NCBI GenBank assembly: GCA_021292105.1
Contig: CM037868.1
Location: forward strand, 25,648,232-25,712,231
Direction of reading: 5' to 3'
Length of the DNA: 64,000 bases
Origin: Anadara kagoshimensis
Taxonomy: Eukaryota > Mollusca > Bivalvia > Arcoida > Arcidae
A model generated the notes under the pieces. It was given only the letters and a program-made list of their open reading frames with translations. It was not told the DNA's origin and did no database searches. Positions within the stretch are counted from its first letter, which is position 1; every line of letters starts with the position of its first letter. Below, in pieces: positions 1 to 64,000 of the stretch. Both the position numbers and the translations under genes were made by a program.

Positions 1-199
1 CTTATATATCGAGACGTCGCCAGCTATAGGCGAAGGTGCAGAAATTTTGTCTGTGCCTTTCGCTGATGGCATTATACAGCAGGGTTCTTTAGCGTGGCAA
101 GTCCACCGTGACACAGGACCACGTTTATTATACCCTCGCTTAAAAAGTGGGGGTATATAGTAATTGGGGTGTCCGTCCGTCCTTACGTTACACCTTAGG

Positions 200-907
200 C
201 AGGGGCGTACGTTTGTACGCAAAAACGTCCACATTGTTTTTGCAAAAAAAAAAAAAAAAAAGAAACGAGAGAGAGAGAGAGAGAGAATATAATATATTTC
301 TTATACCAAACCGTTGGTCATCACCGGAAATGTTATATACTAATTCGGTTTATACCCGACTTCGATAGCCTCTGAGGTGCGGTTCCGGTGTTGTCTTGAC
401 TTTGCCGGCATGGCAAAACAATTGAAGCTATCTGATTTGTTCTCGGCTTCAAAAGCCGATAACTCGAGCGCAGTTAGTCCAGCAGCTCAACAGCAGAATC
501 CAGATACACAAGATACGAATGCCTGTTAACAATTACATTAAAGAACTTCTACTAGCCATTCGTCACGTTTCATTATGTATTAACACAATATATTTACAAA
601 AGTATTTCCTCTCCTCCGTTTTAACCTCACCACTATATTAATTAACTTGACTTTCTCAATTATTGAGTGTGTCGTTTTCGTAGTGCTTATGCCATACAGC
701 ATCAGATCTCCTTGTACCTCGTCTTCAGGTTTAAGAATGAACCAGTCCTCAAAAGAACGACAAAAACTACCACAGCATAGCATAAAATTATAAGAAAAAT
801 TCTGATAAATAGCGCCCTTAGAGGGCCGAAAATTCGCATCAGGGCGGCCCCCAAACCCCCTGCCCTCTTTAGGCGTCCACATCATAAACACCCTAGCTAC
901 GCCCCTG
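200..907. mobile_element. 708-bp TIR element, hAT-like, inserted in the GGACGGAC repeat
   Basis: The ends are CAGGGGCGTACG and, on the other strand, CAGGGGCGTAGC. They are flanked by the direct repeat TTAGG (195-199 and 908-912). The copy at 47150-47360 shows the unoccupied site. CAGGGGCG ends recall hAT-type elements, but a 5-bp TSD is not the usual 8 bp, so the class is tentative. It also contains a 17-bp poly(A) and a (GA)n tract. Confidence 0.7.
410..529 (+). pseudogene. 39-codon ORF inside the hAT-like element, possible transposase N-terminal remnant
   Basis: The ATG at 410 opens MAKQLKLSDLFSASKADNSS followed by a Gln/Pro-rich stretch and a TAA at 527-529. A short basic start with a hydrophobic LSDLFS motif resembles the N-termini of some hAT/ZNF862-like transposase proteins. 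This is a weak compositional likeness only. No catalytic domain follows before the element's end at 907. Confidence 0.25.
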
Positions 908-1374
908 TTAGGGTACCTATCTCTTATCCGCAACTCCTCCTAAACCCTTCAATGGATTTTCATGAAACTTTCACACAATCTTTGTGATATAATGTAGATG
1001 TGCACCTTCTATTTAAAAATTTGATCCGGTGGATTTTTTTATGTGGGGGGAGCGGGTATTTTTGTGACCTTGTGGCTCACAGTTTTTCTAGTTTTAAGTT
1101 CCCATCCGAAAGAACCGTGACTTTCATTTCGTAATGCCGAGTGCTTGGCGAAAGAACAGTCACTACCCACGGCTGCCAAATGGACCCTTGGGATTTAATA
1201 CGTTTACTCGATTAACAAGTCCAGTACACGTTTTCATAATGGTTCTTTGCTACATGGAACTCTGTCAGATGCTTGAATGCTAACACCTTTTCGAAATCGC
1301 TGTTTTCAATTTTATATTAAGTCAACGTTAATTCAATCCTATCATGATCATGCCAGTTAGCATGTTTGCAACAA

Positions 1375-1640
1375 GGAAAAAATGCAGTGTTGGACCAGAG
1401 ATCGAACCTGGAACTTCACACGCTATAGACAAGAGCTCTACCAACTGGACTTACCAGACTCGGGTTCCTGGTCCTACATCGACATTCCCTAAGATCGACT
1501 TTATTATCTCGTAATTATCAGTCCATCACTTCTGATAAAATATAGGTTAAAAAAAAACAGGGTTGGACCGAGGTCTTACCTGGGACCTTTTCACTATAGT
1601 CAAGTACTCTACCAACCGAGCTACTTTGCCACTATATACA
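1375..1640 (-). mobile_element. Two degenerate tRNA-like SINE heads
   Basis: On the minus strand, around 1395-1475 and again around 1560-1625, box-B-like GGTTCGATC and box-A-like AGTTGGTAGAG motifs occur at tRNA spacing. Neither can form an acceptor stem, so they are SINE heads or tRNA pseudogenes rather than tRNA genes. The stretch 1171-1370 holds nothing I recognise. Confidence 0.45.
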
Positions 1641-1840
1641 TATACAGTACTGTTCAAATAGGCATTAATTGAGAGCGCCTTTAACAGCATCATTCCCATG
1701 TCTCGAGTCTGACCATGCCCATTAAACCTTGAAAATTAATATCACACTAACAGAGCTAGCACCCTGCCAAAATCAGTGGAGTAATGAAAGGAATTGATAG
1801 GACCCAGCCAAGATTCTTTCATTTAAATTCAGGTTCAGTT

Positions 1841-2340
1841 TTGGAATGGTGGAGGAAACTGGAGTGCCAAAGAAAAATCACTTACTGTCAGCAATTGAAC
1901 TGAAAAACTTTCTCGCACTAAGATCTGTTCATGTGAGATTGGAGTATAGTGCTTACTCCTTAAGTGGGAAGTTATGAGTTCGATCCTGGGCTGGGTCTGA
2001 TCAAAGACTTGAAAGTGGGTAGTGACTGTTCTTTCTCCAAGCACTCAGCATTACCAAATGAAAGGTTCTTTTGGATGGGAACCTAAAATAAACGAGGTCC
2101 AGTGTCACAGTAGGCTTGGCACGATAAAGAACCCTACTGTCTAATGCCATCAGCGCAACGCACTGGCAAAATTTCTGCACCTTTGCCTATAGCTGGCGAT
2201 GTCTCGATATAAGTGAAATATTCATGACTGGGACGTTAATCACCATTACTCAACTTATGTGAGATTGGAACCTAGGTGTTAAGTGCCAATGTGATCTGGA
2301 AGTGCATGTTTTAGACAACTTAGCAACAGAGGCCCCAACC
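1841..2340 (+). mobile_element. SINE-D copy (1841-1943, 2257-2340) interrupted by SINE-A
   Basis: It has GAATGGTGGAGGAAACTGGA and then the GTGAGATTGGA motif typical of this family, interrupted at 1944. It resumes at 2257 with the duplicated ATGTGAGATTGGA and ends in the tRNA-Leu-like GCAACAGAGGCCCC. Family D copies share an inverted tRNA-like end (reverse complement GGCCTCAGTGGCC). Confidence 0.7.
1944..2256 (+). mobile_element. SINE-A copy with 13-bp target-site duplication
   Basis: This is a tRNA-related element running head to tail on the plus strand. It has a box-B-like GAGTTCGATCC near 1976, a body containing AAAGTGGGTAGTGACTG, and a tail ending in TCACCATTACTCAACTT. The direct repeats ATGTGAGATTGGA lie at 1931-1943 and 2257-2269. 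The box A part of the head is largely missing. Confidence 0.8.
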
Positions 2341-2714
2341 AACCAAACTGAGCCATCATACACAGACATTGGTATACTGTAAACCAACATTTATTCGCGT
2401 GTGATTAACTTCCATGTGTTTCGCGAAGACAAAACAATCACAAAAGTTAATCGTCATGAATTTGTTCATAAAAATGGTTTTATTTATACCAAATATTCAG
2501 CTATAGACCATATCGCAAACGTTGATAGCCCTGAAAGGGTTTTGGTAAGAGAATCGTGAAAATTAATATCCGTGAATAAAATTTGGTTTACAGTGTTAGT
2601 TTTACTTGTCACTATACATTTTTTAAGGCTGGCTATGATCATATCAATAATTGAACCCAAGTGTAGTACCCTATGCCTATGGTTTAAAGTATTTATTTTA
2701 TGCCCAAAGCAGGG

Positions 2715-3215
2715 TTGTCATTTCAGGGATGGTGGAGAAAACAGGAGTACCAGGGAAATATCACAATCTTCAGCAAGCAAACTTACGCTTGTATCTGTCC
2801 AAGTGAGATTGGACACTAAGAGGTTGAGTAATGGTGTTTAACATCCCATCAAGAATATTTCACTTATATCGAGACTTCACCAACTATAGGTGAAAGTGCA
2901 GAAATTCTGCCTGTTCGTTGCACTGATTGCATTATAGAGCAGAGTTCTTAAGCATGCCAAGCCAAACGTGAGATAGGACCTCGTTTATTTTAAGTTCCCA
3001 TCTAAAAGAACAGCGACTTTCATTTCATAATGCCGAGTGCTTGGCGAAAGAACAGTCACTACCCACTTTCAAGTCTTGGGTCAAACCTGGCCAGGTTCGA
3101 ACCCACAACCTCCCACATTAAGGCGGAGCACTCTACCAACTGAGCTAATGCAGTCAGGTTGGACACTAAGAGGTGAGCAGACCTTTGATCCATAAGCAAG
3201 CCTTTGGACCACTTG
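2715..3215 (+). mobile_element. SINE-D copy (2715-2823, 3159-3215) interrupted by SINE-A
   Basis: It begins near GGATGGTGGAGAAAACAGG, reaches GTGAGATTGGACACTAAGAG, and resumes after the nested SINE with TTGGACACTAAGAGGTGAGC and a Leu-tRNA-like end (GGACCACTTGG). Confidence 0.7.
2824..3158 (-). mobile_element. SINE-A copy with 15-bp target-site duplication
   Basis: A near full-length copy. Read on the minus strand it starts with a tRNA-like head (TAGCTCAGTTGGTAGAG, box A, and GGTTCGAACC, box B). The flanking direct repeats TTGGACACTAAGAGG lie at 2809-2823 and 3159-3173. It is inserted in SINE-D. Confidence 0.88.
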
Positions 3216-3447
3216 GACCCTGCTACTACTTGTACTACCTGTGAAGCGAGTAACAACAAGCTACAAGACTTGGTATAAAAATTATGTCACCAACCTTTAA
3301 TATAAAAGAAAATCCCATTTCATTTTTTATTTTAGAGGGGGGAGGGTGTTACAGACTCTTATGCTCATCAAATGATGTGTAGCTAAAAGGGACAGAGGCA
3401 GAGGAGGGGTGGTAGAGGGAGAGGGAAAGAGCAAAACTTAATATATA

Positions 3448-3630
3448 TACAGTCAAACCTGTCTATAAAGGCCACCCAATGGAACCAGTAAAAGTGGCCT
3501 TTATAGGCAGGTGGCCTTTATATACAGGTCCAAATATTATGAGTAAAGAACAACTGGGATACAATTCTACTGGCCTTTATAAGCAGGTGACCCTTATATA
3601 GAGGTGACCTTTAAGGCAGGTTTGACTGTA
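3448..3630. mobile_element. TIR element, family E (TACAGTCAAACCTG), 183 bp
   Basis: The ends TACAGTCAAACCTGTC and GGCAGGTTTGACTGTA are inverted repeats. The body is an imperfect palindrome of GTGGCCTTTATA-like blocks with the central motif CAACTGGGATACAATTCTAC. There are copies throughout the window. No ORF, so MITE-like. The rest of 3216-4200 is AT-rich DNA with a poly(T) run near 3799. Confidence 0.85.
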
Positions 3631-4154
3631 CATAACTACATGACAATGAGACAAGATGTTAATAAAACATTTGTTTTAAAAATATTTCAAAACAACCTTT
3701 AATTTCCTTCTTTTCATTTTTTCACATTTGGAATGTAATAACAAGATATTATCATTTTCTTAGAACATAAAAATTACAATATACATAAAATTTATATTTT
3801 TTTTTTTTTTTTTAAGCCATCAATGTAACACCTTTTTGAAGTTTTTCAAAGTAATAGAAAAACATCAACATTGGACTTTGGCTTAACATGCAATTCATTC
3901 CTCTCTTAGCTCAACTGTTGCACTAACCAAGCCAAGTTACGAATATCCAGTTTATTTTGAAAACAAAGAAAAATTGACCCAACAAGAATTATGCTGGGAA
4001 CTTGTAAATAAGCCTCTGATAAGCTTAAAAAATTCTGTTCATTTAGATGATGGAAAAACACAAATATTACATATGATGTTGCTCATAATATGCAAGCCTC
4101 TCACTGACATAACGGTTGCATTTCTTCTGGTCATCAAGGAAAAAAAATCCAAAA

Positions 4155-4160
4155 TTTATT
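4155..4160 (-). promoter_or_regulatory. Candidate poly(A) signal AATAAA for LRRC71
   Basis: The minus strand has AATAAA here, about 750 nt beyond the stop codon. I found no closer canonical hexamer between 4909 and this point. The 3' UTR would then include the 34-bp tandem repeat at 4.2-4.5 kb. Confidence 0.2.
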
Positions 4161-4211
4161 AGCTAATTGAAAATACCAGCATTAAACTGAGGCTGGCTTG
4201 ACATAGATTTT

Positions 4212-4490
4212 TGTAAAATACAAGTCATTAATTGGTTAATTTTTGTAACAAAAAGCCTCTCATTGGCTAATTTTTGTAACATAAAAACCTCTCATTGGCT
4301 AATTTTTGTAACATAAAAGCCTCTCATTGGCTAATTTTTGTAACATAAAAACCTCTCATTGGCTAATTTTTGTAACATAAAAGCCTCTCACTGGGTTAAT
4401 TCTTGTAACATAAAAACCTCTCATTGGCTAATTCTTGTAACATAAAAACCTCTCATTGGCTAATTCTTGTAGCATGCAAAAGCCTCTTAT
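4212..4490. repeat. 34-bp tandem repeat, about 8 copies
   Basis: The unit contains CTCATTGGCTAATTTTTGTA and ACATAAAAGCCT. Copies are nearly identical at the left and degrade toward the right. It lies downstream of the LRRC71 stop, possibly in the 3' UTR. Confidence 0.85.
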
Positions 4491-4909
4491 TGGCTGATTA
4501 ACTGTTGACTTGTAATATTTTTTTTCCCAACTATCAGTCACAAAAATCCAAAATAAAGAGAATTCAGGACCAATATGGATGGTCACAAGATGCTGATCTC
4601 TCATTGGTGAAGGTAAGATTGTGCACTATTTTTCTGTTAACTGAACTGTTTGCTTAGTTGCATTTGTGTAACCATTTACAAATTTTTGTAAACATGGGAG
4701 CCTTATATAAAATGAGAGAAACTGTCTGTTGCTGTGTTTGAAGTGACCAGTGAAAATAACCACTATCTGTGTGGCATGTGTTTGTGATGTGAATTAAATG
4801 CTGGCTAGCTCCAGCGCTTGACATTAAAAGCTGACGAAGTTAAGAGTTCGACTGAAAGGTAGTCCAGTGCATACATTGATGGTCTGGTTGGTATTGTTTG
4901 AGTCGGAGG

Positions 4910-5026
4910 TTAAGAGTTAGATTCTGCATCTGGAGTCTGAGGTGGTGGTTTGTAATATGGATCTTTTGGTAACATCAAATCATTAAGCTTCTTCATAACA
5001 TCATTTTCTTCTGAGATATCATTTTT
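4910..5026 (-). CDS. LRRC71: LRRC71 terminal coding exon 17 (residues 514-551, stop TAA)
   Basis: Acceptor CTTGTCTATTTCAG. It encodes KNDISEENDVMKKLNDLMLP and then KDPYYKPPPQTPDAESNS, ending in TAA at 4912-4910. The LMLP-DP motif matches ELMLPRDP near the end of vertebrate LRRC71. An open frame reaching to 5212 continues into the intron and is not coding. Confidence 0.95.
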   Translation of the reverse strand, partial: KNDISEENDVMKKLNDLMLPKDPYYKPPPQTPDAESNS

Positions 5027-8000
5027 CTGAAATAGACAAGCAAATTCAGTGAATAAGGATGCCAAACAGGAGTGCCCAGAGAACACAAAGGACATTGTTT
5101 GTTTTTTTGTTTTTTTTTTTTTGGTGTGATTTGCACTTATGTTCAAAGGGCAATAACTCCTAGGAAAATGAGCAAACCAACTAGGGTTAATGATATGCAC
5201 ATCTCCTATCAATGTTGATGCTTTGCACCAAGTTTAATGAAATAGTGCCTCACAGTTTTGGAATATTTGCACAAACAAAACTTTCAGATGGACATACAGA
5301 AGCACGGAAGGAAGGACTGACTGACAGACAGATGCTTGAATTTAATACCCCCTCTTTCTTCGAAAGGTGGGGATAAAAAACTCACTGTAAAAAATAACGA
5401 GTAAAGTGTAAATACGACACATATGCCCCCCCCCCCCCCCCCCCCCCGCTTCATTTATGATAAATAAATTGAATGGGGTTCATTCTCCCACTCAATTTTT
5501 CAAGGTTAGCTGTCCTTTGACCTTGAACTTGATGACCTCAATTTGGTACACGACGCATCCTCTTTCCTTAATGTAAAATCTCTTGAAATCACTCTTTTTT
5601 ATACAAAAGTTAAAGAGCGGAAACAGATTCTGGGACGTACCTTAGGACATGGGCAACGCATATTCATGGCAGAGGCATAAAATGGCAAGTCAAAACGGAA
5701 CTCAAACTCTTTTCAGGGGCAAAAATGCCCAACCCCAACTAAGATTTCACCTGGTAATCTTGATATTTCTTATGCCTTTACATACCTTATCTACAGTTTC
5801 ACCATTTTGCACTCAACTTTAGCATTTTGTATCTTTGTAGAAGTGGAGTTGAATAATGGAGTTTTAAGCCTCCGTTAAGATTCTTTCACTTACATTGAGA
5901 CATTCAGTTCAGGAATGATGGAGGAAACAGGAGTGTCCAGAGAACACAAACAACATTCAGCATGTGAACTTAGACTTAGAAGAATACCGGTACTACTGAT
6001 GTTCGACAAGCCAACTGAAAAACTGTCACACACTAGGATCCGTCTCGAGTGGGATTGGAACGTTGGTGGTGAGAGGCCCTTTGAGAAGAGCATGCTTTAG
6101 ACCACTCAGCCACCCTGACCCCCCTAGCCCCACCGCCATCCCCCTACCCCACCCCATAATTTTTTAACTTTTAAGTATATGGATCTATCCGAGTAGGATT
6201 TGAACAGTGAGAGGCACTGTGATCTATCTGTAAAGGCACGCACGCTTGGCCACTGAGGCCCTAACAATCTAAAAATATTATACAATTATTGACTTTTGAT
6301 GAGGTAAACATAAGGATTTATCACCCTCAAAAACATTATATTTACCAAGGCCCTAGGCCAAGGTGAATATTATGCATTTGATGTTGATAGATCATTATGT
6401 CTCCTGAATCGAAAGTCAATAATTTTTTTTATTATATGACCAATGATTTTCATCACCATATTTTTATATATATATTAGATCTTTTATATTACAAAACGTA
6501 AAAACGTGTCCTGTTTTTTGGGTTGTTTTTTTTTCAATATTACATCACATAACGTCCTGTGCATTTTTGCGCGGTGTACATTACCTATTGTTACGTCACA
6601 TACCGTTGTGTGCATTTTTGCGAATGTTATATATAAATGTCGCATGCATTATTTTGCGGTGAACATATCGATTTATCAGGCTCGCCAAACACCATCTCAG
6701 CCAATCAAAAAAAGTTAAAATCATTGGCCAAATAATAATTTTAATAACTTACAAATACACATATTCTCATCAGCCCGGAGCCGTTTGATTTGCTGTCTAT
6801 AGTCAGGGTTGTCTGGTACTGCATAGCTTTTAATAAAGCAGCCATTCCAACTTCACCAATTTTATTTCCTAAAAATTACAAATAATAAGAAATATTGATT
6901 TGATTTAATGTCAATGTCAACCATCTTAGAAATGGTTAATTGTTTAATTGATTGTTTGATTGATTGATTGATTCATTCATTCATTGATTGTTTCATTTAT
7001 TCATTCATTGACTGATTGATTGATTGATCAATTGAAAGGTTGATTAAATGGGGTTTTACATTCTAGTCTTATAAAGAATAATTCACTTATATCAAAATGT
7101 CACCAGCTGTAGATGTAGTGGGTAAAAACACAACGAACACTTTTCTGTACTATATACAATCTTTTCCCCGAGTGATAATTGATGTTTCGCCGGTCACATC
7201 CACAATGTTCCGACAAAGGCCACATCACGGTACCAAAGCAGCGTCACTGCAACTAATGACGGACTAGTGTCAGTGATGTCAGTAAACGGCACAATTCAGG
7301 CTGAGTTTTTTGTTTTTTTGTGTGCAATTCAAGCATGCCAGGCCTTTGTCGGAACATAATGTGTGCGTGGCCAGCAATCTGTCAATTCCCGTACTTTTAC
7401 CAGTAATGAGTGGAGAAAACCTGTTTTACACCCCCAGTCAAACTCTTGAAGTCATATAGAGATATCCAGTTCAAGGATAGCGGAGGTACCAGAGCGTCTA
7501 GAGCAAACCACAAACCTTCAACAAGAAAGCTGACAAACTTACTTAAGAGATTGAAAATAATCAGCATAGAAAATGAATGTGAACTCAGAAAAGTCAGCAT
7601 TTGACTATTCTATCACAGAAGCCCCTTTTTTCATTGTTAAGATTCTGACTTACTTGAGAGATTGAAAATAATCAGCATAGAAAATGCATGTGAACTGTAA
7701 AATCAGCATTTTGACCATTCTATCACAGAAGCCCCTTTTTTTTCATTGTTAAGATTCCGACTTACTTGAGAGATTGAAAATAATCAGCATAGAAAATGAA
7801 TGTGAACTCAGAAAAATCAGCCTTTTAATCATTCTATCACAGAAGCCCCTTTTTTTATTGTTAAGATTCCAACTTACTTGAGAGATTGAAAATAATCAGC
7901 ATAGAAAATGAATGTGAACTGTAAAATCAGCGTTTTGACCATTCTATCACAGAAGCCCCTTTTTTCATTGTTAAGATTCCGACTTACTTGAGAGATTTAA

Positions 8001-11000
8001 AATGATCAGCATAAAAAATGAATGTGAACTGTAAAATCAGCGTTTTGACCATTCTATCACAGAAGTCCCTTTTTTCATTGTTAAGATTCCGACTTACTTG
8101 AGAGATTTAAAATGATCAGCATAGAAAATGAATGTGAACTGTAAAATCAGCGTTTTGACCATTCTATCACATAAGCCCCTTTTTTCATTGTTAAGATTCC
8201 GACTTACTTGAGAGATTGAAAATGATCAGCATAGAAAATGAATGTGAACTGAAAAGTCAGCGTTATGACCATTCTATCACTGAAGCCTCTTTTTTGATTG
8301 TTAAGATTCCGACTTACTTGAGAGATTGAAAATAATCAGCATAGAAAATGAATGTGAACTGAAAAGTCAGCGTTTTGACCATTCTATAACAGAAGCCCCT
8401 TTTTGGATGAGACATGAGACAAAATAGGATAATCAAAATCTCGACTTACTTGAGAGATTCAAATTAATCAGCATTCTATTTCCCGACACCCAGAGTTGAC
8501 CGTCTATAAAATCAGCAGCATCTGTTAAAGGATTCACAAAGTCCGACCCACTGGAATCCTGTAAAAAAATTATGAATAGGAAATCCTTAAAATTTAATTT
8601 GATGGTACAGAAACAATGGCTAATGATAGGATTTAAAAAATTCTCCATCCCTGTTTGATTGAATCACAAGGACCAGCTTCATAATAATTTTTTTTTCTTT
8701 AAAAAGTACCCGAAATCATCAAATCATCATTTAAAATTCATATTGGTCACATGACTGGTCACATGACAAGAACTTTCAGACCAGGGCCCAGTTGCACGAA
8801 ACATAATTAGAGTTAATTATTAATTATACCAAATTAACACAAAGATAATTATGCTAATTGTGGCTTATTTCAATCAACAATTAATTTTACTTATGCTCTG
8901 TGCAAAAGTCCCTTATTCACAAATAATGTGTTCTAAAATTTCCCCATTTAGGTTGGCATAAATGGTGTGCCCCTTACCTCTAGTTCAGAGGCCTCAGTGG
9001 CCTAATGAATAAGATGTCAGTCTACAAATCCATGGTCTCTCATCACTGTGAGTTTGAGCCCTGCTCAGACCACATGTGGGAAAGTGAATTTTCCTTTACT
9101 GGTTCACTAGGTGTCAATATAATGTGACTGGGGGAGTGGTACGCTTGTCTGTGGTGTACTAACTTGGTGAGCTTACACTTTAAAAGTCGCCCCGAGTGCC
9201 CACTGGTACAAGGCAGACTATAAAACACACTCGCACTTCACAAGCAAACACAAACTTGTTCAAAGAATAATCCATAGAGATTAATAAAAGTAGTTCTTGT
9301 CGCAAATAGCTGAAAAATTGCTGATGCGACGTTAAGCAACATTCAACAACAGCAACTTTACCTCTGGTTCCGTATGTGTAGGTTTTCCCTTATCTTTCCC
9401 GCCTTTTCCTTTCCCTTTTCCTGCAGTCTTTGTGTCAGCTGCTATAGATGCTGTTAGAAAAACAAAACCCTTCATGACTCCAAATCTTTACATGAAAAAA
9501 CTAGGTAAAATATTTATCTTTATACACCCTACAAAATTCTGAAGCTTAAATCGCATTATGAATCCATTTTTTTTTTCAAATTTAAAATAGATCTGAAAAA
9601 AAGTCAACATTTTAATTTTCATATTCAACAAATCTTAAAATTCAAAATTAAAAAACAAAAATTCAAATTCGAAATTTATATTAAAAAAAATTCAAAATTT
9701 TTCAAAAAATTTCAAATTCAAAATTCAAAATTGTAATTTTAAAAAAATCTAGAAATCCTGAAAATAAAAAGTAGACGCATACAAATATTTCAACATATTT
9801 TTAGATAGTGACAATTAAATTCTGCATGATAATTGGAAATGACATGAAGGTTTCAGCACTTTTCATTACTTGACCAATGCAGAAGTGTCATCTATGGTGC
9901 GAGTTGCCATTAAAAAAACATACATATACTTGAAAATAACATCATTTGAATTTATGAGTTTCCAATTTTTTTTTTATTTGAAAACCATTTTTAATATAAA
10001 ATAAATAATTGTGAATATATAATGAAGGTTTCAGCACGTCATTACTCGGCCGATTCAGAAGTGTCATCTATGGTGCTAGTTGCCATTCAAAAAACATACA
10101 TATACTTGAAAATAACGTTATTTGAATTTATCAGTTATGAGTTTCCAATTCTTTTTATTTGAAAACCATTTTAATATAAAAAAAAATAATTGCGAGAAAG
10201 TTTGTCAGCACTTGCTAAGGTCTGTGATTTTCACTGGATACTCAGTGTTCCTCAGCCATCTCAGAATTAACCACCACCTTGTAATAAATGCAAAAAATCT
10301 TAACTGTGGTGTTTATAAACACTGATCACTTCATTTTGACTTTAACAAACAGCATCAAAAATTAAGCTGAAATTATAAAAGTCCCTAATCTAAAACTTAT
10401 ACAAATGTAACAGTTAAGAGTTTTTGTACAAGAGAATTACATAAGAAAGCTGTATGGGGCCAAATGGAAAGAACCAATGTGTCACAAAGCTAAAAACTGT
10501 TTGAAAAAAAGCATGCAAACTGCTGCAATAAATTATATGACATAGGTACGTGATGTATAAAAGAATTTCTGAAATATTACCGGCCCAACTGAAATTTACC
10601 AATATGATTAAATTAATGATATATCTGATTTGATGGAACCGTCCCTAGGTTTAAAAAAAAAAAAAAAAAAAAAATACACACATAAAATCATGCAAATTGC
10701 AGCTTTTATTAAATTTGTATGTCAAATTCAATGCAAGGCATCAAAAGTCCATCAAAAATGCATTTTAAAATTTGTGAATAATAGCAAATTACAAAAAGGA
10801 AAATAATAAGAAGATGAGAAAATGTTCTGACATATGATAAAAAATAAAAATAAGAATTAAAACATGAGTGAGAAATAATTCTAGTCATCAGAAGAAAATT
10901 TAAATGAAAGTTTTTTTGTTTTTTTTTTAATTAGAATTTGCAATACATTTAAGGCATTTTTCTTAAAAAAAAGCTAAAAAAGAAATTTCATTGATGTTAT

Positions 11001-14000
11001 TTACGCTGCACTGTGTCACCAAATGCAAGTGAAATATTTAAAATATGTGAAAATTAGGAATTTTCTTCATGCTGAGCAAAATATTAAATTATTGTGAATG
11101 TTAAAATTCTTTTTTACGCTAAACAAAATATTTAAAATTTGTGAAAGTTGAAATTCTTTCAATGCTGAAAAAAAAAATCAAAATCAAATAAAATGATAAA
11201 TAATGATAATCTGTGTTGCTATGGTAACTGTTGTGTTTCCATGATAACTGTGTCAAAGTGGTTTGTAATTTCTGTTTAAGAAAGCCTCACCCACTTCTGT
11301 GTCAGAGTCACTTGACAAAAATCCAATTTCTGAATGACGGCACAAGATAATCAAAGATTATAATTGTATAATACACATAATTTCATTATAAGTTTTGTTT
11401 TTTTTTTTAAGAAAAAATAAATAAAATAATAATAATAAAAAAAAATTATCAAATGGTAAATTCCAGGGTAGGACAAATTGGTGGTGATTTTCACAAACAA
11501 TCGGGTGTCCGTTACACCTCCATACCCACTCCTAACAAAAACCACAACCCCTATTTTGTAGGTCCATTTTGTAGAGGGAGGGGTTTGGTTTAATGGTTAT
11601 GTTTCACATTAGAATAATAAATGGATGGTAATTTCCACCTAAAAACCCTGTAGTGGTCTATATACCTCTTCCCCACCCCCTAAAAACAACTATTTTTTAG
11701 TTTGGGTGGGAGTTGTGAATTCAGTGTTTTGGAAAAATTATCTGTAAAGTACTGAAAAATAATTTATTATAAATTAAGATATCTATCATATATTCATAAA
11801 ACAGTTCTTAAAATATGGAAAAATGTGAAATATAAAATTATGAATAAAACTTTATTTTAAAAAAATTTGCATGAAAGTAAATTAACAATATACGGATAAC
11901 TTTTTAAAAAAAATTAGATACATGTAAATACATAATATATGATGTACATATCTATATACAATATAAATCTATGTTAAAAACATGCATAAGGAAAAGATCA
12001 TGCTAAAATGCTGAAAGTGTATGGTAAATATAACAAGGTTTATGAATATTCATAATCACTTTAACCTTATGAATATTCAAATTGATGGAAAATCATGAAT
12101 ATTCACAATTACTTTTACCTGATGAATATTCAAATGTATGAAAAATCATGAATATTCATATTCAAATGGATGGAAAATCATGAACATTTATATTCAAATA
12201 GATGCAAAATCATAAATATTCATATTCAAATACATGCAAAATCATGAATATTTATATTCAAATGCATGCAAAACATAAATATTCATATTCAAATGCATGC
12301 AAAACATGAACATTCATATTCAAATACATGCAAAATCATAAATATTCATATTCAAATGCAATGCAAAATCATAAATATTCATATTCAAATGCATGCAAAA
12401 TCATGAACATTCATAACTATTGTAACTGATATGAATATTGATATTCAAAGTTCATGCATGCTAAAATGGTAATATAACTAGTCAAAGCTATGAATATTCA
12501 TAATAAATATGAATAGAAAATTTTTTGAAATAATAAAGGTGTTTGTATTTCTGAAAGTATATGGTTTAACTATCCAGATATATGAAGTTATTACACAAAA
12601 CTTGAAAGAAAAGGAAACTAATGAATATGAATATTCTTTCCTATTCTTTCAACAGTTGTAGACTTATAAATATTCATAGGAAATAAAATGATATCAAAAT
12701 ATCATGCTTGAATGGCTAAATGCCTAAATGCTAACTAATGAATATTCATAACTGCTGTAGAATTATAAATATTCAAATAAATTTTGAAAGTTCATGCAGG
12801 CTTAAATGACCATACAACAAGACCAACCTATGAAAGTAAACTCGTGAATATTCAAATGAATGCAAACTAATAAATATTCATAATGCTTAACAGAAAATTT
12901 ATTTGAATATAATAAAAGTTAATGCTTAAATTTCAAAAGTTTATGCTATGACTAACTTATAAATATTCATAAATACTAAGACCATTTTTTTAATTCTAAC
13001 TTAGTAAAAAACTGATAAATATCTAGATATTCTATTGAAAAAAAATCACACACTCTTCTGCAAAGCTTTTGTTTTGCATTCATTTATAACAAATTAATTT
13101 TCATACGTAGCCTTGTTGCCATGGATATTAATGATAATAATAATGAAAACTATATATAAATAAACATTGGTAGTTGTATTTATTTTATAAAGGGTTTGTA
13201 CGTAATTAAATAATTCAAAATTTTTCTGAAAACAAGAAAGGTTGACCGTAACCATGGAAACCAATTGTAAATAATAAAACACAGAAATGTTAACCAGTTG
13301 TTACTCAAATCAGACATCCAGGAAACAGATATAAGTTCTACTAATTTAATTTAATTTAAATTTTTTCCTTTTTTAATTTTCTCTAATCAAATATATTTTA
13401 AGAAACATACAAACTTAAAAATTTAAACTTATTCTGACATTGACTTTATTTCCTTACACCCTGAAAGATCCAAAATTTCTATGGAAAACTTTCATTCAAG
13501 ACCATGTACATGTCTATTGATATATTAAAAGGTTTCAATAAGTGCTCCAAGCAAAGGCAGGAACTAACTGGAAAGTGAAGAATTGAAATGGGCAAGTATC
13601 TGCTTTCTCCATACTGCAAAAAGCAAGTTATTAAGTTTTTCAAATTTTAAGAATTAAATGAAAAAAAAAAACAATCTACAAGCTAATTTAAGTTGAAAAA
13701 AGCAACAATTAAAACACTTAAATTTTTATAAAATTTGAAGAAAATAGTTTCATTTATCTATCTACCTTATATGGGATTGAAATTTAAATTAAAAAAAAAC
13801 TAACATAATTTTTTTGATAAATAAACAAAAAAAAAAACAAGAAAAAATTATGAACATTAACTAAAATAACTAAATGGGACTGTACAAATTGCTTGTAGGT
13901 TATCTCCCCTAGATAAATCTAAACCACTTTGGATTACTTCCCCTTGTTTGTTGGGTCAATTTTGTTTCTTTTCCCCTGTTTAATGAGGTCTAGAATTTTT

Positions 14001-17000
14001 TCATTCCATTTCATTCTGGTTTATTTCTTTTGTTCCATTAAGTTTACTAATTTCAGACCCATTTTGGTTATTTTCCACTCAATCATTCAGCTCCATTTTG
14101 GATTATTTCCCCTTTTTCATTTTGTCAGTTTTGCTACTTCTGATTTGAAAAACTTAATCGGTAAAATCGTTATTATCAGAAAAAGAGGACCTGTTAATGA
14201 TAATCTGGCAATATTGTGTGTTTCAATTTAGTTCAATGGTTCTTGTTATATAAACCGAGACAAAAAAGGTAGGATTTTCTTGTAGTACCGTAATTGGCGT
14301 ATCACTGGCCATGCTTTTTATGTTCCAACACTGGCCGACATCATGGTACCAAAGCAACTAATGACATACTAGTGTCAGTGACGTCATTAAATGACTCAAT
14401 TCAGGCAGAGTTTTCATTCTTTTTCTGTGTATTTCAAGCATGCTGGGCCTTTGTCAGAACATGATGGGTGTGGCCAGCGAGCCGTCAATAACTTGAATAC
14501 ACATAACGGTGTATGCCCAAATGTGGGTTATAATGAAGAAATAAACAGTGCAATCAGTGTTTTGAAATAAATATATAGTTCTTGTGGAATTTTTCATGTA
14601 GTTTCCCCCCACAATTTTTATATACAAAGTTCCTTTGAAATTTTTATTACTAAAATAGGAAAAAATGTGCACTCTTTGGCTTTAGGAATGAAATGGGTCT
14701 TTTTACCAAACCCTATAAGTGGCCAGAAAAATTGGTGTGAGTAACCTTAGACTTGTACAGAACCATTTATAACTCTACGTATAATACTCTATAATTATAC
14801 AATCATGATTATATATAATAAATTGTTTATATAATATATGTAACATTGAAATAATATACAAAGGGGAGATAATTTGGTCTGAAAAAATAAATCTGAGCAA
14901 TTTGGGGTAAGGTTTGGATCATTCTAGAGAATAAATTACCAGTCAAAGTTGTAAGAAATCTCAAGGCTGCTATAGAGTGAGGAGAAAATATAATTTAAAA
15001 GTCTATGAGATTAACAAATAATTTAAATTTAAAAAACTTCTAAAATTAAAGTAACTTAAATCATGAAATTTAAATTTATAGACGAAATAATTTATTTTAG
15101 GATTGTTGTGATTTTGACTTTTATTGTAGATTCTGTGCATAAATGAAGGATATAAAACCTCTGAAAGACAAGAGTTGAGAGTAATGGTGTTAAACGTCCC
15201 AGTCAAGAATATTTCACTTATATTGAGATGTTGCCAGCTGTAGGCAAAGGTGCAGAAATTTTGCATGTGCGTTGCTCTGATGGCATTACCGGTATACAGC
15301 AGGGTTCTTTAGCGTGCCAAGCCCACCCTGACACGGGATCTCATTTTATTTTAAGTTCCCATTCGAAAGAACTGTGACTTTTATTTTGTAATGCCAAGTG
15401 CTTGGTGAAAAAACAGTCACTACCTACTTTCAAGTCTTGGGTCAGACCTAGCTTGGGATTGAACCCATGACTTCCCACTTTATGGAGTGAGCATTCTATC
15501 AACTGAGCTACCTCAGTGGTTCTCTCAAAGACAAGAAAATGAATACTAGTTAACTTTGAAAAAAGCGGGGAACTAAACATTTGATAGACACAAAAAGGTG
15601 TATCTAACAATTGTGCAGAAGGGATCATATTAAAAATTGTGCAGAAGTGGACATGCTTATTATGAGACACAAAAAGTGTATCTAAATTTGCAGTAAAGGA
15701 GACAAAAGACATTTTGTTGACACAAAAAAGTGTATCTTAATTTGCAGAAAGTGGGACATCAGACAATTGGTCAAAAGAGGAAAGCTAACAATTGTGAAGA
15801 TGGGGTCATATTAAAAATTGTGCAGAAGTGGACATGCTAATTTTGAGAGACACAAAAAGTGTATCTTAATTTGCCGAAAGCAGGACATCAGACAATCAAT
15901 CTAGAGAGAAAAAAGTTTAGCTAACATTTGTGCAGATGGGGACATGCAACATTTGAGATACAAAAACATATCTCAATTCTATATGCCAAAGTAGACATTT
16001 GATATTTAAGAAACAATAATTTTTTTTCAGATTTGGTGCAAATCTAAGCAAAAAAGTAATTAAGTCTTAGACAAGATTTGTGCAGATTTAAGAGGCTAAA
16101 AATAGCTTTAAGAAGTTGTGCAGAATTTGACCTTTTTTCACTCAGCCATTCAGAGATGATATTCAGAGAGATTATGCACTTATGCATGTTATAATGAGTT
16201 AGGATGGACAGACAAAAGACAATACTGAACATGCACATTTGACTGTGAACATGTGTGCATGATTTCTCACCATGAACCACTGTAATAACATACAGAGTAA
16301 GCCAGGAGAAAAAAACAACAGCAAATTGCATTTAATTCAAATAAAATATGGATTTTATAAAAAACAGCAAACAGTATTTAACTTCAAATAAAATACGCGT
16401 TTTATAAAAAACAGAAAACTGTATTTAACTTTAAATAAACTTCATAAAAAACAGCAAATTATTTTTAATTTTAAATAAAACACGAACATCATAAAAAACA
16501 ACAGCTAATTATTTTTAATTTCAAATATAATATGAATTTCATAAAAAACAGCAAATTATTTTTAATTTCAAATAAAATATGAATTTAAGAGAAAAAACAG
16601 CAAATTGCAAGTTTAATTAGATGTTCAGAAAGAACAGCAAATTGCATTTATTTCAAATGAAATATGAATTTCATAAAAAAGGGAATTTGAATTTAATTTC
16701 ATGAAATAAGTATGAATTTTAGAAAAAAAGCATATAATTTTTACATAAAATATAAAGGTCAATGAGTAAATAAAATGTACTATATTATTTTAAAATATCC
16801 TCTGATAGTTACTCCCTCATATTGGAGGAGTTGTTCCATTAATGGAAGGAAATACAAAAGAAAGAAAGCTACCTAATACAGTGGAGGTGTTCCATTATTA
16901 GAGGGAAATACAAAGTAAAGAATGAAGAGGTAAATTCTGATTAACTTGAAATATTCATATGCTTAAATATACCATAATGAAAATGATTCAAAACTAGAAA

Positions 17001-20000
17001 CAATTAAAGATATGATAATTTAAAAGAATTGGTCACAAATATAAATTTATATTTTTATAATTTTAATGTCTTTAAGAGAAGTGTTATGAAATTTTCTTGT
17101 AACAAGCCTAACCGAGAGTGAAGCAAGATACACCTGTTTACAATATGGCGGATGTTATTACCACATATTTTTTATACCTGTATAACTGTACGCATGTAAC
17201 TTCATACATCGATTGAATAAGAATAAATGGTCCAATTTAGAATTAAAACAAAATTTTATTGATATTTTCACAAAAAGTTGCTGTCTAAATCATTGATGAT
17301 CGATCTTTGATAGTGATAAACTGCAAAAAAAAAAAAAAAAAAAACAATCCAACTGTATGACTAAAACAAAATGGCGCATCTAAAACCGTGTTTACGTTTT
17401 ATAGCAAAATAATCTATTATTTGACTAAAATATGACAAATTTCTATTAAATATACTTTAATTATCACTAAATTGATGTATTTATAGCCAATCATAAAGTT
17501 ATAAACCCCATGTACATGTAATTACTATAAAATACGGGTATAAAAAATATGTGGTAATAACACATTTGTTATTGACACGTACGGGGCAATAAACACTTTG
17601 TTTACAATTTTGCCATTCAACTGTAAATGGTAAAGACGGCAACGATGCCATTTTTACATACAAAGGTACATAAATATTTGAGTAGTGAAAAGGAAACAAA
17701 AATATGGCTCTTAGTTCATAATATGTCTGTTCTTTTTCATTAGTTGGGGTGGAGTAGGTTGGATAAAAAAACTACGATTAAAATTTCAAAGGGGCATAAC
17801 TATGAGAAATTTGCAGGGTTACCTCCTCTCCTGTTATCAAATCCTGGTAATCGTGTATAATAAGTTTTAAGTAAAAATAACAGTTTTGGATTATGGATGG
17901 AGAGATGGACCATGCCTTACCAATAAATGTCCAGTTTCTAGAAATGGGCTTATAAAACAGTTATAAAATAAAGTTTCGGATTATGGATGGAGAGATGGAC
18001 CATGCCTTACCAATATATGTCCAGTTTCTAGAAATGGGCTTATAAAACAGTTATAAATAACAGTTTTGGATTATGGATGGAGAGATGGACCATGCCTTAC
18101 CAAAATATGTCCAGTTTCTAGAAATGGGCTTATAAAACAGTTATAAATAACAGTTTTGGATTATGGATGGAGAGATGGACCATGCCTTACCAATAAATGT
18201 CCAGTTTCTAGAAATTGGCTTATAAAACAGTTATAAATAATAGTTTTGGATTATGGATGGAGAGATGGACCATGCCTTACCAATATTTTCCAGTTTCTAG
18301 AAATGGGCTTATAACAAGGTTATAACATAAAAGATGAATCATGTTCATAGCAGAGTTGAAGCTTTTGTTTAGAATAAAATGTATATGTGACAGTACCAAG
18401 TAGAAATCCCATCTACGGAACAAACTGACAATCTAAGTAATCAAGACAGTAAAAGTATGTCATGATGACGCCGCGTCAAATTATGCACAGCACCTGTTCA
18501 CTGAATATTTCATTATTTTTTAAGTTTTGATGAATCTTCAGTGAAAAACAATACATAACACATGCATGTTCTTTCACATGTTCCAATACTTGCCGTTTTC
18601 AAAAAAAGAAGTCCTTTACATTTGTGGACGAAGTTAATACTGTACATAAACATGATTTATGTATAGGAAAATGATTAAATTGACTGACCTTTGACCTTTG
18701 TATTTTTATGTTTAGAAACATTAATTATGACAAACTCCCGAGTTAAAATTTCAAATCTAGTGCCTTTGTTACAGCAATTAAAATTTAAAAATATTCAATT
18801 TGTTCCGTAGATGGGATTTCTACTTTGTACAGTCACATATATACTTGGCTAAAGCAGGATTGGCCTAAAGTGAAGTACATTATCTCAGAAGAAGGTTTAA
18901 TTTTTTGTGAAGATATGACTAACTTGTATACTATTATTAGTGGCATGCATACAACTTATAGACATTAACATGGGCTATTTTACCACCTAATCTATTCATA
19001 TCTGATTAACAAAGACCTTTTACAACCCACCATTAGCAACTCAAATAACAGGCTGACCAATTTGAGGGATTTATTCATTTTTGACGGATTTGTTTTATAC
19101 AAACAGATAATGGACAGATAAAATAAAAAGTCAAATTAGACAGATTTTTCCCATTTTGACATTTTTTAAATTAAAAGCACTAAAAATTCAGACTTTTTGT
19201 AAAGAAATTGTACCAAAATCAAACACTTAATGATAAAAAGCAACCTTGCACACTAAAAATGTACCAATCTGGACAAATAAGTAGATTTGATTGGTCAGCC
19301 TGAAATAAGACCCCTTGTTTAAAACTAAAACTCAACTCGCAACTGATTGCTATGTGGAAACTCAACTCACAACTGATTGCTATGTGGAAACTCAACTCAC
19401 AACTGATTGCTATGTGGAAACTCAACTCACAACTGATTGCTATGTGGAAACTCAACTCACAACTGATTGCTATGTGGAAACTCAACTCACAACTGATTGC
19501 TATGTGGAAACTCAACTCGCAACTGATTGCTATGTGGAAACTCAACTCACAACTGATTGCTATGTGGAAACCCAACTCACAACTGATTGCTATGTGGAAA
19601 ATTATTTTCACTTACTAGTTTTGGCTAGAAACTCACATTAGATTAACATAGGCCATTTTACAAACCACACTTTACTTATATAGATTACTACAGGTCATTC
19701 TGCAACAAAGACTCAAATACCTGGGCTAAAAATACCTTTTTACAACCCAACTAACTCGGATTAACACACAACCAAACATTACCAACTCATATAAGATTAA
19801 CATAGGCCATATTACAACCCAAACTTTACCTACACCATTCTAAAACATAGCATTAAAATAGGTAATTTTATAATCCAACCTACTTATATTAAGCCCTTTC
19901 TGACCCAAAACACCTCATTTTAGATATTCAAAATTAATATTAATAAGCCTTTTCCACATCCTAACAACACCTACTCATTTCAGACACATTCAAATATGAA

Positions 20001-23000
20001 TAGGCCATTTCCACATCCTAACAACACCTAGTCATTTCAAACATTCAAATATAAATGGGCCATTTCTACATCCTAACAACACCTACCCATTTCAGACATT
20101 CAAATATGATTAGGCCTTTTCTACATCCTTACAACACCTCCCATTTCAGACATATTCAAATATTAAATATAAATAGGCCATTTCCACATCCTAACAACAC
20201 CTAGTCATTTCAGACATTCAAATATGAATATGCCATTTCCGCATCCTAACAACACCTAGCCATTTCAGACAGGCCATATGCATGCCACAACCTGACAACA
20301 CTTACTTATTTCAGACATTCAAATATGAATAGGCCATTTCTACACCCCAACAACACCTACTCATTTCAGACAGGCCATATGCATGCCACAACCTAACATT
20401 ACCTATAACTAATCATGAATTTTAAAACAAATTCTAAAATATGAATAGGTCAAATATCAATCTAACACTAATTCAAATATTAATTAATGAGGCCTTTTAC
20501 ACCTAATATTAACCACTCAGGTTTTAAAAAAAATTCAAATGTTAATAGGCCATTCTACCACCTAACATTACTGTATTATTATTTTAGACACATTAAAAAC
20601 ATTTTATAAAAATTGTAATTCATATTTATACAGAAACTACTAGAATATACATATATATTTTTTTAAAAAACATTCAGTAATAATGTGTTAGTTTTATTAT
20701 ACCAGGATAAACTTCCATTGAATAAAACATTTATCCCACCTAGAATTTTTTATGTCATGTGACTCACCTCCTGAACTTCGACCTCCGACATTTGCTGTTT
20801 TGTCTGTCAAAAATTTCCAAGCAAGTAAAATAACATATGAATAATGAAATAAAAATGTTACACTCATGTTTTATTAGAACTGTGTCTTGAGAGCCAAATA
20901 CCACCTGCCCCTGTCCCAACATTTAATGTTTTCCCATGACCTTGACCTTTCCGATATGACCTTGGTTCAAGGTCATGACACACCTTTGGACCATGAAAAT
21001 TATACATGTGAGGTTTTATGACAGTTGTCCAAAGCAATAATGAGAGATGACCTGAACATGATTTTTACACAGAGACGGACAGATGAATGGATGGACACAG
21101 ACAGATGGACAGACAGACATGGTGATTCCTTTATACCCACCTAAAACTAGTTTGTAGGGGGTATTATAAGCAAGCTTATGTATGAAGAATGGCTGAAAAA
21201 GCAAACAATTATGACTCGAGATGTTTAGTCTTAGTTGACCCCATACTTGCCTACACTTTTTCAAACTCAGACTCTAAGTTTGAGTAAATTTTGTTACCAA
21301 GTTTTACAAAATCAATAGTAACATGAGTAAAGGTCTGATTCTATTGTTACTTCCATGCTTTTCACGGCAGCTGAAAATCCTGGTTGTCAATTTCATGACC
21401 ATAATGTTGAGAAGCCATTTTTAAACAAATGTACAACATTAAATCTCCATCTTGTGCCTCTTTGGCAGTATTTAAACATTGCCTTTCGTCAAATTGAATT
21501 AGAGGAAGTTTATATACCTATATATACAAAGAGTGGAAGCACGTGGCCTAGTGGTTAAAACGTTGGACTCATGATTCGAAGGTCGTGGGTTCAATCCCTG
21601 GACCGGGCGATGTGTTGTGTCCTTGAGCAAGACATTTAATTTCAGGTTGTTCCAGTTCACTCAGCTGAAAAATAAATGAGTACCAGCAAAATGTTGGGGG
21701 TTAACCCTGCGATGGACCGGCGTCCCATTCAGGGGAGAGTCTTGTACTCTCAGTCGTTTAAGCCACAGAAACCGGGATAAGCTCTGGCCTGATGGGCCTA
21801 ATGGCTCGGGACAGACTTTAAGTTTAATATACAAAGCATAGAAAACAGTTTAACTCCAATCTTTAAAAATTTCCAAATTTTTTTTTTTTTTTTTTTTGAA
21901 ATTTGTAAATTTTAACTGGAAATTGTACAGCCATAATTTAAGCTTCAAAATGGTAAAACTTACTCAAACTTTGTAAGGGTAGGCAAGTAATGTGACCGTA
22001 TCAGGAATAACTAGCTACACATGGCGCTCGATCAACGTATTGAGAAAAATAAATGAGACTCAAATATATAATTATGTATATTGGGAAGATGATTTCTGTC
22101 TTATTTGGAATTTAGAAATGAGCTCTTAACACATGTTAACCATGAAGTGTAAGAAACAAGCTGAATGGCAGACTGGAATAATGGTCCTATAGGCTCCAGT
22201 AAGATTCTAAAATAAGATGTTGAATTAAATTGTACATTAAATTGTACATAAATGATAAAAAATTAATTTAACTAGAACGGTCTCTTGAGAGCCAAATATC
22301 CCCTACCCACAAACATTGACCTCCTGACCTTGACCTTTGACTTATGTACATAAATTTGGTATGCAACACATTGTCTCATGTTGATTTACATTTGTGCCAA
22401 GTTTGATTAAAATCCATCAATTGACATGGAAGATATGGAGCAGAATGATATTGGGACGGACAACCAGATGGAAAAGACAGACGGACAAACAGGGTGATTC
22501 CTATATACCCCCTAAACTTTGTTTGTGGGGGGTATAAAAATGTCATGTGCTAAATGGGGTTAACGTTTGCCACTGTACCATGTGATCAATACCTCTTAAG
22601 GTTTGTGCGGGACATTTTGGAAAACGTCAATGCCATAGATTCCCGGAATGAAGTCGTTTTCGTGGGAAAACGTCATCTCATGTTATTCCATATCCATTGG
22701 AAATAAGTGTTCCGCACAAACATTGTACATGGTACAGGGCAAACCCCATTTAATCTTATTAATTCCTTCTATTTGTAGTGGTCACTCTGAAATTATATAG
22801 TCCATCCACGGAATTTTTGCAGAGTGTTCATAAACAGGGGGAATCTAATCTACACAAATAGGTATGAATACTGTGCTATCTTATGTGTATATTCACGTCT
22901 TCATGCGTTCATTTGTCAAAGACACCCCCTTAGATATATATAGACTCTTCCATGTTTATAATCACTCTGCTAAAAAACATCATGGACAGACTTTAACTTG

Positions 23001-26000
23001 CAACTGCATATTATTTATTTATCACTGTTCTGAAAATTAAAAAAAATTCTGTGAAAACGAACCTTCATGATAATACATTCATTATTCTAAAAATAAAATA
23101 AATTTGGTCATGACTCCAGGATTTATTAATGAAAATTTGTTCATGTATTTAGTTTGACCTTGATCAGCTGAAGGTCATTAGTTTGAATAAATAAAATATC
23201 TATAACAGAAATGAAAAAAAAAATATTTCTTTTTGTTTTGGAAAAATGAAAGAATTTTGAATTAGGCAAATTATGTTATAACATGTTTGAAATGTCCAAT
23301 TCTTTTATTTTTCCAAAACAAAAAAAATTATTTTCATTTATTATGATTCAATTTATAGAATTTTTTAAAACAATAAATCAAAAATTTAAACAACAATACT
23401 TCCATAGCAAGTGAAATAAAAACATTGCCTAGGCAAAGGAATTCAAATGTCTCTATGTATAGTCCATAATAAAATGGCATCACTGAAAGGCAATTGCAAT
23501 CCATTGAGCAACAAAAGCACTACTGAGTGGGATGATATATGCCAGTAAATGTCTAAAATTGAACTCAGGATAAGAGAAACTGGATGCAAAGAACAACAAC
23601 TTCAATTCCATAGGAAGTTGAAACTTCAAACAAAAACCTGTTTTATATGTTAAACTTGTGGTAAATTCATACCAAATTTTAAAGGAATAAAATTAAACAT
23701 AAAAAAGTTCTAGCATTTTCTACATTATTTTGGCACTCAAAGGGCAATAACTCCTGTAAAATTCAGGCAGCATCTTCATTTTATGATATGCAAATTTTCT
23801 TATGATCACGATCACACATGCCAAATTTGAAAACAATTGGCAGAAAACTGTGGGACTAGTTGCACCCACAAGCAAGACAGACCTATGGACAACGCCATAC
23901 GATAATGCACCTTCTGCCTTTGAGGGGGTATAAAATTGGAAAAGATCTGATCAATCAAAATGCTTGAAACAAAGATGTATTATATAAATATAAAACCATG
24001 ACTGTTGCATTTGTAGGAATATAAAAAAAAAAATATATATATATATGAAATAATAAAATATTACGAGAAATGATCCTGATGATGAACAGCAATAATTAAA
24101 TTTTAAAAAATTATTTAAATAAACAGATGATTATACAATCTTAAAGTATGATCAAAAACGAATGTAGGTCAGTGACCTAATTTTAAATTCTATAAATATT
24201 TTCACAACATCATATATATATTACAATCATAAAAACATACATATCTAATAAATAAAAAATAGTTTTTACTCAAATGTAATATAAACAAATGGTGTTTGCC
24301 AAATATTTGTTCAAAATTATAAGTTAATAGGACCCTAATTAATGTAAACGAGATGGCATGTGAAACCATGGGCCTATAGCATATGACCTTATGACCTTTT
24401 GACCTGGCTTCATTTACATAAACAGGTTCAAACAAACCTTTACAGGTGAGGAGTAATGAAGTTTTAAGTCTGTCAAACACTTTTTGGCTAAAAAAAAGTT
24501 AGGAAATCAGGAGAGTTTTTAGTTAAAAATCAGGAGATTATCGGGAATTTTTGGTATAAAAAGTGATTAAAAAAAACCCATGTTTCTTTAGCTAATTTGC
24601 TAAATTCCTGCAATGACATTTTTAGTTTTACAAAACAATCAGCTTATGCAATTCCATAGGCGCTGAAATTTAAAGTTTCACACAAAATTTATGGGGCAGT
24701 ATATGGTTTTTGAGCTGGTTTTTGTCTAATGAACGTTGACCCCATGGTGATTTTTTGCAAATCTATATATATCCAAAAAATGTGATTTCTAAAGGCCTGA
24801 CTTTGAAACTGAAAATTTCTTCCTGTGAAGATTAACGGTTAAATAGTGTGTGAAGATATTATTTAAACAAAATGCTGTAACAAATAATATGGGATAAAAC
24901 CACAATTCCTGTAAACCCTTAATAAACCCTAGACAATCACAACAAACATATACCACATGATCATACAATAAAACCTTGTTTAAATGCCCCTCCATAAATT
25001 TGCCATCTCACTTATCACCCCCACCCCCCACCCACTAGAGTCAAACATGGCTATATACAGGTTCAAACAATTTGAATAAAGAGCAATTGGGATACAATTC
25101 AACTGGCCTTTTTAAGCAGGCAGCTCTTATTTAGAGTAAATCAAGGTTTTAATGTACCATATTCAAACCTGTCTTAGACAACCTAAAGGTAAAATCTAGT
25201 GCTAAAAATTCTTTTGGTCCCAGGTCAGATGTTAACCCTTTGGTCCTAGTATGGCCAATATAGTTTACCTTCTACCTGAGGCAAATTGTCCCTTAAAAAA
25301 TTGATATGGATTGTGTATATAAAATATTAAAAATTCATTACTTAAAGACATCGTTTTGACCTTGACCTTGACCATTGAAGTTTTGCTGTCGCCAATTAGT
25401 TTAGATCTAAACAAATGGGTTTGTTTTGGACCAATAAAGTTTATTCTTGACCAATGGGTTTCGTTTTCTACCATTGAACCAATTAAGTTTTGTTCTTGAC
25501 CAATGGGTTTCGTTTTCTACCATTGAACCAATTAAGTTTTGTTCTTGACCAATGGGTTTCATTTTGGACCGATGAAGTTTTGTTCTACACCAATGGGTTT
25601 GGTTTTGGACCATTGGATCAATAAGTTTTGTTCTTGACTGTGCATTTGAATTTTGTCTTTCACCACTTGAGTTTTGTGGGTTTGGTTCTGAATCAATAAG
25701 TTCACAATTTACACTTGTAAATTTACTCTTGTACTGAGTCATTGACTTTTTATAAAATCACATGATAAACATGGGACATCTGAAATACACTGGATCAATT
25801 TTATAGCTGTTCGACTTTTCTCGACAATAAATATAGTACAACTTCTTTGTGTAGGCATGGCAACAGCTGACTTCAACTTCTGTTGTTTCATATGATGGTT
25901 AAAATGTTTTGAAATCTCAAAAAAAACTTTTGCCAAATATCATTTAAATCAATAAGCAAAATCATCTTAAGTTAGCAGTTTTTGGATCAACCCTGACCTT

Positions 26001-29000
26001 TGACCTTTGTCTTGACAGGTTTGACCTTTAAATATGGTAGTACATTTACAATAACTTAATCTATTATTATATATAGATATATATAAGTAAAATGCCCAGA
26101 AAGGCCAAGAAAAATAAGTTGTGTTTCTTAGGCAATATGGAGGGGTGTGGTTTTGTTTGCCTGAAATCCCTACCTTCCCTGGTGTATGTTTAATCATCAG
26201 GATATATTGTATATTAAGGGTAAGGTTAAAAAATCAAGAGCGATAGGTTAATTCGGAAACACAATTGGTTTTTCTTGGCCTCCCTAAAACATTATTTTTA
26301 TATTCCATGTCTATTGTAGTTTAAATTTTTTAACTTTATGGTTTCATTCATAAATTTTTCTAATTTAATTATATTTTCATCAAAATTGTTTATAAATGCT
26401 AAAACATTTTTTTCAATCTTCTATAAAAAAAATTTTCAATCTTTTAAAATCATATTTTAAATTTTTTCAACTTTGAACAAATTCTTTAAATGGTATTTTA
26501 GCTTTAAAACTTATATAATTCATCCATAATTTTCTTCCAAATTTCCAAAACTCATGATAATAATACAAAATAAATTCCAATAAGATAAAAAATAAATCCA
26601 ATGAAATATGCAGAAAGAATTTTCAACATACAGACACGAAATTTTTAAAAATTACAGTCAAGCCTGTCTATAAAACTATCCAAGGGAACCAGTAAAAGTG
26701 GCCTTTATGGAAAAGTGGCCTTTATATAAGGATTATATGAGTAAAGGGCAATTGGGATAAAATTTTACTGGCCTTTATATAGAGGTGGCCTTTAAGGCAG
26801 GTTGGACTGTATAAAGGTTAAATAGTATGAATAAAGGGGCAATTGGGATACTTCTTAATGGCCTTTAAAAAAGGTGGCTTTTATACAGAGGTGGCCTTTA
26901 AGACAGGTTTGACTGTATATACAGGAGGGAGAGCAAAATTAATAGCAAAAGCGTGCTATGGAACAAAATATTGATTGAAATAAAACTGTGCCTTAAAACA
27001 TATTAATATGGTACGATCAAACGATATGGTGTGATAGGGATTTGTAGCAGTCATTACCCATTAGCAGTGCTTTTTCAAAGGCTAAAAATAAGTCATAAGT
27101 AGCATGATTTAATTAGAATTATAAATGACACGGTTTGTTTAAATTCACAAGCTTAATGCATTGATAAAAATTCACAGATGATCAAGCGGGATTCTCTGTG
27201 GATATGATCAGGAATCATTGGTGGTAATTAGCAGAATATTAAAAGATTATAAGCTCACAAGCTTAATGCCCTGATCACAAATTCACCTATTATCAGGCGG
27301 GATTCTCTGTGGATATGATCGGGAATCATTTGTTGTAAGCAGAATATTAAATAATTAAGACTTTAAGCTCATACGCTAAATGCACTGATCACAAATTCAT
27401 CGATTATCAGGCGGGATTCTCTGTGGATATGATTTTGAATCATTTGTTGTAATTAGCAGAATAATAAAAGATTATAAGCTCACAAACTTGTTGCCCTGAT
27501 CACAAATTCACCGATTATCAGGCGAGATTCTCTGTGGATATGATCGGGAATCATTTGTTGTATTTAGCAGAATATTAAAAGATTTTAGGCTCACAAGCTT
27601 AATGCCCTGATCACAATATGAATGGGAATCGTTTGTTGTAAGCAGAATATTAAATAAGACTTTAGGCTTTAAGCTTAATCCCCTGATCACAAATTCACTG
27701 ATTATCAGGTGGGATTAACTGTGGATATGATCGAGAATCATTTGTGATAAGCAGAATATGAAATAAGATTTTAAGCTTACAAGCTACATGCCTTGATCTA
27801 AAATTCACAAATCACCTCCGGGAATTTGCTACAGATATGACCTGACATCACTCGTGATAGGCAGATTATTAAATAAGATTTTAAGTTGACAAGCTTAATG
27901 CCATGATCACAAATATACAGATGGTCTTGCTGGATAAGCTAAAGATCCGATCCCACATCATTTTTCATCCAGCATCAATCATGGTAAAACCTGTTTTATT
28001 TCACATTTATTGCTGGTGTCATCTCAATATCATCACTGTCGTGATTCAAGTACATTCAAAACACCTTTTAATTGATATAATACCCCAGTCACACATTTAT
28101 AGATTATGGATCAGGGGACATTAAACCTTACAATAAATTTAAATCTGTATAGTAAAAAAAATATCAATCAGCTGCTTTAAAGGGCCTCAGTAGTACCAGA
28201 CCCCAACCCCAGACTCAGCCTAAATTTTCGTTGGAGATTCAACCTGAGGACTAGTCTTGATTTTAATACTTTGAGTATGAAGAAGTTAGTATTAGCGCCA
28301 ATAATAGTACCAGGCTAAGCCGTAGTAGTACTTCATATATTAAGATTGAAGACTAAATTAGTAATTTATGTCCTGAATTAGTCACTAATCTTAAAACCCT
28401 TGTAAATTTCCTTGAGTAAAAAAAATTGAAAACCTATAAATTTAAAACTTTTTTAAAATAAAAAAGAGAAATGAGACCCTAAATTGGAAGTTTAGACATT
28501 TAAAAGATGAGTTTTATTACATAATTTATCCACAGTGTTCCATAGCAGAAACTCAGAAATAACTAGCCTGGTTATAATAAAGTCAGCACAGCAGGTGCTT
28601 GTTGCTAAGTAAAGACTAAAAGTACTAATTTATATTCTATAAATAGTAGTCTTCCTCTTGTGGGGGGTACTTTACAAAATATAGAGTGGTCTCCCCTTTC
28701 AAGTTAATGGTTTGCCTCTTATGGGGTACTTTTTCAGATTAGAAAGAAGTCTCCCTTTTTAAGTTTGTGGTATCCCCTTTCAAGTTAGTGGTTTTCCTTC
28801 TATGGGGGTACTTTTTCAGATTAGAAAGAAGTATCCCCTTTCAAGTTTGTGGTCTCCCTTTCAAGTAAGTCGTCTTTCTTTTCAAGAAAGTGGTCTTCCT
28901 CTGTTGTGAGCATTTTTAAAGAAGAGTTGTCTCCCCTCACAAGTCCCTCTCTAGCTTTCAGGAAGCCATCATTTTTTTAAATGAATAACAACTTCAACCC

Positions 29001-32000
29001 TTTGTAATTCCCTTGAGAAGGCCCCTTTCAGAAGCAATGCTCTATTTCTTGAAATAACATCTGTATCGTGTGTGGCTTTTCTGAAACTCAGTTATACACC
29101 TTTTCAATTCAACTCATTTCACTGTTCAGATGAAAGCCTTTTGTTAGAGTCTTGAAGTCCTTTTAGTACAAGTAGGTCACCCCACAATCATAGTGATGTG
29201 GGAAAAATGGTGTTTTACATCCCCCTCAAGTTTATTTCCTACCTGCAGTGGCAAGCCAACTGACAAATACTGCCACAATAGAGTAGCCTAGGTAGGATTT
29301 GCACCAGGTAATGACTCATAAGAAGGGCTCTGGTATATAACTACACCCTCTTGACCACTGTCCCACTGACACCCCTCGACCTTCTCCACGATTCTGGTAA
29401 CAAAAGGTGATTTGTTCTCTTAGTCCTGTTTTGTAGTAACTCAATTACTGAGACCCCTCCCCCATAAGAGAAGGAACTACCATAATGTAAACTGCAAACT
29501 TGCAAAATCTCTCACATTTGGGACTATCTCAGAAAAAGATTTGAACCAGTGATTGAGAGGCCCTTGGATCCATAATTTTTTACCGATGGACCATTGAGAC
29601 TCCTCCTCTTCCTGAGATGTGCTTTCATCCCCCAGCTGCATTTTTAGCACTGAGGTCCTTTCCCTGCACTTTGATCCCTTAGTCCCGTATTGTAGCATTC
29701 AATTACTGAGGCCCCTCCTCAATAAATTAGTATTCATAAATTTTATAAATAATATATTTATAACAAGAAGTGCTTTGATCCTTTAGCGGCATTTTTTAAC
29801 ACTTCGGCCCCTCCCCCATATGGGAAGAACTCGTTGGCGGCATTTTTTAACACAGCAGCCCCTCCCCCATATATACATAATATAAAAGAAGCGCTTAGCA
29901 GCATTTTTTAAGCACTGACACCTGACACCCCCCCCACCCCCCCCCCCCCCAATAAGAGGAGATATCTACTATACAAGAAGCGCTTTTATCTCTTAACGGC
30001 ATTTTTTAGCACTGACACCCCCCACCCCCACAAGAGGAGATTAGTACTATATTTACATGTATATGTATATAAATATATGTATATTTGTGTATGATACTAT
30101 TAAAAATGAAATGTTAATATTAACCTTTTCCACTCTTTGATTCTGTAGGAAAACAAAAGTAATATTAGCACATAAATACATTTGTATTAATAATCTATAC
30201 TACACACATCACATCACATCACCATGGTTACAGACTTATAAACAAACAAATTCACACAGTAAAAAACAACAAAGAATTTCATGTACAGAGACCAAACCAC
30301 ATTCAAAATTAATGAATCATGTATACAGAACCTCCAAATGTATTCCTATTATTTTTTTTGATTTTTTTTTTTGGGGGGGGGGCTGAAAACGGGTCTTATT
30401 TCTACATGTTCAAGATGTTTTCCAGGGACTTTAACAAATTTTAATAATTATGAATTCCTACATACACACTTTCTAGTGACCTAATTTTTACAAATTTGGT
30501 ATAAAATAAAGAAATGATAACACTAACATGACTAAGGAACCAATCATTTTTGGAGTACAGCCAAACCTGTCTATAAAGACCACCCAAGGGAACCAGTAAA
30601 AGTGGCCTTTATGGGCAGGTGGTTTTTATATACAGATTCAAATAATCTGTATAAAGAGCAATTGGGATGCAATTCTACTGGCTTTTATAAGCAGGTGGCC
30701 CTTATATAGAGGTGGCCTTATGGCAGGTTGGACAGTACTATGTGCATATTTGCCTTCTCCCTGCATCTATTAACAACATTTGGAACTTTCTTTGAAACCA
30801 CCCTTTCACACCCATCTCCACAGCATACCCCCCACCGTTTTCCAACAAATTAGACAGATTTTTTTCCATTCCCATGGTTTTTTAACTTAAAAGTACTAAA
30901 AATCCGGAGTTTTTGTATGGAAATTTTACCAAAATCAAACACTTAATGATAAAAAAGTACCTAAATGGCAAACTTGCACACTTACATATATCGATCTCGA
31001 CAAATAAACAAATTTGATTGGTCAGCTTTTTTACCATTGTTTTCAATTTTGGCTATTTTACCACTAATTTTCACAATTACAAAGACCCCGAACCCATTCA
31101 CAAAAGATTAAGAGACAGCACTGTATACATAATACACACAATTTTGAATAATGTATGTAAAGTTGTTTAATTCAAATCAAAACTTATTAATATTAGTGTG
31201 AGTGGTTTTTTATCAATTCACAATGCCACATTTGATTTAAACAATTATATGAGATCAAGTACACATGCACTCTAATTAAATTCATTGGGATTCTCCAGGG
31301 GAGCATGTGAAATTCACAAATGTGAACTTATTCTGTACTGTGAAATGATTCATATTTTCATGATATCCCATTTTTATGGTTGTAAGAAAAATTGGAATAT
31401 ACCATCCCATTGCTTGAGGCAGTAAATTTTTGGTATTTCCTAGTAAGTTTTACAAAATAAATTGTAAGAAATTATTTTCGTATTTAAACAAAAACAAACA
31501 CAGATGTGTTGTAGGACACTTGGTGTGAATTTTCGATCCCCCTGTTTTTTCCTCACTTTTCTAGACATCTGAAGATCCTGATAATTGATACTTTCAGGAC
31601 TAAGACGCTTAGAAGCCATTTGTAAACAAATATTTAACTGGATCCCAATCTTTGCTCTTGGACAGTATTTCAACATTGACCCTTCACTCAAATGGAATAG
31701 GAGGAAATTGGTATTTCGCTATTTAAATGGACTAGAAAAGGGTTTCAACTCCAATTTCCAGAAATAATTCAATTTTTTTTAAGTAGTAAGTTTTAACTGG
31801 CAATCTTAAGGTAGTAATTTTAGCTTAAAAATCATACAACTTAAACAGAAATCACAAACTACACCCTTACAAGCTAGAACTGTCTCTTGAGCATGCTGAG
31901 AGCCCTCCACCCCCTCAAAAAAAGTTTAGGGGGTATATAGGAATCACCCTGTCTGTTTGTTCATCTGGTTGTCTGTCCCAATACATTGTCCACTCCATAT

Positions 32001-35000
32001 CTTTCATGTCTATGGATGGATTTTGATCAACTTGAGCACAAATGTAAACCAAAATGAGATGATGTTTCACATACCAAATTCATGTATATAAGTAAAAGGT
32101 CAGGAGGTCAGGAGGTCAACGGGTATAAATAGTGTTTGTTTCTTAGAACCAAGAAAATTGAACACCATAAAAATGAATGATTTCACAGCTGTTCCATGTA
32201 AACAAACAATGGAGGTGCCACATGATACGTCAGGTGACTCCCATTTCAAAATCATATCAGGAACACTTCAAACTAGTGCACAAATCACAAATCTGAATAA
32301 TGGTCAAATCATTATCTGCCAAACTTAGTTTTTAATTACAGCAAAACCTCCTTATAACTACCTTCAATTGACGTATCGCCGACCACGCCCACAATGTTCC
32401 GACACTGGCCGCCATCACGGTACCAAAGCAGCGTCACAGCAACTAATGACATACTAGTGTCAGTGACGTCATTAAATGGCGCTATTCAGGCCGAGTTTTC
32501 ATTCTTTTTTGCGTGTAAATCAAGCATCTGGTCATTTGACGGAACATTGTGGGCGTAGCTGGCGATACGTCAATTATCTTGCCACTTCATTTATTGTCAC
32601 AATTTTTTGAAGTGCCAAAATCTGCTTTTTTTCTTTAAAAGCCTGCATCAGTTTATTGCCAAATCCCTTTATAATGCTAAAAATCTGATTGGACATTATT
32701 AGTGAAGATGACTGTCCTATCTAGAAACCCTTTTATAAAGCCAAACTTTGACTGAACAAATAGTACAGATGACTCTGGGTTTACTGTTCTGCCCAAATAC
32801 CCCTTTGTAATGCTAAAATTTTAATGATGACGATGAATTGAGGCTTTAATGTACTTTCAAGAAACCCCTTTATGACACCAAACTGAACAAATAGTGGTGA
32901 TGAATCCAAGCTTTAATGTTCTATCCAGAAACCCTTTATAATGCCAAAATTTGACTGAAGAATTAGTGGCAATAAAACCCCTTTATAATGCCAAACTTTG
33001 ACCGAACAAATGGTCATTATGAATCCAGGCTTTAATGTTCTATTCAGAAACCCCTTTATTATGCCAAAATTTGACTGAACAAATGGTGGTATGAATCCAG
33101 GCTTTAATGTTCTATCCAGAAACCCCTTTATAATGCCAAAATTTGACTGAAGAATTAGTGGCAATGAAACCCCTTTATTATGCCAAACTTTGACTGAACA
33201 AATAGTGGACATGAATCAAGGTTTCAATTTTCTATTCAGAAACCCCTTTATAATGCCAAAACTTGACTGAACAAATGGTCATTATGAATCCAGGCTTTAA
33301 TGTTCTATTCAGAAACCCGTTTATTTTGCCAAAATTTGACTGAACAAATGGTGGTATGAATCCAGGCTCTAATGTTCTATCCAGAAACCCCTTTATTATG
33401 CCAAAATTTGACTGAAGAATTAGTGGCAATGAAACCCTTTTATTATGCCAAAATTTGACTGAAGAGCTAGTGGCATTAAATTGAGGTTTTGCTGTATTTA
33501 ACCTCTTTCTTTTTTTTTTTTTTTTTTAATTTTTAGTGCCAATCAGTTAACACATACAAAACAGATAATTATTTTAGGATAGAATACACACCTTTCTTTG
33601 TTCCTCCTTTATCATCTTTGTCTTTCTTTCCTTTTGTTTTGTCGTGTTTTTCTTCCTCTTTAGCATCTTTCCCTCCTTTCACATCCTAAAATTATCAGTT
33701 AAGATTTTATAATACAACCTGCCTTAAATGGAAGCGTGTGGCCTAGTGGTTAAGGCGTTGGACTCATGATTCGAAGGTCGTGGGTTCGATCCCTGGACCG
33801 GGCAATGTGTTGTGTCCTTGAGCAAGACACTTAATTTCACGTTGTTCCAGTTCACTCAGCTGAAAAATAAATGAGTACCAGCAAAATGCTGGGGGTTAAC
33901 CCTGCGATGGACATGCGTCCCATTCAGAGGAGAGTCTTGTACTCTCAGTCGCTTAACGCCACAGAAACCGGGATAAGCTCCGGCCTGATGGGCCTAATAG
34001 CTCGGGACAGACTTTAACTTAACTTAACTGCCTTAAATACAACCTCTATATAAGGACCACCTGCTTATAAAGCCCAGTAGAATTATATTCCAATTGTTCC
34101 TTTATTCATATTATTTGAACCTGTATATAAAGGCCACCAGGCCACTTCTATTGGTTCCCAAGTTTGATTGAATATCGGTGTTCGAACCGTGGTCAAGGCA
34201 GATCATAGCGTGAGAAAGTTTATCGCGGCAGATTGTCAGTCAGTTCTGGGTTGGTGGAGGAAACCAGAGTGACAAGTAAAATAAAAACTATTTATTTGAG
34301 GATTAGAACTGTTTTGGAATATAAGTCAAATTTTTATAAACTGGTAATTTCATTATTTTCCATTGAGGTATATAGGGCACTATTGAAAAAGTAACCAGTC
34401 TTTTGCAAAAGATCCCTGCCTCTGACTTTGGGACTGACTGTGTCAAGCACTGATAATAGGTACCAGTGATTTTCCTGGTAACAACATGCTCAGAGATGGA
34501 GTGCTAGCCTCAGAATACAAAACCAGAGGCTCAGGATGAGGCTCACCTGACTAAAATGCTTTTAAAGCAAATTTGTATATATGCTTTTCCAATAGGGTCC
34601 AATGTGAAACAACGTTCTCCGCTGGCAGCCATGTTTTATGGCAGATCAGAAAAATTTTGGCAACCTATGTAAAGGAACTTCTATACATCATTCCTGTAAA
34701 GTTTGGTTCAATTTGCTTCAGTCATTTCTGAGGACAGTCAAAAACGTGTTTTTCCCACAGGGTCCAATGTTTAACTATCTTTTGCACTGGCAGCCATGTT
34801 TTTTTGCAGATCAGAAAAATTTTGGCAATCAAAGTAAAGAACCTTCTATACATCATTCCTGTGAAGTTTTGTTAAATTTGCTTCAGTCATTTCTGAGGAC
34901 ATACTCAAAATGCGTTTTTTCCCATAGGGTCCAATGTTAAACTATCTTTTGCACTGGCAGCCATGTTTTTTGGCGGATCAGAAAAATTTTGGCAATCTAT

Positions 35001-37595
35001 GTAAAGGACCTTCTATACATCATTCCTGTAAAGTTTGATTCAATTTGCTTCACTAGCTTTAGAGGAGATAGCATATATATGCTTTTCCCATAGGGTCCAA
35101 TATTAAACTATCTTCTGTGTTGGTGGCCATGTTTTTTGGCGGATCAGAAAAATTTTGGCAATCTAAGTAAAGGACCTTCTATACATCATTTCTGTAAAGT
35201 TTGGTTAAATTCGCTTCAGTCATTTCTGAGGAGATAGCCAAAAATTCGTTTTTCCCATAGGGTCCAATGTTAAACTATCTTCTGCGCTGGCGGCCATGTT
35301 TTTAGGCGGATCAGAAAAATTTTGGCAATCTTTGTGAAGGACCTCCAATACATCATTTCTCTAAAGTTTGGTTAAGTTTGCTTCAGTAGTTTCAGAGGAG
35401 ATAGCAAAAATGTGTTTTCCCATAGGGTCCAATGTTAAACTATGTTCCCCGCTGGCAGCCATGTTTTCAGGCGGATCAGAAAAATTTCGGCAATCTTTGC
35501 AAAAGACCTTACATACATCATTCCTGTAAAGTTTAATTGAATTCGCTTCAGTCGTTTCAGAGGAGATAGCCAAAATGTGCGTTTTCCCATAGGGCCCAAT
35601 GTTAAACTTTGTTTGGCCCTGGCGGCCATTTTTTTTTGGCGGATCAGAAAAATTTGGGCAATCTTAGTAAATGACCTTACATACATTATTCCTGTGAAGT
35701 TTGGTTCAAATTAGCTCAGCGGTTACAAAGAAGATAGAAAATATATGCTTTTCCCATAGGGTCCAATGTTAAACTATCTTCTGCGCTGGCGGCCATGTTT
35801 TTTGACGGATCAGAAAAATTTTGGCAATCCAAATAAAGGACCTTCCTTACACCATTCCTGTAAAGTTTGGTTAAATTTGCTTCAGTCATTTCTGAGGAAA
35901 TCGTTAAAAATGCATTTTTCCCATAGGGTCCAATGTTAAACTATCTTCTGTGCTGGCAGCCATGTTTTTTGGCAGATCAAAAAAATTTCGACAATCTAAG
36001 TAAAGGACCTTCCATACATCATTCCTGTAAAGTTTGGTTAAAATTGCTCCATTGGTGTCAGAGGAGATAGTCAAAATGTGAAAAGTTTACGGACGGACGA
36101 CGGACGACGACGACGGACGATGACGGACGCCAAGTGATGGCAAAAGCTCACATGGCCTTTGGCCAGGTGAGCTAAAAATAAATTTTACAAAAAACTGCTC
36201 TTCACAATATTATGGGAGAGTGCAGCAATGGTGTTGTACGATCCACTTTCACTTCTTTCCAGGCAGTCAGATTTGGAATGTCAGAGGAAACTGGAGTTCC
36301 AGAGAAAACAACTCAATTTTAGCAAGTGAACTGATAAACTTTCTCACATTAGGATCTGATTCAAACCAGGCAGTGGGAGCCAATGTGATTCTTAATTTGG
36401 GGCTTTGGACAATTTGGCCACCAGGGATTCATCAAGGGCCTATTTAGGTCCGAAATTCAGACTCATTCCCAAGGAAAAAAATGTTAATTTTTTCCCAAAA
36501 TCGGCTGAGAAAATTCCCAATTAGGAAATTGTGTTGTTTTTAAATAAAAACGAAAGTAAATTTTGTGAAAGCCCCCCCCCAATCAACAAAATCAAATAAA
36601 AGATTCTAGATTATCTGAAACAACATCTGCAAAGCAAGATGAAAATAACACTTAGAACTACATCAAAGGCTTCCCTAGGTCTTGAGTAAACCTTCTGACA
36701 TAATGTCGAAGTTTTCCCAAAATGAGCAAAAAGTTGAAACTTTTTCCCAATTTTAAGTTTAGGGCCTTTTCCCAAAAGATCCTGATTAATCCCTGGCCAC
36801 TGAAACCCCATCAGCTTTTCAAAATTTCCGGGGTCTACGGTCCTGGACCTCCAGGTTTTATATTGGGTGCCTTGATATTTAAACAGTCCAAGACCAATGG
36901 ACCTGCTTTTTAATAGGATTATCTGACTTTTTCTCTATGACAATATAATTGCACATGCACTTTTTAGTGTTGATATTGGACTTTCAAAACCTTATGTGGG
37001 ACCTGCCAAATTTAAAGGCCAAAAGGTCCTGGACCTTCCATTACAAAATATAACTTTGAACCCCTGCCTGTCATGGGTATCACCTGGTACCCCTGTAAAA
37101 CCCTTTTCAGTCCATTTCACAGTGATCCTACCTTCTTTTTAGCTGAAGGTTTTTGCTTTCCTTTATCTTTATCTGCGTGGGAACTACTTCTGACGCTTCC
37201 TGGCCGATCTCTAGATTCCGCACGTCGACTTCCTGAAGGCTGAAAATGTAAACCAATTGAAATATTGTTAGCACGACAGAAATGCAAAATTATCACTACA
37301 ATAATTTATTTTATCCAAGATACCGACAAAGATATGGTATTGATGGAACAGCCATTTTCCAAATAAAGACTGAAACATCGGAATTTGGTTAGAATTATGA
37401 CCAATCAAATAATACATGATGTAACAGAATGATATTCTATGATGTAAACGGATTGTTAAACATTGTGTCATCAGAGGTCATGACCCACACCGTATTCATG
37501 AGCAATTGAATGCAAGCAAAAACAAATAGTTTCATCTAAAATTGTAAATAAATTATTGTAAATTGCTATACATCATCGTCATCAGCATCACTCAT

Positions 37596-37645
<50 letters not shown>

Positions 37646-37671
37646 TACTAATGCCAGCATTAGCATCACTG

Positions 37672-37718
<47 letters not shown>

Positions 37719-37759
37719 CAGTCACCACTAATGTCATCATCACACATCATCACCAATGC

Positions 37760-37792
<33 letters not shown>

Positions 37793-37810
37793 TATCATCA
37801 TCACCAAAGC

Positions 37811-37846
<36 letters not shown>

Positions 37847-38236
37847 TGCATCATCATCATCATCATTGCATCATCATCATTACTAATGCCAGCATCATCA
37901 TCACTGCATCATCATAGTCATCACTAATGTCATCATCACCACCACCATCATCATCATCACCAATGCCATCATCATCATCACTAATGCCATCATCATCATG
38001 AGTTTTTAACATCATCATGATCATTATAATATTCATCATCACTGTATTGTCGTCATCATCATCATCATCATTAGCACGAAAGCCATCATCATCATCATTA
38101 TCAGTTACATTAATATCATTATCATCATCATCATATTTATTTATTTATTTATTTGTTCATATATTTATTTATTTATTTATTTATTTATTTATTCATTCAA
38201 ATATTTATTTATTTATTTATTTATTCATTCAAATAT

Positions 38237-38267
<31 letters not shown>

Positions 38268-41200
38268 CTTACAGATTTATTTCTGTCAGGTGATCCTTTG
38301 TCAGAGAACAGTTTTCTTCTCTCTACGACCTCCTCATGTGACAACGGAAATCTGGATAAAACCTATGTGACACAAACAAAAACAAAATAATATCAGAATT
38401 ATTAATGGTAGTATCGCAGCATCAGTTCAAAATCAAAACCTTTGGTTATTTTGGGGTTTTACTCAAATTTGTATTTTAAAAATCACAAAATAATATTTTA
38501 AAAAATGGCCAATGTGTTACATAATTGGAATACAATAACACAAGCAAACTATTTAAAGTTGTCTCCACCCACCAAAATTTTAGATATTGTCATTTTTTGA
38601 AAAGAGGGTCTTGTTGCAAATATGTCAAAATGAAATTTACAAGTAAAGTCAAATCTTCGTTATAAGGATCAGTAAAGTTGTATCACGATCCCTCTTTATT
38701 CAGGTTAATTGAGGGATCCTCAGCCACGCCCACAATGTTCTGATAAAGACCCGGCATGCTTGAATTATACACAAAACGAATGAAAACTAGGCCTGAATTG
38801 TGCCTTTTAATGACGTCACTGACACTAGCATGTCATTAGTTGCTGTGACACTGCTTTGGTATCGTGATGGCGGCCAGTGTCAGAACATAAAAGGCATGGC
38901 TAGAGATAAGTCAATTGAACCTGTATATAAAAGCAACCTGCCTATAAAGGTAAAGTTTACTAATTCCCTTTTATAGACAGGTTTGACTAATTGCAAAAAG
39001 AAAACTTGAAAGTAACAAAAATTACTGGTGACACTAAAAACATAAGGAAACATAATATTTCTGTCTGTTATAACCTTCTTCATGAAACATGATGGTTGAT
39101 TGGTTCGTTGAATGTTGCTTTACATTGAATCAGCAATTTTTCAGCTATTCGCGATGAGAACTATTTTATTAATCTCTATGGAATAATCTAGAAACAATTT
39201 CATGTATGCATGTGAAGTGCAAGTGTGTTGTATGGTCTGCCTTGTATAAACGCACACTCAGGGCGACTTTTACATGCTAGCTCACAGAGTCAGTACACCG
39301 CTGACGAGCGTACCACTCCCCCAGTACATTATACTGATACCAGGTGAATCAGTAAAGGCCAACGGCAAGGAAAATTCACTTTCCCACATGTGGTCTGAGC
39401 GGGACTCGAACTCACAGCGGTGAGAGATCCTGGATTTGAAGACTAACGTCTTAACCATTAGGCCACCTCGGCCTCCTCATGAAATAGGAATTTGAAGGGT
39501 TAAAGTTTGATTCCACATCTGTCTAATCAGGGGTCTACACTAACTTTTGGGGGTTGGTGCTATAAACTGCATAGGCCTTTAAATCTTAGGTGCTAAATCA
39601 ACTGGAACCTGTGAAATGTTTACCATAACTATTATAGCAATCAAATATTTTGCATTTGTCACAGGTGATTATTAATTAACAAAATACATGATACATTTCG
39701 AGTTTGTTATTTAAATTTTTGTTTTGAATAAATCTGTTACTCAGAATATGTGGATTATGTGAACCAATGCCAACATCAACTACTCCAATATTAAATCAAA
39801 GTTTTTATTTTCCCACTAAAAAATGACTACTATGAACATGATGAATGCGTAGAATGAAATGAATCACTTCAAAATTAGATAAAGAAAAACAAGATTTTTA
39901 TTGATATAAACAAAGACACAACATTGTCATTGTCTCCTATCATTAACATTACACTTCAAAGGTTTGATTTATATACTCCAATCAAGGGAGATCACCCATC
40001 TGGTAACATTAGGTCACAATTTTCAAAATTTAGGTTGAATTTAGCAAAATCGCAGGCTTAATTTTGAATCCTGGCATCGAAGTACATGTAATTAAAAAAT
40101 GGCATTCTGATCATAATATTTTATGGGGTAATGCAAGATAGTGTGGCCCGTGCCAAATTCAATTTAATTTTAAAATGTAATTTTTTATATTTACAATTCT
40201 TTCTTTTATATTTACAATTCTTTCTTTTAATAATTATTTTGTAACTTGGCACTATTTCTTCAATATCAGCTCGTGTGAGATAGGGTTTTTAGCCATGCAA
40301 CATCGGCATATCTCATATGACCACGTGACCCCCTGTGTGGGACATGACGTAATGTTGCGGGAAAATTGATACACATCAAGGGTCATGACCCCAATTGTCT
40401 TTCAAGAGAATTGCGATACAATTGTTTCTGTATGTTTCATCAAAGAGAGATACAGTCTTATTGTAAATATTTAAAAATAAAGATGATCAATTTTGTGTAA
40501 ATCGTAGTTACCTCCCCTAGTCTGACGGCTCCTTTATCACCGATCTGATTACTGGCCAGTGATAATGATAGTAATGTTCTGTTCATTCTTAATCCCTGAA
40601 ATAAAACAAAAAAAATTAACAGATTTGTTTTTTTGAAGTGATATTAGGACTAATTCCTGGCACTAGATTTTATGGCAATATTGGTCTGGCCCCAGTTTCA
40701 CAACCATTCCTTAGCTAAGATTTTTCTTCACTTAAATTAAGCAAATTTTCGCAATCTTTTTTGGAACTACTAATGAATGGCAAATGTCCAGTGATCTATT
40801 TTCTGCTACATGGTACATCTTGGTCAGGTGTCTTGTAGAAAGAAAGCTCATCAACTTCCTTAGTAACATAACAATGCCTACTACATGTACTAGACCCATA
40901 CAGTATTCTGAATATCTCATTATTTGTGCAGATTTTTATTACTAAAACTTGTTTTTACATTATATTTGAATTAACCCCCACAAAAAATTCTCACAACCAA
41001 AATTATATTCTCAGAAATTTAACTAAAACTTCATAGTTTTTTTGGGTTTTTTTTTTGGTTTTTTTTATTGTGTTTTACACCTCGGTGAAGATTTTTTTCA
41101 CATATATCAAGGTGGTCAGTTCGGGAATGGTGGAGGAAAATGGAGTGCCTGGAGAAACCAACCAACCTTTGGCAAGCCATCTGACAAATTTCTCATACTA

Positions 41201-44200
41201 GGATCTGTCCAGAGTGGGATTTGAACAGGCAGTGAGAGGCCCTTTGATTCTTAGACCACTTTAGTGCTTTAGGCCGCTTGGCAACCAAGGCCCAAACTTA
41301 ATACAGTCCAACCTGTCTAAAAGGCCACCTCTATATAAGGGCAACCTGCTTATAAAGGACAGTAGAATTATATTCCAATTGTTCTTTATTCACATTATTT
41401 GAACCTGTGTATAAAGGCCACCTGCCCATAAAGGCCACTTTTACTGGTTCCCTCAGGTGGCCTTTATAGACAGGTTTGACTGTAGTAGACTTACATTTGC
41501 TATGTGTTCCATTGGGTGGCCTTTATAGACAGGTTTGACTGTAGTAGACTTACATTAGCTATGTGTTCCATTGGGGGGCTTTTATAGACAGGTTTGACTG
41601 TAGTAGACTTACATTAGCTATGTGTTCCATTGGGAGGCTTTTATAGACAGGTTTGACTGTAGTAGACTTACATTTGCTATGTGTTCCATTGGGAGGCTTT
41701 TATAGACAGGTTTGACTGTAGTAGACTAACATTAGCTATGTGTTCCATTGGGAGGCTTTTATAGACAGGTTTGACTGTAGTAGACTTACATTAGCTATGT
41801 GTTCCATTGGGAGGCTTTTATAGACAGGTTTGACTGTAGTAGACTTACATTAGCTATGTGTTCCATTGGGAGGCTTTTATAGACAGGTTTGACTGTAGTA
41901 GACTTACATTAGCTATGTGTTCCATTGGGAGGCTTTTATAGACAGGTTTGACTGTAGTAGACTTACATTAGCTATGTGTTCCATTGGGAGGCTTTTATAG
42001 ACAGGTTTGACTGTAGTAGACTTACATTTGCTATGTGTTCCATTGGGAGGCCTTTATAGACAGGTTTGACTGTAGTAGACTTACATTAGCTATGTGTTCC
42101 ATTGGGAGGCTTTTATAGATAGGTTTGACTGTAGTAGACTTACATTAGCTATGTGTTCCATTGGGAGGCTTTTATAGACAGGTTTGACTGTAGTAGACTT
42201 ACATTAGCTATGTGTTCCATTGGGAGGCTTTTATAGACAGGTTTGACTGTAGTAGACTTACATTAGCTATGTGTTCCATTGGGAGGCTTTTATAGACAGG
42301 TTTGACTGTAGTAGACTTACATTAGCTATGTGTTCCATTGGGAGGCTTTTATAGACAGGTTTGACTGTAGTAGACTTACATTAGCTATGTGTTCCATTGG
42401 GAGGCTTTTATAGACAGGTTTGACTGTAGTAGACTTACATTTGCTATGTGTTCCATTGGGAGGCCTTTATAGACAGGTTTGACTGTAGTAGACTTACATT
42501 AGCTATGTGTTCCATTGGGAGGCTTTTATAGACAGGTTTGACTGTAGTAGACTTACATTAGCTATGTGTTCCATTGGGAGGCCTTTATAGACAGGTTTGA
42601 CTGTAGTAGACTTACATTAGCTATGTGTTCCATTGGGAGGCTTTTATAGACAGGTTTGACTGTAGTAGACTTACATTAGCTATGTGTTCCATTGGGTGGC
42701 CTTTATAGACAGGTTTGACTGTAGTAGACTTACATTTGCTATGTGTTCCATTGGGTGGCCTTTATAGACAGGTTTGACTGTAGTAGACTTACATTAGCTA
42801 TGTGTTCCATTGGGAGGCTTTTATAGACAGGTTTGACTGTAGTAGACTTACATTAGCTATGTGTTCCATTGGGTGGCCTTTATAGACAGGTTTGACTGTA
42901 GTAGACTTACATTTGCTATGTGTTCCATTGGGTGGCCTTTATAGACAGGTTTGACTGTAGTACACTTACATTAGCTATGTGTTCCATTGGGAGGCTTTTA
43001 TAGACAGGTTTGACTGTAGTAGACTTACATTAGCTATGTGTTCCATTGGGAGGCCTTTATAGACAGTTTGACTGTAGTAGACTTACATTAGCTATGTGTT
43101 CCATTGGGAGGCCTTTATAGACAGGTTTGACTGTAGTAGACTTACATTAGCTATGTGTTCCATTGGGAGGCCTTTATAGACAGGTTTGACTGTAGTAGAC
43201 TTACATTAGCTATGTGTTCCATTGGGTGGCCTTTATAGACAGGTTTGACTGTAGTAGACTTACATTAGCTATGTGTTCCATTGGGAGGCCTTTATAGACA
43301 GGTTTGACTGTAGTAGACTTACATTAGCTATGTGTTCCCTCGGGTGGCCTTTATAGACAGGTTTGACTGTAGTAGACTTACATTAGCTATGTGTTCCCTC
43401 GGGTGGCCTTTATAGACAGGTTTGACTGTAGTAGACTTACATTAGCTATGTGTTCCATTGGGTGGCCTTTATAGACAGGTTTGACTGTAGTAGACTTACA
43501 TTAGCTATGTGTTCCATTCCTGTGTCGGATATATGATTCCCAGCTAAGTTTAATGATATAAGTTTGGTATTGGATTTTTTTATTTGTCCGAGAGCCAATC
43601 CTAGTTGTTCTGCACCTTTATCTGTTATACCACAGTATCTGAGAGATAGGTTCTGTACTCTGTAAAATACAAACAAGTCCATGAGTCACAGGTCCTCTTT
43701 GAAATCGGTTGAGTTGGTTAATGGTGTTTAGCGTACGTCCCAGTCAAGAATATTTCACTCATAACAAGTCATTGTCAGCTATAGGCAATGGTTCAGAAAT
43801 TTTGCAAGTGTGTTGCACTGATGGTATTATACAGCAGGGATCCTTATTGTCCCAGGCCTACCTTGACAAAGGATAACGTTTTTTTTAAGTTTCCATCAAA
43901 CAGAACCATGACAGGGAAAAAAAGAAATCACATTCGCCAGTGGGGACGTACAATTTCTACATGATATAAATGAAGATCTTTAACATGTTTAACAAATGAT
44001 GGATGCTCTAACATTGTCAGTGAAAGGCACCAAGATCTGTATGTGCCCATTTTATACCACTCAGCGACTAATGATAAAACGATTATCGACAACAATCACT
44101 GTTAAGGATATGATTTTGGTCATCAATTTAGAGTTGGCCGATTTGATTATTGGTAAACCGGACACACTGCCAAAAAAGGTGCTCTGATTATGGAGGAAAA

Positions 44201-47200
44201 TATCGATCCACACTAATAAACTACACTGAAAGCAATCTCATGAAATGTTGTTGCCCATAGCCAAAGATGAGGCATCACCAACGACTCAAATTAGTAAATA
44301 TAAGTCAAGTTATTGACGATATATAAAGCTTTATGTATAACGACACTCTAAAGCCTCGAACCCTCCCTATTCTTATGACGAAAAATACACTAGGAGTAAA
44401 TATACACATATGCAAAAGTAAATTAGCATCTGGTCAGAGTAGGTGCACATTTACACTTGGGTGTATATTTGCACATGTGTATATTTACTTTTACACCCTA
44501 TGAATAAATCACCACATATGAATGGATTACAGAAAAAATATGCTGAAATCTCAACTTTCTATTAATGGATGATCAGTAGGATTTTGTCCACCATTTTTTC
44601 ACTGATCGATTCTGAAAATGACCACAAAGGTAGCAAAAATCATTATAGTGACCGACTCTATATACAGACCACCTGTCCATTAAGATCAGTTTTAATTTCC
44701 CTTTGCTTCATATGTGAAGTTTTCTTTATAAAGATCGCCTGTCCATAAAGTCCATATTTGTTAGGTACACAGGGTGGTCTTTATACAGTCAAACTTGTTT
44801 ATAAAGGCCACCCAAGAGAACAGCAAAAGTGGCCCTTATGGACAGATGGCCTTTATATATAGGTTTTACTGTACTTTTCACCAATAACTTAAAAGAATGA
44901 ACAAACCAATTCTATGATTATTTTGGTAAGTAAAAATACAGCGTTAAATCTAGAAAGGGTCCTTGTGCCATTGATCCCCCAAAAAAATAATTTTGTCCCA
45001 CAAAATACTGTCTGTGGGTCAACCCTGGCCCATTTTTTTACTTTGAATAAATCCAAATAGCTCTTTCTCCTTTATTTTGGGTACAACTGATCTTGTCAAA
45101 TACAATGTGCATTAAGTTTTGTTGACCCCATTTTTGAAAACATGGCCCGTTTTTTTAAGATCTGGGCCAGGATGACCCCAAACTACATTCTTGATTGACC
45201 ACTGAAGAATATTGCTTCATTTTCAGGGCTTTGTTTACCGATAACCATGGCGATAACAATAACTTACGGACTTTCCTCTGAAATAAGTTCATGCCAGTTC
45301 TCTTCTTTTACTGGGTTTCCATCAAGAACTAAATTTCTAAAAATAGAATAAAAATTTTCATAATTAAACACAACAAAATAACCGAAAAATTTTATTTCTG
45401 GTTAACGACTAACACTTTCATAAACTTTTTAATCACAGGATCAATCATAATTTGAAGAGTTTATGTTACAAAAGCAATTTTTCTTCAATTTGCAGCGAGA
45501 CAATTTTTTCTCATAAATTTCAAGGCCTGATCTAAACAAAAGTATCTGTGGTACAAGTTTTGTAAAGTCAAACAACATTGACCTGTCCGCTTGACCTTTA
45601 TTAGGAATATTCATATAGGAGGGTCCACTTAATACATGGGTAATATTAGGATTCGCAGTTAATACATATACGCATTGCCAATGAATAGTGTTCACACCGC
45701 ATATATGAAATATACACTTGTGATCCCTATCTATTAAATCTACTCATCCATAATGAATATTTAAATCAAAGGTCAAATGGACAAGTCAATTTTGTTTACC
45801 TATACTGTACTAGTATTTCTGATCTGCCTTGTAATGAGGTGTACTTACGTCAACCTTCAGAATTCTAGTAGACTTGTCTGAAACGTTAACAGATAAACAT
45901 AGCATACCTCTAAGACAATTCTAAGACGGATCACCGGCCATGCCCACAATGTTCCGACAAGGGGCTGACATGCTTGATTTAAATGCAAAAAGAATGAAAA
46001 CTCTAACTGAATTGTGCCATTAAATGAGGTCACTGACACCAGAATATCATAAGTTGCTGTAACGCTGCTTTGGTACCGTGATGGCCATCAGTGTTGGAAC
46101 ATAAAAGGCGTGGCCAGTGATACATCAATTATATCAGTAAAGAGACTTATGCCAAAGATTATCCTTTGCCACCTACAATAGAAACTGGCAAAACCCATAG
46201 CAGTGAGAGGGCTTGGGTTTGAAGCAGGGCCCCAAAAATCATTCAAATTGGCTAAAAATAACCCTTTTTAAATTTCCATTGCTGAATGACATTGCTTGTG
46301 GGTCATCCATCACAGAACACACTGTATAAACTTCTATATTTACCTTAAGTTGACAATCTGCGGTAAGGTTGATGCCATGATACTTAAAACTTCACCTGTT
46401 AATCCAGTATTCCAAAAACTATAAATAGAAAAAACAAAAATTACATACCTTAAAAAAATAAACAACAAGAGCAGCCAAAAAAGTGATAGAACATGAAGAA
46501 TCTGTCTCAAATCAGAGTAGAACCTGCCAAAACTAGAACTGTCTCTTGAGAGCCAAAACATCCACCCATCCGCCTCCAGCATTGCATACCGTGTTCAATG
46601 TAATTATTAGTGAACCATAAAAAATGCAAAAACCAAGCCCATCTTTTAAGCATATTATCTGTAAATATTGTGACATTATCTCAACAATTTTGTCATTAGT
46701 TTGGCGATATCGTAATGCCTTTTTGTCTCACTATTATAACTCTATTAGTATGTATGATGTATGATGCCAAAATTTGACTGAACAAATTGTTGCAGTTTAC
46801 GAATGTTACAAAGTTTTACTGTTAAATCAATTATTTTCAAGGCGTCCAATTTTCATGGTTATAAGAAAATACCATTTTGTGGGGTGGTAAACTCTTGGTT
46901 TGAGGTTGCCATTTAGAGCATGTTTGTAACATATACTTTATAAATGACAAATGAAACATTCGACCATTATACTACTAAAATTGGGATACTGCAAAAATTA
47001 ATGATTTCACAGTATTTATATTAATTACTTGATAGTATGAAGGCGTTCCATTGTTGACCAGCACTGTTTAAATACATTCATCATCATTTCATCAACTTTC
47101 CAACCTGAAAAATACAGCAATAACTAATAACTAGAAAAATTGTGAGCCACAAGCATCCATCGGATCAAATTTTTAAATAGGAGGTGCACATTTACATTAT

Positions 47201-50200
47201 ATCACAAAGATTGTGTAAAAGTTTCATGAAAATCCATTGAAGGGTTTAGGAGGAGTTGCGGATAAGAGATAGGTACCCTTAGGTGTAACGGAAGGACGGA
47301 CGCACGGACGGACACCCCTAACACTATATACCCCCCACTTTTTAAGCGGGGGGTATAATTAATGGTTTAGCCATAGTCGACTCTGCTCTGTTGACAGATG
47401 GATGGACGGACAGAAAGACAACTTTTAACATAATGAATCCTAATAGAATCTTACACCAGTAACAGTGAATATTTTCTTCTGTCTTACACTCTTACTGGTG
47501 AAGGATACGTTTTCTTACACATTAGTAACACAAAAATGTGAACAAGTATTTGCATCATATGTTCAGTTTTCATGCCACCATGTGTGTCTTCTGAAAATGA
47601 CATCATCAAATTTTGTTGACATTCTTGCGTGAAATGATTGCTATGTCATCAATTCAGTGTCCATAAGTGATCATTTCTCACCTGGGATGTATTTATTTTT
47701 TTATTGAATCAGATTTAAAAGTCAGAGAAATCCATTTAATGTAGGAGATTGTTCTTGTAATCTGCCTCAACCAGGGCAAGACAGGGAAATCCAGCACTGG
47801 TAAAATAGCTAGATTGTCTGGTCACAGATGTGAGAAATTTCTAGAAACCCCGGTATCAAATCTTAACAAATGCTTTACAAATCTTCATAAAATTTTAATT
47901 CAGTCTGGCTTGACATTTTACTTATTATATAAATATTACATTTCTGATAAGGTGACAGTCCATATTGTCACTCCCAGAAATTTGATTGTCGACCTAGGCG
48001 AAGCAGAGGTTGACAATATATTTCGAGGGGTGACAATATGGACTGTCATCCTATCAGAAATGTAATATTTATTTTATTATACCGATTGTTGGTGTTTATT
48101 ATACTGTGCAACCAAAGTATACAGGGTAAATATAATTGTGCGATGCTTGTAACATTGATCATATTTAACATTACTTTAGAAAAGTGTTTAACCGATTTAG
48201 AAGACAAATTCATTCGAACCGCATACACAGTTTTTCTGTCATTTTTCATAATGTCAACCGCTCAGATAATGTCACCCTGTGATTTAAGATTTTCTGAAAT
48301 CCAAAGGTGATAATAAATTTACTCAAACGCTTAATAACCAATTAACAAAAGATACAATAGGAAATGGCTGCCTCAACTACAACAAGAACTATCACATGTA
48401 TACAGTCAAACCTGTCTATAAAGGTTGCACAAGGGAATCGGTTAAAATGGCCTTTATGGGCAGGTGGCCCTGTATAAAGAGGTTCAAATAACATGAATAA
48501 AGAGCAATTGAAATAAACTTTTACAGGCCAGCAGCCCTTATATATAGAGGTGGCAGGTTTGACTGTATTTCTCTCTAAATCTCGCAATTCTGTAACTCTG
48601 AAAATATGTCTTAGAAATCCTAGTTCAGATTTATAAAAGATTTTTATGCCTGATACAACAAGTAAAGTAACTTTAATATAAGCAAAAGATAATATTTAAA
48701 AAGACCTGAATTTTTTCTCCACAGTATACCTTAATTATATTTTATGGCTAAAAAAAATTAACAATACAATGTTGGTTGGTTGGTTGAATGTTGCTTAACC
48801 ATGTTAACGTTGCATTAGCAATTTTTCAGCTAATTGCAACAAGAACTATTTTATGAATTTCTATGGATTAATCTATGAACAAGTTTATGTATACATGCAT
48901 GTGAAGGGCCAGTGTGTTGTATGGTCTGCCTTGTACTAGCGCGCACTCAAGGCGACTTTAACGTGCAAGCTCACAGAGCCAGTACGCAGCAGACAAGCGT
49001 ACCACTCCACCAGTCACATGATACTGATATCAAGTGAACCAGTAAAGGCCAACGGCAAGGAAAATTAACTTTCCCACATGTGGTCTGAGCGGGGTTCGAA
49101 CTCACAGCAATGAGAGACGACATCTTATCCATTAGGCGACTGCATCTTTCAACAATATAATGTAACGACTATTAATGTGTATTTAACATCAAAGGATAAA
49201 AAGTACTAAAACAAAATACTATAAAATCCCTGACGTTTTGGTGACACAGACACCATTTTCAAGGGTTTGATTCATGTAGCCAGGTAATGAGTATCAATGG
49301 CATCATAGAATAGATAGCGACGTCAAACTATTGTTTTCTGTTTAGCAGAGTCCCAAATTTTGGGATGTACATACTTTCCCGCTCCCTACTATGAAAAACA
49401 TTGTCTGTGATAACCTTTTCAATACCAGCAACTAAAACATCTTCAGTCCCGTTGAGGTCTAAACTGTTTAAATGCAACATGATACAAGTAAACAAACCCT
49501 TGAAAATGGTGGCTGTGTCAATGAAATGTCGGGATTTTACAGTATTTTTTAGTACTTTTTATACCTTTTGTCAAATAGACAATGAGAATTTAACATAACA
49601 TTACAGGAGATGAATGTTATATCTAGCTTGTCAAGGGAGATAAATCTTATATTTACCTCTGATGTATATTTCTGTGACCGTGTCTAGTTTATCAAGAGAG
49701 ATAAATGTTATATCTAGCTGGTCAAGGGGATAAATCTTATATTTACCTCTGATGTATATTTCAGTGACCGTGTCTAGTTTATCTGGATTCTCCATTTCTA
49801 CCTGCACAGATGGTTTGAAGTATTCAAACTTATCTTTTAAAGTGTAAGTTTTTGGCGGAGGATCTGTACCACATAAAAGTAAAAAAAAAATAAAAACATA
49901 ATTAATATTTTATATCAGCATTTATATATACCCTTGTATACAGTAAAACCTCGTTATAATGCCTCTCGCTAACACTGCTACTCATTTATTGTCACAGTAT
50001 TTTGAAGTTCAAAAATCTATTTACATTATTTTTTTCATTGTACATTTTTCCAATGGTGGAGGAAACTGGAGTTCCTGGAAGAAACCACTGACCTTTGGCA
50101 AGCAAACAGACAGACTTTCTCAGACTAGGATATGTACTGAGAGAGATTTAAACCTAAAAACAGGCCCCGGTTTCACAATCATTCCTTAGCTAAGATTTTC

Positions 50201-52903
50201 CTCGACTTAAATCTAGCAACATTTTAAATCTTTATAATTTTGTTAATTTTCAAGATATTGAGGAATTTAAAGTGTCATTTTTAAGATCACTTCTAGATTA
50301 AAACATTTGCATTTAGTTTTGATAAAAATATCCACCAGTAGTTTCAAAAAGAGGTTACAAAAATTTGCTAAATTTAAGTAAAGGAAAATCTTAGCTAAGG
50401 AATGATTGTGAAACTGGGGCCTGAGAAGCATTGAGAGCCGCCATCAGGCGCTGTGATCCTAAAAATCAGCACACTAGACAACTCAACTTCCAAGATTCCC
50501 TATAGAAAAGAGATATTAATATTTAATGCATACTGGCCATTTTCTTTATATTCAACTACTGAGTATCAACAGATACAGGGGTCAAGGAAGAGTTAAGTAA
50601 TGGTGTTTAACGTCCCAGTCAAGAATATTTCACTAATATCAAGACGTTGCCAGCTATAGGCAAAGGTGCAGAAATTTAGCCTATGCATTGTGCTGATAGC
50701 ATTACACAGCAGGGTTCTTTATCTTACCAAGCATACCATGACATGGGACCTCGTTTATTTTAAGTTCCAATCCAAAAAAAACATGACTTTCATTTCGTTA
50801 TGCCGAGTGATTGGCGAAAGAACAGTCACAACCCACTTTCAAGTCTTTGGTCAGACCTGATCAGGGTTCAAACCCACAACCTCTCACTTATGAAGCAAGC
50901 ACTCTACCAACTGGGCTACCAAAGTGGTTAATCAAGGAAGACTAGTAGATTATAGTATTTGGACCAAAAGATTGTCAAAATCAATGGGCACAAGTAAGAA
51001 TTTTTCAAGCCAAATCTTTAATAATACATGTATTTTTTTTTATATGGACTTTGATACAATGATTGCCCCAGTCTGAGAACCAAGAAAATACAGTATGAAG
51101 GTATTGTGTTGTATTTTTTAAATCCTTTAGGTTTTTTAACCTATATATTTGTCAAAACTGATTTACCTGTATTTTAATTATAATACTATCATGACTATGT
51201 TTTGTCATCAAGTAAAATCTCATGGTTATAATGTTTTTAAAAATACTTGGAAGAAATTTTTTTTTTAAATAAATAAAATACAAAGCATGTACAATCAACA
51301 AAAATTCTTGCTTAAGAGCTTTTATTTTCTGTAAAATGCTTATATTTCGCTGTAGTTTTATTTTCGCTATATTAGCGGTCCGGCGTATTCCAGCGAATAT
51401 AAAACTGCCGCAAAAAATACAGCATTTTGTGGCAATCAGTAGCCAGTTCAGATTCTCTCAGACTTCCTTCCATTTAATCAGATAAGACTGCAAAAATTTG
51501 ACATCGCAAAAATAAAGCTATATACAGTTTCTACTGTATCTGTAAAGAGATTTTCTTTGCTTTAATTTACTACCAAAAAAGGTAGTTCATCCTGAAGAAA
51601 ATTATTCAAATTTCAAAAGATACACAAGCCAATTAAATCTAGTTTTCTTTACCCGTAAAATTTCAGACATTTTCAAAAACTGAACATGTTTGCAATGAGG
51701 GACCTACCTCATATTACATTGTTAAAGTTTTCTATACATATATATTTCATATACCTTCAATTTTTTTTCAATTTTAAATATTTACAATATGACTGTACCT
51801 GTCTTCGATGAAACATACAGAAGCAATTGTATTTCAATTCCCAATGAAAGACAATGGGGGTCATGACCCTTGATGTGTATCAATTTTCTTGCAATATTAC
51901 CATGATTATGTCATGTTCTACACAGGAGGTCGCGTGGTTATACGCTGATCTCGCATGGTTAAAAACTCTTTATCACAAGCGCAGATATGGAAAAAATAGC
52001 GCCAAGGTACAAAATATTTATTGTAAATATAAGAAATGACATTTCTGCTCATGGTATTTCAAGGAGTAATGAAATATAGTGTGGCACGTGCCAAATTTAA
52101 AATGAAGGGCTTTGCCCTTCATCGAATTTGGCACGCACCACACTATCTTTCATTACCCCTTGAAATACCATGATCAGAATGTCATTTCTTAAAGATGGAA
52201 GGTATTTTTTAAATGTTACAGAATCACTTTACCTTTATTTAAATAACATGTATTAATAACTCAGCATTTTCCATGTTGTTAAAGAACAATCTAGGTTTCC
52301 ACAAATTTCTTAGTAGCCAAATTTCCAAAATTTATGAAAATAAAGTATTTTTAAATGTATTTTTTCATAAATTTGCGAAAAAGATTACTTTTTGAATCAG
52401 ACTTTCTCAGAAATTAGAATAAAATTAAAAATATATAGAGTGTTGCCACCTAGCAAAGAGCCTGTCATTCATTCCCTTTGGTGTGAGCATAATTAATTTG
52501 AGGATCCAGTAGTACTCAATTACAAAAAAATATCAACTAATTTCTGAAAAATAAAGGGATGATACCAACTAAGTTGGTCCACTTTATTAAAGATATGGGG
52601 CAAACGTAGGCTGTGTCCTATTAAATGTAGCTATTTTTGCTACCAGGAATTGAAACATGGACATTGGCGATTTTGGCTAAAAGGAATTGAAACATAGACA
52701 TTGGCGATTTTGGCTAAGAGGAATTGAAACATAGACATTGGCGATTTTGGCTAAGAGGAATTGAAACATAGACATTGTTAAATTCTAATTAGTAATTACA
52801 TCAAACAAACACCAAGGTTATAAAAAAAACAAAATCAAGTCAATGTTAAAAAACGACAATAAAGGTAAATCTAAATGTTAATGTGAAGATAGAAACAAAC
52901 TAA

Positions 52904-52947
<44 letters not shown>

Positions 52948-53186
52948 TACTTTTTGTGATTAATTGATCAATGAAATAAATTAAGAAGAATTTGATTGAT
53001 TGATTGATTGATTGAGGCATTTGATTGATTGGTTGATTCATTGACTGATTGATTGATCGATTGGTTTTCTTTTTGTGATTGATTGAAGAAATATTTGATT
53101 GATTGATTGATTGATTAATTGACTGATTGATTGATTGATTGATTGATGCATTTGATTGAGGCATTAGATTGATGGATGCATTTGAC

Positions 53187-53243
<57 letters not shown>

Positions 53244-56200
53244 AAGTTTTGTCAATCTTAGTTGAGAATAGCTTACTTATATCGAGACGTTAACAATTAT
53301 AGATGAAATGATAGAAAGGAGAAAATAAATTTTCTTTTAGTGCAAAGGCACAGGGCTTAATTTTTTTAAATTTCTTCTGAATGATCTAGTGACTTTTAAT
53401 TTCAAATGTGAAATATTCAACCCCCGATTTTGTTGACTGCCAAAGTAACAGTTAGATCTAAATTTTAATATCTAAGATGAAGAGAAAAAAAGTTGGTATG
53501 TTTTGTGCAAATACAGACATGCAAGAAGTATTCGGACACTTTGTAAAATCCTTCTTTGTTTCATATAAAACCATATTTTTTTTTAAATTCTCAAAAATTT
53601 TAATTTCTATTAATTTTTCAATATTAAATATAAAATTTGTTTAAGTTTGTCTTAAAAATAATTAGAAAGTGAAATTTTGTTGTTTTTATAGATAAACATT
53701 TCAAATTCAATGGAAAATTTCTAAAATCTGAAATCTACTATATAATCATGCTTCACATGATTGTGGAAATTCTACCATGCTGTTCACCTGATGTTTCTTG
53801 ACTATTATAAGATAAGACAGACAGTATTTTGAAAATTATTGGAAGAAATTTCAACAAATTTTACATTTCAGGGTGAAAAATTCATGGAAATTGACCAAGA
53901 AATAATTTTTTTTAGAATTTATAAAAAAATACGGTTTTATATGAAACAAAGAAGGATTTTACAAAGTGTCCAAATACTTCTTGCATGTCTCTCTGTATTT
54001 GCCCAAAACATACCACTACCTTTTTGCTCTGAATCTTTACTTCATTTAATGACCATTGACTTTTCAAAATAAAGTGTATTTACCCAAAACCTACCATTAT
54101 GGGTTTCTTTTTTTTTTTTTTAAAGTATTTAAATTTAAAATTTTGAAAGTTAAAAATTAATTTTTTTTGTTAATAGCAACATATTAAACATAAACTTAGA
54201 ACAGACAAAACATCAAATAATTAGTTACTGTTAGCACCACTCTGTGTGTAACAGTGAAATATTCTTTATTTTCATAGAAAATCAAATAAACTTGAATACA
54301 GATGGATATTTTTCACTTAAATGTACCTAGTTGTAACAGAAAATCTGTATGCACATCCTATTAGCCTAGAATATATCTGCATAGGATAAAACATTGGTGC
54401 TATGGGGATTTAACATGTTGAAAAACTGGGCAAATGGCGGATTCTGTTGCACATATGATGTAAAATGTCACCAAGGACATCAATTACAGTGTAAACATTG
54501 CCATGTAAAATCACCATAGAGCCAACATTTTCCTTTCTACAGAAATACTTTATGACAATCGTGGATGTGCATACAGGTTTTCAGTTATGACTAGGTACAA
54601 GTAAGTGAAAAATATCAATATTCAAATTTATTTGATTTTCTATGGAAATAAAGAGTATTTCACTGTCACAAACAGAGTGGTTCCAACAGTAGTTGGTTAC
54701 AAACAGAGACACTGACTTACTCTTGACACTCCAAGGTTATTTTACCATGGTTACAAAGGATCTCACAATGTCAAAGGTATAATTATATAGATATGGTATA
54801 TATAGTTTATAAATAGACATCGCCAGTGCACCACATGATCACCAATACTGTGTACAAAAAAAAAATCTTTTCTATAGGAAATATTCAAAAAAGTTTAGTT
54901 ATTTCCATTTAAGATGTGCAAAAATAGAATTGTTCAAACATCAAGTTTTTTTTCTTCTGAAATTGTTCAAACATCAAGTTTTTTTTCTTCTGGAATTGTT
55001 CAAACATCAAGTTTTTTTTCTTCTGGAATTGTTTAAACATCAAGTTTTTTTTTCTTCTGGAATTGTTCAAACATCAAGTTTTTTTCTTCTGGAATTGTTC
55101 AAACATCAAGTTTTTTTCTATTGGAAAGTTCCAAAAATCTAGTTTTTTTCTTATGGAAATGTTTAAATATCTAATTTGTCCATTGGAAATTGAAAATATT
55201 CAAATTATTATTTTCAGGAATAATAAACAAGTCCAAAAAGCAAAGTGAAAACAGAAACACCAGCAAGTTTAACATATGAACTTCCACCAGGAAATAAGGC
55301 TGGGTGCTCTGGAAGCGTTAGCACTTCCTGTTTAGCTAGCTACACCCGCTATGTGTGAAATCAAAATTGGTGATGATTGTCAGAATTTAATGTCTTCATG
55401 TTGCCTATTGGCCAATGTGCAGTCCAATCAAAACTGACGTATTGCCAGCCATGCCCACAATGTTCCGACATAGGCCCAGCATGCTTGAATTAGACACAAA
55501 AAAAATGAAAACTTGGACTGAATTGTGCCATTTAATGACATCGCTGACACTAGTATGTCATTAGTTGCCTTGACGCTGCTTTGGAACCATAATGGCGGCC
55601 AGTGTCAGAACATTGGGGCGTGGTCAGTGATACGTCAATTGGGAATGAAAAGAAAAAGCAACTATGTGACCTCAAATTTATCCAGAATAATTTAGAAATA
55701 GAGGCGAGGAACATATTTTGGGTGTTGTCAGGTGGTACACTGGCGAAGACCGTTAAATCAGGATTTTCAAATACTAGATTATATAGTATATATGTATATA
55801 TATTATATTGTACAACGATTAATTTGTTAATTAATCATTCATTAATCTTCAATTAAATATATATTGCATAGATTAAATAAATTCTTCTAAGTATTTTTAT
55901 TTTAAATACTACTTTTTGATATATATAATTAATTTCAAATGATAAATATTAAAATTCTGAGTAAATGCCATTTTTAATACAAAAAAAAAATTAAAGTTAA
56001 ACAAAACAAAAATATTTATGAAAATTCCTATATCAATTACATTTTAAGATAATGGAAAATTTGTTTTATAAATGGAGGTTCAGTTACTCTATTTTTTTAA
56101 CTATATTTTTATTTTAGAAGTTGAAGTTATAAAAAAATAATAATTAGGAATAAAAAAGTATTTTTTTATAAAAAAAAAAAATTAAACCTCTTTTCATCCT

Positions 56201-58861: not shown

Positions 58862-59098
58862 CTTGACACGATTTGCCAGTCTGAAAAAAAAACAAAATAA
58901 AATTTAAAAAGATCAAAATAAATACAAAAATCCAAAAATCCAAAAATGGATAATAAATATGGGAATATACTGTATAACAAGAAATATTTGCAATGTATTA
59001 ATATTCTGGATTTTCACGGTCAAGTCTTAAACGCTAAAATAAGTACACTGTCAAATTTTCTACATATTAAAATAAAATAAAAATAAAAATGGGCTTAC

Positions 59099-59200
59099 CT
59101 ACCTTCTTGTCAACAGCGAAAGTAAATACACCTGAACGTGTTTCTGATCATTAAACCATGAAAGGTTCTACCCACAATTTGTTCTTGATTATAGTAGTCC
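59099..59200 (-). other. LRRC71: Probable non-coding 5' exon of LRRC71 (upper boundary unknown)
   Basis: Coding exon 1 starts just after a strong acceptor, so an upstream 5' UTR exon must exist. Here the minus strand reads GACAAGAAG|GTAGGTAAGC, which offers two overlapping donors 4 nt apart (GT at 59102-59101 or 59098-59097). An intron from here to 58881 would be about 220 nt. The transcription start cannot be seen; the upper coordinate is a guess. Confidence 0.35.
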
Positions 59201-59424
59201 CAAACAGGGGCAGATAATTTGTCGGTTATTGACATATTTGTACGGTAGATGAAATTTTCTAAACCCTGCGAACTGACCAATCAAATCTATGAACAATTTG
59301 CTTGTGATAAGAATTAGATGACCTATGACCTCACATTAAAATCATATACACATAACTATTAACTCCTAAGATAAACATCGAAACAAATATTTTAAAGTCA
59401 TTTAATACATCTTAACTTTTTTAT

Positions 59425-59634
59425 CAATTGACGTATTGCCGGCTATGCCCACAATGTTCCGACAAAGGCTGCCATTACGGTACCAAAACAGTGTCATGGC
59501 AACTAATGACATACCAGTATTAGTGAGGTCATTAAATGACACAATTTAGAGCGAGTTTTCGTTCTTTTTGTGTGTTATTCAAGCATGCCAGGCCTTTGTC
59601 GGAACATTGTGGGCATGGCCAGCAATATGTCAAT
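59425..59634. mobile_element. TIR element, family M, copy 7
   Basis: CAATTGACGTATTGCCGGCT to GGCATGGCCAGCAATATGTC. It lies upstream of the inferred 5' exon. Confidence 0.88.
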
Positions 59635-60341
59635 ACAACAAAGAATCACAAATATTTCTGGGAGATTAGATTTTTTTTTTTAAACTACAAAATTTGATTT
59701 CAAAGTTTTAAATTACTAAGACCCCTATAATTACCAATATTACAGACATTTACTTCTACATTACTGCATTTTAAGACACAGTACCACAAAATTTTCTCTG
59801 AAGGAAATCTTTTAAATTACAAAACCACGAAATTTAAACCCCCCCATAAATATAGATTTGTCCTAATATAAATTTCTGGGCTCTGCTGACATCTCATTCT
59901 TGAAAACTGAATGCAAATTATATACAGGTGACCTTAACGTAAGTGGATAAAAGTTAAGAACTCATCTATAAGTATTAAACTGAAGACTGTAAAAAATGTA
60001 CCAACTGGCCTTAACCAGTAAAGAAGATTAATATGATTGACAAGAAACTGAAAAGTAGGCGGGGTTTGGTTGGCTGTTCCATTTGTAAGTCAGGACTTCT
60101 GTTAAATTTATTTTAGAAACATTGAATTTTTTTTTATTTGAAAAATTAGTAAATTTGTTCATGAATGAAGAAAATATTGTAAATATAAGAATTGAAATTT
60201 TTTTCCCCCGTTTTTTTTGAAGTATAAACCAGATTTTAGAACTCCCAAATCCAACATAAAACGCTTTGCATTACCGTGTGATATAATACATGTCCTATTG
60301 GTCATACAGTACAGACCTGTTAAAAGTTTAACACTGAGCCA

Positions 60342-60552
60342 ACAACTGACATATTGCCGGCCATGCCAACAATGTTCCGACAAAGGCACAACATGCTTGA
60401 ATTAAATGCAAAAAGAATGAAAACTTGGCCTGAATTGCACCAATTAGTGACGTCACTGACACTAGGATGGCATTAGTTGCTGTGACGCTGCTTTGGTACC
60501 GTGATGGCAGCCAGTGTCAGAACACTGTGGGCATGGCCGGCGAAACGTCAAC
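60342..60552. mobile_element. TIR element, family M, copy 8
   Basis: CAACTGACATATTGCCGGCC to GGCATGGCCGGCGAAACGTC, opposite in internal orientation to copy 7. The short open frames overlapping it on both strands are incidental. Confidence 0.88.
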
Positions 60553-60559
60553 TCTCCTG

Positions 60560-62090
60560 TCGAGCTGTTGAAATATGGTTAGCTGGTGGTCGAAATGCAT
60601 CTGAGAGATATATACAGCAATTACCAATTTACAGGCAATGATCTACGGATAACGGAGATTAACTGCAGATTTGGTACTTATTTGTTAAAGCCAAGTATTA
60701 AACTTCCAACAGATCTGTATTGTATGCTGATGATGATGTAGAGTAAAATTGACAGTTACATTTTTCAAATAAACATTTCGCATGCACAGCTTTCTGACAG
60801 ACTAGTCACAATGAATATCAATATTTACAAATCATTTACATCCTCATCTTACACCACAGACTCCACCAACTAAATTTTTTATTGTGCAATTAATAAGTAA
60901 TGATATTAAAATGTGTTGGTTACTGCAAATCAGGAGATTTTCGCATCAGTTAATTTTCGCTAGATTCGTAATTTCAAGATAATTCCGTAATTTTATTTCA
61001 CACCATCAGATGATGCTCAGTTCAAATGCAAGCTAATTATATCATAATTAAAAAATATTTTTGAAAGTTCTGTTTTTGTGTTTTGTTATTCTTGCACATT
61101 TACACGAAAAAAAAATAAATGAACACAGAAATTTCCTGATTTACAAATTTCAATATACATGTATATATACATTTGAATACTACTATTGTTCCAGGTAATT
61201 TAGATAGTCGATTTATCTTTAATATAAATTCAAGTATTGTAGTATTGGTACTTATTTTGATATTCCCATAAATAAAATCACATCACCTATCAAACCTATG
61301 AGGTTTGCTGACTTGAACTTGCATTACAAAACAGGTACATGTATATACCCAAACTTTTGTCGTTTTTCATTGCAGAGAAAAACCAATGTGTTATATATAC
61401 CTAAATGTACCTAAGATAGGTGTAAATCACACCTGGTTGACCTGCATACTCATTATTATCACACGGGTAAAAACAAGATTGTCTTTCAGGTGTGCAGTTC
61501 AGGTTTTACTTATACTCATGCAGCGGTTTCAATAGAAGCCAGCAACCAGCAGCACCTGTCGTCTACTTTGGTATTTCTACACTTTGTCTGGTGCCTACTT
61601 TTATTCATCAGTATTACATTTATATAGAGTTACAACTGAATTTGCTGTCTACTCCAGAAAACGTGTCGGCTACTTTAAACTCTGTTGAAAGAGTTGCTCA
61701 TGTATATGTATAATAATTATAAATTAACCTTCATGAAATGCTCTAAATTTGCATACGAGGCACAGATAACGAGAGGGCATATGTGCAGTGTTTGAAAAAC
61801 AGCTAATTTTCAATATGTAGAGCAAAACCAGAGGGCTGTAGAACACTTATTCTTTTTTACATTTAATTGGGCTTTTATATTTTAGATTCAATATGTATAA
61901 CATTGAATATAAATCATTAAACATAAAAGCTTAATCGACAAAAAAGTCACTATTTAAGTTCCCTGGAACAATATTAGTATATTAATCTGTTCCCAATTAA
62001 AATAGTGTTGAAATACAAGACATTGCACCCCAAACCCCTAATATATATGTCCAATATAATTTCTTATCGATTCCAATATTGTTTTCTGCT
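60560..62090. other. Upstream DNA with no recognised gene or element
   Basis: AT-rich sequence. The 73-codon frame at 61492-61713 has no recognisable domain and no flanking splice signals that I can defend. Confidence 0.4.
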
Positions 62091-62097
62091 TGTGCAT

Positions 62098-62690
62098 ATC
62101 ATGCTATAGTGACCATCTCTATATAAAGACCACCTGTCTTAAAGTAAAATCTGCTATAGTGACCACCTCTATATAAAGACCACCTGTCTATACAGTAAAA
62201 TCTGCTAAAGTGACCACCTCTGTATAAAGACCATCTGTCTTAAAGTAAAATCTGCTATAGTGACCACCTCTATATAAAGACCACCTGTCTTAAAGTAAAA
62301 CCTGCTATAGTGACCACCTCTATATAAAGATCACCTGCCTTAAAGTAAAACCTGCTACAGTGACCACTTTTGTATAAAGACCACATGTCTATACAGTAAA
62401 ACCTGCTATAGTAACCATCAAAATATAAAACCATCTGTCTAAAAGTAAAACCTGTTACAGTGACCACCTCTATATGAAGTCTGCCTGTCTTAAAAAGTAA
62501 AACCTGCTATAGTGACCACCTCTATTTAAAGACCACCTGTCTATACAGTAAAACCTGCTTTATTGACCACCTCCATATAAAGACCACCTGTCTAAAAGTA
62601 AAACCTGTTAGTGACCACCTCCGTACAAAGACTACCCGTCGATACAGTAAAACTTGCTAAAATTACCACTTCTGTATAAATAACAGCCAG
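62098..62690. repeat. ~50-bp tandem array derived from family E, about 12 copies
   Basis: CTATAGTGACCACCTCTATA and AAGACCACCTGTCTTAAAGT recur every ~50 bp. Some units contain TACAGTAAAACCTGC, the family E end. Minus-strand open frames are repeat artefacts. Confidence 0.88.
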
Positions 62691-62699
62691 TCATGCATT

Positions 62700-64000
62700 A
62701 ACTGTGTGAGTGTTCAACGACTTCTTTAAAAAATTTACACATTTCTATTTTGCAACCATCAACCTTACTGAATTGTAGAGATGTTATGTGCCGCCATCAC
62801 GATTATCGTTGCAGAGGATTTGCTGATGGCGATATTGTGGAAGAAAACATATATCGCAATATCGTAGAACACTATTTTTTCAACAATTTTTTTTTTAAAT
62901 CATTGCATCACTTGTGTATTGATAGTGATTAAGCAGATTAAACATGAATTTTATATCTTTTTATTCTTTCATGTTTGACTTTATTGCAGTCCAGTGAAAA
63001 CCCAGCCCATCTTTTGAGCATATTTATCTGTTAACATTGTGATATTATTGCGATGATATCATAAATTTTTGGCGATATCGCTATACTATTTTTGTCCACA
63101 ATAACATCTCTACTGAATTATGATATGGCTATGGTAGTATGATGAATCTAAGTTAATATTATGACATGCCTCGTGATATTTACCATTCCAACATTAAAAC
63201 AACCACCAGGTCCCAGCGTCAAAATCATTCCTTAACTGAGATTTTCCTTCACTTAACTCTAGCTAATTCTGGTATTCTCTTTAAATACTTTAATACTGGA
63301 ATTTTTTACATACTTTTTATTTTTAAATAAATTCACAAAAGCAAAAAAGGCACAAAAATAAAACTTTTGTGAATATTATTATTATTATTATTATTATTAA
63401 CTTGATCGCCATAATCAACCCTCAATTTTGTCTACTAAAATGGTGGCCAAATCAACCTGGAATTGTGTCTGGCAACCTAACATTTGTAAATGGTGGCCAG
63501 CTTGTCCACTTTAAATTTGAACTTTTGTGACAAGAGAACACAGATATTATTTCTGCATCACAAAATTTTCATGATACTGTTACCAGTTCAAGCAATTTAA
63601 TAGACACTTTACACTATCATTATTGTTATCAATGACACTGATGTAGTCAGTTTTAAAAAATGCACTTTTGTTTTCCATACCTAAAATATGCCTAAATTTC
63701 CCTTCATTTGCAAGAAAATATTGCCTGGCTACTTGGAATTTCCGCTGGCCACCTGAATATTTAAATTGGTGGCCAGCTGGTCACTTGGTTTGAAACCCAC
63801 TTTGAGGGCTGATCATCCAACAACACAAAAATAAAAGTATTTGAATATCTTGAAATGATAATTCTTCGTGAAAATTAACAGACACAAAATTTCCCTGATT
63901 CACTGTGACTTAATATTAAAATATTCTAGAAAATATAAATGCAAATGTCATTTATGACAATAAAGAAAAAATGATAACATAATTTTCAAATTCTTGATTT
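62700..64000. other. Right edge, no gene recognised
   Basis: It holds a fragment of the CAGGCCCCGG TIR family (63210-63275), an (ATT)n run at about 63376-63399, and loosely repeated GGTGGCCAGCTTGTCCACTT / GGTGGCCAGCTGGTCACTTG segments at 63440-63795. Confidence 0.45.

Follow-up and report, generated by a model that had tools for sequence, protein, structure and literature searches.

An LRRC71-like gene of Anadara kagoshimensis carries, at the end of its exon 7, a tandem array in which the exon's 5' splice site is present 35 times, each unit joining the exon end and the donor to one end of a MITE. The assembly also holds a second gene copy with the same exon, donor and MITE and no array. A transposon end served as seed, the unit includes coding sequence, and comparison with the array-free copy locates the founding event to the exact base. 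Taken as a whole, the best explanation, and in our view a probable one, is that a MITE inserted behind exon 7, a duplication between two GGAAC words made the first chimeric unit, and one-sided amplification left an array that is mainly tolerated as intron sequence, with the first donor dominant. The window (the whole 64,000-nucleotide stretch analysed) is C12:25648232-25712231, and genome searches covered the 1.115-Gb assembly of 36 contigs. We refer to the gene copy in the window as the home copy and to the second as the sister copy.

The gene model comprises 14 coding exons on the minus strand, from 58880 to 4910, placed by open frames and splice signals (Table 1). The joined home exons are open, with phases that fit within exons 1-10 and within exons 11-14, as two separate parts; the phases of exons 10 and 11 do not fit each other, so at least one exon is absent from the model there, and the 13 donors tested are not all of the gene's donors. 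A sequence-only reading of the window had numbered the exon beside the array as exon 7 and had made its case depend on that exon ending at AAT before GTAAGT. The exon is number 7 in the 14-exon model too, it ends exactly there in phase 0, and the rightmost array copy is the real exon/intron junction, as that reading had said. The product matches the LRR_6 domain (Pfam); exon 8 begins GGATTAAGA, and the join of exons 7 and 8 encodes HIAN followed by GLRMNRTLL, amid leucine-rich repeats. None of the 52 PDB sequences listed is named LRRC71, though LRR proteins are among them; the name LRRC71, which would fit the human protein, is putative. A protein search of the genome, with all 36 candidates scored, placed the gene's exons at two loci only, with one weak LRR match (35% identity, C2) besides. 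The mouse gene named LRRC71 is required for male fertility (PMC13279179). At exon 9, the donor (AATAAATCT then GTAAGTAAATAAATAAAT) adjoins a (TAAA)n microsatellite at 38134-38282 of the window, whose span by TRF covers that donor and the exon's last 10 nt; there are no copies of the exon 9 donor.

Table 1. Features of the home copy discussed in the text (window coordinates).
Feature	Position	Strand	Content and basis
Exon 3, ending ACATCAGAG then GTAAAT	49747..49863	-	Gene model
90-bp repeat, two copies, over exon 3 end and donor	49607..49783	-	TRF, donor-copy alignment
Exon 7 of the LRRC71-like gene, 160 nt	43500..43659	-	Ends ATAGCTAAT then donor, phase 0; open frame and splice phases
Original intron 7 5' splice site, GTAAGT	43494..43499	-	Read from sequence; gene model
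In-frame TAG, 17 codons on, if any downstream donor is used	43446..43448	-	Translation
59-bp array of 35 units, 35 donor copies with the original	41452..43515	-	Unit: 16 nt of exon end, GTAAGTCTAC, TA, MITE's first 31 nt
Founder-like units 2 and 3, CCCGAG junction	43339..43456	-	Match the sister-derived prediction at all 59 positions
Resident 179-bp MITE, imperfect TIRs	41304..41482	-	TA at 41302-41303 and 41483-41484; supplies 31 nt per unit; read from sequence
Exon 8, 84 nt in phase 0-0, encoding 28 aa (roughly one LRR)	40512..40595	-	Gene model
Exon 12, ending AATCTCTCAA then GTAAGT	8450..8558	-	Gene model
110-bp repeat, nine copies of exon 12 end and donor, the first being the real one	7537..8474	-	TRF 7537-8404; first copy by alignment

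TRF finds a 59-bp period with 34.9 copies and 97% matches at 41459-43518. Cutting the minus strand at GGAAC gives 35 units, exon 7's own junction included (34 of 59 bp and one of 58 bp), which bears out the earlier estimate of about 34 extra copies of the exon 7 5' splice site. The founder unit is made up of 16 nt of exon end, 10 nt of intron, TA and 31 nt of MITE, so that exon end and donor account for 26 of its 59 bp. Every unit had been said to hold the exon end, an intact donor and the element start. The chimeric unit does occur 35 times, but GTAAGT is kept in 34 of the 35 units, the exception being unit 31 with GTTAGT, and GCAAAT replaces GCTAAT upstream of the donor in six of the 35. Unit 10 has GTAAGTG instead of GTAAGTC. 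Among the 34 units of 59 bp, 9 of the 59 columns are variable; the array holds 12 distinct unit sequences, and units 13-15 repeat units 10-12 except for one base. A relaxed junction pattern matched 35 times on the minus strand, never on the plus strand and once at the sister locus. Genome-wide, GTAAGTNNNNTACAGTCAAACCTG gave 45 matches: 32 in the home array, one in the sister copy and 12 elsewhere, these last being separate sites with the donor followed by four bases and the MITE start. The repeated junction pattern is not due to chance; the array's size is as found in one assembly.

A genome search with the array end revealed a further junction at C12:24758324. It lies in the sister copy, which is in inverted orientation 0.93 Mb from the home copy and has all 14 exons in the 70 kb read. 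There, exon 7 is followed by the same donor and the same complete MITE, the donor is single, and intron 7 is 576 nt long versus 2904 nt at home. The two copies of exon 7 differ by 3 mismatches in 161 nt. Over exons 2-14, the copies differ at 25 of 1419 nt and 1 of 472 aa (dN 0.0009, dS 0.083), exon 1 being excluded from this count because its frame is broken in the sister copy; by this measure, both gene copies look constrained. In sister exon 1 (C12:24739468-24739569), two one-base deletions disrupt the frame from the first ATG, with exons 2-14 intact, and these deletions may reflect sequencing error, an alternative start codon or early decay. Collinear blocks of at least 400 bp total 67 kb at 93.2% identity in the 144 kb of home and 150 kb of sister sequence read. 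About 35 kb upstream of the home gene is without such a block, partly owing to N runs of 10, 5 and 2.5 kb. The home/sister pairing persists at 25.900/24.547 Mb; for a query taken at 25.400 Mb, no partner to its first 755 bp was listed among the 40 of 1563 candidates scored.

The sister copy lets us predict what a first duplication would look like. In it, the distance from the GGAAC of the exon end to the GGAAC of the MITE is exactly 59 bp, and a tandem duplication between these two words predicts the junction CCCGAGGGAACACATAG and a 59-bp unit. Because this predicted unit is identical to home units 2 and 3 (59/59), a microhomology origin of the array is well supported by sequence comparison. 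The sequence-only reading had proposed just such a microhomology-mediated first unit, and the sister copy corresponds to the array-free state from which it would have come. A longer shared word, GTTCCATT, had also been suggested, which is unneeded: the sister's resident MITE and both founder-like units read CCCGAGGGAAC. At the end of 32 of the 35 units, CAAT stands in place of CGAG; the final unit continues into the resident MITE with CTGAG. The form CAATGGAAC at the remaining junctions probably reflects later conversion, with the exon or other MITE copies as donors of the sequence; CAATGGAACC is present in MITE copies elsewhere in the genome. In this reconstruction, a Tc1/mariner-like MITE would have entered a TA 10 bp downstream of the exon 7 donor, after which the 5-bp microhomology between the GGAAC of the exon end and that of the MITE would have produced a 59-bp tandem duplication, and with it a second unit of exon end, donor and MITE end. 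Unequal exchange or slippage, the former of which is plausible, would then have raised the number to 35 in one gene copy or haplotype only, with patchy conversion in which the adjacent exon or another MITE copy turned CGAG into CAAT. The sister's single unit could instead be the remnant of a former array and not the ancestral state, as contraction down to one unit would give the same appearance.

The duplication model begins with the MITE, which occupies the identical TA site in both gene copies. The sister element is likewise 179 bp long, with imperfect TIRs of 26-27 bp. The element shows a TA target duplication and TIRs starting CAGT, marks typical of a Tc1/mariner-like MITE. A complete copy with its TA target-site duplication adjoins the array and the unit contains its end, which makes the array a MITE-derived tandem repeat. 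Is it then an ordinary MITE-end satellite that took in the exon part by accident? Tandem arrays of this MITE end also occur at four other loci that we read, with units of 46, 47, 47 and 75 bp (C7:362000-363499, C11:34515500, C11:32030400 and C12:29700), and because of this the MITE itself seems prone to forming arrays. The window also has a 50-bp array with TIR-like text (GACCACCTCTATATAAAGACCACCTGTC) at 62102-62680 by TRF, perhaps from a related element. However, host sequence is absent from the consensus units of the four arrays read elsewhere, whereas exon end and donor make up nearly half of the unit here, and the repeats at exons 3 and 12 of the gene (see below) match only LRRC71-like loci. 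We regard the satellite interpretation as unlikely for the array as a whole, though it may be partly true, in that the MITE may be the seed that destabilises such loci.

What would 35 donors do to splicing? As in VNTRs that span a 5' splice site, the first repeat unit contains the donor of the exon and later units offer it again. A scoring matrix built from the other 12 donors of the gene was applied to intron 7: of its 191 GT sites, counting the real donor, 34 score at least as high as that donor, and all of these are AATGTAAGT. The array thus offers 33 extra AATGTAAGT donors and one mutated donor; because each intact extra donor shares the real donor's 9-mer, the core site gives no preference for the first. 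Use of a later donor reads VSLLQSNLSIKATQWNT and then TAG in each of six downstream donors tried, and this stop applies to every downstream donor because it falls in the first 54 nt. By this translation, mRNAs spliced at a later donor should lose the remaining protein and be open to NMD. The sequence-only reading had the gene forced to pick the correct donor among about 35 near-identical ones, which goes further than the DNA evidence: in human ABCA7, the closest studied case (see below), retention of one unit is rare. By analogy with ABCA7 and with splicing and NMD in other animals, most transcripts would use donor 1, beside the exon body, and exon 8, which is in frame, is perhaps a candidate for skipping that depends on array length. 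The intron would then largely tolerate the array, apart from a slight leak to the next donor and possible length-dependent skipping of exon 8. Two other roles were considered and dropped. Ratchet sites of recursive splicing consist of an acceptor joined directly to a donor (AG then GT), and the unit has no such AG-GT; intron gain was set aside for a unit that reads AAT then GTAAGT, with TACAG apart from the GT. This TACAG has 7 pyrimidines in the 12 nt before its AG, as many as the poorest of 13 real acceptors, which have 7-12, and appears weak as an acceptor that would make each unit a small exon.

Exon 7 is one of three exons in this gene with a donor-spanning repeat. At exon 3, the home copy has two donors, the second at +90 and in frame (+30 aa), and the sister copy has three (0, +92 and +153), of which both extra ones lead to a stop. 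At exon 12, the home copy has nine donor copies versus two in the sister, and the extensions reach a stop. In genome searches that skipped very common words, the exon 3 and exon 12 repeats matched only the two LRRC71-like loci. Acceptor copies were found for 0 of 14 acceptors in either gene copy. Per position, donors showed no enrichment for a near copy within 3 kb, at home (3 of 13 donors versus 532 of 3000 positions drawn at random and 63 of 254 random GTAA sites) or in the sister (2 of 13 versus 354 of 2869 and 27 of 248). When one founder unit is counted per array, 0.36 donors are expected and 3 are seen (P = 0.006; 0.004 by simulation), or 0.32 and 2 without exon 7 (P = 0.04); for acceptors, the values are 0.36 and 0, and for all boundaries 0.72 and 3 (P = 0.04). 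This test used 22 arrays with a period of at least 20 over the gene span, merged by hand from TRF, and was devised after seeing the data, and the clustering at the gene's donors is only a hint. Two further arrays with a GT-donor-like word (17875-18330 and 57965-58318) overlap none of the placed exons. It is tempting to see in these repeats a recurrent, tolerated form of variation, in which the first donor saves the protein and genes with long introns gather haplotype-variable "donor ladders" that tune splicing, with the LRRC71-like gene holding three, at exons 3, 7 and 12, one of them MITE-seeded. We consider so broad a view rather improbable.

Tolerance is also what distinguishes our preferred account from one in which the exon 7 array is functional, its copy number tuning productive splicing through decoy U1 sites, poison extensions or skipping of exon 8. 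Such a role might be read from the donors that stay intact in 34 of 35 units, from the three donors with repeats that all differ in number between gene copies, and from ABCA7, where VNTR length inversely tracks expression and accompanies more exon skipping (PMC5954066). However, 50 of the 59 columns are invariant and just 9 vary, a sign that the intact donors reflect youth and not selection; the sister copy manages without an exon 7 array, and the tandem-repeat background at random positions and GTAA sites is high. We judge a functional array to be improbable. That the array is an assembly artefact or has the wrong length is very unlikely, for although tandem arrays are difficult to assemble and this assembly apparently holds un-purged duplicates, the units differ in an ordered way (12 distinct sequences, one unit of 58 bp), the array ends join a unique exon and a complete MITE, and a collapse or false repeat would not yield the predicted founder junction.

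Repeats of this kind are already known. By its title, a 1995 report by Turri et al. is said to describe, in IFI6 (6-16, G1P3), a minisatellite that supplies multiple splice donor sites to the transcript; unlike our array, it reportedly has a 12-bp unit near the donor consensus and no transposon part. The human ABCA7 intron 18 VNTR is a tandem repeat directly behind an exon that includes the donor, with units that start with the GT of the donor and a copy number ranging widely, from 12 to ∼427 units (PMC5954066). Use of the next donor there retains one unit and leads to a frameshift and a premature stop; this retention amounts to 2 ± 1% and is unaffected by length in cell lines, while longer VNTRs give more exon 19 skipping and VNTR length is negatively correlated with expression (PMC5954066). 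The repeat of ABCA7, a human Alzheimer's risk gene, shows that a donor-containing VNTR can accompany both changed splicing and disease risk (PMC5954066). In contrast to our case, the ABCA7 unit is 25 bp long and starts at GT, with no mention of exon sequence or a transposon end in the sections of that article consulted, and its RNA effects were measured (PMC5954066). Here RNA effects are predicted, and one gene has three donor-spanning repeats. In human segmental-duplication genes, for which 27 intron modifications are reported, repeats at exon-intron boundaries also differ in number between near-identical copies, but these have units of 30 bp and 4 copies on average, half lie in coding exons, and some create novel introns (PMC2812944). 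MITEs are likewise known to yield minisatellites and satellites, with bivalve examples among them (PMC9659126), but the LRRC71-like unit differs in being a chimera with an exon end and a donor. What is new is this transposon-exon chimera, the preserved array-free copy and the presence of three such repeats in one gene. In a limited look through open-licence literature, we found no report of a donor array in LRRC71 or of a MITE-seeded, donor-spanning array.

Are the two gene copies alleles or paralogues? The sister may represent an un-purged second haplotype, or it may be a paralogue. Keeping haplotype copies side by side is a well-described assembly error (PMC9516828). For 24 of 80 kinase-like matches, a near-equal twin lies within 3 Mb on the same contig, in the same or the opposite orientation, although four of the 24 belong to a single group on C8 and could be genuine tandem genes; for two matches, the twin is elsewhere. 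The two kinase pairs compared show 97.7% identity over 1.5 kb and 97.5% over 1.2 kb, the latter mostly outside its 176-aa open frame. These twins likely represent haplotype copies retained side by side across the assembly. Against alleles, the divergence of the home and sister copies, with 93% identity and a dS of 0.083, is high for alleles and exceeds that of both kinase pairs measured. On balance, we lean towards alleles. If the copies are haplotypes, then the difference of 35 versus 1 donor copies between two gene copies of one assembly is a difference between the haplotypes of one animal, and it would offer a natural test of how the spliceosome handles equal, consecutive 5' splice sites. 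Two side observations came from these searches. At C2:37.37-37.48 Mb, 56 kinase-like matches, 19 of them at an equal 246.5 bits and many ∼1845 bp apart, form a young tandem gene cluster. A 1.24-kb repeat from C12:25400756 recurs in at least ∼40 places, with several inverted pairs ∼4 kb apart (e.g., C14:67178046 on the plus strand and 67182044 on the minus strand), and may be an element whose terminal inverted repeats are very long.
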